51,986 bases of DNA from Marinitoga hydrogenitolerans DSM 16785 (lineage in GTDB: Bacteria > Thermotogota > Thermotogae > Petrotogales > Petrotogaceae), in contig NZ_FQUI01000012.1 in NCBI RefSeq assembly GCF_900129175.1, positions 1 through 51,986 on the forward strand, in the 5' to 3' direction. The translations under genes were made by a program, and so were the position numbers. Each line of letters opens with the position of its first letter. Position 1 is the stretch's first letter. Below, piece by piece: positions 1 through 51,986 of the stretch. The notes under the pieces were generated by a model. The model was not told the origin of the DNA. It worked only from the letters and a program-made list of their open reading frames with translations, and searched no databases.

Positions 1-127
1 CACTTATGTTATCGACTCGACCAAGATTTGCTATTACCCTTTGTTTGTTTTTACCGTTCTCTCTATAATTTTCAACAATTCTCAAATATTCTGTTCCTTT
101 ATTATTTTTAACAATTCTTAAAAACAT
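1..127 (-). CDS. IS1634-family transposase, N-terminal fragment (runs off the window)
   Basis: An ATG at 127-125 with a good ribosome binding site (AGAGGTGAT, 133-140) opens a frame of 42 codons that continues past position 1. It begins MFLRIVKNNKGTEYL and contains KQRVIANLGRVD. This N-terminus (a short beta-rich lead followed by QRVIANLGR) is typical of IS1634-type transposases of the IS4 superfamily, which cut and paste DNA through a DDE nuclease domain; that domain would lie outside the window. The gene points away from miaA in the same direction, so transcripts from miaA could run into it. Its promoter and an unusual inverted repeat lie at 139-192. The outer end of the element could not be located between 193 and 395. 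Family call is from the N-terminus only. Confidence 0.75.
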   Translation of the reverse strand, partial: MFLRIVKNNKGTEYLRIVENYRENGKNKQRVIANLGRVDNIS

Positions 128-138
128 AAAAATCACCT

Positions 139-192
139 CTTGATTTCATAATGTCACTGTATATTATACCACAAAAACACTATGAAATCAAG
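139..192 (-). repeat. 12-bp inverted repeat bracketing the transposase promoter
   Basis: CTTGATTTCATA at 139-150 is the exact reverse complement of TATGAAATCAAG at 181-192, with 30 nt between. The arm at 139-150 touches the ribosome binding site of the transposase. The other arm lies upstream of the predicted transcription start. Only a transcript entering from outside would contain both arms and fold over the translation start. This layout resembles the fold-back protection known from IS10 and IS50; the role here is inferred. Confidence 0.6.
163..191 (-). promoter_or_regulatory. Promoter of the IS1634-type transposase
   Basis: Read on the minus strand: -35 TTGATT (191-186), 17-nt spacer, -10 TATAAT (168-163) with the extended TGG in front. 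The predicted start is near 156, giving a leader of about 30 nt. The -35 box lies in the upstream arm of the inverted repeat 139-192. Confidence 0.65.
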
Positions 193-395
193 AAAATTAC
201 ACTATTGTTAAAATATTTTGTGTCACCACACGATTTTTTTTAATCCTATTTTTCCATACTTTTATCGTCTCAAACCCGCATTCTACCGTTCTATTTTCCT
301 TAAATTTCCCAGATTGCTGTCAAAGTTAGGAATTATTTCCTTTTTGCTCTTTTTTACTGATTTGACTCCCTACCGGAAATCTTTTAATTATAAAA
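193..395. other. Intergenic stretch between miaA and the insertion sequence
   Basis: AT-rich sequence containing no coding frame I believe and no U-tract terminator for miaA. It should contain the outer end of the insertion sequence, but the other end is outside the window, so the terminal repeat cannot be recognised. Confidence 0.4.
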
Positions 396-1292
396 TTAAT
401 CAAAAATAATTTCTTTGATTTTCTTAATAGGATCCTTTAAATCAGTCAAATTTATCCATTTAGCTTTTTTATATCCTCTGAAATAAATAATCTGTCTTCT
501 TGCATAACGTCTTGTATTTCTTTTAATGTAGTGAATCATTTTTTCATAATCATATTTTCCCTCAATATATTCTAATACTTCTTTATATCCAATAGTATTC
601 AATGAGTTTAAGTTTTTGTTATATCCCATTGCAATTAAATTTTTTACTTCATCAATTAAACCATCTTTTAACATGAGCTCAACCCTTAAATTGATCCTTT
701 CATGTAGTTCTTTTCTATCCCTATCTAAAATAATAATATTAAAATCATATGGTGAAACTGTCTTCTGACTTTTGATTAAATCAGACATTCTTTTCCCAGA
801 AATAATATAAATTTCTAAAGCTCTAATTAGTCTTTTTAAGTCATTTTGATGTATCTTTAAATAACTTTCAGGATCCACATCTTTTAAAATTTCCCTAATA
901 ATACCAGGCTGAGAATTTTCTAATTTTCTTAAGTAGCTTCTTAAAGTTAAAGAACTTGGAGATTCAAAAAAACCTTTATAAATAGCATCAAAATAAAGTC
1001 CAGTACCTCCAGAAATAATAGGTATTTTACCTCTGTTTAAAATATCTTCAATAATTTTTAATGCGTCCAATCTATACAAATAAGCATTATAATATTGATC
1101 GGGTTCAATAAAATCAATTAAGTGATGTTTTATTTTTTTTTGTTCATCTTTTGTAGGTTTAGCAGTTCCAATATTCATATACTTATATATTTGCCTTGAA
1201 TCACATGAAACAACTTCAAATTCATTTCCTAATTGTGTCAATATTCCTGTTTTCCCAACAGCAGTTGGTCCTAATATAACAGGTATTTTCAT
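396..1292 (-). CDS. miaA: tRNA dimethylallyltransferase MiaA
   Basis: Transfers a dimethylallyl group to N6 of A37 in tRNAs that read codons starting with U, the first step towards ms2i6A. The 298-aa product has the family's usual length. It opens with the P-loop GPTAVGKT (residues 8-15), followed by the substrate-binding segment DSRQIYKYMNIGTAKP (31-46), HHLIDFIEP near 56-64 and SGGTGLYF near 94-101. It is the last gene of a minus-strand run and overlaps the upstream methyltransferase by 4 nt (1289-1292), so it is probably translationally coupled to it. No terminator is visible after its stop codon. Confidence 0.96.
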   Translation of the reverse strand: MKIPVILGPTAVGKTGILTQLGNEFEVVSCDSRQIYKYMNIGTAKPTKDEQKKIKHHLIDFIEPDQYYNAYLYRLDALKIIEDILNRGKIPIISGGTGLYFDAIYKGFFESPSSLTLRSYLRKLENSQPGIIREILKDVDPESYLKIHQNDLKRLIRALEIYIISGKRMSDLIKSQKTVSPYDFNIIILDRDRKELHERINLRVELMLKDGLIDEVKNLIAMGYNKNLNSLNTIGYKEVLEYIEGKYDYEKMIHYIKRNTRRYARRQIIYFRGYKKAKWINLTDLKDPIKKIKEIIFD

Positions 1293-2050
1293 TTTAAATA
1301 AATCACCCCATAAAATACACCAGAATTTTTACTTCCGTCAATTTTATCAAATTTATATTTATCCCAAATAGAATCTTTTACATGAGCTTTTATAATTACT
1401 TTATCTTTAGCAACTCTCTTCATTTCTTCAATATCAATTGCTTCTAAGGTTTCATAAACAGCAAATCTTCTTAAAGGATTTAATGCAGAAGATTCAAAAA
1501 CAGGATTTTCAAACATTGGATCACAGTATATAATATCATAACTTTTATCTTTTTGTTTTCTTATAAATCTTTTATAATTAGCATTTTTTATTTCAATTTT
1601 TTTAGCAGCTTCTTTTAACCATTTAATTTTGTATGGATAATAATTAATACTTTCTTTTACTACAAAATAAATAGGAAAAGCTCCTTCTAAACCAATTAAT
1701 TTACCATCTGTTAATTGAGATGCAATTAACAAGGCTTCGCTGCCCAAACCGAAGGTTAAATCCAAGATATTTTCATTTCCTTTTAAATCAAGGTTATTTA
1801 GTAAATAATCCTTTTTATCTGAAACATAATTTTTCATTCTGATTTTAACTATAGAAGGGTGAAAAAAGAACTCAAAATCACCCTTTTTCAATTTTACCGT
1901 TAAATTTTTCTCAACAATGAAATAAATATTATTTGTTTTTAAATGACGCCTATTTTTGTATATTAAACCATATTCTTCAGCGAGTTGTTTCGCTCGCTGT
2001 AGCTGTTCCTTCGACGGTTTGTGGGACGTAGTTATAATTAATTTTTCCAT
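1289..2050 (-). CDS. Class I SAM-dependent methyltransferase, YpiP/RsmJ-like
   Basis: Residues about 90-105 (NILDLTFGLGSEALLIA) form the glycine-rich SAM-binding motif I, and YDIIYCDPMF near 174-183 is the catalytic-loop motif with DPMF. The overall pattern fits the YpiP-type relatives of the 16S rRNA m2G1516 methyltransferase RsmJ; the substrate is not known. The reading frame overlaps the upstream gene by 74 nt. The only ATG (2050-2048) directly abuts a purine run, so it lacks room for a ribosome binding site. The run AAAGGATGG is correctly spaced for an ATT at 2038-2036, which would begin the protein at IITTSHKPS. I keep the ATG boundary, but the start may be this non-AUG codon. Confidence 0.8.
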   Translation of the reverse strand: MEKLIITTSHKPSKEQLQRAKQLAEEYGLIYKNRRHLKTNNIYFIVEKNLTVKLKKGDFEFFFHPSIVKIRMKNYVSDKKDYLLNNLDLKGNENILDLTFGLGSEALLIASQLTDGKLIGLEGAFPIYFVVKESINYYPYKIKWLKEAAKKIEIKNANYKRFIRKQKDKSYDIIYCDPMFENPVFESSALNPLRRFAVYETLEAIDIEEMKRVAKDKVIIKAHVKDSIWDKYKFDKIDGSKNSGVFYGVIYLK

Positions 2051-2321
2051 CCTTTATTGTCACACCTTTCTCTTCTAATAGTTTTTTTATCATATCCCTT
2101 TCTTTTTCTATATCATAAAGCCGTTTTTTTAATATTTCAAATTCAGATTGTGTTTTTTTGTATTCTTTTGATAATTCTGTATATATAACTAACATACGAA
2201 TCATTTGTACACTGAAATAAATTATTATAAAAATCATGAAAAGATAAATAATTATTTTAATACTATTAATTTTTTTTTCTTTTTTCTTTTTTTTTCCGAC
2301 AACAATTTTTTTTCTTTCCAT
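1977..2321 (-). CDS. FtsB/DivIC-like bitopic membrane protein
   Basis: 114 aa: a very basic N-terminus (residues 1-20, ten lysines), one membrane segment (about 21-41), then a heptad-like coiled coil (about 48-88) and a short polar tail. This layout (short cytoplasmic tail, single membrane helix, extracytoplasmic coiled coil) is that of the divisome proteins FtsB, FtsL and DivIC, which link FtsQ/DivIB to septal peptidoglycan synthesis. Sequence alone cannot tell which, or exclude an unrelated coiled-coil protein. It starts 3 nt after malG stops with AAGGGG as ribosome binding site, and its 3' end overlaps the methyltransferase frame. Confidence 0.55.
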   Translation of the reverse strand: MERKKIVVGKKKKKEKKINSIKIIIYLFMIFIIIYFSVQMIRMLVIYTELSKEYKKTQSEFEILKKRLYDIEKERDMIKKLLEEKGVTIKDGKINYNYVPQTVEGTATASETTR

Positions 2322-2323
2322 TT

Positions 2324-4543
2324 TTACCCCTTCAAACCGGAACGTGCGATACCAGCTACAAAATATTTTTGCATGAAAATGAATAGAATAATAATAGGAA
2401 TTATAGAGAATGTTGAAGCTGCCATTAATAGATTATATAAGGTTCCAGATTCTGTAGTAAATGTTTGTAATCCGACAGCCAATGTTCTCATTTCAGGTGA
2501 TTTTGTAACAATTAATACCCATAAGAAGGCATTCCAACTTCCAACGAATTTTAGCAAAGCACCTGTTATTAATGCAGGTTTGCTTAAAGGAACCATTACA
2601 GTCCATAAAAATCTCCAACTACTACTACCATCTATTTTTGCAGCATCCCACAAATCATTTGGAATAGTTAAGAATTGTTGTCTTAATAAGAATATAGCAA
2701 ATACACTAACTATCCATGGAATAATTAATGCATAATATGTATCAAGCCATCTGAATTTACTAATTGTTATGAAGTTTGGAACAAGCATAACCTCACCAGG
2801 AACCATCATTGTTGCTAAAAATAATGTGAATAATATATTTTTACCCCAAAATTCCAATTTTGCAAAAGCAAAAGCTGCCATTGCTGCAATAATAATTTCA
2901 AGAATAGTTGTAGATGTTGCCATAAATACAGTATTTATATAATATTTTGAGAATGGTGCAGCATTCCATGCTTCAACATAATTTTCAAATACGTTAGCAA
3001 ATATTTCTGAAGTAGAAAATTTTGCTTTCATAGTTGGTTGATCATCAAGGAACCATAAAGCATAAACATTTTTAAAATGTATTTCTATATTTGAATAGTT
3101 CCTGTAATATATTTTATCTATGAAATCTGGAGCATCAATTATTTTAACTATTGAAATAGAATCTGAATATAATTTATTAAACTTTTCTAGAATATTATTA
3201 TAAGTTTTTCTTAGAGAAGATAATTCTAGTAATATACTTTTATCAATATTTTTCTCCTTTATAAATTCTGCATCGAAAATATTCAAATATTTATCAACAT
3301 TATCTAAATTTACAATATTTATTTTTGAAAGACTTCTTATAATCATTAGTGTTCTTGATAAATCTTCGGAATTTATTTTTAATTTTTCTAAAACAAGGTT
3401 ATTAAAATCATGTTCTAAATTTAAAACAAAATTGTCTTTAATTTTAAAAACATCGACATTTTCGTCAATAGCTTTTTTGAATTTATCTGGTATATCTGAT
3501 AAACTTAAATTTTTAATAAAAGAATCTTTCATAATTTTTTTTGTAGGGACGCTAAATTTTATCATATTTTTCTCAGATGAATATTCTTGATTATCTCTAA
3601 ATTTATTTTCAAAGAAAACTTTAAAGTTTAAGGTATTTTTATTGTATATTATGGAATTATAGATGTTTTTTTCTAATAGCCTGTTAACTTTTCTCAGATA
3701 CATATCTGTAAAAGACTTAAAATTGACAGAATTCATTTTTTCTATTATAGCATTAATTTCGTCATTTGAAATGATTCCTGTACCTCTAGAATATACTTGA
3801 ATTAAAGAAGAAATATTTTCTAAATCTTTTTTTAGATTTATCAAATAATTCTTTAATTCTTCTTTTTTCCCGATTTTTTCATTTTTTATTACTGAATTGT
3901 CAGAATCTTTAATTTTTAAGTAAGGTAATCTATCGATTGATAGTTTAATAAATTTATCAATATAATTTATCGAATTTTTCAGTTCTTTGTCTAAGGATTT
4001 TAAAATTTGAGCTTTTTTGAATAATCCATTAGATGTTGAATATAATGAAAAATAAAAGTTTTCAAAGTTTTCTGGGTTTTCTTCAAGAGAATTAATCTTA
4101 TTTGATAATTCTTGAATTACAGGATATTTAGCATTATATTCTTTGATAGCATTTATTAAATTATGTAAATCATTATTATCACCATATTTTAATGTTGAGA
4201 AAGTTAACGTTACCAATCCTCTTTTTACAGGATCATCTTCAACTCTTAAAACTTTTTTATATGGATTATATAAAGCATCACTTTGTGAAGCTCTAAATTC
4301 AGCTAAGCTTACACTTCCTTGGTCTCCCAATGAAGTTGAAGGAGCATTTTTTATATTAACCATAATTTCTGATTTAAAGTTTTTTGAAGTCCATTTAGGT
4401 GGCCATTGGGCTATTTCACTGCCCGTTTTAAATGAAGTCACAACCATCCACGCAAAAGGCATAGCCATAACTATTGCTCCACCTATAACCAAAAGATATA
4501 TAATCAAAGTACCCATAGTATTTGTAAATTTTGACCAAGACAT
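2324..4543 (-). CDS. malG: Carbohydrate ABC transporter permease, MalG type, with a ~450-aa insert
   Basis: Inner-membrane permease of a sugar importer. Residues 1-51 hold the first membrane helix and the usual segment FKTGSEIAQWPPKW. The family pattern resumes only near residue 505 (FANVFENYVEAWNAAPF) and then runs normally through five helices, with the ATPase-coupling EAA loop DAAKIDGSSSWRFLW. The 450 residues between are charged, helical and rich in Asn, Lys and Leu, and should be extracytoplasmic, lying between helix 1 and helix 2. Ordinary MalG proteins have about 280-300 residues. I recall long MalG proteins in other Thermotogota but cannot check. It follows malF by 12 nt. No binding protein or ATPase gene lies nearby, so these must be encoded elsewhere. 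The sugar is unknown. Confidence 0.85.
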   Translation of the reverse strand: MSWSKFTNTMGTLIIYLLVIGGAIVMAMPFAWMVVTSFKTGSEIAQWPPKWTSKNFKSEIMVNIKNAPSTSLGDQGSVSLAEFRASQSDALYNPYKKVLRVEDDPVKRGLVTLTFSTLKYGDNNDLHNLINAIKEYNAKYPVIQELSNKINSLEENPENFENFYFSLYSTSNGLFKKAQILKSLDKELKNSINYIDKFIKLSIDRLPYLKIKDSDNSVIKNEKIGKKEELKNYLINLKKDLENISSLIQVYSRGTGIISNDEINAIIEKMNSVNFKSFTDMYLRKVNRLLEKNIYNSIIYNKNTLNFKVFFENKFRDNQEYSSEKNMIKFSVPTKKIMKDSFIKNLSLSDIPDKFKKAIDENVDVFKIKDNFVLNLEHDFNNLVLEKLKINSEDLSRTLMIIRSLSKINIVNLDNVDKYLNIFDAEFIKEKNIDKSILLELSSLRKTYNNILEKFNKLYSDSISIVKIIDAPDFIDKIYYRNYSNIEIHFKNVYALWFLDDQPTMKAKFSTSEIFANVFENYVEAWNAAPFSKYYINTVFMATSTTILEIIIAAMAAFAFAKLEFWGKNILFTLFLATMMVPGEVMLVPNFITISKFRWLDTYYALIIPWIVSVFAIFLLRQQFLTIPNDLWDAAKIDGSSSWRFLWTVMVPLSKPALITGALLKFVGSWNAFLWVLIVTKSPEMRTLAVGLQTFTTESGTLYNLLMAASTFSIIPIIILFIFMQKYFVAGIARSGLKG

Positions 4544-4555
4544 TATAAGACCCCC

Positions 4556-5920
4556 TTAAGAATCGTAATGGACGCGTTTTTTGCCAGCTACAAATTGTAT
4601 AAATGTAAATATTAATATTATTCCAAATAATACATATGCAGCAGCACTTGCTTGTCCCATTCTTTGTTCACCATAGAATTTTTCAAAAACATAATAAACA
4701 ACCGTTAAACCACTATTATTATATGGACCTGGGAGTCCTGAATAAAGAATAAATATCTCAGAGAATACCTTAAATGCCCCAATCATAGAAACTATTAAAA
4801 TGAAAAATGTTGTTGGAGATAATAAAGGCCATGTGATATATGCAAATTTTTGCCATGTTGTTGCACCATCAACCTCTGCCGCTTCATAATAACTTTTATC
4901 TATATTTTGAAGACCGGCCAAGAAAATTATTGAATAATAACCAACCAATTTCCAAATAGATATAATCGCTATAGTTGGAATTGTCCACTTTTCATCTTTT
5001 AACCACAAAATTTTTTCCACACCAAAAAATGATAAAATATAGTTTAGTAAACCATTATCATTAAATATCCATTGCCAGACTAAAGAAACAGCAACAACAC
5101 TTGTTACAAACGGAATAAAATAAATTGTTCTAAATACAACTTTACCTTTGACATCTTGATAAAATAAAAGAGCTATAATTAAAGATAAGAAAATTGTTAT
5201 TGGCATCGATAATAAAACATAATAACTTGTATTCCATATAGCTTTTAGAAAATCAGCTTCTTCTTTTGCCATACTTAAATAATTCACAATTTCAGGTATT
5301 TTTATTAATTCGGTTCCAACAATATAAACACCAACGAAAAGTATTAATCTTAAAAGTAATTTATCAGGTGTTCCTTCTATTTTTTTCATTGCAGCTATTA
5401 CAACATATGAAAAAGCAAGCCATAAGAAAATAATCCATTGTAATTGATAAGAAATAAAATTCCATAAAACAAAAGAAATTAATCCAATTAAAGTGTTTAT
5501 AATAATTAGATTTTTAACCTTCTTATCAGAAATTCTTTTTAAATCAAGTAAAGAGTTCAATAAAAATGCCATAAAAAAGACAATGAAAAATGTTCCTAAA
5601 AAAGCAACGTTAAAAGTTAATTCAACAGGATGTTTTAACTTAAATAGTTGTATATAATTATCTAAACCAATAAACTGCGGATTAGCTTGATTTTTAAAAT
5701 CCCATTTAAAAAAACTTAAAACAAATGAATAGATAATAGGCCAAAAAACAAAAATCGATAATATAATCATAGATGGTAAAATATACAAATACGCCGTTAA
5801 ACTTTCTCTTGTGCGTCTCCATGCATGTGGAGAAAGAAAGTATTTAGATACTTTCATCAAGATTGCTAATAAAATAGCAATGCTCGCACCTATCATAGGA
5901 ATAAGAATCTCAGCTGGCAT
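4556..5920 (-). CDS. malF: Carbohydrate ABC transporter permease, MalF type, with extra membrane helices
   Basis: Partner permease to the downstream MalG-type protein. The start is the ATG at 5920-5918, 8 nt after GGAGG; an upstream in-frame TTG lies in the ribosome binding site. The product has 454 aa. A leading hydrophobic helix and the helix LYILPSMIILSIFVFWPII are followed by the usual FIGLDNYIQLFK. About 110 residues with roughly four extra membrane helices (residues about 100-215) then interrupt the family pattern. It resumes at AIWNTSYYVLLSMPITIFLSL and includes the EAA loop YEAAEVDGATTWQKFAYI. The insert sits at the same topological point as the insert in MalG. A promoter lies at 5960-5989. 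Confidence 0.85.
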   Translation of the reverse strand: MPAEILIPMIGASIAILLAILMKVSKYFLSPHAWRRTRESLTAYLYILPSMIILSIFVFWPIIYSFVLSFFKWDFKNQANPQFIGLDNYIQLFKLKHPVELTFNVAFLGTFFIVFFMAFLLNSLLDLKRISDKKVKNLIIINTLIGLISFVLWNFISYQLQWIIFLWLAFSYVVIAAMKKIEGTPDKLLLRLILFVGVYIVGTELIKIPEIVNYLSMAKEEADFLKAIWNTSYYVLLSMPITIFLSLIIALLFYQDVKGKVVFRTIYFIPFVTSVVAVSLVWQWIFNDNGLLNYILSFFGVEKILWLKDEKWTIPTIAIISIWKLVGYYSIIFLAGLQNIDKSYYEAAEVDGATTWQKFAYITWPLLSPTTFFILIVSMIGAFKVFSEIFILYSGLPGPYNNSGLTVVYYVFEKFYGEQRMGQASAAAYVLFGIILIFTFIQFVAGKKRVHYDS

Positions 5921-5959
5921 ATAAACATCCTCCAATCAACCAAAAATTTTTTAACATTT

Positions 5960-5989
5960 ATTTTACCATATATTCTTATGAAAAGTCAA
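5960..5989 (-). promoter_or_regulatory. Promoter for the malF/malG operon
   Basis: Minus strand: -35 TTGACT (5989-5984), 18-nt spacer, -10 TAAAAT (5965-5960) with an extended TGG in front. It lies in the 95-nt gap after fliI, so the permease genes can be expressed apart from the flagellar genes. Confidence 0.65.
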
Positions 5990-6015
5990 AGAGTTATTAG
6001 CCAAATTATAAGATA

Positions 6016-7341
6016 TTATTTTAATTTTTCAGCTAATTTTTTTAGTTGATCCACAATTTCTTCAAAAGTTGGCCTTTCAAACGTACCCTGTTTTAAAAAC
6101 GCATTAATATTTTCAATTTCTCTCTTAGCGATATCAATTTTCTTATTTGTTCCTTCTTTATATGCACCAACTTCGATTAAATCTTTCGCATCATTATATG
6201 TAGCCATTATATCTCTAACAATATATGCAGCATCTAAATGCTCAGAAGAAACAACAGCAGACATTAACCTACTGATACTTGCTAAAACATCTATAGCAGG
6301 ATAATGAGATGATTCTGCTAATCTTCTTGATAAAATAATATGTCCATCAACAATACCTCTAACGGTATCAGAAATAGGTTCATTAAAATCATCACCTTCA
6401 ACAAGCACAGTATATATAGCGGTTATACTCCCTTTATCAGAATTACCAGCTCTTTCTAATATTTTTGGTAAATCGGCAAAAACACTAGGTGTATAACCTC
6501 TTGTTGCTGGTGGTTCGCCAATAGACAGGCCTATTTCTCTTTGTGCCATAGCCCAACGAGTTAATGAATCAACCATTAACATTACATTATATCCCATATC
6601 CCTAAAAAATTCAGCTATTGTTGTAGCACTGAGTAAAGCTTTTGTTCTCATTAATGCCGGTTGATCTGAAGTTGAAACAACAACAACAGAACGTCTTAGT
6701 CCTTCCTCTCCTAAATCTCTTTCAATAAATTCTCTAACTTCTCTTCCACGTTCCCCGATTAATGAAATAACATTTATATCAGCTGAAGTATTTCTTGCAA
6801 TCATACCCAACAAAGTACTTTTACCAACACCACTACCTGCAAATATACCAATTCTTTGCCCCTTTCCAAGAGTAATTAATCCATCAATAGCCTTTACACC
6901 AACAGATAAAGGCTCTTCTATTTTTCTTCTAATGAGAGGATTTGGTGGTGGAGAATATATAGAACGGTATTTATCGACGCTTAAAGATTTTCCATCTATA
7001 GGTCTTCCTATACCATCTAATACTCTTCCTAATAAATTTTGTGTTATACCAATTGAAACTTTTCTGTTTAATCTTTTTACTTTAGCACCAACATATAAAC
7101 CATGTATATCTTCAAAAGGCATTAACAAAACTTTATTTCCAATAAAACCAACAACTTCACATAAAGCTGTATTTCCATTTCTTAAAGTAATAGAACACAA
7201 ATCTCCAAGAGATACATCAGGTCCCTTGGATTCAATAACAACGCCCGTTATTCTATCAACAATACCCTCTAAAGAAAATAAATCTATAGTCTGAATTTTT
7301 CTATTTATATTTTCATATATTTCATTATAATCCTTCATCAT
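6016..7341 (-). CDS. fliI: Flagellum-specific ATPase FliI
   Basis: Cytoplasmic ATPase of the flagellar type III export apparatus, related to the F1-ATPase beta subunit. 441 aa, normal for the family. It has the Walker A motif GIFAGSGVGKSTLL (about 165-178), SLIGERGREVREFI (about 193-206), the Walker B strand VMLMVDSLTRWAMAQREIG, and GEPPATRGYTPSVF. The start ATG at 7341 has GAGGA 8 nt upstream and overlaps fliH by 17 nt. It is the last gene of fliF-fliG-fliH-fliI; fliJ does not follow. Confidence 0.97.
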   Translation of the reverse strand: MMKDYNEIYENINRKIQTIDLFSLEGIVDRITGVVIESKGPDVSLGDLCSITLRNGNTALCEVVGFIGNKVLLMPFEDIHGLYVGAKVKRLNRKVSIGITQNLLGRVLDGIGRPIDGKSLSVDKYRSIYSPPPNPLIRRKIEEPLSVGVKAIDGLITLGKGQRIGIFAGSGVGKSTLLGMIARNTSADINVISLIGERGREVREFIERDLGEEGLRRSVVVVSTSDQPALMRTKALLSATTIAEFFRDMGYNVMLMVDSLTRWAMAQREIGLSIGEPPATRGYTPSVFADLPKILERAGNSDKGSITAIYTVLVEGDDFNEPISDTVRGIVDGHIILSRRLAESSHYPAIDVLASISRLMSAVVSSEHLDAAYIVRDIMATYNDAKDLIEVGAYKEGTNKKIDIAKREIENINAFLKQGTFERPTFEEIVDQLKKLAEKLK

Positions 7342-8011
7342 TTAATTCTTCCTCTATCATATCCATAATTTGTTTTAAAATCTCTTCTTTATTGATTGTA
7401 ATTTTTCCCATATCAGTATAAACAGACATTGAAAAATCACTCAATGTAATATCTTCTACAATTTCAATATTATCAATAGATTGAAATTTTTCAATTAATT
7501 CAGGGAAATCTCTTGTAATATTAGAACTCACATGAATTTTAATATAGTCAAAGTTGATAAATTTTTCTAAGATTTTATTTAGCGAATGTTCTATCCATTT
7601 TGGAGATGAAAAAATTTCAATATTAAGAAATTTATTTACTAATAATTTTAATATATTAAAAAGCAAAATTCGTGTATTATATATTTCTAGATTAATAGAT
7701 TTACTAAAAGAATCCAGTAAATTATTTAACTGTAAAGAATACTGCTGAATAATATTATTCAGCTCATATTCAGCCTGTTCTTTTCCTTCTTTTCTACCTT
7801 TTTCAACTTCTTCAGCATAAGCTAAATGAGCTTCATTAATTATATTTTCAGCTTCTTTTTTAGCTTTTTCAATTATTTCTTTAGCTTCTTTTTCGGCATC
7901 TTCGATAACTTTTTTTGCGATGTTTTCGGCAGTTTCTTTTTCTAATTCTTGAACATTTTCGGGTGATTCATATATAACGTATTGTCCTTTAATAATTCTT
8001 TTATTAAACAA
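7325..8011 (-). CDS. fliH: Flagellar assembly protein FliH
   Basis: Regulator of FliI that links the ATPase to the export gate and C-ring. 228 aa with a long Glu/Lys/Ala-rich helix (about residues 20-75, with GRKEGKEQAEYELN) and a C-terminal V/A-ATPase E-subunit-like domain. It starts at TTG (8011-8009) behind GGAGGAGAAGAG, overlapping the end of fliG by 8 nt. The identification rests on the coiled-coil pattern and the position between fliG and fliI, because FliH sequences are weakly conserved. Confidence 0.9.
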   Translation of the reverse strand: MFNKRIIKGQYVIYESPENVQELEKETAENIAKKVIEDAEKEAKEIIEKAKKEAENIINEAHLAYAEEVEKGRKEGKEQAEYELNNIIQQYSLQLNNLLDSFSKSINLEIYNTRILLFNILKLLVNKFLNIEIFSSPKWIEHSLNKILEKFINFDYIKIHVSSNITRDFPELIEKFQSIDNIEIVEDITLSDFSMSVYTDMGKITINKEEILKQIMDMIEEELNDEGL

Positions 8012-9020
8012 TTAACTCTTCTCCTCCTCCACCAGCAATAATAATTTCACCGGATTCTTCGAGTTTTCTAATAATAGCAACAATTCTTTGTTGAGCTTCA
8101 TCAACATCTTTTAACCTAACAGGACCCATGAATTCCAATTCTTCTTGAATCATTTGGGCAGCTCTTTGAGACATATTTGTAAGGATTTTTTCTTTTAAAT
8201 CTTCTGAAGCACCTTTTAGAGATAAGGTTAAGTCACGTGTATCAACTTCTCTGAGTATTCTTTGTATAGTTCTGTCATCGAGTTTAAGAATATCTTCAAA
8301 TACGAACATTTTCTTTCTAATTTCTTCAGATAATTTAGGATCTGATTCAGATAATCTATCAAATATATTTTTTGATACTGTTCTATCGATATTGTTCATT
8401 ATTTCAGCGGTAGTTTCTATTCCACCAACCTGACTAAAAGGTTGAGCGGCAAATGAGGATAATCTATCTTTCATACGGCTCTCCACCTCCTTAACAACAT
8501 CTGGAGTAGCTCTATCCATAATAGAAATCCTTTTTATAACATCTACCTGCAAATCTTCAGGTAGTCCAGCAATAACTTGAGCAGCAGCAGCAGGTGGTAA
8601 ATAACATAATACCAGAGCAACAGTTTGCGGATGTTCATTTTGTAAAACATTAATAATTTGAGCGACATCAATTCTTTTTAAGAAATCAAATGGTTTAACT
8701 TGTAAGTTTGTAACAAGATTTTCAATAATCTTAATAGCTTGTTCTGGCCCAAAAGCTTCCTCAAGCAATTTTTTAGCGTAATCAACGCCACCTTCTTTAA
8801 TAAACTCTTTTACTTTCATCAATTCAAAAAACTCATTTAAAACAGCACTTTTTTCTTCATCAGAAATTTTTCCTAAATTTGCAACTTCTAAAGTTAGCAT
8901 TTCAACCTCTTCTTCTGTTAATTCTGTTAGTAATTTTGAGGCTCTTTCAGGTCCAACCAAAACTACTAAGATAGCTGCTTTTCTTAAACCAGTTGCAGTA
9001 TTTCCTTTATTTGCAGCCAT
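8004..9020 (-). CDS. fliG: Flagellar motor switch protein FliG
   Basis: C-ring protein that binds FliF through its N-terminal domain and transmits torque from the stator through its C-terminal charged helix. 338 aa, full length. The middle domain carries the EHPQT motif (NEHPQTVALVL, near 128-138). The C-terminal domain contains the conserved run DDRTIQRILREVDTRDL and the MSQRAAQMIQEELEFMGPV segment with the stator-interacting charges. The ATG is preceded by AGAGGTGAT. It lies 14 nt after fliF. Confidence 0.97.
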   Translation of the reverse strand: MAANKGNTATGLRKAAILVVLVGPERASKLLTELTEEEVEMLTLEVANLGKISDEEKSAVLNEFFELMKVKEFIKEGGVDYAKKLLEEAFGPEQAIKIIENLVTNLQVKPFDFLKRIDVAQIINVLQNEHPQTVALVLCYLPPAAAAQVIAGLPEDLQVDVIKRISIMDRATPDVVKEVESRMKDRLSSFAAQPFSQVGGIETTAEIMNNIDRTVSKNIFDRLSESDPKLSEEIRKKMFVFEDILKLDDRTIQRILREVDTRDLTLSLKGASEDLKEKILTNMSQRAAQMIQEELEFMGPVRLKDVDEAQQRIVAIIRKLEESGEIIIAGGGGEELIV

Positions 9021-9034
9021 TTTATCACCTCTAA

Positions 9035-10585
9035 TTATTGATTAATCCAATATTTTAGTATTTCAACAACATCATCTACACTTTGATCAACAATCTTTGT
9101 AAGTTTTTCAAAAACCTTTTGATCTTCAGTAACTTCGGTAATTTCAGGTTCAATTTCTTCAATAGCACGTGTTGCAGCTTCTTCAAGTTTTTTCTTCCTT
9201 TCAAGAATAGTTTTTCGAGCTTTTCTTTTTTTATTAAGGTTTATTATACCTATAATTAACAGTACAAGAACGATAATAAAAATTACAGAAATAATCGTTA
9301 TAACGGTAATTGTTCTGGCTCTTTCAGTTTGTTGAACAATTTTTTGATATTCAGCTTCTAATTCTTTGTTAAACTTAGTAAATAAAATATTTATATTACT
9401 TGGAGTTGCACCAGTAGCAGTTGAAATAGCACTTTTTATTTGCGCTTTTGTCGTGTCATTTTCAGGTATTGGTGATTTATCTAAGTCTATAAACACTGTG
9501 ATAGATTTTTCAGCTATTTCACCATTTTTATCATCAGTAACTTTTTGATATATTTCGTTGAAATCATAATTGGTTATTGTTTTTAATGTTTTATAAGTAT
9601 CAGAACCTTGATTATCTGGGGTTTGTGTTGTATAAGGAGGAACATTAGAATCTACACCAGGAATGTTTGAAGTACCAGAAGTAGAATATTTTTCTTCTGA
9701 TTCTTTTTGTTCACTTACAATTAATCCAGCTGTTTTATTTACAGGTTGTACTTTTCTTGATTCTTCTTCAATTTTTTGCCAATTCAATTCAACTTCTGGA
9801 ATAACAACAATTGCACCTACACCAAAAACTTGCTGTAATTTATTTTCAATTTTTTGTGTATAATACTCTTCAATTTTTCTTTTTAAATCAAATTTTGTAG
9901 CAGCATCAGCAATATTTCCTTCAGAAATAACCTGTGCGCTTAAATTTCTTGAATTGTTATCAACAACTTTAACATCCTTAGGGTCTAAATTTTGAACAGC
10001 ACCAGCGACAAAATCCATTATAGCTTTTACCTGACCAGAATCTATATTTGCGCCAGGCTCTAAAAATAATAAAACTGAAGCCGTAGGTTTTGATTTATCA
10101 GCGGGTGTATAATATGTTCTCGACGGCATAACAATATGCACCCTTGCATATTGTATCCCTTTCATTGTAGAAATTGATCTGGATAGTTCCCCTTCAAGAG
10201 CAATTTGATAATTCACCTGTTTATCATAACTTGTAGCACCAAAATTTTGTTTTTGTAGCAGTTCATAACCCTGAATTTGATTTCCTAAAACACCGTTAAG
10301 AGCAAGTTTCATCCACAACTCATATTTATTATATTTTTCGGGAACCATTATTGAACCGCCAGGACCAACTTTGTAAGGAATATTCAATTCTTCTAATTTA
10401 GCTATAATTTTTCCACCTTGCTGCTCATCCACACCACTTATTAAGACCTGATAATTAGGTCTTAAGTTTAAAGCGATTAGAAATATTAACAAAAAAACAA
10501 ACGTAGCACTTAAAATAGAATATATAATTTTTTGATTTGTAGAAAAGTTTTCCCAATAATCTTTAATCATTTGAAATGGGTTCAT
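9035..10585 (-). CDS. fliF: Flagellar MS-ring protein FliF
   Basis: Builds the membrane MS-ring at the base of the flagellum. 516 aa with the first membrane helix at about residues 22-42, ring-building motifs in the periplasmic part (LNIPYKVGPGGSIMVPE, VARVHIVMP-like YARVHIVMPSRTYY, and KPTASVLLFLEPG), a Ser/Thr/Asn-rich loop near 285-330, a second membrane helix at about 425-448, and the acidic C-terminal tail (FEKLTKIVDQSVDDVVEILKYWI) that binds FliG. The ATG has AGAGGTGAG upstream. It begins 10 nt after the lytic transglycosylase gene ends. Confidence 0.97.
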   Translation of the reverse strand: MNPFQMIKDYWENFSTNQKIIYSILSATFVFLLIFLIALNLRPNYQVLISGVDEQQGGKIIAKLEELNIPYKVGPGGSIMVPEKYNKYELWMKLALNGVLGNQIQGYELLQKQNFGATSYDKQVNYQIALEGELSRSISTMKGIQYARVHIVMPSRTYYTPADKSKPTASVLLFLEPGANIDSGQVKAIMDFVAGAVQNLDPKDVKVVDNNSRNLSAQVISEGNIADAATKFDLKRKIEEYYTQKIENKLQQVFGVGAIVVIPEVELNWQKIEEESRKVQPVNKTAGLIVSEQKESEEKYSTSGTSNIPGVDSNVPPYTTQTPDNQGSDTYKTLKTITNYDFNEIYQKVTDDKNGEIAEKSITVFIDLDKSPIPENDTTKAQIKSAISTATGATPSNINILFTKFNKELEAEYQKIVQQTERARTITVITIISVIFIIVLVLLIIGIINLNKKRKARKTILERKKKLEEAATRAIEEIEPEITEVTEDQKVFEKLTKIVDQSVDDVVEILKYWINQ

Positions 10586-10595
10586 AAACTCACCT

Positions 10596-11588
10596 CTAGA
10601 GACTCATATAAATGCCTATTCTATAATTTGAATTAAATATTATTCCGAACTTAATATCATATACAGAAAAACCTGTATTAATTTGAAAAACATTATCAAC
10701 AAAAATCTTTAACCATAAGCCATTTTTGGCTTCTATATTTAAATAATATGAATCTAAATCATTAAGATTTTTTAAAGATATGATATTTTGAGACCAAGGA
10801 TATCCAATTCTCAAATAAAAATTTAAATCAGTTCCATAAGTTGAACCTATAGACAAACTCGATTTTGGCATATACATGAGTCCAAAATTTAAATTTATTT
10901 TATTAAATTCAGTAGAATTATTATTTTTTATAAAAGATATATTTTGAGTTGAATAAAATTCAAAATCTTTATAAGCTAATCCTGAATAACTGTTCAATTC
11001 AAAAAAGCTTTGCGAGACAGCTCCCTGAACACCAATTAAAAACGGAGAATAGATTTTAGTATTTTTGTAATTTTTTTGCGCTTTTTTAACCTTTCTATAA
11101 TAATTTAATCCAGAGGAATTAATTCCGTTTTTTAAAACAGATGTTGGACCTTGATAATATGCTGCTATTTGAGATTTTTCTGATTGTAATATTTTATATA
11201 AATAACTATGATATGCAGAAGCTCCAGTTACATTATCAATAGGATTAAACAAATTATCGATACCAAAATCTTGAGCAACGATAGGTTTTAATTGTAATAA
11301 TCCAATTGCATGACTTGAAGAAATAGCATGCGTATAATAGCTTGACTCAACATACATTTGTCCCCCAATAAGTTTTCTATCTTGGGACCAAACATAGTTT
11401 AGCAACTCTGATGAATTTATATAAGAGTATTTACTTAAAAGAATGTATTCAAAATTCAAAAACATGGAGTCTGTATATAACTCCATGTGTAAGCCGGGTT
11501 TATAAAAAATCTTATTATATATATCTAATTTTTGAGAAAAAGAAATTATGGATATTATTAAGAATACAAGGAAAAAAAATCTTTTCAC
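10596..11588 (-). CDS. Secreted lytic transglycosylase (SLT) with a beta-rich C-terminal half
   Basis: Start chosen at GTG 11588-11586, 8 nt after AGGTGA; it follows the punA stop. 330 aa: signal peptide 1-18, then an SLT lysozyme-like domain (about 60-175) with the catalytic Glu in GQMYVESSYY (E81), followed by SSSHAIGLLQLKP and NPIDNVTGASAYHSYLYK. This fold cleaves peptidoglycan glycans without water. Residues about 185-330 are unlike usual SLT partners: repeated alternating strands with aromatic ends and Asn/Ser/Gly turns (LNFGLMYMPKSSLSIGSTYG, NIEAKNGLWLKIFVDNVFQI), suggesting an outer-membrane barrel or another beta domain. Its position before fliF suggests clearing murein for the flagellar rod. 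Function inferred. Confidence 0.8.
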   Translation of the reverse strand: MKRFFFLVFLIISIISFSQKLDIYNKIFYKPGLHMELYTDSMFLNFEYILLSKYSYINSSELLNYVWSQDRKLIGGQMYVESSYYTHAISSSHAIGLLQLKPIVAQDFGIDNLFNPIDNVTGASAYHSYLYKILQSEKSQIAAYYQGPTSVLKNGINSSGLNYYRKVKKAQKNYKNTKIYSPFLIGVQGAVSQSFFELNSYSGLAYKDFEFYSTQNISFIKNNNSTEFNKINLNFGLMYMPKSSLSIGSTYGTDLNFYLRIGYPWSQNIISLKNLNDLDSYYLNIEAKNGLWLKIFVDNVFQINTGFSVYDIKFGIIFNSNYRIGIYMSL

Positions 11589-11589
11589 T

Positions 11590-12423
11590 CTAAAGCTCAC
11601 CTAATAAAGCTAATATAATATCAGCGATTTTTTCTCCAGTTTTATTTGCAATTTCAATAACTTCTTCAGCAGTTACAGGTTTTAATTCATCTGGTACAGC
11701 TTTATCTGTTACAGCAGAAAATCCTAATACCTTTATTCCAGCATGATTAGCAACAATAACTTCTGGAACAGTCGACATTCCAACTAAATCTGCACCAAAG
11801 TTTCTCATCATTTTTAATTCTGCAGGTGTTTCAAAAGTTGGACCAGTGATACCTAAATATACACCAGTATATATAGGTATACCTAACTTTTTAGCTGTAG
11901 AAATAGCCATTTCTGTTAAATCTTTATCATAAGCCTCGCTCATATCAGGGAATCTTGGACCCCATTCTTCACAATTTTGACCAATTAAAGGATTATCGCC
12001 CATAAAATTGATTTGATCGGTTATAAGGCAAGGATTTCCAACCTCAAAATTAGGATTCATGCCACCAGCAGCATTTGTAACGATCAATATTTTTACACCT
12101 AATTCTTGCATTACTCTAATTGGAAATGTAACCTCTTTCATTGTATATCCTTCATAATAATGGAATCTTCCATTCATTAACATAACATTTTTTCCTGAGA
12201 TTTTTCCAAATAACAATTCTCCTTTGTGTCCTGGAGCGGTTGAAACAGGAAAATTTGGAATATCAGTATAAGAAATATTCAAAGGATTTTCCAATTTATC
12301 AGCAATTCCGTGTAATCCAGAACCTAACACAATAGCAATTTCTGGTTTATCAGAAATTTTGCTTTTTATATATTCAGCAGCTTCTCTAACATTTTTCACA
12401 TATTCTTTAATATCAAAATTCAT
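11590..12423 (-). CDS. punA: Purine-nucleoside phosphorylase
   Basis: Phosphorolysis of inosine and guanosine in purine salvage. The 277-aa protein belongs to the trimeric PNP class: phosphate-binding IAIVLGSGLHGIADKL (about 28-43), APGHKGELLFG, GRFHYYEGY (about 85-93), TNAAGGMNP (about 116-124), and MRNFGADLVGMSTVPEVIVA near 210-229. It starts at ATG 12423 behind GGGGGTG and its own promoter (12471-12479). The lytic transglycosylase and flagellar genes follow with almost no gap, so this promoter probably also feeds them. hpt, another purine salvage gene, lies just upstream. Confidence 0.96.
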   Translation of the reverse strand: MNFDIKEYVKNVREAAEYIKSKISDKPEIAIVLGSGLHGIADKLENPLNISYTDIPNFPVSTAPGHKGELLFGKISGKNVMLMNGRFHYYEGYTMKEVTFPIRVMQELGVKILIVTNAAGGMNPNFEVGNPCLITDQINFMGDNPLIGQNCEEWGPRFPDMSEAYDKDLTEMAISTAKKLGIPIYTGVYLGITGPTFETPAELKMMRNFGADLVGMSTVPEVIVANHAGIKVLGFSAVTDKAVPDELKPVTAEEVIEIANKTGEKIADIILALLGEL

Positions 12424-12470
12424 AAGAGCACCCCCAGTTATTAATTTATTAAAAACAATCCAGCATAATT

Positions 12471-12479
12471 ATTATACCA
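12471..12479 (-). promoter_or_regulatory. Extended -10 promoter upstream of punA and the flagellar run
   Basis: Minus strand TGG followed by TATAAT (12479-12471), about 48 nt before the punA start. No good -35 box is visible, as is common with extended -10 promoters. Confidence 0.5.
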
Positions 12480-12512
12480 TAAATTCGATATAATAATCAT
12501 ATAAGAATTATG

Positions 12513-13043
12513 TTATTCAACATAGCCAATAAAAGGTAAATTTCTATATTTTTCATCATAATCAAGGCCATAACCAATAACGAAATAATTATCAATTTCA
12601 AAACCTGGGAAGTCTACATGTATTCCATGATCATGCGCATTTTTTATGAGAAGAGAAGTTAATTTTATTGAAGCAGGTTTTTGCTTTTTGAATTCATCAA
12701 TTAAAAAGCGTATTGTATTTCCAGTATCAACAATGTCCTCAATAAGGAGAATATGTTTATTTTCTAAATTTTCTTTAACCCAGCTATTTACAGTTATTTT
12801 TCCACTGGATTCTGTTCCACCATGATAACTTGACACTCGTACAAAATGATATGTCATATCATGATCTATATTTTTTACTAAATCAGAGAAAAAATGAACA
12901 GAACCTTTTAAAGCGCAAACAGCAACAATTTCTTCTTTAATATTCTTATAATATTCAGTTATTTGTTTTCCTAATTCTTTAGCTTTTGCAAGAATTTGTT
13001 CTTCAGTTAATAATACTTTTAATTTTTTTGGATCAATATCCAT
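12513..13043 (-). CDS. hpt: Hypoxanthine phosphoribosyltransferase
   Basis: Salvages hypoxanthine (and usually guanine) to the nucleotide with PRPP. I start at ATG 13043-13041, behind AAAGGAG; the longer frame to 13088 lies within birA. 176 aa, normal for the family. Signatures: LKGSVHFFSDLVK (pyrophosphate-binding loop), LLIEDIVDTGNTIRFL (PRPP-binding motif, about 97-110), and the C-terminal FVIGYGLDYDEKYRNLPFIG. Last gene of the run PanG-like, panB, birA, hpt; it begins 1 nt after the birA stop. Confidence 0.95.
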   Translation of the reverse strand: MDIDPKKLKVLLTEEQILAKAKELGKQITEYYKNIKEEIVAVCALKGSVHFFSDLVKNIDHDMTYHFVRVSSYHGGTESSGKITVNSWVKENLENKHILLIEDIVDTGNTIRFLIDEFKKQKPASIKLTSLLIKNAHDHGIHVDFPGFEIDNYFVIGYGLDYDEKYRNLPFIGYVE

Positions 13044-13044
13044 A

Positions 13045-13785
13045 TTAAACACTCTCCTTTCGTACTGAAACTTCACCAGCATAAACATTTTCTATAATAC
13101 CATCTTCAAATTGAACTTCTAAATAATCACCATGTATTGAAACAATTTTACCATGTTTTTCCACATTTTGCGATATAATTTTTATTAAATCCCCATTTTT
13201 AATGTTAAGATTACTTATCCATTTCTTTGTAAAAATGGAAATTGTATTGTTTTTAAAATATTTAAGATAATATTTATAATAAGCTATAGAATTAATTTGT
13301 TTTAATAATTTTTTTAGATTGAGTTCTTTGTTTTTTTCTTCAATATAACTTGTAGCAATATTTTTTAAGTTATCAGGAATCTCATTATTTACATTTAATC
13401 CAACACCAACAATAATCGCTGCAAAAGTTTTTCCTGTGTAAATACCTTCTCCTAATATGCCACATATCTTTTTTTCATTAACTAATAAATCATTTGGCCA
13501 TTTTATAATGCTTTTTAACCTATATTTTAATAAAACGTCTTTTACAGCCATAGTATAAAGTCTAACATAATGCCAAGGATTCATAGGTCTGTTTTTTGGT
13601 TTAAATAAAACAGAAAACCATAAACCACCCCTTTTTGAAACCCATTCTCTTTTCATTCTTCCATATCCACCAGTTTGTTTAGATGCCCATACAACAGTTT
13701 CAGAAGGTAAATCCTTCCAATGTTCTTTTAATACTTTATTTGTAGAATCAATAGTATCAAAATATATAAGTTTATCGCCTATTAT
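13045..13785 (-). CDS. birA: Biotin--[acetyl-CoA-carboxylase] ligase (BirA without HTH), apparently with an ATA start
   Basis: Attaches biotin to carboxylase carrier domains through biotinyl-AMP. The only ATG (13656) would begin at MKREWVSKRGG, inside the biotinyl-AMP loop, and lose about 40 conserved residues. The frame upstream encodes the normal N-terminus (YFDTIDSTNKVLKEHW, then ASKQTGGYGRMKREW), so translation must begin earlier. An in-frame TGA lies at 13794-13792, and no ATG, GTG or TTG lies between it and the conserved start. ATA at 13785-13783 overlaps the panB stop in the arrangement ATAA, like a usual ATGA junction, with GTGAT upstream. Later landmarks: IKWPNDLLV, KICGILGE, IIVGVGLNVN. 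The 246-aa product lacks the DNA-binding domain of bifunctional BirA. The exact start is inferred. Confidence 0.85.
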   Translation of the reverse strand: MIGDKLIYFDTIDSTNKVLKEHWKDLPSETVVWASKQTGGYGRMKREWVSKRGGLWFSVLFKPKNRPMNPWHYVRLYTMAVKDVLLKYRLKSIIKWPNDLLVNEKKICGILGEGIYTGKTFAAIIVGVGLNVNNEIPDNLKNIATSYIEEKNKELNLKKLLKQINSIAYYKYYLKYFKNNTISIFTKKWISNLNIKNGDLIKIISQNVEKHGKIVSIHGDYLEVQFEDGIIENVYAGEVSVRKESV

Positions 13786-14594
13786 TTTTGATCACTACTT
13801 TCTATATCTATAGGTTTAAAAACATTTTTAATAGATGGAAAAGTACCATCTTTTACTTCTTTTGAATAATTTTCAATAGCTTTTTTAAACAAATCAAAAC
13901 CATTTAAATATTTCTTGAGAAATTTTGGTTCAAAATCTCTATTCAGACCAAGAAAGTCATGCCATACTAACACCTGTCCATCACAAAATCTTCCAGCACC
14001 AATTCCAATCGTTGGTATAGAAATAGATTCTGTAATTTTTTTTGCAACAGGTTCTGTAACCATTTCTAAAACAAGAGAAAATGCGCCAGCATCATCAAGT
14101 GCAACAGCACTTTCTATAAGTAAATCTTCTTCTGTTTTTGTTTTTCCTTTAGAGGATATACCTATTTGTTTATAGGATTGAGGAGTAAAACCAATATGTC
14201 CCATTACAGGTATTCCATATTCCACCATTTTCCTTATTAAAGGAGCAACGTTTTTTCCACCTTCGAGTTTAACGGCATCAGCACCGGCTTTTAAAATAAG
14301 ACCAGCATTTTTTATCGCTTCACTTTCAGAAATTTGATAACTTAAAAACGGCATATCTCCTACAACAAAGGTATTTGGAGCCCCCATTTTTACAGCTTTA
14401 ATGAAAATGAGCATTTCATCCATTCCTATTTTTATTGTGTCACTATTTCCTAACATAACATTAGATGCTGAATCGCCAACAAGAATCATATCTATTCCAG
14501 CAGCTTCAGCAATCTTTGCACTTATGTAATCATAGGCAGTAATCATTGCTATTTTTTCTTTGTTTTTCATCTTTAAAAAACATTTTATACTCAT
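13782..14594 (-). CDS. panB: 3-methyl-2-oxobutanoate hydroxymethyltransferase PanB
   Basis: Makes ketopantoate from 2-oxoisovalerate and methylene-tetrahydrofolate, the first step of pantothenate synthesis. Start taken at ATG 14594-14592, 9 nt after AAGGAGG; an in-frame ATG at 14603 abuts the ribosome binding site. 270 aa. Motifs: ITAYDYISAKIAEAAGID, ILVGDSASNVMLGNSDT (metal and substrate site), VGDMPFLSYQ, DAVKLEGG, VMGHIGFTPQS and PTIGIGAGRFCDGQVLVWHD. It begins 1 nt after the stop of the reductase-like gene, which suggests they act in one pathway. Confidence 0.95.
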   Translation of the reverse strand: MSIKCFLKMKNKEKIAMITAYDYISAKIAEAAGIDMILVGDSASNVMLGNSDTIKIGMDEMLIFIKAVKMGAPNTFVVGDMPFLSYQISESEAIKNAGLILKAGADAVKLEGGKNVAPLIRKMVEYGIPVMGHIGFTPQSYKQIGISSKGKTKTEEDLLIESAVALDDAGAFSLVLEMVTEPVAKKITESISIPTIGIGAGRFCDGQVLVWHDFLGLNRDFEPKFLKKYLNGFDLFKKAIENYSKEVKDGTFPSIKNVFKPIDIESSDQK

Positions 14595-14595
14595 A

Positions 14596-15336
14596 TCAAT
14601 CATCCTCCTTGATTTTATATAGCAGCTTTATAAAAAAATCATAAACTTCAACATTTCCTAATATTTCACCAAAAATATCTCTTTCATTATTTATAGTATT
14701 AAAGTCATTTCTTGCTACAGGGCCAGTTAAGGCATTTTTTAACCCAATTTTCTTTATATTATTTAATGAATTTATTGATAAATCCAATAAATGATTTATA
14801 TCTTTTATTTCAATTTCATCATATAAATCTTTTGCCATTTTTATCAAAACATAAGAAAAATTTGAAGCAATAACTGCAGCTAAATGATATATTCCCTTTT
14901 TATTTTGTGGTATTATAACATATTTTCCATTTAAAATGTTAATTATTTCTTTTGCAAAAGTAATTCCAATTTCATCACCTTCTATACCCCAAGTAATATT
15001 TTTAATTTCATGGCATTTTTTTATTGAAGAAAATGGAAAATTTGGATGAATAGAGAAATGTGGAATATTATCAAAGAAACTTGAATCCAGATATCCGCTA
15101 CAATGTCCTATGGCTAAAATTTTTGTTAAATCATGTTTTTGCAAAATATTCCAAACAGGAATTATATTTTCATCTTGTGTTGTAATTAAAACAATTCCGT
15201 TTAATTTCTTATTTTTATAATCCCAATTTTTATCTATTAAAAGCGTTTTTATATGTTTTTCCTTAAAACAATTGTATAAACTTCTCCCAACCTTCCCTGG
15301 TCCAATTATATTAATCGTAATATTATTTTCAATCAT
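14596..15336 (-). CDS. Rossmann-like/DUF2520 protein, candidate ketopantoate reductase (PanG-like)
   Basis: 246 aa. N-terminal nucleotide-binding fold (ITINIIGPGKVGRSLYNCF, residues about 6-24, GxGxxG-like GPGKVG), a middle segment with HCSGYLDSSFF and SIHPNFPFSS, and an all-helical C-terminal domain (about 135-246, with YHLAAVIASNFSYVLIK and ALTGPVARND). This is the architecture of DUF2520 proteins. A PanG ketopantoate reductase has been described from Francisella and, from memory, belongs to this type. No panE is visible here and the gene sits directly before panB, so reduction of ketopantoate with NAD(P)H is a reasonable inference. Start ATG 15336 behind AAGGAGG. Confidence 0.75.
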   Translation of the reverse strand: MIENNITINIIGPGKVGRSLYNCFKEKHIKTLLIDKNWDYKNKKLNGIVLITTQDENIIPVWNILQKHDLTKILAIGHCSGYLDSSFFDNIPHFSIHPNFPFSSIKKCHEIKNITWGIEGDEIGITFAKEIINILNGKYVIIPQNKKGIYHLAAVIASNFSYVLIKMAKDLYDEIEIKDINHLLDLSINSLNNIKKIGLKNALTGPVARNDFNTINNERDIFGEILGNVEVYDFFIKLLYKIKEDD

Positions 15337-15346
15337 AGTTTCCTCC

Positions 15347-15376
15347 TTGGAAATAATTCAAGAAATATGTTATAAT
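15347..15376 (+). promoter_or_regulatory. Promoter of the SBP/HD-GYP/rodA operon
   Basis: -35 TTGGAA (15347-15352), 18-nt spacer, -10 TATAAT (15371-15376) with an extended TGT. Its -35 box overlaps the ribosome binding site of the divergent gene. Confidence 0.5.
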
Positions 15377-15396
15377 TTAAAAAAAATAGTTACCAA
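15369..15396 (-). promoter_or_regulatory. Promoter of the pantothenate-biotin ligase-hpt operon
   Basis: Minus strand -35 TTGGTA (15396-15391), 16-nt spacer, -10 TATAAC (15374-15369). It overlaps the divergent plus-strand promoter at 15347-15376 and shares its -10 region. Confidence 0.45.
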
Positions 15397-15427
15397 CATA
15401 TATTTATTATACTACAAGGAGGATTTT

Positions 15428-16102
15428 ATGAAAAATGTATTGTTAATAATAATTTTGCTTTTTATGAGTATTTCATTTGGAATAATAAAAGTTGGTATCG
15501 CATTAACGGAGCCATATGCTTATTTTGAAGAAGTAAATGATGGATATTTATTAAAGGGTATAGATATAAATTTAATAAAAATGCTTTCAAAAGATTTAAA
15601 TGAAAAAGTAGAAATATACATATATAATTTTTCTGATTTAATAGAAAATGGATTAAAAGAAATGGATATGATAATTGGTGGAATACATATAACAGATGAA
15701 AGAAAAAAACACATAAAATTCACTATTCCATATTTAACAACAGGGCTTGTTATTTTAGAACTAAAGGATAATGAAAAAAGTGAAATAAAATCTTTTGCGG
15801 TTAAAAATGATTCAACGGGATATAAAACAGTTTTAAAATGGAAAAAATATGGAAAAGATATTATTTATACAGTATATGAAACAAATGAAGAATGCTTAAA
15901 TGCAGTTCTAAGTAAAAAAGTTGATGGTGCATTTTTTGATTTGGTAAATGCAATATATTTAATGAAAAAACATCCTGTTAAAATTTATAAAGAGCCATTA
16001 ACAAAAAACGATGTTGGAATAGGTGTTAAAACAAAGGATCTTTTAGAAAAAATAAATCCTTTAATATTAAAATATAGAAGAGAAAATTTAATAGGTGAGT
16101 AA
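15428..16102 (+). CDS. Periplasmic solute-binding protein, family 3-like
   Basis: Start ATG 15428, 7 nt after AAGGAGG. 224 aa: signal peptide 1-17 (hydrophobic, ending SISFG), then the start of a family 3 binding domain (IIKVGIALTEPYAYFEE, GYLLKGIDINLIKMLSKDL, DMIIGGIHITDERKKHIKFTIPYLTTGLVIL). The second lobe is present (SFAVKNDSTGYKTVL, VDGAFFDLVNAIYLM). Such proteins bind amino acids or similar small ligands. No ABC permease or ATPase is nearby. Instead it stops 3 nt before an HD-GYP membrane protein, so it may sense rather than transport; that is inference. Confidence 0.8.
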   Translation: MKNVLLIIILLFMSISFGIIKVGIALTEPYAYFEEVNDGYLLKGIDINLIKMLSKDLNEKVEIYIYNFSDLIENGLKEMDMIIGGIHITDERKKHIKFTIPYLTTGLVILELKDNEKSEIKSFAVKNDSTGYKTVLKWKKYGKDIIYTVYETNEECLNAVLSKKVDGAFFDLVNAIYLMKKHPVKIYKEPLTKNDVGIGVKTKDLLEKINPLILKYRRENLIGE

Positions 16103-16105
16103 ATT

Positions 16106-18148
16106 ATGATTTCTTTAAAAAAGTGGTTTAAAAATAATATAAAAATAATTTTTTCATTATTATTTATAATTCTCTATATAATATGGATTGTTTTCATTTA
16201 CCATATTATAGCTTTTGATGCTGAAAAAAGAATGGATGTACAATATAATAAAATATTAAAAACAATAGAATTTCAAGAAAATTCTATTTTTAACGATATA
16301 AAGTTAGTCACAAATTCTTATGTTTATGCTGTTGACTCAAAAAAAGTTTTAGAAGACGTTGTAAATAACAATATGTATATAAAATCAATAATTGACTATA
16401 AACCACTTTCGGATGTGATTGATAAAGGATATCCAGAAAAATTTTTGAATAATAATTTAAAGCTTGAAATAAAAAATAAAATAAAAGATTTAGAGAAAGG
16501 TAAATATATTAAATTTAACACAAAAGATAGCTTGTTTTATATAATGCCGTATTTTTATAAATTGATAGAGAATCAAGAAATTTTTCAGGGCCTTTTAATA
16601 TTTGAAATTGATAAAGATTCTATGCTAAATCAAGTAAAAGAATTTTTATTAGATGATGAAAAAATAGTGAGCACGAAACCAATAAAAAATTTTTTTATAA
16701 AATACAAAGAATATAGATTTTATTCAACAAAATATTATTATGTAATAAGTTTTAAGGGAAAGGTTTATACATTTTTTTACTTATCTTTGATTTTATTTTT
16801 TATTGTTATTGTATTATACTATATAATAAAAACATTATTCGTAAGATTTTTAGAAAAAAACATGATAGAGCCAGTAAAAGATTTTTCTGAATATATAAGA
16901 GAATCAAAAGTAGAACCATATAATAAAGAATTTAAAATAGTAGAATTTGAAAATATGAGAAAAGCATTTAATGAAATGATAATAAAAATGAAAAATAACA
17001 AAATTGAATTAGAAAGTGCTTATGAAGAAACTAATGCTATGAATGAAGAATTAATAGAAACCAATAAAAAATTAGAACAATATATTAAAAAATTTGAAAG
17101 TATTATCAAAATAATAGGGAATATGAGTTTACAGGATTTTGATGAAAAAAAATTCTTTGATGAATTTTTGAAATTATCAATAGATATGATACCAGAAGTA
17201 AAATATGGTAGTATCGTAATTAAAGAAAATAAAAACTGGAAATTTATTTCAACCTATGGGCATAATTTTGAAATATTAAAACATGTTGTTTTTCCTGAAA
17301 AAAATTTTATTTATGCGAAAAAATCAAAAATTGTTGAGGATATAATTAGCGAAGATAAAATATTATTAGATAATAAAAATTACAAAATGATAAAAGAAGC
17401 AACAATTCCAATAAAAAAGAGCATATTAGTACCTTTAAAGATAAACGATATTATAATTGGTCAGATAGCCCTTGATACAGATAGAGAAGTAGATATATCA
17501 GAAGAAAGTGTAAAACTCGTTGAAACTTTGAGCATAATTTCTTCAGTATTTATAAGATTAAAAAGAGTCTCTAAAGAGGAAGGAAAGTTACATAAGAATA
17601 TTATATTAGCTCTTATTAAAGCGCTTGAATATTATGATAAATATACAAAAGGTCATTCAGAAAGAGTGGCAAAATATTCAACAGAATTTGCAGAATTTAT
17701 AAATCTATCTAAAGAAAAAATAAAAAAACTTTATTGGTCGAGCATCACACATGACATAGGAAAATTTTTTATTCCACAAACAATATTAAATAAACCTGGT
17801 AAATTAAATGATGAAGAATATGAAATTATAAAAGAACATCCAGTAAAAAGTTATGAATTATTATCTAAAAATGAATATTTAAATGAATTTTCCATTATAG
17901 TTAGACATCATCATGAGAGATGGGACGGAACCGGATATCCAGATGGTTTAAAAGAAGAAAATATACCATACTTTTCTAGGATAATTTCTCTTGCAGATAG
18001 TTTTGATGCAATGAGAACAGAAAGACCGTACAAAAAAGAAATGAGGATTGATGAAATAATAGAAGAAATAAGAAGAAATGCAGGTACACAATTCGATCCA
18101 ATTTTATCGAGTAAATTTATTGAATTTTTGAGGAGGAAGTATCTGTGA
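16106..18148 (+). CDS. Membrane HD-GYP phosphodiesterase with HAMP-like and GAF domains
   Basis: 680 aa. Membrane helices at about 12-36 and 226-248 flank an extracytoplasmic sensor of about 185 residues. These are followed by a HAMP-like linker (about 249-300), a coiled coil (about 300-335), a GAF-like domain (about 335-490) and an HD-GYP domain (about 500-680). The catalytic residues are intact: the HD pair in THDIGKF, and HHERWDGTGYPDG, the extended GYP motif. HD-GYP enzymes hydrolyse c-di-GMP to pGpG or GMP. Starts at ATG 16106 behind ATAGGTGAG, directly after a binding protein gene. No GGDEF cyclase is in the window. Confidence 0.93.
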   Translation: MISLKKWFKNNIKIIFSLLFIILYIIWIVFIYHIIAFDAEKRMDVQYNKILKTIEFQENSIFNDIKLVTNSYVYAVDSKKVLEDVVNNNMYIKSIIDYKPLSDVIDKGYPEKFLNNNLKLEIKNKIKDLEKGKYIKFNTKDSLFYIMPYFYKLIENQEIFQGLLIFEIDKDSMLNQVKEFLLDDEKIVSTKPIKNFFIKYKEYRFYSTKYYYVISFKGKVYTFFYLSLILFFIVIVLYYIIKTLFVRFLEKNMIEPVKDFSEYIRESKVEPYNKEFKIVEFENMRKAFNEMIIKMKNNKIELESAYEETNAMNEELIETNKKLEQYIKKFESIIKIIGNMSLQDFDEKKFFDEFLKLSIDMIPEVKYGSIVIKENKNWKFISTYGHNFEILKHVVFPEKNFIYAKKSKIVEDIISEDKILLDNKNYKMIKEATIPIKKSILVPLKINDIIIGQIALDTDREVDISEESVKLVETLSIISSVFIRLKRVSKEEGKLHKNIILALIKALEYYDKYTKGHSERVAKYSTEFAEFINLSKEKIKKLYWSSITHDIGKFFIPQTILNKPGKLNDEEYEIIKEHPVKSYELLSKNEYLNEFSIIVRHHHERWDGTGYPDGLKEENIPYFSRIISLADSFDAMRTERPYKKEMRIDEIIEEIRRNAGTQFDPILSSKFIEFLRRKYL

Positions 18149-19257
18149 GAATAAACGTAGAACCATTTGAGCGAATGAGAAAGTTTGAATATATTGTTCC
18201 TTTTATATATATAACTCTTTTAATTTTTGGTATTTTTATGGTAAGAACAGCAACATATGGTGAATATATTGAAGATAATTATTATAAACAAATTATATTT
18301 TCATTTTTAGGAATAATAATTTTTTTCTTTACTTTTTTTCTAAAAGAAAGAATTCTAAAAAGTATAATAGTTCATTTATATACAATAACATTATTTTTAT
18401 TAATGTATGTGTTAGTTTTTGAAAGAGCCAGATATGGTGCAAAAAGATGGATAAGAGTTGGACCTGTTGGAATACAGCCATCGCATTTATTTTTAATATT
18501 TACTCTAGTTATTTTTGCGAAATATTTAGCTGAAAAGAATAAAAAGGCATATTATATTTTATCATTTACAACTTTAATAGGTTTAGGTTTAATATTTAAA
18601 CAACCGGATTTAGGAATGACATTATTTACATTTGGATTGTGGTTCTTATTGACATATATATCTGGAGAACATGAAAAAACATGGAAAACATCATTGTTTT
18701 TAATGTTATTTTCTTCCCCATTTGCTTTCTATTTTATGGAAGATTATCAACGTGCAAGAATAGTTGGATTTTTATTTCCTGAAAAAAATGCTGCGAGTGT
18801 TGCTTATAATACATTGCAATCTATTAGAGCAATTGGTTCAGGTGGATTTTTTGGAAAAGGTTATTTAAATGGTTTTATGAATTTATCAGACTTTGTTCCA
18901 GAAGATCATAATGATTTTATTATCTCGGTAATTGGAGAAGAATTGGGTTTTTTAGGTATTTTATTTGTATTAATAATATATGCGTTATTGATATACAGAA
19001 TATATGTATATGCAAAAAAGACAAGGAGAAAATTTTGGAAATATATATATTTCGGAACAATTACGATAATATTTTTTCATGTATATGAAAATATTGGTAT
19101 GGCTCTTGGTATAATGCCTGTTACAGGAGTTCCATTACCTCTTGTTTCATATGGTGGAAGTCAGATAATAACATTCTCATTTTTATTAGGATTAGTAACA
19201 AAAGGTATTTCAACAACAGAAAGATTTTCTGAAGATAATTATATAGACAATGAATAG
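18145..19257 (+). CDS. rodA: SEDS-family peptidoglycan glycosyltransferase RodA
   Basis: Polymerises lipid II glycan chains during wall elongation, together with PBP2. 370 aa with about ten membrane helices. Landmarks: ERARYGAKRWIRVGPVGIQPSH (loop after helix 4), IFKQPDLGMTL, FVPEDHNDFIISVIGEELGF and MPVTGVPLPLVSYGGSQ, all strongly typical of SEDS proteins. It starts at GTG 18145 behind AGGAGGAAG and overlaps the HD-GYP stop codon by 4 nt. Its functional partners, PBP2 and MreBCD, are encoded about 3 kb downstream on the other strand. RodA is chosen over FtsW on that context. Confidence 0.9.
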   Translation: MRINVEPFERMRKFEYIVPFIYITLLIFGIFMVRTATYGEYIEDNYYKQIIFSFLGIIIFFFTFFLKERILKSIIVHLYTITLFLLMYVLVFERARYGAKRWIRVGPVGIQPSHLFLIFTLVIFAKYLAEKNKKAYYILSFTTLIGLGLIFKQPDLGMTLFTFGLWFLLTYISGEHEKTWKTSLFLMLFSSPFAFYFMEDYQRARIVGFLFPEKNAASVAYNTLQSIRAIGSGGFFGKGYLNGFMNLSDFVPEDHNDFIISVIGEELGFLGILFVLIIYALLIYRIYVYAKKTRRKFWKYIYFGTITIIFFHVYENIGMALGIMPVTGVPLPLVSYGGSQIITFSFLLGLVTKGISTTERFSEDNYIDNE

Positions 19258-19266
19258 GTGGTAATT

Positions 19267-19731
19267 GTGATTAAGATTTTTGTAATAGGAAAACCAAAAA
19301 CAAAATTTATAAAATCTGGAATTGAACAATATTTGAAATGGAATAAAAAATACGATAGAGTTGAATTAATAGAATTACCTTTATCAACAGATTTAAATAA
19401 AATAACCTCTGAAGAATATAAAAAACAGGATAAAGAAAAATTTGCAAAATATTATCTTCCAGATGTTTTTAAAGTTGTTTTAGATGAAAGAGGAAAGGAA
19501 TTGTCTTCAATAGAATTTGCAAATAAAATAGAAAAATGGAGAATAGGCAGAAAGAATATATCTTTTTTTATTGGTGGGCCTTTAGGACATCATGAAGAAA
19601 TAAGGAAAAATGCAGATTTCTTGCTTTCAATATCAAGAATGACATTTACGCATGAAATGGCAGTTTTGTTATTATTAGAGCAAATATATAGAGCTTTTAA
19701 AATAAATAATAATGAAAAATATCATTATTAG
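19267..19731 (+). CDS. rlmH: 23S rRNA (pseudouridine1915-N3)-methyltransferase RlmH
   Basis: SPOUT-class methyltransferase that modifies helix 69 of 23S rRNA in assembled ribosomes. Start placed at GTG 19267 (MIKIFVIGKPKTKFIKSG), 5-7 nt after AGGTGG; an in-frame GTG at 19258 lies too close to the ribosome binding site. 154 aa. Motifs: VVLDERGKELSSIEFA, FFIGGPLGHHEEI (the knotted SAM-binding loop), and SISRMTFTHEMAVLLLLEQIYRA near the C-terminus. It ends KYHY; family members usually finish with a YH-rich end that reaches the substrate. Confidence 0.95.
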   Translation: MIKIFVIGKPKTKFIKSGIEQYLKWNKKYDRVELIELPLSTDLNKITSEEYKKQDKEKFAKYYLPDVFKVVLDERGKELSSIEFANKIEKWRIGRKNISFFIGGPLGHHEEIRKNADFLLSISRMTFTHEMAVLLLLEQIYRAFKINNNEKYHY

Positions 19732-19740
19732 GAGGTAAAT

Positions 19741-20058
19741 ATGCATAAAAGAATTTTTAAAAGATTAAAAAATTATAAAGCAGTTGAAGAATATTTTCAA
19801 AGTGAAATAAAAGATGTTCAAACATTAGAAATTGTAAAAGATGTATTATACGAAGATAATGATGAAAATCAAGCTTTAATCGAAGAAAAAGATAAAGTTA
19901 AATTTATAAAATTTTATCGTTCTGGAAGTTGTGAATTATGTTATGAAGAATATATTGATGAAACAAAAACAAAATTGGAAGAATGGAAAGAAAACCCGCC
20001 AGATTTTAGAGATCAAACATTGCAGTTAGAAATTATAATAGAGGTAAAAGAGAAATAA
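19741..20058 (+). CDS. Small acidic protein of unknown function
   Basis: 105 aa, ATG 19741 with AGGAGG 6 nt upstream. It is highly charged (Glu, Lys, Asp), has no signal peptide or membrane segment, and contains the two cysteines CELC at about residues 64-67. I do not recognise a family. It is the last gene of the operon beginning at 15428 and is followed by a strong terminator. Confidence 0.7.
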   Translation: MHKRIFKRLKNYKAVEEYFQSEIKDVQTLEIVKDVLYEDNDENQALIEEKDKVKFIKFYRSGSCELCYEEYIDETKTKLEEWKENPPDFRDQTLQLEIIIEVKEK

Positions 20059-20075
20059 AATAACTTTTGACAATT

Positions 20076-20109
20076 AAAAGCGCCTGGGAAAATTCTCAAG
20101 CGCTTTTTT
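20076..20109. terminator. Bidirectional rho-independent terminator
   Basis: Stem AAAAGCGC (20076-20083) pairs with GCGCTTTT (20100-20107), with five more inner pairs, followed by a T run. On the other strand an equal T run follows, so it can also stop transcripts from the HAD gene. Confidence 0.85.
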
Positions 20110-20237
20110 GTTTATAATTTTTTACGGGCATCTTTGCCCGATTTATTTTACTTCCTCAATATATTTCGCAAACACACCTCCGGTGGGGTATTACTTGATT
20201 ATAATCTGACATATAGAAAAAATTCAGTTTTTTAAAA
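20110..20237 (-). other. Gap with a hairpin and a possible remnant of a gene end
   Basis: On the minus strand a short frame ends YPTGGVFAKYIEEVK before a TAA (20149-20147). A hairpin CGGGCA/TGCCCG (20125-20140) follows at the distance expected after a gene. An in-frame TAA lies just upstream, so only about 15 codons remain. It could be the decayed end of a lost gene, or chance. The gap shows no other feature. Confidence 0.25.
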
Positions 20238-20870
20238 TTATTTTAGATTATCAATAATTGGAAGTATTTCTTTAATATCATGAACAATATAATCAGCATC
20301 TTTTACTTCATCTTCTCCGAATCCATATGCACAACCTATAGAGAGAAATCCGTTTTTTTTGGCAGCTTCTATATCCTTATGCCTATCCCCAATCATAATA
20401 AAATCTTTTTTTCCATTTGAAATTTTCTTTAAAACAACATCTTTTTCTTGCCAATTATACATTTCAGCGCAATGTGGTGAATCAATATATTTGTTTAAAC
20501 CTTTGTCCAATAATGCATTTAGATATTTAATATTGCAGTTTGAAAGAATATACAAAATATGTTTTTTCTCTTTTAAATTTTCCAAAACTTCAAACGCACC
20601 ATCAAAAAAAAGGTTATTATAATTTGAGGTTTTTATTATTTCGGTTTCATATTCATCCAATAATTCTATAGCTTTATTAATAATATTTTTATCTGTAGTT
20701 TTTAATAGCCCTTCAAATATTTCATCAATAGTATAGCCAATATATTTAAATATTTCATCATCTGGAATATTATGATTGTATCCAAGAGATTTTAAGACAT
20801 TTCTAATTGCTGGTAAAGCAATATTTTCTGTTTTTATAAGCGTACCATCTAAATCGAAAACAATATTCAT
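20238..20870 (-). CDS. HAD-family phosphatase, phosphoglycolate phosphatase-like
   Basis: 210 aa. Motif I MNIVFDLDGTLIKTENIA gives the nucleophilic Asp and the general acid. Motif II is the Ser in ILSNCNIKYLN, and motif IV is FIMIGDRHKDIEAAKKNG. A helical cap (about 15-85) follows motif I, making it subclass I like Gph and PpaX. The substrate cannot be read from the sequence. It begins 11 nt after the secreted protein gene to its right and is last in the mreB-to-HAD run. Confidence 0.88.
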   Translation of the reverse strand: MNIVFDLDGTLIKTENIALPAIRNVLKSLGYNHNIPDDEIFKYIGYTIDEIFEGLLKTTDKNIINKAIELLDEYETEIIKTSNYNNLFFDGAFEVLENLKEKKHILYILSNCNIKYLNALLDKGLNKYIDSPHCAEMYNWQEKDVVLKKISNGKKDFIMIGDRHKDIEAAKKNGFLSIGCAYGFGEDEVKDADYIVHDIKEILPIIDNLK

Positions 20871-20881
20871 TTTTTCCTCCT

Positions 20882-22093
20882 TTAATAATTGATATAACTT
20901 CTGATGGTTAATACAATTTCTTGATTTCCGTTAATATAAACAGAGATTTTGTCAGAGTTTTCAAATTTATTTATGTAATTTCCTTTAATATTTAATAATT
21001 TCATAGCTTGACCTGTAATAGTTATTCTTGTTTTTCCTGGTGAAGTAACATTGAATTTAAATGTTTTTTCAACATAATTTTTTGTTTTTATTTCGTTTAG
21101 AATTTCTAAATTCGAAAAAGAATTCCAAGATTCCCCTATATAAAATTCACCTTTAGAATTTACAGCGGTTTTTGATATGTTGGATACTTTGTTTAAATAT
21201 TCAATATTATCTTTTTTAGAAAACAAATATATTTTTCCAGGGATAAGTGGAATACCCAAACCGTTTTCTTTAGTGTTTTCAAATTCCCTTATAATAGATA
21301 GATATTTATTATTAAAGGATCTGGAATAAAAATTAATTTCTAAATAATTTATATCTTCATATTTTTTTATACTTCCTAATTTTATAACCTTTGAAAATTC
21401 ACCATCAAAAGTTTTAATTTCTCCCATATCGATAATAGCGCTTTCATTGACTATTTGTGGAATAGATGGAGATGTTTCTAAAGCAAAAGATTTACTGGTA
21501 TATAATCTATTATCTTTTAAAGGTTGATTTAAATCAAAATTTTCATTAATTAAAAAAGTATTATATGAATCTTTTATTTTGCCGTATATTTTATAGGTAA
21601 CAAACAAATCACCATTAGTTTTTAAATTGTAGAATAAATCCCATTTTAAAGGTTTGGAAGTAAGAACAAGTCCTTTAATATTTTTTGCATATAATACCTT
21701 GTTATTTAATAATATACTTAACTTTTCTGAATCTGTTTTACACCATGATTTTAATGAATTGTTGTAAAAATAAATATAGTTTGGATTAAAAAAATCTTTT
21801 AAGATTATAGGATTTGTATTTATTATATTAACTCGACTACTTAAAGTATTTTTCAAATCATCAATTGTTCCTATAATTTTAAAGGTTATATTTTCCAAAT
21901 TTGCTATTTGTACTTTATAATATTCAGCGTTTTCTATAAATACTAAATTTTCTTCTGGATCTAAAGAAATATTTAGTTCATCAGTCCATGGATATTCTTG
22001 GCTGATTATTCCAATATTTTTAAATATAAATAGGTTATTGGAAAAAATAGTTAGTGAAAAAATAACAATAAGAAAAATAAAAATTTTTTTCAT
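20882..22093 (-). CDS. Secreted protein with a DUF4139-like C-terminal region
   Basis: Start ATG 22093-22091 behind GGGGGTG; a GTG three codons earlier overlaps that site. 403 aa with a signal peptide (1-18, ending TIFSN). The chain is beta-rich, with the segments GLVLTSKPLKWDLFYNLKTN and NTFLINENFDLNQP in the middle. The C-terminal part (GEFYIGESWNSFSNLEILNEIKTKNYVEKTFKFNV split by turns) recalls DUF4139 proteins; this resemblance is weak and from memory. It lies 15 nt after the PBP2 gene, so it may act at the cell wall. Role unknown. Confidence 0.6.
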   Translation of the reverse strand: MKKIFIFLIVIFSLTIFSNNLFIFKNIGIISQEYPWTDELNISLDPEENLVFIENAEYYKVQIANLENITFKIIGTIDDLKNTLSSRVNIINTNPIILKDFFNPNYIYFYNNSLKSWCKTDSEKLSILLNNKVLYAKNIKGLVLTSKPLKWDLFYNLKTNGDLFVTYKIYGKIKDSYNTFLINENFDLNQPLKDNRLYTSKSFALETSPSIPQIVNESAIIDMGEIKTFDGEFSKVIKLGSIKKYEDINYLEINFYSRSFNNKYLSIIREFENTKENGLGIPLIPGKIYLFSKKDNIEYLNKVSNISKTAVNSKGEFYIGESWNSFSNLEILNEIKTKNYVEKTFKFNVTSPGKTRITITGQAMKLLNIKGNYINKFENSDKISVYINGNQEIVLTIRSYINY

Positions 22094-22108
22094 AAAAAAC
22101 ACCCCCGC

Positions 22109-23818
22109 CTATTTATTTGTATTTTTTAATTCCAAATATTTTTCTAAAGCTTTTTTTGCAATTGGTGCAGCAACTTCAGAACCATATCCACCATTTTCCA
22201 CAAAAGAAACTATTGAAACTTCAGGATTGTTAGCAGGCATAAATCCCGCAAACCATGAATGAGCTGATTTTCCGCCTGTAACTTCAGCTGTTCCGGTTTT
22301 TCCAGCAACTAATCCCTTGAAATCTTTAAAAACATGATAGGCAGTTCCACCATCAGAACTATTTCCAGGATATGTTGTAACTTCTATTAATCCCTTTAAA
22401 ATATTGAAATAATCTAAAGGATTAATATTATGAACAAAGGTCAATTTTTTTTCATAATTTACAACATCTTCAGACATATTTTTTACGTATCTTTTCAAAA
22501 CATGAAATTGATAATATTTACCTTTTGTTGAAAGTATATTATATAATCTTAATATACTAATAGGTGTGAATTGCATATAACCTTGACCAATAGAGGTTAG
22601 AACCGTTTCTCCAATAAACCAATCTTTTCCAAATTTTTCTTTTTTCCATTCTCTGCTTGGAAATACAGATTTAACTTCACCTGTTAAATCTATATCAGTT
22701 TTTCTATTTATTTCAAACATTTTTGCATATGAACTCATAGTATCAATACCAAGATTTAAACCCAGATTGTAATAATATAGATTGCAGGAAACTCTTAAAG
22801 ATTTTACAAGATCAGTAACGCCATGACCAAAGATATTCCAATCATAATATTCTGCAATAACCTTATCTTTTGAATTTTTTAACTCGAATTTTCCATCACA
22901 AAAGATAGTTGCTTCTGGAGAAATTCCTTCTTCCAGACCTACTAATGCAAAAAATGGTTTTATAACAGAACCTGGAGGATAGACTGAAGAAATAGCTCTA
23001 TTAATTAAAGGTTGCTTTGTATCGTAAATTATTTTTTTCCATTCCTGTATAGATAGTCCAGAAGAAAATAAATTTGGTTCAACAGCTGGATAACTAACAA
23101 GAGCTAAAATATCACCATTATTAGGATTAGACATTATGACAGCACCAGGTTTTTTATATTTTTCTATTTCATCATATATATATTTTTGTAAATAATAATC
23201 AATTGTGAGATATAAATCCATCCCTTTAATAGGTTCAACAGTTTCTAAAACTTTATCTATACGTCCTCCTGGAGTAATTTTTACAATTTGATAACCAGGT
23301 TTCCCTTCTAAAACATTATTATATACTTTTTCAACACCATATAAGGGTTTCCCTTCAGAATTGACATAACCGATAATAGGATATAAAGACTTATCTCTAT
23401 ATTTTCGTATATATTTTTCAGAAATTCTTATACCTTTAATATTTAAAATTTGTTTAATATTAGCAGGAGTAAGATTTACAGTAAGATTCTTTTGAAATAT
23501 AAGTTTATCGATTAATGTTTCTGGTGAATCAGTAATAGAAGAAAAAATATTTTTTAATAGTTTAATGTCTTCTTCGGAAAAAGATTCATTAAAATTTTCA
23601 ATAACATATACTTTTTCATTCCAGGCTAATAAAACCCCGTTTTTATCATATATATTTCCACGTATAGGATTTAAGGTAATAATTCTTGTACTTAATTCCT
23701 CAACTTCTTTTTCATATTTTGCATGATTGATAAGTTGTATGTAAGCAGCTCTTGCACCAAGAATAAAAAAGGAAAAAAGAAATAGAACAACCAAAGTTTC
23801 AAATCGTGATTCTTTCAT
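22109..23818 (-). CDS. mrdA: Penicillin-binding protein 2 (elongasome transpeptidase)
   Basis: Cross-links peptidoglycan in lateral wall growth, with RodA. 569 aa: one membrane anchor (about 8-27), a dimerisation/pedestal region (about 45-200, with PIRGNIYDKNGVLLA), and a transpeptidase domain with the three active-site motifs SxxK (S284-K287 in PPGSVIKPFF), SxN (SCN at 344-346) and KTG (K507 in AGKTGTAEV). It overlaps the mreD-like gene by 20 nt and follows mreB, mreC and mreD, the classical shape cluster order. Confidence 0.95.
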   Translation of the reverse strand: MKESRFETLVVLFLFSFFILGARAAYIQLINHAKYEKEVEELSTRIITLNPIRGNIYDKNGVLLAWNEKVYVIENFNESFSEEDIKLLKNIFSSITDSPETLIDKLIFQKNLTVNLTPANIKQILNIKGIRISEKYIRKYRDKSLYPIIGYVNSEGKPLYGVEKVYNNVLEGKPGYQIVKITPGGRIDKVLETVEPIKGMDLYLTIDYYLQKYIYDEIEKYKKPGAVIMSNPNNGDILALVSYPAVEPNLFSSGLSIQEWKKIIYDTKQPLINRAISSVYPPGSVIKPFFALVGLEEGISPEATIFCDGKFELKNSKDKVIAEYYDWNIFGHGVTDLVKSLRVSCNLYYYNLGLNLGIDTMSSYAKMFEINRKTDIDLTGEVKSVFPSREWKKEKFGKDWFIGETVLTSIGQGYMQFTPISILRLYNILSTKGKYYQFHVLKRYVKNMSEDVVNYEKKLTFVHNINPLDYFNILKGLIEVTTYPGNSSDGGTAYHVFKDFKGLVAGKTGTAEVTGGKSAHSWFAGFMPANNPEVSIVSFVENGGYGSEVAAPIAKKALEKYLELKNTNK

Positions 23819-24209
23819 TTTTATCTATCCTTCCGACAATAATAAAATGGGTAATAGAAAGCAAAATGTATGAAATTACTAATACATAGAAATTTTTATT
23901 TATAAAAGCTAAAAAAATTAAAGGTATTGAAGCACTGAAAAGACTTCTCAAATAGCTTTTTTCTAAAAATTCAAATAAATGAAATGAAATTACATTTATA
24001 ATAAAAAATATTATTGTCATTAATCCAATATCATATTTAGATGCAAAATATATAATAGAATATAATAATGAGAAAAAATACATTTTATCTTTAAAGAGAT
24101 ATTGAACTATTAAAAATGCGATAGGGAAAGAAAAGAATAAAATATCCCCCATCCATCTATCCCATGAAGATGATATTAATGTCATAATAGTGATATAAAT
24201 ATAAGTCAT
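23799..24209 (-). CDS. mreD: MreD-like membrane protein
   Basis: 136 aa, four or five hydrophobic helices and almost no soluble part. The sequence is poorly conserved, as is usual for MreD, so the call rests on its place between mreC and PBP2. Its ATG overlaps the mreC stop (TAATG). MreD is an integral membrane part of the rod-shape elongation complex. It is shorter than typical MreD (about 160 aa). Confidence 0.65.
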   Translation of the reverse strand: MTYIYITIMTLISSSWDRWMGDILFFSFPIAFLIVQYLFKDKMYFFSLLYSIIYFASKYDIGLMTIIFFIINVISFHLFEFLEKSYLRSLFSASIPLIFLAFINKNFYVLVISYILLSITHFIIVGRIDKNERITI

Positions 24210-24889
24210 TATTTCACCCCAAATTCACTAAAAAAGATAATATTACTTTGCAATTTAGTTGGGTTTAAGTAATATATTGTACGAGATTTTTTATATACAG
24301 TTCCTTTTATAAATAGGGTTTTATTAATCCAATTAGAATTGGATATCAAAAGAGTAATCTCTTCTCCATTTGTAAAAATATTAAAACCTTCAGGGATGTT
24401 TATAATAATATTTCCGTTTCTGCTTTCTTTTATTAATAAATCAATATTTTTATAGTTTCCAAAAATTTCTGTATTTCCCCAACCTAATTTACGTATAACT
24501 TTATTTTCATTTAAAGAGTCAACAACAAATCCAAGTATTATTCCATCTTTTGTAAAAGCAATTTCTCCATTTTTTACATCTTTGCTTGTTTTTATATAAT
24601 AATACTTAGAATCTTCGTTGATAAAAATCCCAGGAATTAAAGATAATTTTAAATCAATATTTTCATTTTTAATATTTATACTTTTAGTATAATCAGAAAT
24701 AATATATTCTAATCTTTCTAAATAAGATGCGTTTTTTGTTAATAATAGATAATTATTTCTTATTTCAAAAAAAACAATATCCAGAGGATAATTTACTCTG
24801 GATATAATTGAATTGATATAAGGAAATAACGTTGAAATTATTGATATAAATAAGAGAATTATCGTATAAAAAATAAATTTTCTAAACAT
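24209..24889 (-). CDS. mreC: Rod shape-determining protein MreC
   Basis: 226 aa: a membrane anchor (about 5-25), a short helical stretch, then a beta-barrel domain with the family segment KNGEIAFTKDGIILGFVVDSL, close to the MreC pattern (G..V.. .G.VG.V) and GNTEIFGNYKNIDLLIKESRNG. MreC links MreB filaments to PBP2 in the periplasm. It is somewhat shorter than typical (about 280 aa). ATG 24889 behind AGAGGTAAT, 1 nt after the mreB stop. Confidence 0.85.
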   Translation of the reverse strand: MFRKFIFYTIILLFISIISTLFPYINSIISRVNYPLDIVFFEIRNNYLLLTKNASYLERLEYIISDYTKSINIKNENIDLKLSLIPGIFINEDSKYYYIKTSKDVKNGEIAFTKDGIILGFVVDSLNENKVIRKLGWGNTEIFGNYKNIDLLIKESRNGNIIINIPEGFNIFTNGEEITLLISNSNWINKTLFIKGTVYKKSRTIYYLNPTKLQSNIIFFSEFGVK

Positions 24890-24890
24890 A

Positions 24891-25901
24891 TTACCTCTGT
24901 AACTTTGCTAGATTTTCAAGAATTTTAACCTTATCTAAAACCATACCAGCACCTCTTGCAACAGCAGTGAGAGGATCTTCAGCAACTATAACTTTAATTT
25001 TTGTCTCATGTTCGATTAAATCCTTTAAACCTTTTAATAAAGCGCCACCACCAGATAAATAAATTCCTTTCATAACAATATCAGTTAATAATTCTGGAGG
25101 TGTTTCTTCTACAGTTAATTTTATTTGCTCAACAATCTTTGAAACGGGATTATTTATAGCTTCTCTTATCTCATAACCCTTTAATACAATAGTTTTAGGA
25201 AGTCCAGATAATATATCTCTTCCAATAATTTCCACTTCTTCATTATCATATTCTTCATTTGGCCATGTATTACCAATTCTTTTCTTTATTTTTTCTGCAG
25301 TTCTTTCTCCAATTAATAATCCTGTTTTATCTTTAACATAATTAATAATGGCTTCATCAAGTTCATCTCCAGCTATTCTAACAGATTTTGAAAGTACAAT
25401 GCTCCCGAGTGAAATAACAGAGATTTCCGTTGTTCCTCCACCTATATCAACAACCATATTTCCAGAAGCTTCTTCTACATTTAAGCCAACACCAATAGCA
25501 GTAGCCATAGACTCTTCAATTAAAAAAGCCTTTCCAGCACCAGCATCCAAAGTTGCTTTGTATAGTGCATTTCTTTCCACTTCAGTTGCATCAGTAGGTA
25601 CTCCCACAATAACTGTAGGTTTGAAAAAAGTAAAAGAACCAACAGAAGCACCGATGAAATATTTTAACATAGCCAATGCAGTATTATAATCAGCTATAAC
25701 ACCATCTTTTAAAGGTCTGACAGCGATGATATTTGCAGGTGTTTTTCCTATCATCTTTTTTGCATCTTTTCCAACAGTTAAAATTTCCTTTGTATCCTTT
25801 TCTATAGCAATAACAGATGGTTCATTCACTACAATACCTTTCCCTTTAACATAAACCAAAGTATTAGCAGTTCCTAAATCTATTCCTATATTTGATCTCA
25901 T
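24891..25901 (-). CDS. mreB: Rod shape-determining actin homologue MreB
   Basis: 336 aa, full length. The actin-fold motifs are clear: phosphate 1 [19 protein letters not shown], phosphate 2 [18 protein letters not shown], and adenosine motif [18 protein letters not shown]. MreB forms membrane filaments that direct the elongation machinery. First gene of the run mreB-mreC-mreD-PBP2, with AGGAGG upstream and a promoter at 25934-25961. Confidence 0.97.
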
Positions 25902-25933
25902 CTTTAATCCTCCTGAAAAATTTTGTTTTAAAA

Positions 25934-25961
25934 ATTATATCACATAATAGTTAATAAACAA
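25934..25961 (-). promoter_or_regulatory. Promoter of the mreB operon
   Basis: Minus strand -35 TTGTTT (25961-25956), 16-nt spacer, -10 TATAAT (25939-25934), about 33 nt before the mreB ATG. Confidence 0.55.
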
Positions 25962-25974
25962 AGAATATAAAGTA

Positions 25975-26451
25975 TTATTTTATGATTCTATAATTCCCAT
26001 GACAAAAAGCAATAGCTAAAGCATCAGCAGCATCATCTGGAGTTGGATTTTTCTTTAAATTAAAAACAACCTTTAACATTCTTTGAATTTGTCCTTTTTC
26101 AGCTCTTCCATAACCAGTAATAGCCTGTTTTACTTGATATGGTGTATATTCAAAAATTGGTATATCAGCTTTTTGTAATGCAAGTAATATTACACCTCGC
26201 GCTTCTCCAACCTGAATAGCTGTTTTAACATTTTTAAAGAAAAATAAACTCTCCACTGCAGATTCATCAGGATTATATTCTATGATTAAATTGTTCAATT
26301 TATCGAAAATTTCTAACAGTCTAACATTAAGATCAGCATTTTTATCTGTTTCAATAACGCCAAAATCAATTAATTTAAAATTATTACCAACTTTGTCAAT
26401 GATACCAAAACCAATTCTCCCGTATCCTGGATCTATTCCTAAAATTCTCAT
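25975..26451 (-). CDS. ruvC: Holliday junction resolvase RuvC
   Basis: Endonuclease that cuts Holliday junctions after RuvAB branch migration. 158 aa, normal length. The four acidic residues of its RNase H fold are present: D7 in GIDPGYGRIGFGII, the Glu in AVESLFFFKNVKTA, and the two Asp in PDDAADALAIAFCH. It also has YTPYQVKQAITGYGRAEKGQ. ATG 26451 behind AGAGGTGAA. It precedes mreB by 74 nt, with a separate promoter between them. Confidence 0.96.
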   Translation of the reverse strand: MRILGIDPGYGRIGFGIIDKVGNNFKLIDFGVIETDKNADLNVRLLEIFDKLNNLIIEYNPDESAVESLFFFKNVKTAIQVGEARGVILLALQKADIPIFEYTPYQVKQAITGYGRAEKGQIQRMLKVVFNLKKNPTPDDAADALAIAFCHGNYRIIK

Positions 26452-26487
26452 TTTTCACCTCTAACCTACAAAAGTAGTTTTTATAAA

Positions 26488-26517
26488 ATTATATCATTTT
26501 TGTCTATTACAAAGCAA
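26488..26517 (-). promoter_or_regulatory. Promoter of ruvC
   Basis: Minus strand -35 TTGCTT (26517-26512), 18-nt spacer, -10 TATAAT (26493-26488). Confidence 0.5.
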
Positions 26518-26523
26518 CTTTTG

Positions 26524-26532
26524 TGTTATAAT
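26524..26532 (+). promoter_or_regulatory. Extended -10 promoter of the secreted protein gene at 26564
   Basis: TGT followed by TATAAT (26527-26532), 31 nt before the ATG. No convincing -35 is at 17-18 nt. It diverges from the ruvC promoter. Confidence 0.4.
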
Positions 26533-26563
26533 TAAATTGAAAATGAAACAAATGGAGGTAAAT

Positions 26564-27907
26564 ATGAAAAAAATATTAATATTAATATTTTTGATTATAA
26601 TGACATATGCATATTCAAATATAATTTGGGAAATAACTCCATCCAATTTTGAAGTTATTGAATATTCCACAAAAATAACGTTAAAATGGGATGTAAATAA
26701 AAAAATAATTTTTTCAGAATTATATTTTGGAGAAAAGGAAAATAAATTAAAGCTTATATATAAGGGAGACAATAATTTTTTTGATGTAAAGGATTTGATT
26801 CCAAATAAAAATTATTATTGGAAAATAAAGGTATATACAAAAAATGAAATATACACCTCGCAGGTTTATAGATTTTATTTACGATTAAAAAAACCAGAAA
26901 TAAAAAATGTATATCCGAATTTTCAATATAATATAGATTCCGAAAAGGTGAATTTCAGTTGGGAAATTGAATATTCCATAGATTATAACACAGAATTTAT
27001 TTTGTATAAAAATAATACAAAAATAATAGATAAAAGAATAGGTACAAATACATATATTATAGAGTTATCACCAGGTATAAATTATAAATGGTATTTGAAG
27101 TTAAAAGATAAATTTAATAACAAATATATATTTGGGCCATATATATTTTCAACAAAAGCGTATGAATTTATTATGAATATAAACAACGAAATTTATAAAA
27201 TAAAAACATATGGAGAATATATAGAAAAAGAATCTTTATACATTTCAGAATATAAAATTGAAAAAATTCAAAAACATGAAAATTTTATTATCTTAAAAAC
27301 AAAAAAAGGTATAGATATTATACATAAAACAGGAAAACTTACATCAGAAATATCCATTAAAAATATATTAGATTTTTCCATAGAAAAAAAAGATACAGAA
27401 CTATTATTATATATAACAGATGGAAAGGCGCTTTATGTTTTTGATATAACCAATCCATATTACCCATTTCTAAAAAAAGAGATTTTAGGTGAATTTGTTT
27501 CAGTTTCAGTAAATAATAATATAATAATACTCTTAACAAAAAATAAATTAGTATTAATGGATAAAGAGCTTAAAATATATTATCAAAAAAATATAGAAAA
27601 ACCAAAAAAAATAATATATAATGATGATAATACTTTAATTATAACTTTATCGGATAAATTAATAAAATACAATTATAAAAATGGAATAGTAAATTATGAA
27701 AAGGAATTAACTCTATCAAAGATTATAGATTGGGATATTTATAAAGATAAAATAGCTTTTTTAACCATAAATGATGAAATATATGTATATAATATAAACT
27801 TAGAATTGACTAAATATAGATATATAAAAAGTAGAATTGAAAAAATAAAATTATATAAAAATTTAGTATATTATTATTATGATAATATAATTAGATTTAT
27901 CGAGTAA
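26564..27907 (+). CDS. Secreted protein with fibronectin-like N-terminal repeats and a propeller-like C-terminal part
   Basis: Start ATG 26564, 6 nt after GGAGG; longer in-frame starts lie upstream of this site. 447 aa with a signal peptide (1-18, ending TYAYS). Two fibronectin III-like segments follow (about 20-105 and 108-195), each with the repeated pattern tyrosine-lysine-tryptophan before a final strand (NKNYYWKIKVYTKN and GINYKWYLKLKDK). The remaining 250 residues show short repeating beta segments (ALYVFDITNPYYPFLKKE resembles a propeller blade). It may bind surface or extracellular material; no enzyme motif is seen. Unusually low in Gly and Ala and very high in Ile, Lys and Asn. Function unknown. 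Confidence 0.7.
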   Translation: MKKILILIFLIIMTYAYSNIIWEITPSNFEVIEYSTKITLKWDVNKKIIFSELYFGEKENKLKLIYKGDNNFFDVKDLIPNKNYYWKIKVYTKNEIYTSQVYRFYLRLKKPEIKNVYPNFQYNIDSEKVNFSWEIEYSIDYNTEFILYKNNTKIIDKRIGTNTYIIELSPGINYKWYLKLKDKFNNKYIFGPYIFSTKAYEFIMNINNEIYKIKTYGEYIEKESLYISEYKIEKIQKHENFIILKTKKGIDIIHKTGKLTSEISIKNILDFSIEKKDTELLLYITDGKALYVFDITNPYYPFLKKEILGEFVSVSVNNNIIILLTKNKLVLMDKELKIYYQKNIEKPKKIIYNDDNTLIITLSDKLIKYNYKNGIVNYEKELTLSKIIDWDIYKDKIAFLTINDEIYVYNINLELTKYRYIKSRIEKIKLYKNLVYYYYDNIIRFIE

Positions 27908-27940
27908 TAATGTGAAAAGACAAGGAAGGAAGTGATTTTT

Positions 27941-29365
27941 TTGATTGCTATTATAGGTGGGGGAATAGTAGGCACATTAATTGCACGGGAATTGAATAAA
28001 TATGTAGAAGATGTTTGGCTTTTTGAGGCTAAAACAAATTTTGGAATGGCAGTAACAAAATCTAATTCTGCTATTTTACATGGAGGATATGATGATCCAC
28101 CAGGTAGTTTAAGAGCGCAATTATGTTATAAAGGGAATCAACTCTATACACAATTGCAAAAAGAATTAAATTTCGATCTGAAAAGAGTAGGTTCACACGT
28201 TGTTGCTATAGAAGATGAAGAAACGAACTATATATATGATCTGTTAAAAAAAGCAGAAAAAAATGGGGTAAAAGAAGTTAGAATTGTTGAAAAATTAGAA
28301 TTACTTGAAATGGAAAAAAATATTAACCCTAAAGCAAAGAGATCTTTGTTTTGCGAAATAGCGGGTATATTTGATCCATGGATAGTAGCGATACAAGCTG
28401 CGAAGTCTGTTAGGATAAATGGAGGAAGAACATTAACAAAAAAAAGATTAGTAGAAGTTGAAAAGAAAAATGGGAAATTTTTATTAAAATTTCAAGATAA
28501 ATCCGAATATTTTGCTGATCTAGTAATAAATGCTGCAGGATTATATGCAGATGATGTAGCCAAATTATTTGGTGATGAAGTTCCTGAAATTTTTCCAGTA
28601 AAAGGAGAATATTTTCTTTTATCAAAAGATTATCAATATGTCAATTCAACGATTTTCCCTGTTCCAACTGGAATTTCCAAAGGTTGTTTAGTATTGCCTA
28701 CAGTAGATGGTGGATATTTAGTTGGACCAAATGCAAATAGAGTAATGTCTAAAAATGATACAGCAACAACGCGTGAAGGGTTAAATGAAATTAGAGAAAA
28801 AGGAATGAGATTAGTCCCCAACCTTAATTTCAGAAGACATCTTGTGAAAACATTTGCTGGATTAAGACCAGAAACAGAGAAAAAAGATTTTTATATAGAC
28901 GTTGGTAAAAGTGGAGCAATTCATGTATCTGGAATTAGATCACCAGGGTTAACTGCTGCACCGGCAATTGCAAAATATGTAGTTGAATATTTAATTCAAG
29001 AAAAAATAGGATTAAAAATATATCAACGTGAAAATTATATAGCTGAAATGGAAAAAACACCACATTTAGTTCATATCGATAGAGATAAATGGAATAAAAT
29101 AATTCAAGAAGATCCCAATGCTGGCGAAATGATATGTCACTGTAATAAGGTTACTAAAAAAGAAATAATAGATTCTATTAATAATGGCGCAAGAACATTA
29201 GACGATATAAAATTTATGACAAGAGCTTCATTTGGTGAATGCCAGGGAGGTTTTTGTACAGCAAAAATATTAAAAATATTAGCAGAATATACAAATAGAG
29301 ATCCAAGAGAAATAAATCAAAATGAAGATGGAACCTGGATTGTGAATGCGAAGGTGAGAATATGA
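27941..29365 (+). CDS. glpA: FAD-dependent glycerol-3-phosphate dehydrogenase-like subunit with a [2Fe-2S] BFD domain
   Basis: Start TTG 27941 (MIAIIGGGIVGTLIARE), spaced correctly from GGAAGTGAT; a GTG at 27932 overlaps that site. 474 aa: N-terminal FAD-binding GGGIVG, substrate-domain motifs (SNSAILHGGYDDPPGSLRA, GLYADDVAKLFGDEVPE, TFAGLRPETEKKDFYI), and a C-terminal BFD-like domain with four cysteines (CHC near 397 and CQGGFC near 433) for a [2Fe-2S] cluster. This is the layout of the anaerobic GlpA type, which oxidises glycerol-3-phosphate to dihydroxyacetone phosphate. It overlaps the next gene by 4 nt. The symbol is by resemblance; the substrate is inferred. Confidence 0.82.
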   Translation: MIAIIGGGIVGTLIARELNKYVEDVWLFEAKTNFGMAVTKSNSAILHGGYDDPPGSLRAQLCYKGNQLYTQLQKELNFDLKRVGSHVVAIEDEETNYIYDLLKKAEKNGVKEVRIVEKLELLEMEKNINPKAKRSLFCEIAGIFDPWIVAIQAAKSVRINGGRTLTKKRLVEVEKKNGKFLLKFQDKSEYFADLVINAAGLYADDVAKLFGDEVPEIFPVKGEYFLLSKDYQYVNSTIFPVPTGISKGCLVLPTVDGGYLVGPNANRVMSKNDTATTREGLNEIREKGMRLVPNLNFRRHLVKTFAGLRPETEKKDFYIDVGKSGAIHVSGIRSPGLTAAPAIAKYVVEYLIQEKIGLKIYQRENYIAEMEKTPHLVHIDRDKWNKIIQEDPNAGEMICHCNKVTKKEIIDSINNGARTLDDIKFMTRASFGECQGGFCTAKILKILAEYTNRDPREINQNEDGTWIVNAKVRI

Positions 29366-30582
29366 AATATAAAACAGATGTTGTTGTAATAGGTGGAGGA
29401 GCTGCAGGTATAGCAGCAGCATATAGAGCAAAAGAAGAAGGGGTAAAAGTTATATTATTAGAAAGAGATGAAGATACAGGTGGTGTTTTAAATCAATGTA
29501 TTCATAATGGATTTGGATTACAATATTTCAGAAAAGATTTAACAGGTCCAGAATTTAAAGAATTAGCAAAAGAGAGATTAAATAATATAGAAATATTATT
29601 TGGAACATATGTTCTTGAAGTAAGAAAAGATAAAACAATAACCTTTGTTGATAGAAGAGGTATTCATGAGATAGAAACTAAAGCGTTAGTTATGGCATCT
29701 GGAGCTAGAGAAAGACATTTCAATTCATTACCTGTTCCTGGCAAAAGAATAACAGGGGTATTTACAGCGGGTTTAGCGCAAAGATTTATAAACCTTGAAA
29801 ATTTAAAACCAGGCAGCAAAGCAGTAATTCTTGGTTCTGGAGATATAGGACTTATAATGGCCAGAAGATTAACGTTAGAAGGTATAAAAGTAGAAGCTGT
29901 TTTAGAAATTATGCCATATCCTGGAGGATTAGAAAGAAATATTCAACAATGTTTAAAAGATTTCGGTATCCCTCTTTATTTATCTCATACAGTAACTGCA
30001 ATAGAAGGAGATAGAAGATTAGAAAAAGTAATAGCTGCTCAAGTTGATTATAAATGGGATCCAATGCCAGGTACAGAAAAGGAATTTGAAGTTGATACAT
30101 TAATTACATCTGTAGGATTAATTCCTCAAACAAAGCCTGTAAATTTTGTTGAAGCGGATCCTGGATTTTTAGTATCAAATACCAATCAAACAAGTGAAGA
30201 TTGGATATTTGCAGCAGGAAATTGTACAGTAATCTTTGATTTAGTTGATTATGTTGCTAAAGAGGGCGAAAAAGCAGGAAAATATGCAGCATTATATGCG
30301 AAAGGTGAATACAAAAAAGGGAAAAAAGTAAAGGTAAGAAAAGGCGAAAATATAGGTATAATACATCCTGTATACATAGATCCTACACAAGAATCCACAT
30401 TATATATAAGAGTGTCAAAGGTTTTTGATAGAGCAAGTATAAAGGTAGAGCCATTAGGGATTGAAATAATTGAAAATGATGCAAGACCTCCTGAAATGGT
30501 TGTAGTAAAATTAAAACCATTTGATGAAAATATAAATGAAATAGAGGTGATAGCAGATGAACTCATCTCAAAACTTGGTTAA
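29362..30582 (+). CDS. NAD(P)/FAD-dependent oxidoreductase subunit of the glycerol-3-phosphate dehydrogenase-like trio
   Basis: 406 aa. N-terminal dinucleotide-binding VVVIGGGAAGIAAAYRAKE, followed by the distinctive GGVLNQCIHNGFG. An inner NAD-binding site is VILGSGDIGLIMARRLTLEG near 155-174. Another conserved segment is ITSVGLIPQTKP. There is no CxxC redox disulfide of the thioredoxin reductase kind. It overlaps the upstream GlpA-like gene (ATGA junction) and the following DUF1667 gene by 26 nt. This gene order suggests one enzyme complex that passes electrons from glycerol-3-phosphate to another carrier. The partner and direction are not shown by the sequence. Confidence 0.82.
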   Translation: MKYKTDVVVIGGGAAGIAAAYRAKEEGVKVILLERDEDTGGVLNQCIHNGFGLQYFRKDLTGPEFKELAKERLNNIEILFGTYVLEVRKDKTITFVDRRGIHEIETKALVMASGARERHFNSLPVPGKRITGVFTAGLAQRFINLENLKPGSKAVILGSGDIGLIMARRLTLEGIKVEAVLEIMPYPGGLERNIQQCLKDFGIPLYLSHTVTAIEGDRRLEKVIAAQVDYKWDPMPGTEKEFEVDTLITSVGLIPQTKPVNFVEADPGFLVSNTNQTSEDWIFAAGNCTVIFDLVDYVAKEGEKAGKYAALYAKGEYKKGKKVKVRKGENIGIIHPVYIDPTQESTLYIRVSKVFDRASIKVEPLGIEIIENDARPPEMVVVKLKPFDENINEIEVIADELISKLG

Positions 30583-30940
30583 AGAATTAACCTGTGTAAG
30601 ATGTCCTTTAGGTTGTAAAGTAAAAATTGAATATACAAAAGAATTGGAAGTATTAGAAATTTCAGGTAATAAATGTCCTCGTGGAAGAGAATATGCTATA
30701 CAAGAGATAAGCGATCCACATAGGATTTTAGTAACAAGTGTAAAAGTTAAAAATGGAAAATACCTTTTAGCTTCTGTAAAAACATCGGATGCTATTCCTT
30801 TAAGATTATTTGATGAAGCTATGGATATAATAGAAAAATTGGAAGTTGAAGCACCAGTAAAAAGAGGCGATATAGTAATAAAGAATTTTCTTGGAACAGG
30901 AGCTGATTTAGTGGTTACAAGAAGTGTTGAAAGGTTGTGA
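30557..30940 (+). CDS. DUF1667 zinc/iron-binding small subunit
   Basis: 127 aa. N-terminal Cys motif (ELTCVRCPLGCKVKIEY) and a second (SGNKCPRGREYAIQEI), which together could bind zinc or an Fe-S cluster. A compact C-terminal part follows with HRILVTSVKV, ASVKTSDAIP and VKRGDIVIKNFLGTGADLV. This is the DUF1667 pattern. It is regularly found beside the two FAD oxidoreductases in Thermotogota and Firmicutes. Starts at ATG 30557 inside the end of the upstream gene. Confidence 0.85.
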   Translation: MNSSQNLVKELTCVRCPLGCKVKIEYTKELEVLEISGNKCPRGREYAIQEISDPHRILVTSVKVKNGKYLLASVKTSDAIPLRLFDEAMDIIEKLEVEAPVKRGDIVIKNFLGTGADLVVTRSVERL

Positions 30941-30943
30941 ATT

Positions 30944-32410
30944 ATGGAATCGAAAAATTTAGTTATAGAGACATATGCAAAAATATCTGACCTTGTAATG
31001 GAGCTCAGTTCTTTAAATAATCTTGATCAAATCGAAAAATTTATACATACAATGATATCCAGATTAATAATAATAGAAGAAGAATATTTTTTTACTACAG
31101 ATGAAAAGGGAAATATAAATAGTAAAAATGAAATATCAGAAGAAATTAAAGATTTAGCTGCCTGGGCAGCTAAATCTTTAAAAATTTCTATGTTTCCTTT
31201 AGATAGCGGTAAAAGTGCATTGATATTACCTTTTTCAAAGTCGCAAAGATTATTATTAATATATATTTGTAAAACAACAGTAGAAGAAATTTCTAATGAA
31301 ACAATGCTATTTCTTAATATTTTAAGTTTCTTAACGGCAACAATTATAGAAAATTTACAATTATATTCAGAAATATTAAAAACAAACAAAATAGTAGAAA
31401 AAAACAGAGATTTTTTAAATCAAATATTAAACTCTATGATAAGCGGTTTGGCAGTTTTTGATAAAAGTTATAAAAAGATATTTTTTAATTCAAACTTTGA
31501 AAAATTTGAAAAAGCATTTGGCGATGAAATGTTAAAGTTTATAAAAAATGAATTGATAAACTTGGAAATTTCTGGAGAGAAATTAACAAAAGAATATGAA
31601 TATAAGAATCATTTTTTATCAATTGATTTTTTAAAAACAAATGATGAAAATTATTTGGTTATAATTTCAGATATTACAGGTACAAAAGAATTAGAAAGAT
31701 TAAGAAAATTAGATCAAATGAAAACAGAATTTTTATCAACAGTATCACATGAATTACGAACACCTTTAGCAGCTATAAAAGCATATTCAGAATCTATTGT
31801 TGACAGTTTAGAAATTCTTGATGAGGAAACATTAAAAGATTTTATGCTAACAATATTAAATGAAGCAGATCATCTTCAAAATCTATTAGACGAAATATTA
31901 GATTTCTCGAGATTGGAAATGAAAACCTTAAATATCAAAAAAGAAAACTTTTCTTTGAATGAATTAATAGAAGAAATTTATATATCAAATAAGAACAAAG
32001 CGGAAGCAAATGGTATTAAAATATATAAGGTTTTACCTAAAGAAAATATAATTGTTAATTTAGATAGAACAAGAGTAAAACAAATTCTGTCTAATTTAAT
32101 TGATAATGCAATTAAATATTCCGATAAAAGAAAAGATATGAAATTTGTAAAAATTACATTAAAAAGTGAAGATGATAAGGTTTTAATATTAGTAGAAGAT
32201 AATGGAATTGGGATTTCAAAAGAACATCACGAAAAGATATTTGAAAAATTTTACAGAGTGGATTCTTCATTAACTTATGAAATATCTGGAACAGGAATAG
32301 GGTTATCTGTTGTAAAGGAATTGGTAGAAATTCAAGGTGGGAAAATCTGGCTAAAAAGTGTTGAAGGAAAAGGGACAAGATTTTATATAGAATTCAAAAA
32401 AGGAAAGTGA
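30944..32410 (+). CDS. Soluble sensor histidine kinase
   Basis: 488 aa with no membrane helix. An N-terminal GAF-like region (about 1-145) is followed by a short coiled coil, a PAS-like domain (about 155-245), a HisKA dimerisation domain with the phosphorylated His (H269 in STVSHELRTPLAAI), and an HATPase domain with N box (ILSNLIDNAIKYSD), G1 (VEDNGIGIS), F box (FEKFYRVDSS) and G2 (GTGIGLSVVKELVE). It is therefore a cytoplasmic class I kinase. No response regulator is next to it; an HDOD gene overlaps its end. Signal and partner are unknown. Confidence 0.93.
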   Translation: MESKNLVIETYAKISDLVMELSSLNNLDQIEKFIHTMISRLIIIEEEYFFTTDEKGNINSKNEISEEIKDLAAWAAKSLKISMFPLDSGKSALILPFSKSQRLLLIYICKTTVEEISNETMLFLNILSFLTATIIENLQLYSEILKTNKIVEKNRDFLNQILNSMISGLAVFDKSYKKIFFNSNFEKFEKAFGDEMLKFIKNELINLEISGEKLTKEYEYKNHFLSIDFLKTNDENYLVIISDITGTKELERLRKLDQMKTEFLSTVSHELRTPLAAIKAYSESIVDSLEILDEETLKDFMLTILNEADHLQNLLDEILDFSRLEMKTLNIKKENFSLNELIEEIYISNKNKAEANGIKIYKVLPKENIIVNLDRTRVKQILSNLIDNAIKYSDKRKDMKFVKITLKSEDDKVLILVEDNGIGISKEHHEKIFEKFYRVDSSLTYEISGTGIGLSVVKELVEIQGGKIWLKSVEGKGTRFYIEFKKGK

Positions 32411-32415
32411 TATTA

Positions 32416-33312
32416 ATGGCACCTACGATAAATGAAGTTATAAAAAAAATATCTGAATTACCAACTCCTGATTTTATATTAAAACGAATAATGGATATAG
32501 CATCTAATCCATCTTCAAATACCAAAGAACTCGAAGCTGCAGTTTTGCAATCACCACCTCTTGTAGCTAAAATATTAAAATTAAGTAATTCGGCATATTA
32601 TGCTTTACCAAGAAAAATAACAAAAGTTTCTCAGGCAATAAATATTTTAGGGTTCAAAACAGTTAGAAATTTAGCATTAGGAATATTTGTTGCGGATTCT
32701 TTTTTCAGAAGAGAATTTGAATTTTTAGATTCAAAAAAATTCTGGCAACATAGTATTGCTGTTGCAATAGCGGCTGAACAATTATCTCAAGTTGTCAATT
32801 ATCCAGATAAAGAAGAGATATTTTTAAGCGGTATGTTACATGATTTAGGTAAAATGATAATGGGAATAATTACGCCAGAAACAGTAGAAATGATATTAAA
32901 TGTTGCAGAATATAAAAAGGTTTCATTTTCAAAAGCAGAAAACATGTTAAATGTTATGACTCATCAAACACTTGGAAAACATCTATTTGAAAACTGGAAT
33001 TTACCAGAAAATGTTATATATACAGCAGCATTTCATGATGATCCAGAAAAGCTTAAAATAGATGCACTCTCCATGAATGTATATATTGTTCATTTGGCAA
33101 ATATCTCTGTAAATTCAATATATTATGGATATTCCGGATGTTTTGATATTCCAGTTCCGTCAGATGTAGTGTGGAATAAATTTGATATGAATTCAAAAAA
33201 ATACTTAAACTTTTTGAACAACTTAGAGCAAAAATTAGGAGAATCAAATGATTTCATGAATTTAGATACATTTATAGGTGATTCTGAAGAGGAGGGAGAA
33301 AACGATGGCTAA
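32416..33312 (+). CDS. HDOD-domain signalling protein
   Basis: Start ATG 32416, behind GGAAAGTGAT; a GTG at 32407 sits in that site. 298 aa. HDOD domain at about 8-210 (LPTPDFILKRIMDIASNP, LQSPPLVAKILKLSNSAYYALPRKI, VSQAINILGFKTVRNLALGI, LSGMLHDLGKMIMG, FHDDPE). HDOD proteins are non-enzymatic relatives of HD hydrolases that act in signalling, often next to histidine kinases, as here. The overlap with the kinase gene makes a functional pair likely. Confidence 0.88.
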   Translation: MAPTINEVIKKISELPTPDFILKRIMDIASNPSSNTKELEAAVLQSPPLVAKILKLSNSAYYALPRKITKVSQAINILGFKTVRNLALGIFVADSFFRREFEFLDSKKFWQHSIAVAIAAEQLSQVVNYPDKEEIFLSGMLHDLGKMIMGIITPETVEMILNVAEYKKVSFSKAENMLNVMTHQTLGKHLFENWNLPENVIYTAAFHDDPEKLKIDALSMNVYIVHLANISVNSIYYGYSGCFDIPVPSDVVWNKFDMNSKKYLNFLNNLEQKLGESNDFMNLDTFIGDSEEEGENDG

Positions 33313-33676
33313 AGAATTTAGAAGAGAAATGATAGAATCAGAAATATTGAAATTAATAAATATGAATATAAATAATTTAAGAGATCCAAAAGTACAAAAT
33401 AAAATAATATCCGCAACAAGGGTTGAATTATCTAGAGACAAATCATTTGCGGATATTTATATCTCCGTTTTAAATGGTGATATTGATGAAATAATAGAAG
33501 TATTATCAAAAGCAAAGGGTTTTTTCAAAAATATAATATCCAGAAACATAAGAATGTATAAAATACCAGAAATTAGATTTCATAAAGATATAGGAATAGA
33601 AGAAAGTATAAAAATTCATAGACTATTAAATGAAATATCTAAAGACAAAAAAGATATAGGTGAAACTGATGAATAA
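33305..33676 (+). CDS. rbfA: Ribosome-binding factor A
   Basis: Start ATG 33305, 5-7 nt after AGGAGGGAG, overlapping the HDOD stop by 8 nt. 123 aa, typical. Acts in late maturation of the 16S rRNA 5' end in the 30S subunit. Conserved pattern: EFRREMIESEILKLINM, VQNKIISATRVELSRDKSFADIYISVL and IRMYKIPEIRFHKD. truB follows, the common pairing with rbfA. Confidence 0.93.
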   Translation: MAKEFRREMIESEILKLINMNINNLRDPKVQNKIISATRVELSRDKSFADIYISVLNGDIDEIIEVLSKAKGFFKNIISRNIRMYKIPEIRFHKDIGIEESIKIHRLLNEISKDKKDIGETDE

Positions 33677-34583
33677 TGGTTTTATTTTAATAGACAAACC
33701 CTCTGGAATTACCTCTCATGATGCAGTTGACATAATAAGAAAAAAATTTTCAACAAAAAAAGTAGGGCATTCTGGGACATTAGATCCGTTTGCAACAGGT
33801 TTATTAATTCTTGGAATTAATAAAGGAACAAGACTTCTTGAATATCTCCAACATCAAAGCAAAAAATATTATGTAAAAGCAGAATTGGGAATAATAACAG
33901 ATACATATGATATTACAGGAGAAATAAAAGAAAAAAATCAAGTACAAAAGGAACATATTAATAAATTAGAAGAAGTAATTTTATCATTTAAAGGTAAGTA
34001 TTTACAGGTACCGCCAATGTATTCAGCAAGGAAATATAACGGAAAAAGATTGTTTGAATTGGCAAGACAAGGAAAAATAATAAAAATGCCACCCAAAGAG
34101 GTTGAAATATATAGTATTGAAAACATAAAAATATTTGAAAATGGTGTATTTGAATTTGAATGTGAAGTATCCTCTGGAACATATATAAGATCATTGATAA
34201 TGGATATTGGATATAAATTAAATACAGGTGCGGTAACTACAGAATTAAGAAGATTAAAAATAGGAAGTATTAAGGTAGATGACGCTGTCACATTAGAAAA
34301 AATGTCAGAAAAAGATATTATACCAATGTTTGAAATGTTATCCTTTCCGGCAGCTTATTTAAATGAAAAAGGAAAGCAACGAGCGTTAAACGGCAATCAT
34401 ATATTCTTAGAGCACATTGAACAATATGATACGTTCAAGAAAGGTGATAAAGTATCTTTAATTGATAAAGAAAAAAATTTGATAGCAATAGCGATAGCAG
34501 AAAGAAACTCGAAATTTTTAAAAACATTAGAAGAACATGAAAGAAATGAAAGAATTTTTAAAATAAAAAAAGTTTTTAAATGA
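33669..34583 (+). CDS. truB: tRNA pseudouridine-55 synthase TruB
   Basis: Start ATG 33669 behind ATAGGTGAA, overlapping rbfA by 8 nt. 304 aa. Motifs: GFILIDKPSGITSHD, VGHSGTLDPFATGLLILGI (with the catalytic Asp), YVKAELGIITDTYDITGE, VPPMYSARKYNGKRLFELAR and SSGTYIRSLIMDIG. Modifies U55 in the T-loop of tRNA. The C-terminal part after about residue 230 is the weak RNA-binding domain. Confidence 0.96.
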   Translation: MNNGFILIDKPSGITSHDAVDIIRKKFSTKKVGHSGTLDPFATGLLILGINKGTRLLEYLQHQSKKYYVKAELGIITDTYDITGEIKEKNQVQKEHINKLEEVILSFKGKYLQVPPMYSARKYNGKRLFELARQGKIIKMPPKEVEIYSIENIKIFENGVFEFECEVSSGTYIRSLIMDIGYKLNTGAVTTELRRLKIGSIKVDDAVTLEKMSEKDIIPMFEMLSFPAAYLNEKGKQRALNGNHIFLEHIEQYDTFKKGDKVSLIDKEKNLIAIAIAERNSKFLKTLEEHERNERIFKIKKVFK

Positions 34584-34593
34584 AGGTGAAAGT

Positions 34594-35115
34594 ATGGAAG
34601 GAAATCATCCATATATTAAATGGGCTATAGATTGTATTGAAAATTATATAAAACATGGTAGAAAAATAGAAATTAGAGAGAATTTACCAGAAGAATTACT
34701 TACAAGAAGGTCAGCTTGTTTTGTCTCGTTACATACATTAGATGGTGAATTAAGAGGATGTATTGGGACAATAGAGCCAGTGTATGAAAATTTAGCAGTA
34801 GAAATAAGAGAAAATGGAATAGCTGCAGCGACACGAGATTATAGATTTTCACCTGTAAGTGTCGATGAATTAGATAATATACAGGTTAGCGTTGATGTTC
34901 TAAGTGAACCGGAATATGTAGAATCTACAGACGATTTAGATCCGAATATTTATGGTGTAATTGTTATTAGTGGTTGGAAAAAGGGAGTACTTTTACCTGC
35001 TTTGGACGGTGTTGATACAGTAGAAGAACAACTGAGAATAGCAAAATTAAAAGCGGGAATTTATTCTTCAGAACCATATGAAATTTATCGTTTTACTGTA
35101 GAAAGATATTTTTAA
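34594..35115 (+). CDS. amrA: AmmeMemoRadiSam system protein A (AMMECR1 family)
   Basis: 173 aa. Clear AMMECR1 domain: ACFVSLHTLDGELRGCIGTIEP near 45-66 (with the family's LRGCIGT), AAATRDYRFSPVSVDEL, and VIVISGWKKGVLLPALDGVDTVEEQLRIAKLKAGI. Its function is unknown, but it is coded with a radical SAM enzyme and often Memo-like protein B. Here the radical SAM gene follows at once; a Memo-like gene is not in the window. Confidence 0.9.
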   Translation: MEGNHPYIKWAIDCIENYIKHGRKIEIRENLPEELLTRRSACFVSLHTLDGELRGCIGTIEPVYENLAVEIRENGIAAATRDYRFSPVSVDELDNIQVSVDVLSEPEYVESTDDLDPNIYGVIVISGWKKGVLLPALDGVDTVEEQLRIAKLKAGIYSSEPYEIYRFTVERYF

Positions 35116-35152
35116 AAAGTAAAATTTTATAAAATTCATAGGAGTGGAAATT

Positions 35153-35170
35153 ATGGGGCGAAAACTATGA
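35153..35170 (+). CDS. Five-codon leader frame overlapping the radical SAM start
   Basis: ATG 35153 has a strong ribosome binding site (AGGAGTGGAAATT) and encodes MGRKL, stopping at TGA 35168-35170. That stop overlaps the ATG of the radical SAM gene (35167) as ATGA. The large gene itself has only a weak site (GGGGCG). Ribosomes that finish the leader could restart on it. Translation is inferred. Confidence 0.4.
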   Translation: MGRKL

Positions 35171-36159
35171 AAAAAGCGCTTTTCTTTGAAAAGCTAAATG
35201 ATAATTCTGTAAAATGTTTATTGTGCCCACATAATTGCATAGTAAAAAACAATCACTCGGGAATATGTGGAGTGAGAAAAAATATTAAAGGTGAATTAAT
35301 TTCCTTAAATTATGGAGAAGTTACAGCGCTTAATATAGACCCAATTGAGAAAAAACCGCTTTTTCATTTTTATCCAGGGAAAAGTGCTTTTTCAATTGGT
35401 ACATGGGGTTGTAATTTCAAATGTGCATTTTGTCAAAATTATGAAATATCTCAGGAACGACCATCTGGTATATATAAACTAAAGCCTGAAGAAATTGTTA
35501 AAATAGTGGAAGATAGAAATATAAAAATTGTCGCTTTTACATATTCTGAACCGATAGTATGGTTTGAATATATATATGAAACAGCAAAACTTTTAAAAGA
35601 AAAAGATATAAAAACAGCACTAGTAACAAATGGATATATAAATAAAGATCCAATGAAAAAGATTATGCCATACATAGATGCAATGAATATAGATTTAAAA
35701 GGATTTAATGTTGAGTTTTATAAAAAGATTATTGGTGGAAAAAAAGAACCAGTAATGGAAAATATAAAATTAGCCGTTGAAAATAATATTCACATTGAAA
35801 TAACAACTCTTATAGTTACTAATGGAAATGATAATATAAATGAGTTGAAAGAAATGTTTAAATGGATTGGCAATATTTCAAAAAATATTCCGTTGCATTT
35901 AAGTAGATATTATCCCGTTTATAAATATCATGAACCGCCAACAGATATAGAAAAATTGAAATACATATACAATATAGCAAAAGAATATCTAAATTATGTT
36001 TATCTGGGTAATGTATGGGATGAAAAATATGAATCTACATATTGTCCGGAATGTAAAACATTATTGATAAAAAGAGAGGGATATAATATATCAATTCAAA
36101 ACATAGATGATAAAGGAAGGTGCAAAAATTGCTCAAAAAAGATCCCGGTAATTATTTAA
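35167..36159 (+). CDS. amrS: AmmeMemoRadiSam radical SAM enzyme
   Basis: 330 aa. Radical SAM cluster motif CNFKCAFC (CX3CX2C; about residues 78-85), SIGTWGCNFKCAFCQNYEIS around it. N-terminal zinc-like cysteines (CLLCPHNC, CGVRK) and a C-terminal CPEC...CKNC set could bind further metal. Also GEVTALNIDPIEKKPLFHFYPG and TYSEPIVWFEYIYETA. The family reaction is unknown; it resembles pyruvate formate-lyase activating enzymes. Translation may be coupled to the 5-codon leader (35153-35170). It is adjacent to amrA. Confidence 0.9.
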   Translation: MKKALFFEKLNDNSVKCLLCPHNCIVKNNHSGICGVRKNIKGELISLNYGEVTALNIDPIEKKPLFHFYPGKSAFSIGTWGCNFKCAFCQNYEISQERPSGIYKLKPEEIVKIVEDRNIKIVAFTYSEPIVWFEYIYETAKLLKEKDIKTALVTNGYINKDPMKKIMPYIDAMNIDLKGFNVEFYKKIIGGKKEPVMENIKLAVENNIHIEITTLIVTNGNDNINELKEMFKWIGNISKNIPLHLSRYYPVYKYHEPPTDIEKLKYIYNIAKEYLNYVYLGNVWDEKYESTYCPECKTLLIKREGYNISIQNIDDKGRCKNCSKKIPVII

Positions 36160-37169
36160 AAAACAAAGGTATATTATATATTGTAATATTATTTATAGCA
36201 ATAATTTTAACCTTATTTTTGATTTTTCATAAACCATTGCCGAAATATTTCGAAAAAAAAGATTTTGCTATGGGGACGTGGGTTAATGTTGTTGTAGCAG
36301 GCGATAAAATCAGTTCAGAAAAGTTAGCAGATATAGCCTTTGATGAGATGAGAAGAATAGAAAGAAAATTTAGTAAAAATATAAAAACAAGCGTAACATT
36401 TAAGTTAAATAAAGAAAGAAATATTACAGCAGATAAAGAAACATTGTTTTTAATAAAAGCAGCAATAAATTATGCAGATTTAACAGGTAGTGCCTTTGAC
36501 CCAACAATAGGTTCAATAATAAGATTATGGGGTTTTGACGATATTAATAGCGAAAAACGAGTACCCACTCAGGAAGAAATAAACGAAGAACTATCAGGAG
36601 TTAGTTATAAATTTATAAAAATAGATGGGAATAAAATATCATTATTAAATAATAAAACAGAAGTAGATTTAGGTGGAATAGCAAAAGGTTATGCAGTCGA
36701 CATGGCTATCCAAAAAATTAAAGATTTGGATCCAAATGCAACGGGATATATTGATGCTGGAGGAGATATTGGAATAATTGGACCAAAATTTGGTAGATTT
36801 GCATGGAGCATAGGTATAAGAGATCCTGATAAAGGACCATATGATATAAAAGAAATAGTATATTTAAAAGAAGGAGCTATAGTTACTTCTGGAAATTATG
36901 AAAGATTTTTTATAAAAGATGACGTTAGATATCATCATTTAATTGATCCCAAAACAGGGTATCCTGTTAATTATTATAAAAGCGTTACAATAATAGCAGA
37001 TAATGCCATGAAAGCAGATGCTATGGCAACAGCGATTTTTATCCTTGGAGACAAATTAATAGGATTAGATTCAATGACAAGATATGGAATACAGGTATAT
37101 GGAATTACAGCAGATAATAAAATAATAAAAACCACTGGTTTTGATTACTATTTAAAAGAAGAAAAATGA
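36129..37169 (+). CDS. apbE: FAD:protein FMN transferase ApbE
   Basis: Start placed at TTG 36129, 8 nt after GGAAGG, overlapping the radical SAM gene by 31 nt; GTG 36120 is also possible. 346 aa: one N-terminal membrane anchor (about 15-35), then the ApbE domain exposed outside: FAMGTWVNVVVAG, ERKFSKN, GSAFDPTIGSIIRLWGFDD, EVDLGGIAKGYAVDMA, YIDAGGDIGIIGP, SGNYERFFIKDDVRYHHLIDP (in parts) and KADAMATAIFILG. It attaches FMN to Thr residues of exported redox proteins. No protein with the target motif (D/S)GAT(S/T) is in the window. Confidence 0.93.
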   Translation: MLKKDPGNYLKNKGILYIVILFIAIILTLFLIFHKPLPKYFEKKDFAMGTWVNVVVAGDKISSEKLADIAFDEMRRIERKFSKNIKTSVTFKLNKERNITADKETLFLIKAAINYADLTGSAFDPTIGSIIRLWGFDDINSEKRVPTQEEINEELSGVSYKFIKIDGNKISLLNNKTEVDLGGIAKGYAVDMAIQKIKDLDPNATGYIDAGGDIGIIGPKFGRFAWSIGIRDPDKGPYDIKEIVYLKEGAIVTSGNYERFFIKDDVRYHHLIDPKTGYPVNYYKSVTIIADNAMKADAMATAIFILGDKLIGLDSMTRYGIQVYGITADNKIIKTTGFDYYLKEEK

Positions 37170-37177
37170 GGGATATA

Positions 37178-37540
37178 ATGAAAAAAGATCTGATGTTTGT
37201 TTTAATAATAATAATTATAGCTACAGGAATAATATTATTGCAAAATTCTTTAAAGAACGATCTAAAAGGTGCTGAAGTTTTTGTAAACGGAGAAGAGTTA
37301 TTTAAAATAACAAAGCCAGGAACATATGCAATATATGGTCAGGATAATGATTATAAATTAAGTGTAGTTTTTAATGGTGAAAAAGTTAGAGTTATAGATG
37401 CAGACTGTCCTTTAAAAACATGTGAATATACAGGTTGGGTTGATAATTCAGCACAAGAAATAATATGCTTGCCAAATAAAGTAGTTGTAAAACCTATAGG
37501 AAAAGAAAAAGATATAGGAGTTGACATAATTTCATGGTAA
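37178..37540 (+). CDS. NusG domain II-containing membrane-anchored protein
   Basis: Start ATG 37178, 7 nt after GAGGG. 120 aa: one membrane helix (about 5-23), then an extracytoplasmic NusG-II-like domain with VFVNGEELFKI, GTYAIYG, DADCPLKTCEYTGWVDNSAQEIICLPNKVVV. The three cysteines (ADCPLKTC, IIC) could form a disulfide. It is embedded between apbE and the Gx transporter gene, a grouping seen in many anaerobes, where it is thought to serve flavin-based extracytoplasmic redox. That role is inferred from context. Confidence 0.85.
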   Translation: MKKDLMFVLIIIIIATGIILLQNSLKNDLKGAEVFVNGEELFKITKPGTYAIYGQDNDYKLSVVFNGEKVRVIDADCPLKTCEYTGWVDNSAQEIICLPNKVVVKPIGKEKDIGVDIISW

Positions 37541-38031
37541 AAAATAACATTCCAAGATTAGCAATATTAACAGCATTATCCTCTGCAGTTTATTATCTGG
37601 AAACCTTAGTTCCATTTCCAATTCCATTGCCAGGTGCAAGATGGGGTTTTTCTAATTTTGCAATATTATATTCATTGAATTCTGATGAAAATTTGATAAA
37701 TGGAATTTATATAGCTTTATTTAAGAGTGTTTTAGGGGCATTACTTGCAGGCAAACTATTTAGTCCAACATTTTTAATGGGATTATCTGGAAGTTTAATC
37801 GCAACATTTACAATGTATATTGTAATAAAAACAAAAAAATTTGGTATAATAGGAATTAGTGAAGTAGGAGCAATATTTAATAATTTAACTCAGGTTACAA
37901 TAGGCTGGTTATTTATCGTCAAATCAATAGGGATATTCTGGTATTTACCTCAAATGATTTTATTTGGAACATTTTCAGCTTTAGCTAATGCATTTGTAGT
38001 AAAATCAACATTTAGGAGTGTAAATAGATGA
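37534..38031 (+). CDS. Gx transporter family protein
   Basis: 165 aa, about five membrane helices. It carries the family segment (PFPIPLPGARWGFSNFAILYSL) and FLMGLSGSLIATFTMYI, with GEVGAIFNNLTQ-like IGISEVGAIFNNLTQVTIGWL. Its fold is that of the ECF-S type membrane domains, and its older name is heptaprenyl diphosphate synthase component I. The substrate is not known; flavin import has been proposed for similar groupings. It overlaps the NusG-II gene by 7 nt. Confidence 0.85.
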   Translation: MVKNNIPRLAILTALSSAVYYLETLVPFPIPLPGARWGFSNFAILYSLNSDENLINGIYIALFKSVLGALLAGKLFSPTFLMGLSGSLIATFTMYIVIKTKKFGIIGISEVGAIFNNLTQVTIGWLFIVKSIGIFWYLPQMILFGTFSALANAFVVKSTFRSVNR

Positions 38032-38588
38032 AAATAATATTAGGATCAAATTCTCCAAGAAGAAAAGAAATATTATCAAAAATTGGATTATCTTTTGATA
38101 TAAGAGTATCAACCGCAAAAGAATATAGCGAAAAGGTAAATCCAGTAGATTATGCAAAAGAGTTAAGCTTAAAAAAATCAAAAGATATAGAAATTTTTGA
38201 AGATGAATTATTAATAACAGCAGATACTATTGTAGCATTTGAAAACGAAATATTGGGAAAACCAAAAAATGAAATAGAAGCCTTTAATATGTTAAAAAAA
38301 TTATCAGGAAAAAAACATGTGGTAATAACAGGAATTACATTTCGAACATTAAAAGAAATTTATACAATAGATGATACAACAGAAGTATATTTTCATGAGT
38401 TATCTGATGAAATAATAAAATATTACATAAAAAATTATAAACCTCTGGATAAAGCTGGAAGCTATGGAATTCAAGATTTTGGGGGTACCTTTATAGAAAA
38501 AATCAATGGGGATTATTATAACGTCATGGGATTACCATTAAATAAAGTCTTTTGGTATTTATATAAAAAAGGAGTTTTTAATGGCTGA
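38028..38588 (+). CDS. maf: Maf nucleotide pyrophosphatase
   Basis: 186 aa. Maf signature: LGSNSPRRKEILSKIGLSFDIR at the N-terminus, ADTIVAFENEILGKPKNEIEA, VITGITFR, KAGSYGIQDFGGTFIEKINGDYYNVMGLPL. Hydrolyses non-canonical or modified nucleoside triphosphates (dTTP, UTP or modified forms) to monophosphates. The closing motif GSYGIQ with its Asp-rich loop fits the dTTP/UTP subgroup (YhdE-like), a tentative assignment. ATG 38028 behind AGGAGTG, overlapping the previous gene by 4 nt. Confidence 0.92.
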   Translation: MKIILGSNSPRRKEILSKIGLSFDIRVSTAKEYSEKVNPVDYAKELSLKKSKDIEIFEDELLITADTIVAFENEILGKPKNEIEAFNMLKKLSGKKHVVITGITFRTLKEIYTIDDTTEVYFHELSDEIIKYYIKNYKPLDKAGSYGIQDFGGTFIEKINGDYYNVMGLPLNKVFWYLYKKGVFNG

Positions 38589-39246
38589 ATTACCAAGGGA
38601 AAAATTATTAAAATATGGACCAAAAAATTTGACTATTAATGAATTATTAGCTATAATAATAAGAAAGGGAACCAAAGAAAAAAATGTTTTTGAAATCTCA
38701 AAAGAAATTTCAAAAAAGTATTCCCTAAAAGACTTATTTTCTATGAATGTTGAGCAATTATGCGAAACAGAAGGAATAGGTCCTGTTACAGCAGTAACGT
38801 TGAAAGCTGTTTTTGAACTTGGAATAAGATTTCACAAAGAATCACTAAAAAAAGAAAACTTAAAATTAGATTCACCAGATAAAGTATATGAACTATTGTA
38901 TGATGAAATGATTTTTTCAGATAAAGAAATTGTAAAATGTATATCTTTAAATAGTAAATTAAACCCTATTTCTATCGATACAATTAGTATTGGTACGGCG
39001 AATCAATCTATTTTACACCCAAGAGATATCTTTAAAACAGCAATAAAAAACAATGCAATAACTATATTAATTGTTCATAACCACCCATCTGGAGATAGCG
39101 AACCAAGCATACAGGATTATGAAATAACAAAAAAGATAGAAAGAAGCGGTGAATTGTTGGGAATAAAATTATCAGATCATGTAATAATTGGTAAATCAGA
39201 ATATTATAGTTTTAAAATGGGAAGAAAGGTGATTAGAAATGGATAA
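38581..39246 (+). CDS. radC: RadC family JAB/MPN-domain protein
   Basis: 221 aa, full length. An N-terminal helix-hairpin-helix region (LPREKLLKYGPKNLTINELLAI, CETEGIGPVTAVTLKAVFELG) is followed by the MPN+ metalloprotease-like domain with the HxHX7D metal motif in VHNHPSGDSEPSIQDYEI. RadC was first linked to DNA repair, but its real role is unclear. Starts at ATG 38581, overlapping maf by 8 nt. Confidence 0.93.
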   Translation: MAELPREKLLKYGPKNLTINELLAIIIRKGTKEKNVFEISKEISKKYSLKDLFSMNVEQLCETEGIGPVTAVTLKAVFELGIRFHKESLKKENLKLDSPDKVYELLYDEMIFSDKEIVKCISLNSKLNPISIDTISIGTANQSILHPRDIFKTAIKNNAITILIVHNHPSGDSEPSIQDYEITKKIERSGELLGIKLSDHVIIGKSEYYSFKMGRKVIRNG

Positions 39247-40459
39247 TATGCCTGAAAATTTAAAAGCAATAATGAAACTAAAGAGTAAGTTTGAAAAAGA
39301 TTTGAGAAGGAAAGGAATTAATATTGAAAGTAAAAAGCAAAAAACAGTTGAAAGAGCAAACATAGAAATAAAGTATATTTCTGTGCCTATTGATGATGTA
39401 CAAACAATTGTTGACCTGAATTATTATGATTTTAAAAACAATAATTTAGAATTGGCTCGTCACATTGAAAAACTATTGGCAAATAAGCCGAAAAATTCCT
39501 ACATTAACCAGTTAGCTGTAGTACATTTGCTCAGGGAAGAATATGAAGAAGTAAAAGAATTATTAGATAATCCGTCATTTCCTGAAGATTACTTTAATTT
39601 AGGAATGGCAAAAATGATGTTGCATGAAAAAGATGCATATGAATTTGCAGAAGATGCAGTAAAGAGATTTCCAAACAATAAATATACAAATCTATTATTA
39701 GCGATGAATGCCGTATATAATGGGGATTATTTTAAGGCATACAAAGCAGTAGAAGAAGCAGCAAGAGGTTCGAATGATCCATTATTACACTTTATTCTTT
39801 CATTATATGATAAAGACTATATAAAAGCAAAAGAATATTTAAGTAAAGTATTTTTACAAGGAAAAGTTAAATACGTTGCGTCAATATACCAGGGATATCT
39901 ACACTTTTTATCTCAAGAAGGCGATAAATTATATCAAATGCGAAAAAATTTTGAAAATGATATTCCTTGTTCAAACTGTTTGTTGAGATATTCCAAATTA
40001 AAATCTAATGTACCACCAGATTATTGTAAATTCTGGAAGGTACTCGAATCATTTGAGTACGAAACTGCCGGTAGATTTGAAACTGAAATGAAATTACCAG
40101 AACAATCAATAATTAGTTTTTTAGGTTTCTATAATTATAATAATGAAGAAAAAGCGAATAAAAGTTTTGAAGAAATTTCAGATATGTTTGGTGAAGTAAG
40201 AGTAGTATTTTTCCCAAATGATTCTCATGTGAAAGGATTAAAAACATTTACAATGGAACCCATAAAAAATGGAAAAATAGCAAAATTGTTTGGACCAGGT
40301 GTTTATCAAAAAATAAAGAATGTTATTCAGAGATTAGAATCTAAAGAAGGAGTAAGGTATGATTTTGCTTTAGATTTACCATTTTATGAAGGTATAAGAA
40401 TGTTATTTGGTTGGAGAACATGTCAATTATATTTTACAGGAGAGGATTCAAATGAATAG
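39239..40459 (+). CDS. TPR-like repeat protein of unknown function
   Basis: 406 aa, soluble. Residues about 55-210 look like helical TPR repeats (LELARHIEKLLANKPKNS, AVVHLLREEYEEVKELLDNP, FNLGMAKMMLHEKDAYEFAE, LLLAMNAVYNGDYFKAYKAVEEAA). A cysteine cluster CSNC...YC follows (about 241-257). The last 120 residues (GEVRVVFFPNDSHVKGLKTFTMEP) are not recognised. It follows radC with an 8-nt overlap and precedes an HD hydrolase. Confidence 0.7.
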   Translation: MDNMPENLKAIMKLKSKFEKDLRRKGINIESKKQKTVERANIEIKYISVPIDDVQTIVDLNYYDFKNNNLELARHIEKLLANKPKNSYINQLAVVHLLREEYEEVKELLDNPSFPEDYFNLGMAKMMLHEKDAYEFAEDAVKRFPNNKYTNLLLAMNAVYNGDYFKAYKAVEEAARGSNDPLLHFILSLYDKDYIKAKEYLSKVFLQGKVKYVASIYQGYLHFLSQEGDKLYQMRKNFENDIPCSNCLLRYSKLKSNVPPDYCKFWKVLESFEYETAGRFETEMKLPEQSIISFLGFYNYNNEEKANKSFEEISDMFGEVRVVFFPNDSHVKGLKTFTMEPIKNGKIAKLFGPGVYQKIKNVIQRLESKEGVRYDFALDLPFYEGIRMLFGWRTCQLYFTGEDSNE

Positions 40460-40994
40460 AGAAGAAGCCATTAAATTATTAAAACAACATGTAAAAAATG
40501 ATAATTTAGTCAAACATTGTTTAGCGGTAGGAGCTATAATGAAAGGTTTAGCGAAAGAATTAAATGAAAATGAAGAAAGATGGGAAATAATAGGTATTTT
40601 ACATGATCTTGATTACGAATATACAAAAAATAATCCAGAAATCCATGCAAAAAAAACAGTAGAAATATTAGAAAATCAAATAACAGATGAAGAAAAAAAT
40701 GCAATTTTAGCCCATAATGAACATGCTTCTTTAAACACAAAATTAGATTATTCATTATATGCAGCAGATCCTATATCAGGATTAGTAACAGCTGCAGTTT
40801 TAGTGAGACCAGACAAAAAAATTGAAGGACTAAAAGTAAAATCATTAAAGAAAAAATTTAAAGATAAATCATTTGCAGCTGGAGCTAATAGAGAAAACAT
40901 AAAGAAAATTGAAGAAATAAATATAGAGTTAAGCAAATTTTTTGAGATATCCATAGAGTCAATGAAAGAAATAGCAGAAGAACTTGGATTATAA
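40452..40994 (+). CDS. HD-domain hydrolase
   Basis: Start ATG 40452, 6 nt after GGAGAGG. 180 aa. HD motif: [47 protein letters not shown], and [22 protein letters not shown], giving the H...HD...D set of a metal-dependent phosphohydrolase. Its pattern matches small HDIG-type proteins of unknown substrate (nucleotide or cyclic nucleotide). Last gene of the plus-strand run, followed at once by a terminator. Confidence 0.85.
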
Positions 40995-41018
40995 AAGTTG
41001 CGTTATACGCAACTTTTT
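40994..41018 (+). terminator. Rho-independent terminator after the HD hydrolase
   Basis: Stem AAAGTTGCG (40994-41002) with CGCAACTTT (41008-41016), loop TTATA, followed by Ts. It begins within the stop codon of the HD gene. Confidence 0.85.
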
Positions 41019-41050
41019 ATTATGAAAAAAATAACAGCGAGGTGGAAAAA

Positions 41051-41800
41051 ATGGATTTAAGAGAACTAATCAAAAAAGAAATAGAAAGATATAACAAAGA
41101 ATTTAAAATCACAGAAAAAGACATTTCTTTAACTCCAAAAGATGTTGCAAAATACATAGATCATACTATCTTAAAAGCAACAACAACGCCTAAAGATATA
41201 AAAAGAATATGTAAAGAAGCAAAGGATTATCACTTTTTCTCAGTATGTGTAAATCCTGTATATGTTCCATTAGCAAAAGAAGAGTTAAAAGGAACAGATG
41301 TAAAAGTAGCTACAGTAATAGGTTTTCCTCTAGGTTCAAATTCCATAGATGTAAAAGCATATGAAACAGATATAGCTTTAAATGATGGTGCGGATGAATT
41401 CGATATGGTTATTAATGTGGGTATGTTAAAAGCTGAAGAATATAATTATATATATGATGAAATAAAAGCAGTTGTTGAGGCAGCTCAAGGAAAAACAGTA
41501 AAAGTAATTATAGAAACATGTTATTTAACAACAGAAGAAAAAATAGCAGCATGTGTAATATCAAAAGAAGCTGGAGCGCATTTCGTAAAAACATCCACAG
41601 GTTTTGGAACTGGTGGAGCAACAGTCGAAGATGTCGCTTTAATGAAATTTGTAGTTGGTGAAGCATTAAAAGTAAAAGCATCAGGCGGAGTTAGAAGTTT
41701 TGAAGATGCTGAAAAAATGATAAAAGTTGGAGCAGAAAGAATTGGGGCAAGTTCAGGAGTAAAAATTGTGAGTGGTGAAAAATCTAACGCAGATTATTAA
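41051..41800 (+). CDS. deoC: Deoxyribose-phosphate aldolase
   Basis: Start ATG 41051 after GGTGG; a GTG at 41042 lies in that site. 249 aa. Class I aldolase that splits 2-deoxyribose-5-phosphate. The Schiff-base lysine is in [16 protein letters not shown]. Other marks: [54 protein letters not shown] and [17 protein letters not shown]. It is a single gene between two terminators. It may act with punA in nucleoside breakdown, though the two are far apart. Confidence 0.97.
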
Positions 41801-41807
41801 AAATAAT

Positions 41808-41843
41808 AAAACCCCTTTAAGCAAAAAGCTTAAAGGGGTTTTT
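41808..41843 (+). terminator. Rho-independent terminator after deoC
   Basis: A 15-bp perfect stem (41808-41822 with 41828-41842), loop AAAAA, with T run 41839-41843. The stem itself contains the CCCC/GGGG core. Confidence 0.93.
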
Positions 41844-41928
41844 ATTTTCATATAATTAAGGATTCTTTTATATTGTAGTAATATTAATAATTTAAAATAG
41901 CTTGAAATTATTTAAGGGAGGAAAAAAG

Positions 41929-42501
41929 ATGGAAATAAAGAATGTGAGTATCTCAGAAAAATTGGCAAATCCTGCTCCATTAGGTTTAATGGGCTTTGGT
42001 ATGACAACAGTGCTATTAAATCTTCATAATGCAGGTATTTATGAGTTAAATGTGATGATTATGGCAATGGGAATTTTTTATGGTGGATTAGCTCAAGTGA
42101 TTGCTGGTATTTTTGAAATGAAAAAGAATAATACTTTTGGTGCTACAGCATTTACATCTTATGGTTTATTTTGGTTGTCATTGGTGGGTATTTGGACAAT
42201 GCCAAAAATGGGATTAGGCGAACCAGCATCTGCAACTGCAGTAGCATTTTATCTTTTGTTATGGGGAATTTTTACATTATTTATGTACATAGGAACATTA
42301 AATGGTAACAAATCACTTCAGGTTGTATTTGGAACGTTGACGATATTATTTTTCTTATTAGCAATAGGTGATTTTACTGGAAGTGCGATAATAAAAACTA
42401 TTGCTGGTTGGGAAGGAATCTTTTGTGGTGCTTCTGCAATATATACAGCAATGGGAGAAGTATTAAATGAAAAATTAGGAAAAACCGTATTACCATTATA
42501 A
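41929..42501 (+). CDS. Acetate uptake transporter (SatP/GPR1/FUN34/YaaH family)
   Basis: Start ATG 41929, 7 nt after GGGAGG. 190 aa with six membrane helices and the family signature NPAPLGLMGFGMTTVLLNLHN near residues 11-29. The loop SYGLFWLSL and later TGSAIIKTIAGWEGIFCGASAIYTAMGEVLNE complete the fold. These proteins carry acetate or succinate with protons. Uptake or release cannot be decided; a fermenter making acetate could use it either way. Single gene; no convincing promoter or terminator. Confidence 0.93.
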   Translation: MEIKNVSISEKLANPAPLGLMGFGMTTVLLNLHNAGIYELNVMIMAMGIFYGGLAQVIAGIFEMKKNNTFGATAFTSYGLFWLSLVGIWTMPKMGLGEPASATAVAFYLLLWGIFTLFMYIGTLNGNKSLQVVFGTLTILFFLLAIGDFTGSAIIKTIAGWEGIFCGASAIYTAMGEVLNEKLGKTVLPL

Positions 42502-42578
42502 CAAAATAATATCTATTTTAATATAACTTTTCAGAACAACTTTTTACGATTAAACTTTTGTTAAAAATTAATAACTAG

Positions 42579-42607
42579 TTGACTTAGCGATAAAATTTTG
42601 ATATAAT
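42579..42607 (+). promoter_or_regulatory. Strong promoter of a candidate structured RNA
   Basis: -35 TTGACT (42579-42584), exactly 17 nt, -10 TATAAT (42602-42607). No coding frame follows; a terminator comes about 150 nt later. Confidence 0.8.
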
Positions 42608-42613
42608 AAAAGT

Positions 42614-42759
42614 AGATCTTTTTCCCTGTAGGACCTCATACCTCTGTTTTTCGAGTTTCCTGTTACAGGGTTGATGTCTAAGAATTTAACCAAATTTCTT
42701 AAAACATCTGGATTGTTGAATTCGTATTCCTTACGAAAGTAAGGGGTACGAATTTTTTT
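42614..42759 (+). ncRNA. Candidate free-standing structured small RNA (~146 nt)
   Basis: The unit has a near-consensus promoter (42579-42607) and a strong terminator (42719-42759), with no start codon behind a ribosome binding site between. Two internal hairpins can be drawn. One joins CCCTGTA (42634-42640) to TACAGGG (42664-42670), continued by GGA/TCC-type pairs. The other joins GATGT (42673-42677) to ACATC (42704-42708), with TAAGA/TCTTA inside. It does not show the conserved parts of 6S RNA, SRP RNA, tmRNA, RNase P RNA or the riboswitches I know. It could also be a leader cut off from its gene. The nearest plus-strand gene downstream is rtcB, more than 500 nt away. Confidence 0.55.
42719..42759 (+). 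terminator. Terminator of the candidate small RNA
   Basis: Sixteen-pair stem (42719-42734 with 42739-42754) including two U-G pairs, a GAAA tetraloop (42735-42738), and T run 42753-42759. Confidence 0.9.
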
Positions 42760-42771
42760 CTATTCCTTTCT

Positions 42772-42846
42772 CTATTCTTTTTTCAATCCCTTTTTATAGT
42801 TTTCTTTTAACAACTCATCAATAGCTTATACAAAGTTTTCAAACAT
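42772..42846 (-). pseudogene. Short decayed N-terminal coding remnant
   Basis: ATG 42846-42844 behind a perfect ribosome binding site (GAGGAGGAATTTCAC) reads MFENFV, hits TAA (42828-42826), then continues in frame as AIDELLKENYKKGLKKE to a TAG (42774-42772). A strong start followed by a broken, otherwise amphipathic helix suggests a dead gene start, possibly of a transposase. I cannot name the family. Confidence 0.35.
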
Positions 42847-42908
42847 GTGAAATTCCTCCTCATCTCTTTCAATATTTATTTCAAACTTTTTAATTCCATA
42901 TCTTTTTC

Positions 42909-42918
42909 ATATTCTGGT
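42909..42918 (+). repeat. 10-bp direct repeat, left copy (target-site duplication)
   Basis: ATATTCTGGT, identical to 43117-43126. The two copies bracket the inverted-repeat element exactly. Confidence 0.6.
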
Positions 42919-43116
42919 TAGTGTGTCCAATTAGTAAAGCAAGCGAAAACTCGCAGATTGTCCGAAAAAATAGAGAATGAAGCCGGTCAATTTTGCATGG
43001 ATGCAAAATTGAGTGAAGCCGAACACGGATGTGAGTCTGATACGACCGGCGAGAATGAGCTATTTTTGAGGATTAACAATCAAGGTTTGAGCGACTTTAC
43101 TTTTTTGGACATCGTA
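42919..43116. mobile_element. MITE-like element of nested inverted repeats (198 bp)
   Basis: Outer arms TGTCCAA (42924-42930) and TTGGACA (43105-43111), inner continuation AGTAAAG (42933-42939) with CTTTACT (43095-43101); the outermost 12 nt match in 9 places. Nested inside are GATTGT/ACAATC (42956-42961, 43076-43081), AAAAATAG/CTATTTTT (42966-42973, 43060-43067), GCCGGTC/GACCGGC (42982-42988, 43044-43050), and two closed hairpins, GCGA-AAAC-TCGC (42943-42954) and AATTTTGCAT-GG-ATGCAAAATT (42989-43010). The inside is clearly richer in GC than its surroundings. A 10-bp direct repeat lies on each side. It carries no transposase. It may also be transcribed as a structured RNA. Confidence 0.65.
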
Positions 43117-43126
43117 ATATTCTGGT
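43117..43126 (+). repeat. 10-bp direct repeat, right copy
   Basis: ATATTCTGGT, second copy of 42909-42918. Confidence 0.6.
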
Positions 43127-43187
43127 GTAGCGAAAAAGAAAGTGAAAATAATTGGAAAATTATCTGCAAATGAAGTTACCGAAATGT

Positions 43188-43195
43188 GATATAAT
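43188..43195 (+). promoter_or_regulatory. Extended -10 promoter upstream of rtcB
   Basis: TGATATAAT (TG at 43187-43188, TATAAT 43190-43195). No -35 of note. The leader to rtcB would be about 120 nt and otherwise shows only AT-rich sequence with an imperfect AAATATTTGCTCTGTAAATATTT repeat, given here as AAATATTT on both sides (around 43210-43232). Confidence 0.4.
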
Positions 43196-43320
43196 TCAAG
43201 TATAGAGGTAAATATTTGCTCTGTAAATATTTAAAGAGTTCTAAAAAATTAAAAACTTAAAAAGTATTAAATGAATTTTTGCATACAATAAGAGCAATGT
43301 ATCATATGAGAGGTGAAACT

Positions 43321-44700
43321 ATGAAAATAATAAGAGAATCACCGTACATATGGAGAATAAAAAAATATGATAATATGAAAGTAGACGCTATAATTTTTAC
43401 AGACTCAAAAACTATAAACAATTCAGAATATCAAGAGGCAATTAACCAATTGATAAATGTAGCAACTTTACCTGGGATTGTAAAAGCTGCATATGCTATG
43501 CCAGATATACATTGGGGGTATGGATTTCCAATAGGTGGAGTAGCAGCGTTTGACAAAGATGAAGGAATAATATCTCCTGGTGGAGTGGGATTTGACATTA
43601 ACTGTGGTGTTAGAGTGATGATTACTCCATTAAATTATAAAGATATAGATATTGATATTGATAAATTAATAAAAGAAATATATAATGAAATACCAGTAGG
43701 GATTGGATCCAGAACAAAATTTAAATTTTCTGTGAAAGAAATGAAGAATATTATAGAAAATGGTGCATATTGGGCAGTCAGCAATAATTATGGAATATCA
43801 GAAGATTTGAATAATATAGAAGATAGCGGTAAAATTATATACGCGGATTCTAAAAAAATTAGTTCAGAAGCTATAAAAAGAGGATCCAATGAATTAGGAA
43901 CATTAGGTTCAGGAAATCACTTTATTGAAATCCAAAAAGTGGAAAAAATATATGATAAAGAAAAAGCTAAGGAATGGGGATTGTTCGAAAACCAAATAGT
44001 TTACACAGTTCATTCTGGCTCAAGAGGATTAGGACATCAAGTGGCCACAGATTATATTAAAATATTCAGAGACAATTTAAAAGAGTGGAATAAAAAAATT
44101 CCGGATAAACAATTAATCAATGCTCCTTTTAATAGTCAATATGGTCAGGATTATTTTTTTGCGATGAATGGTGCAGCTAATTTTGCTTTTGCAAACAGAC
44201 AGGTTATGGGGCATCAAATAAGAAAAATCTTTAAAAAAATATATAATGTTAATGTAAAATTATTATATGATATTACACACAACATTGCTAAATTAGAAAA
44301 ACATAATATTAATGGAAAAGAAATGGATTTAATTGTTCACAGAAAAGGCGCAACAAGAGCATATGAAAATCAACCAGTGCTTATTCCTGGTGACATGGGG
44401 ACATCCTCATATATTCTTATAGGAACAGCTAAATCAATGAAATTAGCATTTGGCTCATCAGCACATGGAGCAGGAAGAGTTTTAGGTAGAAGGCAAGCAA
44501 AAAGAAGATTAAACTCATCTGCTGTTATAAATGAATTAAAAGAAAAAAATATACATCTAATAGCTAAATCTAAATCAACAATTGTAGAAGAAGCTCCAGA
44601 AGTTTATAAAAATATAGAAGACATTGTAAATATCATCGAAAAGATAGGAATATCCAAAAAAATAGCAAAGTTAACTCCCGTTGGTGTTGTAAAGGGTTAA
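43321..44700 (+). CDS. rtcB: RNA-splicing ligase RtcB
   Basis: Start ATG 43321 after AGAGGTGAA; upstream in-frame starts lack a site. 459 aa. GTP-dependent ligase that joins 2',3'-cyclic phosphate or 3'-phosphate RNA ends to 5'-OH ends. Motifs: MPDIHWGYGFPIGGVAAFD (metal ligands), GGVGFDINCGVRVM (with the metal-binding Cys), LGSGNHFIEIQ, VHSGSRGLGHQ and FGSSAHGAGRVLGRRQAK, the guanylation region. Full length and intact. No archease or RtcA gene is beside it, and no tRNA introns are in the window, so RNA repair is the likely use. Confidence 0.96.
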   Translation: MKIIRESPYIWRIKKYDNMKVDAIIFTDSKTINNSEYQEAINQLINVATLPGIVKAAYAMPDIHWGYGFPIGGVAAFDKDEGIISPGGVGFDINCGVRVMITPLNYKDIDIDIDKLIKEIYNEIPVGIGSRTKFKFSVKEMKNIIENGAYWAVSNNYGISEDLNNIEDSGKIIYADSKKISSEAIKRGSNELGTLGSGNHFIEIQKVEKIYDKEKAKEWGLFENQIVYTVHSGSRGLGHQVATDYIKIFRDNLKEWNKKIPDKQLINAPFNSQYGQDYFFAMNGAANFAFANRQVMGHQIRKIFKKIYNVNVKLLYDITHNIAKLEKHNINGKEMDLIVHRKGATRAYENQPVLIPGDMGTSSYILIGTAKSMKLAFGSSAHGAGRVLGRRQAKRRLNSSAVINELKEKNIHLIAKSKSTIVEEAPEVYKNIEDIVNIIEKIGISKKIAKLTPVGVVKG

Positions 44701-44794
44701 TAAAAATTAAAAGGTATATTCAAGTTAAATATTTAAAACCGTAATGATTTATTTCTATAATTTAAATAAGAGAAATATCAACGGGGGTAATAAT

Positions 44795-45682
44795 ATGTTT
44801 GCAAAATATGAATGTATAGCTTGTGTAATTGAACAGATAAAAAGTATTATAAACAAAAATTTTAAAGATTACGAAGAAAAAGAAAAATTTGAAATTATGA
44901 ATAAAATATCTTTAGAAATGCTAAAATATTCTACCTATGGAAAAAAACCTATAGAAATGGCCAGGATAATATATGATAATTTAAGCGAATATACAGGAAC
45001 TACAGATTATTTTAAAGAAGAAAAAAAGCAATCAAATGAAACATTTTTAGAGGTATTTGATGAAATGTATATATTCTTAAAGGATTCAGAAGATCCGCTA
45101 AAAAATGCAGCAAAACTTTCCGCTTTAGGAAATGTTATAGATTATGGAGTAAAAAATTCTTTTGGAGAATTAGAGTGGGAATTAGAAAATATACTTAAAA
45201 CAAAAGATTTTGTTTTAGACGATTTTGAAAGTTTTAATGAAACATTAGAAAATGCTAAGATATTATTATATATACACGATAATGCGGGAGAAATAGTTTT
45301 AGATAAATTGTTTATAAAGATTATTAAAGAAAAATATCCCTATTTATATGTAATTTCAGCAGTAAGAGGTGCACCGGTAATAAATGACGTTACACTTGAA
45401 GATGCAAAAGAGATTGGTTTAGATGAAGTATCATCTGAAATAATATCATCAGGTAGTAAAATACCCGGAACATTGCTAAGCGATGTTAATCAAGAATTTA
45501 TGATTGCCTACAAACAAGCGGATGTTATAATTTCAAAAGGACAGGGTAATTTTGAGGGGTTATCAGGAGAAGAAGAAAATATATATTTTGTTTTAATGTC
45601 AAAATGTCCAGTAGTTTCAAGAGAATTAGGGGTAAAAGTAGGAGATTTAGTTTTTTCTAGAAAAAATTTATTTGTAAAATAA
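44795..45682 (+). CDS. DUF89 (ARMT1-like) family metal-dependent phosphatase
   Basis: Start ATG 44795, 6 nt after CGGGGG. 295 aa. N-terminal CIACVIEQIKSII (CxxC, residues 6-9) and a helical region, then the catalytic core ILLYIHDNAGEIVLDKLFIKII (the family DNAGE), SAVRGAPVINDVTLEDA, and ISKGQGNFEGLSGE. DUF89 proteins hydrolyse phosphorylated sugars or damaged metabolites with a metal. The N-terminal CxxC is seen in archaeal and thermophilic members. It follows rtcB by 94 nt; no functional link is known to me. Confidence 0.88.
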   Translation: MFAKYECIACVIEQIKSIINKNFKDYEEKEKFEIMNKISLEMLKYSTYGKKPIEMARIIYDNLSEYTGTTDYFKEEKKQSNETFLEVFDEMYIFLKDSEDPLKNAAKLSALGNVIDYGVKNSFGELEWELENILKTKDFVLDDFESFNETLENAKILLYIHDNAGEIVLDKLFIKIIKEKYPYLYVISAVRGAPVINDVTLEDAKEIGLDEVSSEIISSGSKIPGTLLSDVNQEFMIAYKQADVIISKGQGNFEGLSGEEENIYFVLMSKCPVVSRELGVKVGDLVFSRKNLFVK

Positions 45683-45718
45683 TATTTGTTTCATATCATA
45701 TTTTAAGGGGGTAAGAAG

Positions 45719-47269
45719 ATGAAAAAGTTATTTATTGTATTATTGGTAATTTTGACAGTTGCAGTTTTTGCTGCTCCAAAACACCTTGTTATTTTTCATA
45801 TGAATGACACTCATGGTCATGTATGGCCATATAGTGAGTATCATAATCCTGACATTGGGGGATTTGCAAGGATTGCTACATTAGTAAATGCAGAAAAAGA
45901 AGTAAATCCAAATGTATTGTTCCTACATGCAGGAGACGCTAACACAGGTGTTCCAGAATCAGATCAATTAGATGCTATACCAGATTTTGTTACAATGCAT
46001 TACATGGGTGTAGACGCAATGGCATTAGGTAACCACGAATTTGACAATCCAATAGAAACAACACTTATGCAACAAAGATACGCAGGATTTCCATTCTTAT
46101 CTGCTAACTTTGTAACAAAAGATGGCAGACAATTATTCAAACCTTATATTATTAAAAATGTGGGTGGAGTTAAAGTTGCTATTCTTGGTGTAACAACAGA
46201 ACAAACACAAGTATTAGAACCAATACATTTAAAAGGCGGAAAATTCTTAAATGTTGAAGAAACAGTGAAAAAATATTTACCAGAATTAAAGAAAAAAGCA
46301 GATATTATAGTTGTTCTTGGTCACTTGGGTTTTGGCGGAGAATATCAACCATTAGGTGTAGAATACACAACATCAGATCAATTAGCAAAAGACGTAAAAG
46401 GAATAGATATAATTATTGATGGACATTCACACACATTGATGGATAAAGCAGCAAACATAAATAAAACAATAGTTGTTCAATCAGGAGAATGGGGAAAATA
46501 CTTAGGAAGATTAGATTTATGGGTAGAAAATGGAAAAATAGTAGACTATGAATGGGCACCAATTCCAATCAATATGAAAAAATATTTAGGAAAAGATGCA
46601 AATGGAAAGGCTCAATATGAATTTGTAACAGAACCAATTCCAGAAGATCCATTCATTAAAATGATTGCTGATTATTATTATACATTAGGCGCTGAAGAAT
46701 TAAATAAAGTGATTGGTGAAACAAAAATATTATTAGATGGCGAAAGAGCTCATGTTAGAAGTGGAGATACAAATTTAGGACATTTAATAACAGATGCAAT
46801 AATGTGGAAAACTGGTGCAGATGTTGCATTACAAAATGGTGGAGGAATTAGAGCTTCAATACAACCAGGACCTATAACATATAGAGATATATTAACAGTA
46901 TTACCATTTGGAAACACAACATATGTAATTGAAATGACAGGTGCAGACTTAATGAAAGTGTTAGATTATGCAGCAAAAATACCTGCAGGAAAAGGCGCAT
47001 GGTTACATGTTGGTGGAATGACATACAAAATAAAAGATGGAAAACCAGTTGATGTAATGGTAAATGGAAAACCTATAGATTTAAAAGCAACATATAAAGT
47101 AGCTGCTAACAATTATATTGCTGGTGGCGGAGATGGATACAAAATGTTAAAAGGATTAAAAGGATACGATACAGGATTTGTATTAGCAGATGTTGTTAAA
47201 GAATACATTCAAAAACTCGGAACAATTGAAAATTATGACAATGAAACAAGAGTAGTTGTTGAAAAATAA
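45719..47269 (+). CDS. Secreted 5'-nucleotidase/2',3'-cyclic phosphodiesterase family enzyme
   Basis: 516 aa. Signal peptide 1-19 (hydrophobic, ending VFAA), then a calcineurin-like metallophosphatase domain with two-metal motifs: [34 protein letters not shown] and IDGHSHT. The C-terminal 5'-nucleotidase domain follows from about residue 320, with [20 protein letters not shown] and [13 protein letters not shown], and ends [14 protein letters not shown]. It degrades extracellular nucleotides so their nucleosides and phosphate can be taken up. It has AAGGGGGTAAG before the ATG and a strong terminator after it. The specific substrate is not fixed by the sequence. Confidence 0.93.
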
Positions 47270-47282
47270 TAAAATCTAATTT

Positions 47283-47313
47283 AACTCCTTCCAATTGTTG
47301 GAAGGAGTTTTTT
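47283..47313 (+). terminator. Rho-independent terminator after the 5'-nucleotidase
   Basis: Stem AACTCCTTCCAA (47283-47294) with TTGGAAGGAGTT (47298-47309), loop TTG, T run following. Confidence 0.93.
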
Positions 47314-47382
47314 AAATTCAAACTGTAATAATTAGCGTATCACTTCGTAATAATAAAAGTATATACTATAAGAGAAATCACA

Positions 47383-47403
47383 CGTAGTTACAAGGGTAAC
47401 ACG
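47383..47403 (+). promoter_or_regulatory. Conserved leader hairpin of csp gene 1
   Basis: CGT (47383-47385) pairs with ACG (47401-47403) and GTTAC (47387-47391) with GTAAC (47396-47400), loop AAGG. It stands about 11 nt before the ribosome binding site GGAGGA. The second csp gene has the same structure with a changed base pair. Confidence 0.6.
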
Positions 47404-47422
47404 GAGAAACATGGAGGAAAAC

Positions 47423-47620
47423 ATGAGAGGAAAAGTTAAATGGTTTGACGCAAAAAAAGGTTATGGATTTATTTCAGGTGAAGATGGAAATGACGTATTT
47501 GTACATTTCACAGCATTAGCAATGGACGGATTCAAAACATTAGAAGAAGGTCAAGATGTTGAATACGACATTCAAGAAAACAACAAAGGTTTACAAGCAG
47601 TTAATGTAACAACACTCTAA
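47423..47620 (+). CDS. cspA: Cold shock protein (first copy)
   Basis: 65 aa from ATG 47423 ([16 protein letters not shown]). The in-frame ATG at 47411 is part of the ribosome binding site ATGGAGGAAAAC, and the second copy, lacking an in-frame codon there, supports this start. RNA-binding OB fold with RNP1 KGYGFI and RNP2 VFVHFT. The two copies differ in only seven residues. Bacterial Csps bind single-stranded RNA and unfold it, at low temperature or constitutively. Expression may be set by the leader hairpin at 47383-47403. Confidence 0.96.
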
Positions 47621-47631
47621 TAAAACCAATC

Positions 47632-47652
47632 AAGCCCCGTAAAGGGGCTTTT
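47632..47652 (+). terminator. Terminator of csp gene 1
   Basis: AAGCCCC (47632-47638), loop GTAAA, GGGGCTT (47644-47650), then Ts. Identical stem and loop to the terminator of the second copy at 47984-48002. Confidence 0.85.
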
Positions 47653-47671
47653 AATATTTTAATCTACATAG

Positions 47672-47700
47672 TTGACATTTATAAAAAAAAGGTATATAAT
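47672..47700 (+). promoter_or_regulatory. Consensus promoter of csp gene 2
   Basis: -35 TTGACA (47672-47677), exactly 17 nt, -10 TATAAT (47695-47700): a full match to the vegetative consensus. The leader begins near 47707 with the palindrome TGTCTTT/AAAGACA. Confidence 0.9.
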
Positions 47701-47731
47701 TAAAATGTCTTTTAAAGACAAAGAATCATAT

Positions 47732-47755
47732 CCGTAGTTGCAATGGGTAACACGG
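47732..47755 (+). promoter_or_regulatory. Conserved leader hairpin of csp gene 2
   Basis: CCGT (47732-47735) pairs with ACGG (47752-47755) and GTTGC (47737-47741) with GTAAC (47747-47751), loop AATGG. Compared with gene 1 the inner stem changes an A-U to a G-U pair, keeping the fold. Confidence 0.6.
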
Positions 47756-47775
47756 TAGAAACATGGAGGAAGAGT

Positions 47776-47973
47776 ATGAGAGGAAAAGTTAAATGGTTTG
47801 ACGCAAAAAAAGGTTATGGATTTATTTCAGGTGAAGATGGAAATGACGTATTCGTTCATTTCACAGCAATAACAATGGACGGATTCAAAACATTAGAAGA
47901 AGGTCAAGAAGTAGAATATGACATTCAAGAAAACGAAAAAGGCTTACAAGCAGTTAATGTAAGAGCTATCTAA
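47776..47973 (+). CDS. cspB: Cold shock protein (second copy)
   Basis: 65 aa, start ATG 47776 ([16 protein letters not shown]) behind GGAGGAAGAG; there is no in-frame extension at the first copy's upstream ATG. Same RNP1 and RNP2 motifs as copy 1. Copy 2 differs by conservative changes (LA to IT, D to E, NN to NE, and the C-terminus). It has the stronger promoter of the pair. It converges on the racemase gene, with a terminator between them. Confidence 0.96.
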
Positions 47974-47983
47974 CTAAACCAAT

Positions 47984-48008
47984 AAGCCCCGTAAAGGGGC
48001 TTTTTATT
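47984..48008. terminator. Terminator of csp gene 2, shared with the convergent gene
   Basis: AAGCCCC (47984-47990), loop GTAAA, GGGGCTT (47996-48002), followed by a T run. It overlaps the stop codon of the minus-strand racemase gene, whose transcripts meet the same hairpin from the other side. Confidence 0.85.
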
Positions 48009-49071
48009 TTTCTATAGTTTTTTCCACATATTTACTAGTAATAGCTTTTAACAAACAACCATAACTCATTTTAAATTGAATAGTATCCCCAAGATTATAA
48101 ATATTATCTGAATCAGTTAAATCAACAATTGTATGATCACTACTGGAATGTAAAACTTCAATTTTATTATCAAGAGGTATTAAACCATCAGGAGAAATAT
48201 CCTGTTCTCCAATAGCAAGAATAGCCTTTAATCTCTTACCTTTATCTTCAAAAACAGGTTTTCTTCCAAAAGCATCAAATCCAATTTCTCCCATAGGAAC
48301 AGAAGGTTTTTCTTTTAATTCAATAATTTGGGCTTCTAATATAACAGTATCCTGTCTATTTCCTGGAACAATCCTATCATTTGTTACATCAGTACCACAG
48401 ATAATAGATTCACCAAGTCTAAAATGGTTTATTCCTTTAGGTAAAGTTCCATTTTCTATTAAAGGTAAAGCTGCAGTATTGCCACCTGAAATTATTTCTA
48501 ATTTTCTATTTAAAATTTCTTCAATTTCATTACGTATTTCAAGCAAAATATTCATATTATCAATACTGGGCAAAACTCCACCAAAACAGCCAAGATTTGT
48601 TCCAATTCCTTTTAAAAATATATTGCTATATTTTTGGGCACAAATAATTTCATCAACGGCATTTTCATACCAAACCCCTTCTCTTAAATCACCCACATCA
48701 ACCATATAAATAATATCCTGAACTTTATTCTTTTCTTTAGCTATATCATTTAACCATTCCACAGTTTTTAATTCAGAAACCATCACAATATCAACATAAT
48801 CTACAACTAACTCTAATTCTGATTTCATAGGAATTCTTAATAACATAAATTCTGCATCAATATCATTTTTTTTCATATTGATGATATTTTGAATTCTTGA
48901 ATCACCTAAAGAAGTAATTCCTGCGTCAACCATAGCTTTAGCAACATCCAAATTACCCGAAACCACTTTAGTAACACCGGTTATTTTAACGTCCTTCTTA
49001 TCACAGAGCTTTTTTAAATTTTTAGCGTTATGTTTGATTTTATCAGGATAAATATGAAGAACAGGATACAT
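48004..49071 (-). CDS. Alanine racemase-like PLP enzyme, possible ornithine racemase
   Basis: Start ATG 49071-49069 (MYPVLHIYPDKIKHNAKNL), 7 nt after GGAGG; the ATG at 49077 abuts that site. 355 aa. N-terminal TIM barrel of fold-type III PLP enzymes, with the PLP-binding Lys in ITGVTKVVSG (about residue 35), GIGTNLGCFGG, IISGGNTAALP and GINHFRLGESIICGTDV. A C-terminal beta domain follows. The pattern is closest to the alanine/ornithine racemase family rather than Alr. It lies in an operon with a cation efflux gene (stop and start overlap). Substrate uncertain. Confidence 0.82.
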   Translation of the reverse strand: MYPVLHIYPDKIKHNAKNLKKLCDKKDVKITGVTKVVSGNLDVAKAMVDAGITSLGDSRIQNIINMKKNDIDAEFMLLRIPMKSELELVVDYVDIVMVSELKTVEWLNDIAKEKNKVQDIIYMVDVGDLREGVWYENAVDEIICAQKYSNIFLKGIGTNLGCFGGVLPSIDNMNILLEIRNEIEEILNRKLEIISGGNTAALPLIENGTLPKGINHFRLGESIICGTDVTNDRIVPGNRQDTVILEAQIIELKEKPSVPMGEIGFDAFGRKPVFEDKGKRLKAILAIGEQDISPDGLIPLDNKIEVLHSSSDHTIVDLTDSDNIYNLGDTIQFKMSYGCLLKAITSKYVEKTIEK

Positions 49072-49073
49072 AT

Positions 49074-50015
49074 TCATTCCTCCCTCAAATCTTTTATATT
49101 ATTAGAATCAATACCAAAACATTCTTTTTCAGCATTACCGTAAGGTTCAATATGTATAACAATATCTCTAATATTCTTCTTTTTTTCTTTTATTTTACTT
49201 TCCAACTTTGCACAAATATCATTTGCTTCTTTTACAGTTATTTCTGGTGGGAGTTCTAAATGCATATCTATAAAAATTTTATAACCAAATTTTCTTGCTC
49301 TAATCTTGTGAGGATTTTTAGCGCATTTCATCTTTTTAGTTTCTTCAATAACAATATCATAAATATCTTTCAACTCTGGAGAACTCTCCATAAATTCACT
49401 TGAAGATTCCATAAATTGTTCAAATCCTGTCTTTATAATCATAAAAGAAACAAAAATAGCAATTGCAGAATCCAACCACCATATGCCGGTAAAATATAAA
49501 GCCACCATACCTATTAAAACAGAAGAAGAAGTAAAAATATCATTTCTCATATTAAGAGCATCTGCTATTATTGCATTACTTTCAATTTTCTTTCCCACAG
49601 ATAATCTATATTTATATAATATAAATTTAGTTATTACAGAGATAAAAGCAATAATTACAACAAACAAAGCATTTTCAATAATAACATCTTTTTTTATTAA
49701 ACGATTAATAGAATTAATTAAAACCTCGAATCCTGCATATATAATAATCAAAGAAACAACCTTTGTAGCAATAGTTTCTGCTCTTTCATGACCATAAGGG
49801 TGTTTTAAATCCGGTGGTTTATTGGATATTTTACCAGCAATTAATGTCATAAAAGATGTTAAAATATCTGTAGCAGTATCAAGCCCATCAGCAAGAATAG
49901 CCATACTATTTGTAAAAAAACCTATTGCTATTTTTAATACAGCCAAAAAAGTATTTGTAAATATCGAGATTAAAGAAGATTTAGTAGATATTTTCTCTCT
50001 TTCAATATAATCCAT
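49074..50015 (-). CDS. Cation diffusion facilitator family transporter
   Basis: 313 aa: six membrane helices (about 12-200) and a cytoplasmic C-terminal domain (about 215-300). The metal site in helix 2 is ADGLDTATDILTSFMT and in helix 5 ADALNMRNDIFTSSSVLIG; HPYGHERAETIATKVV stands in the first loop. These proteins export Zn, Mn, Fe or Co against protons. Asp-rich sites of the DxxxD/NxxxD kind are common in Mn or Fe members, so the metal is unresolved. ATG 50015 behind AGAGGTG; it ends overlapping the racemase start region. Confidence 0.93.
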   Translation of the reverse strand: MDYIEREKISTKSSLISIFTNTFLAVLKIAIGFFTNSMAILADGLDTATDILTSFMTLIAGKISNKPPDLKHPYGHERAETIATKVVSLIIIYAGFEVLINSINRLIKKDVIIENALFVVIIAFISVITKFILYKYRLSVGKKIESNAIIADALNMRNDIFTSSSVLIGMVALYFTGIWWLDSAIAIFVSFMIIKTGFEQFMESSSEFMESSPELKDIYDIVIEETKKMKCAKNPHKIRARKFGYKIFIDMHLELPPEITVKEANDICAKLESKIKEKKKNIRDIVIHIEPYGNAEKECFGIDSNNIKDLREE

Positions 50016-50024
50016 TTTGCACCT

Positions 50025-50861
50025 CTATATTGTTTTATTTTCTATAATATAATTAATAGATTCTTCCAAAAAAGGGTCATTTACATTCATTCCCAGATCA
50101 ACATCTGGTTTATTTGCCCCATGGAAATCACTACCAGCAGTAATATAAAGGTTGGTTTCAATTGCTAAATCTCTAAATAGTTTAATTTCAGAATTACTAT
50201 GTTTAGGGTAATAAACTTCAATACCCCAAAGTCCATGTTTTTTTAATTCTAAAATAATTTCTTTTAATTTTGAATAAGATAACTTTAAATATTTTGGATG
50301 AGCAATAACAGGAAATCCTCCAGCATTTCTTATAAGTCTTACAGCCTCTTTTGGTTCAATTTTTTCTTTAGGGATATGTGCAATTTTTCCATCACCAAGA
50401 TATTTATCAAAAGCTTCATCTCTATCTTTAACATATCCTTTTTTCAATAATACCCTTGCAAAATGGGGCCTTCCAACAACATCACCACCAGCCTCATTTA
50501 TCACTTCTTCTAAAGCAATATCAAATCCTAAACTGTTTAACCTTTCAATCATTAACTTATTTCTATTTTTTCTAAAATTTTGAACCTTTTCAAGAGCACT
50601 ATTTAAATCATTATTATCCAAACTTATATTATATCCTAAAATATCAAACATATTTTTAAACTTACAACTAATTTCAAGTCCTGTAATATAATTAACTTCA
50701 TATTTGTTTGCAAAATAAATTGCCTCTTTTTGTGCGCCAATATTATCATGATCTGTAACAGAATATAATAATAGATTTTTTTCTTTAGCTTTTAAAATTA
50801 ACTCCTCTGGTGTAAAAGTTCCATCTGAATAAATTGAATGTGAGTGCAAATCTAAAAACAT
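50025..50861 (-). CDS. PHP-domain phosphoesterase
   Basis: 278 aa. PHP signatures: FLDLHSHSIYSDGTFTPEEL (HxH and D), SVTDHDNIGA, VIAHPKYLKLSYSK, TAGSDFHGANKP. The order and the inserted small domain (about 90-170) match the YciV/RNase AM type, which removes 5' nucleotides from RNA or hydrolyses 3',5'-bisphosphates. ATG 50861 with AAAGGAGG upstream. Family assignment is firm; the substrate is not. Confidence 0.92.
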   Translation of the reverse strand: MFLDLHSHSIYSDGTFTPEELILKAKEKNLLLYSVTDHDNIGAQKEAIYFANKYEVNYITGLEISCKFKNMFDILGYNISLDNNDLNSALEKVQNFRKNRNKLMIERLNSLGFDIALEEVINEAGGDVVGRPHFARVLLKKGYVKDRDEAFDKYLGDGKIAHIPKEKIEPKEAVRLIRNAGGFPVIAHPKYLKLSYSKLKEIILELKKHGLWGIEVYYPKHSNSEIKLFRDLAIETNLYITAGSDFHGANKPDVDLGMNVNDPFLEESINYIIENKTI

Positions 50862-50885
50862 ATACGGCCTCCTTTACAATAAATT

Positions 50886-50908
50886 AATGCGGGCAAAGAG
50901 CCCGCATT
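50886..50908 (-). terminator. Hairpin after the 71-aa gene
   Basis: AATGCGGGC (50886-50894) pairs with GCCCGCATT (50900-50908), loop AAAGA. The stop codon of the small gene lies in the stem. The T run is weak, so full termination is uncertain and PHP, CDF and racemase may be read through. Confidence 0.65.
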
Positions 50909-51122
50909 ATGCGAGAATATCTAACTTTTGTCCTTGATACATCTCTCCAACAATTCTAACCATTTTTTCTGTTAAACCGTTTTGCTTATACATAATAGCA
51001 TTTAAAAGATTCCCAAAATCTTGAGCAGTTTTTTGAACATTTTGAACAGCCTTTGCATTAACCTGCCTTGAAACATTTTGTGGAACATATTGGGATGAAA
51101 CACCACTTACAGGACTGATCAT
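50907..51122 (-). CDS. Small protein, possibly motility-linked
   Basis: 71 aa from ATG 51122 with AGAAGGTGAT upstream. No signal peptide or membrane segment. Its N-terminal third is Ser/Val/Gln-rich (ISPVSGVSSQYVPQNV), the middle helical (VQNVQKTAQDFGNLLNAIMYKQ) and the end GQKLDILA. I do not recognise the family. The sequence pattern has a loose likeness to small flagellar-associated proteins. An upstream sigma-28-like site (51166-51192) supports expression with late flagellar genes. Confidence 0.6.
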   Translation of the reverse strand: MISPVSGVSSQYVPQNVSRQVNAKAVQNVQKTAQDFGNLLNAIMYKQNGLTEKMVRIVGEMYQGQKLDILA

Positions 51123-51165
51123 TTTATCACCTTCTTTAGAGCTTTGACTAAGTTATCTATAATAT

Positions 51166-51192
51166 ATATCGTCTTAACTTCCACTATATTTA
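51166..51192 (-). promoter_or_regulatory. Possible sigma-28 (FliA) promoter
   Basis: Minus strand TAAA (51192-51189), 15 nt, GACGATAT (51173-51166). The flagellar consensus is TAAA-N15-GCCGATAA, so this matches in 10 of 12 places. About 40 nt before the small gene's ATG. Confidence 0.45.
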
Positions 51193-51221
51193 ATTATATC
51201 ATTATATTCTTTAAATTACAA
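51193..51221 (-). promoter_or_regulatory. Vegetative promoter upstream of the 71-aa gene
   Basis: Minus strand -35 TTGTAA (51221-51216), 17 nt, -10 TATAAT (51198-51193). It abuts the sigma-28-like site, so the gene may have two tandem promoters. Confidence 0.5.
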
Positions 51222-51251
51222 AACATATTCACCCCTTATTTCTCTCTTGTT

Positions 51252-51986
51252 TTATTTTATCTTCGAAGGACTTTCAAAATTGGTTTTTATAAACCAAATA
51301 TGTAATTTTATTCCATTTTCTTCTTCTGTTATATATTCAAAATCTTTTATAGTATCCGAATATATTATTAACCATCCTTCTTTTTGCCCTTTTCTTTTTA
51401 TATATTCTTTTATTTGTTTTTTTGATTTTTCATATTGATCTTCATCTATATTAGCTTTTATTTCTATTAAATATTCTTTGTTGTTTAAATTTATCAATAA
51501 ATCTATTCTTCCTCCGCCTATTTGTGTTTCTGGATATACTTTTCCATCTGCCGCTTCTACATACAAGCTAAGGAATTGATCAAGATTGTATTGATATACT
51601 CCTTCGTAATAGTTCCTGCCTTTGAACATTACTGCTCCTCTTGATTTTATATATTCTATATATCTTTTCATCAATTTGTTTAAATCCAGACTTCCATCTT
51701 TGTTTAGATATTTTTTTATACTTTCATCAAATGGTTTCATTTGCGATTTTTCTCCATTAATTTGTGGTTTGAAATGATTGTATAATTTTTTATAATATAA
51801 CGGTACTTTTACACAACATTTGCCGTCACAGTCATCTATTACCCCATTTAAATATAAGAATTTTATTCTATCATCGCTTATATCAAACTCAATACTTTCT
51901 GGTTCAAATAATATTTTCATCATTAATTCTTTTTCTTTTTTCGCTTTTGATATAATATTTTCCATATTTTTATCTATGTATTTTCT
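51252..51986 (-). CDS. C-terminal part of an ATPase/PD-(D/E)XK nuclease-type protein (runs off the window)
   Basis: The frame stays open to the last base (seven more codons before the first ATG at 51965), so the gene continues outside. The visible 244 residues contain FLYLNGVIDDCDGKCCVKVPLYYKKLYNHF, given here as its parts FLYLNGVIDD and VKVPLYYKKLYNHF, then a C-terminal PD-(D/E)XK nuclease-like fold with GGGRIDLLINLNNKEYLIEIKA (D and ExK) and DEDQYEKSKKQIKEYIKR. This pairing is common in AAA-ATPase proteins whose C-terminus has a nuclease-like domain. Activity and target are unknown. The stop codon is TAA at 51254-51252. Confidence 0.7.
   Translation of the reverse strand, partial: RKYIDKNMENIISKAKKEKELMMKILFEPESIEFDISDDRIKFLYLNGVIDDCDGKCCVKVPLYYKKLYNHFKPQINGEKSQMKPFDESIKKYLNKDGSLDLNKLMKRYIEYIKSRGAVMFKGRNYYEGVYQYNLDQFLSLYVEAADGKVYPETQIGGGRIDLLINLNNKEYLIEIKANIDEDQYEKSKKQIKEYIKRKGQKEGWLIIYSDTIKDFEYITEEENGIKLHIWFIKTNFESPSKIK

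Follow-up and report, generated by a model that had tools for sequence, protein, structure and literature searches.

What is the GC-rich, self-pairing stretch at 42909-43126 of this DNA: a transposon, a functional RNA, or an RNA that travels with a transposon? A reading of the sequence alone had described a GC-richer, 198-bp element of paired arms between 10-bp direct repeats and read it as a MITE insertion with target-site duplication that may also be a functional RNA dispersed by a transposon.

A self-pairing element between direct repeats

Direct reading of the window (the whole stretch of DNA analyzed, 51,986 nucleotides) confirms the basic description. The repeat ATATTCTGGT occupies both 42909-42918 and 43117-43126, and 198 bp separate the two copies. 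The outer arms that had been proposed, TGTCCAA (42924-42930) and TTGGACA (43105-43111), are present as terminal inverted repeats inside longer imperfect arms. The features discussed below are as follows.

42909-42918, no strand: target-site duplication, left copy, 10 bp ATATTCTGGT (direct reading; 40 copies against mismatched flanks)
42919-43116, plus strand as the RNA sense: mobile element, MITE-like (fold z of -5.4; multicopy in Marinitoga; ends set by copy comparison)
42919-42936, plus strand: left terminal arm TAGTGTGTCCAATTAGTA (comparison with insertion sequence ends)
42938-43096, plus strand: structured RNA core (covariance model R1, 170.6 bits, with the window copy in the training set)
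42949-43088, plus strand: TwoAYGGAY-like part of the core (RF01731, 31 bits, E of 0.009, threshold of 43 bits)
42982-42988, plus strand: multiloop-closing stem, 5' strand GCCGGTC (helix 3; covariation across subtypes in six of its seven pairs)
42996-43003, plus strand: hairpin 1 loop and closing pair CATGGATG, CA-N-GGA-N-G (loop conservation in 91 copies)
43024-43031, plus strand: hairpin 2 loop and closing pair CACGGATG, CA-N-GGA-N-G (loop conservation; lost, as CGA, in subtype B)
43044-43050, plus strand: multiloop-closing stem, 3' strand GACCGGC (helix 3 covariation)
43099-43116, plus strand: right terminal arm ACTTTTTTGGACATCGTA, inverted relative to the left (direct reading; copy comparison)
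43117-43126, no strand: target-site duplication, right copy, 10 bp ATATTCTGGT (direct reading; flank comparison of 40 copies)

Read on the plus strand, the 198-bp element pairs along almost all of its length, with a folding energy of -62.9 kcal/mol; 200 dinucleotide shuffles gave -41.7 ± 4.0 kcal/mol (z of -5.4), and none matched the native fold. The minus strand folds comparably (z of -5.5). The GC content of the element is 41%, against 27.5% in both the window and the left flank, and of all 198-bp stretches in the window just 0.2% are as rich in GC. The element contains no functional open reading frame. The sole overlapping frame (71 amino acids, 42958-43173) crosses the hairpins and extends beyond the element end and is taken as fortuitous.

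Copies in Marinitoga and evidence for transposition

With the element as the query, relatives were found in all seven Marinitoga genomes of the family set. From 26 diverse copies, a covariance model (R1; 159 positions, 34 pairs) was constructed. It matched at least 5 times in the window's genome, at least 25 times in every one of four sister genomes, and at least once in each of two others, counts that are lower bounds, as at most 28 candidates were scored per genome and the filters were stricter. Among the five R1 matches listed for the window's own genome, one is of the window type. The further copies that a mobile element would be expected to have left thus exist both in this genome and in sister Marinitoga genomes. 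The remaining 96 Thermotogota genomes gave no R1 matches under strict filters that weak relatives may escape, and the viral contigs, phages, and plasmids searched gave no hits. Pattern matches in Treponema, Prevotella, and Bdellovibrionales had hinted at a wider spread and were judged to be chance; no TwoAYGGAY match accompanied them.

The ends of the copies carry the signature of transposition. Among 40 copies with TGTCCAA-type ends, 30 have their own direct repeat of at least 8 bp in register (mean, 8.9; typically, 9 to 12), whereas pairing the left and right flanks of different copies yields such a repeat in only 1.5% of cases (mean, 3.4); as a class, therefore, the flanking repeat is not due to chance. 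The joined flanks of copies were also used as search queries for empty sites, which were found for two siblings of the window element, the locus of the window copy itself not being syntenic in most relatives. The site of L107, a copy in genome G005, is cleanly empty in M. lauensis (97% identity), where the 11-bp sequence TTCTTTTAATT occurs once and the filled site has it twice. For L121, an approximate empty site lies in the window's genome (81% identity).

At the rtcB locus, genome G006 carries a relative of the window element in the corresponding intergenic region. It was considered as an ortholog, but its arms and flanks differ from those of the window element, which makes a separate insertion likelier. 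In G009, only fragments of rtcB are present (L105:190-650, corresponding to G009:C2:33689-34149), adjoining several of these repeats, one of which is a coreless 53-bp repeat, CAGTTTGTCGACAAA..CTACAAACTG, at 34200-34252.

A source for the ends is suggested by a 1029-bp insertion sequence in G007 (L104/L136), whose inverted ends, AGAGTGTCCAAAAAGT, match perfectly over 16 bp and which contains a fragment of a DDE_Tnp_1 transposase; L136 has GTGTCCAAAAAGTAA. A relic in the window's genome (L141) has GTGTCCAATTAGTAA as its left end, shared with the left arm of the window element, the relic starting with GTGTCCAATTAGTAAG and the element with GTGTCCAATTAGTAAAG. NCBIfam matches (IS4, IS5, IS982, and IS1182) were all under their cutoffs, and neither an intact copy of the insertion sequence nor an intact transposase gene was found, the copies examined being broken or running off contig ends. 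By the letters of these ends, the MITE ends appear to be those of a DDE insertion sequence of about 1 kb, and the cargo is not a shortened transposase gene. No RNA core is found at the insertion sequence loci, so simple internal deletion of the 1029-bp element does not account for the MITE. Transposases of the IS256 type (PF00872) are present in the genus and were rejected as mobilizers; the loci surrounding them lack matching inverted ends.

Like bacterial MITEs, the window element is short and without a functional open reading frame, has terminal inverted repeats and a target-site duplication, is dispersed in multiple copies with sibling empty sites, and appears to have ends in common with an insertion sequence. 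Unlike in those elements, the interior is a conserved structured RNA and not decayed transposon DNA, and related interiors occur with several different end sets. The interpretation as a MITE insertion with target-site duplication is upheld by the copies' own duplications, the sibling empty site, and the ~1.03-kb insertion sequence with matching ends, and we are nearly certain that this is a MITE-like nonautonomous transposon of Marinitoga. Comparison of the copies shows that it transposes through a staggered cut, which leaves about 10 bp of target duplicated.

A conserved structured core with two GGA loops

In the core, a long imperfect stem is combined with a multiloop whose closing stem covaries, and each of two hairpins displays CANGGANG in its loop. 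Under an explicit structure of 34 pairs, which was derived in part from the same alignment that was scored, 95% of paired cells are complementary, against 77% after shuffling. Two-sided changes occur in 21 of the 34 pairs, with 167 cells changed on both sides against 52 in shuffled alignments; the covariation score is 0.504 against 0.169 for shuffled alignments, and sliding the alignment by one column abolishes the signal. Covariation is therefore strong evidence for pairing. Alone, it is no proof of RNA function or of selection at the RNA level, since DNA processes can keep palindromic arms complementary.

Conservation of the loops is, by comparison of the copies, the stronger clue to an RNA function. 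Across 91 copies, the GGA, the A at position -2, and the flanking C and G are almost invariant, and the two N positions are variable. Close copy pairs differ at 9.3% of paired positions and 11.6% of the other unpaired positions. In the loops, they differ at 0% for the A two before GGA, 3.6% for GGA (chiefly in subtype B, at the first G of loop 2), and 0.3% for the G that follows, against 37% and 17% for the N positions before and after GGA. Subtype B has spread with one loop reduced to CGA, leaving one GGA loop. The closing stem and a conserved internal loop, GAATG..GAATG, are under as much constraint as the hairpins. The consensus for RsmE/CsrA, as given in a passage of PMC6849547 citing Schubert 2007, is 5'A/U-CANGGANG-U/A3'. 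Both hairpin loops of the window copy fit CANGGANG; the outer A/U is not always kept, hairpin 1 of the window having a G-C closing pair. The suggestion of a functional RNA spread by a transposon thus gains support from the interior covariation and the conserved loops.

Relationship to TwoAYGGAY and to known or candidate CsrA-binding RNAs

An Rfam scan of the window at the gathering threshold returned no match. By E value, the best match of the window copy is TwoAYGGAY (RF01731), at 31.0 bits and under the 43-bit threshold; its two AYGGAY terminal loops are ATGGAT at 42997-43002 and ACGGAT at 43025-43030. Sibling copies exceed the threshold (e.g., L118 at 49.7 and L121 at 46.1 bits; passing range, 43 to 51), and the over-threshold matches lie in four Marinitoga genomes and in no other Thermotogota. 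RF01731 belongs to the same Rfam clan, CL00106, as E. coli csrB, which was scanned as a control. The sequence-only reading had not recognized the element among known ones; for the core, this no longer holds, as it can now be related, at 31 bits and below threshold in the window copy, to TwoAYGGAY and to CsrA-binding hairpins. These comparisons establish that a conserved structured core related to TwoAYGGAY is present, genus-wide and in multiple copies, in an element of the MITE type.

That TwoAYGGAY may be a CsrA-binding RNA was put forward as a hypothesis in 2014 (PMC4333381). Like the window core, it has two AYGGAY-loop hairpins on a multiloop, a closing stem, and an outer stem, with CsrA as the proposed partner (PMC4333381). 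Unlike it, the window copy scores below threshold, and the Marinitoga copies lie inside transposable elements, with at least 25 in several genomes. In its passages on the family, PMC2864571 reports TwoAYGGAY from Clostridiales, gamma-Proteobacteria, and gut samples, a range that does not, in those passages, include the Thermotogota to which the Marinitoga copies belong.

CsrB/RsmB (RF00018) and RsmY/RsmZ share with the Marinitoga core GGA hairpin loops that fit CANGGANG, and CsrB shares the clan. The Marinitoga core differs in having two sites per RNA and not many, with no dedicated promoter seen, and its copies are numerous, dispersed, mobile, and restricted to the genus. The nearest precedent is the 5'tnpA RNA of Salmonella IS200, a structured RNA from a transposon that has three GGA and for which CsrA has been suggested as a candidate partner; unlike the Marinitoga core, it derives from the mRNA of the transposase, functions together with PinT, and binds Hfq (PMC12594629). 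Searches of the open-access literature turned up no report of a transposon-borne TwoAYGGAY RNA or CsrA sponge. The link between TwoAYGGAY and CsrA has thus been known as an idea since 2014, and its carriage by a transposon appears to be new.

Related cores on other ends, genomic context, and transcription

Genomes G005 and G006 have a related core enclosed by another pair of ends, CAGACTGTTGACAAA..TTTGTCTACAAACTG, and with a different duplication length. Elements of this type (L201, L204, L065, L203, and L200) are found at intrinsic terminators, and several copies are flanked by exact 12- to 24-bp duplicates of the terminator hairpin (e.g., ACAACCTTTATCAAAAGGTTGTTT at L204 and AAAGGAAGCATTAGCTTCCTT at L201). 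A terminator hairpin as the target with a duplication of 12 to 24 bp is unusual in both target and length. Further arm types, and copies nested in one another, occur in G008; L186, L187, L191, and L196 (G008:C2) sit inside the hairpin region of other copies, with inverted pairs about 130 to 250 bp apart. As far as the sequences can tell, a constant core with changing ends would be expected of a selected cargo; common descent with rapid turnover of the arms is an alternative.

The copies lie between genes, in many cases no more than 200 bp from one, and their neighbors vary. Relative to genes called by a simple open reading frame rule, 19 copies are in tandem sense, 29 in tandem antisense, 16 divergent, and 7 convergent. 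The 19 sense and 29 antisense tandem copies give no sense bias (p of about 0.2, binomial estimate), and many copies are therefore probably not transcribed as sense RNA. No convincing sense promoter was found directly upstream of the window copy, the best promoter-like site (42579-42607) standing before a terminator-like hairpin at 42718-42755.

That region, 42579-42763, holds a strong promoter-like and terminator-like pair around ~150 nucleotides and has a second copy (90%) at G000:C49. It was considered as a small RNA gene; its relatives read on the minus strand as what may be a short conserved peptide, so a decayed gene remnant is likelier. Elsewhere, a copy in G005 (L108:1014-1556) is followed closely by a tRNA gene and a lysine riboswitch, both identified by Rfam matches.

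CsrA in the host genomes

Of the 21 genomes of the family, 20 have a csrA gene, that of the window among them (G000:C9:42290-42454). The CsrA of this genome is similar to CsrA chains with solved structures and, in E. coli numbering, keeps R6 and R44, with K in place of R7. At locus L075, csrA (1432-1665) adjoins an upstream gene (1668-2648) whose 326-amino-acid product contains FliW-like sequence twice. FliW is a protein antagonist of CsrA, and the sequence suggests that this product is a fused, tandem FliW.

Competing explanations

We propose that the locus is a MITE carrying an RNA of the TwoAYGGAY/CsrB clan that is predicted to bind and sequester CsrA, and we give this whole reading a probability of roughly 0.6. 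On this proposal, in a copy transcribed in sense, the two hairpins would most likely bind both RNA sites of one CsrA dimer, and such capture would remove CsrA from mRNAs, as CsrB- and RsmZ-type RNAs do. Spreading copies would increase the number of such traps per genome, and the beneficiary may be the host, the element, or neither. The contender with the most to be said for it, which we consider unlikely, is a MITE that is wholly selfish: its hairpins would act at the DNA level (for example, extruded or single stranded in transposition and recognized by protein), and the GGA loops would serve DNA recognition or be a frozen accident of the founder. The absence of sense bias and the capacity of palindromic arms to stay complementary without RNA selection accord with it, as do the nested copies and those at terminator hairpins, where hairpins may matter in targeting. 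Against this, elements whose ends are unrelated and whose duplications differ in length carry a related core, and an insertion sequence with the same ends has no core, which implies that this end system does not need one. Moreover, the letters that stay invariant in the loops are those of the CsrA consensus, the N positions being left free, and the core matches RF01731, a family that passages of PMC2864571 place in other phyla.

If the core acts as RNA, its partner could be a protein other than CsrA, or its mechanism a different one. Such a role would account for the constraint on the GAATG..GAATG internal loop and closing stem, for which CsrA binding offers no explanation, and for the single GGA loop of subtype B; with both loops fitting CANGGANG, csrA present, and the Rfam clan link, we rate it as quite improbable. 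Cis-regulation of neighboring genes, the Rfam type of TwoAYGGAY being 'Cis-reg', is less plausible again: the copies are intergenic and often close to genes, and CsrA sites in leaders are classical, but neither position nor strand is constant with respect to genes (19/29/16/7), and the neighbors vary between copies. A chance palindrome beside a chance repeat has a negligible probability, refuted as it is by the fold, the covariation, the further copies, their own duplications, and the sibling empty site. Returning to the proposed CsrA-binding RNA, such a trap would probably act from a minority of transcribed copies, because there is no sense bias, the window copy has no convincing promoter, and subtype B is short of one GGA. 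The first two of these observations also make any effect on the host uncertain.

Implications

A broader proposal, which we advance tentatively and hold to be possible but doubtful, is that a predicted CsrA-binding RNA has been taken up, retained, and multiplied by transposons with at least two end systems, giving dispersed mobile sponges that would tune or parasitize the Csr system in a lineage where csrA stands beside a fliW-type gene. If the CsrA reading is true, a transposon would carry a regulator-binding RNA as conserved cargo, mobile copy number could set the level of a free global regulator, and the spread of a transposon would be linked to genome-wide change in expression. The 2014 proposal on TwoAYGGAY and CsrA would also gain organisms with dozens of natural variants, and candidate RNA-based titration of CsrA would be extended to the Thermotogota.
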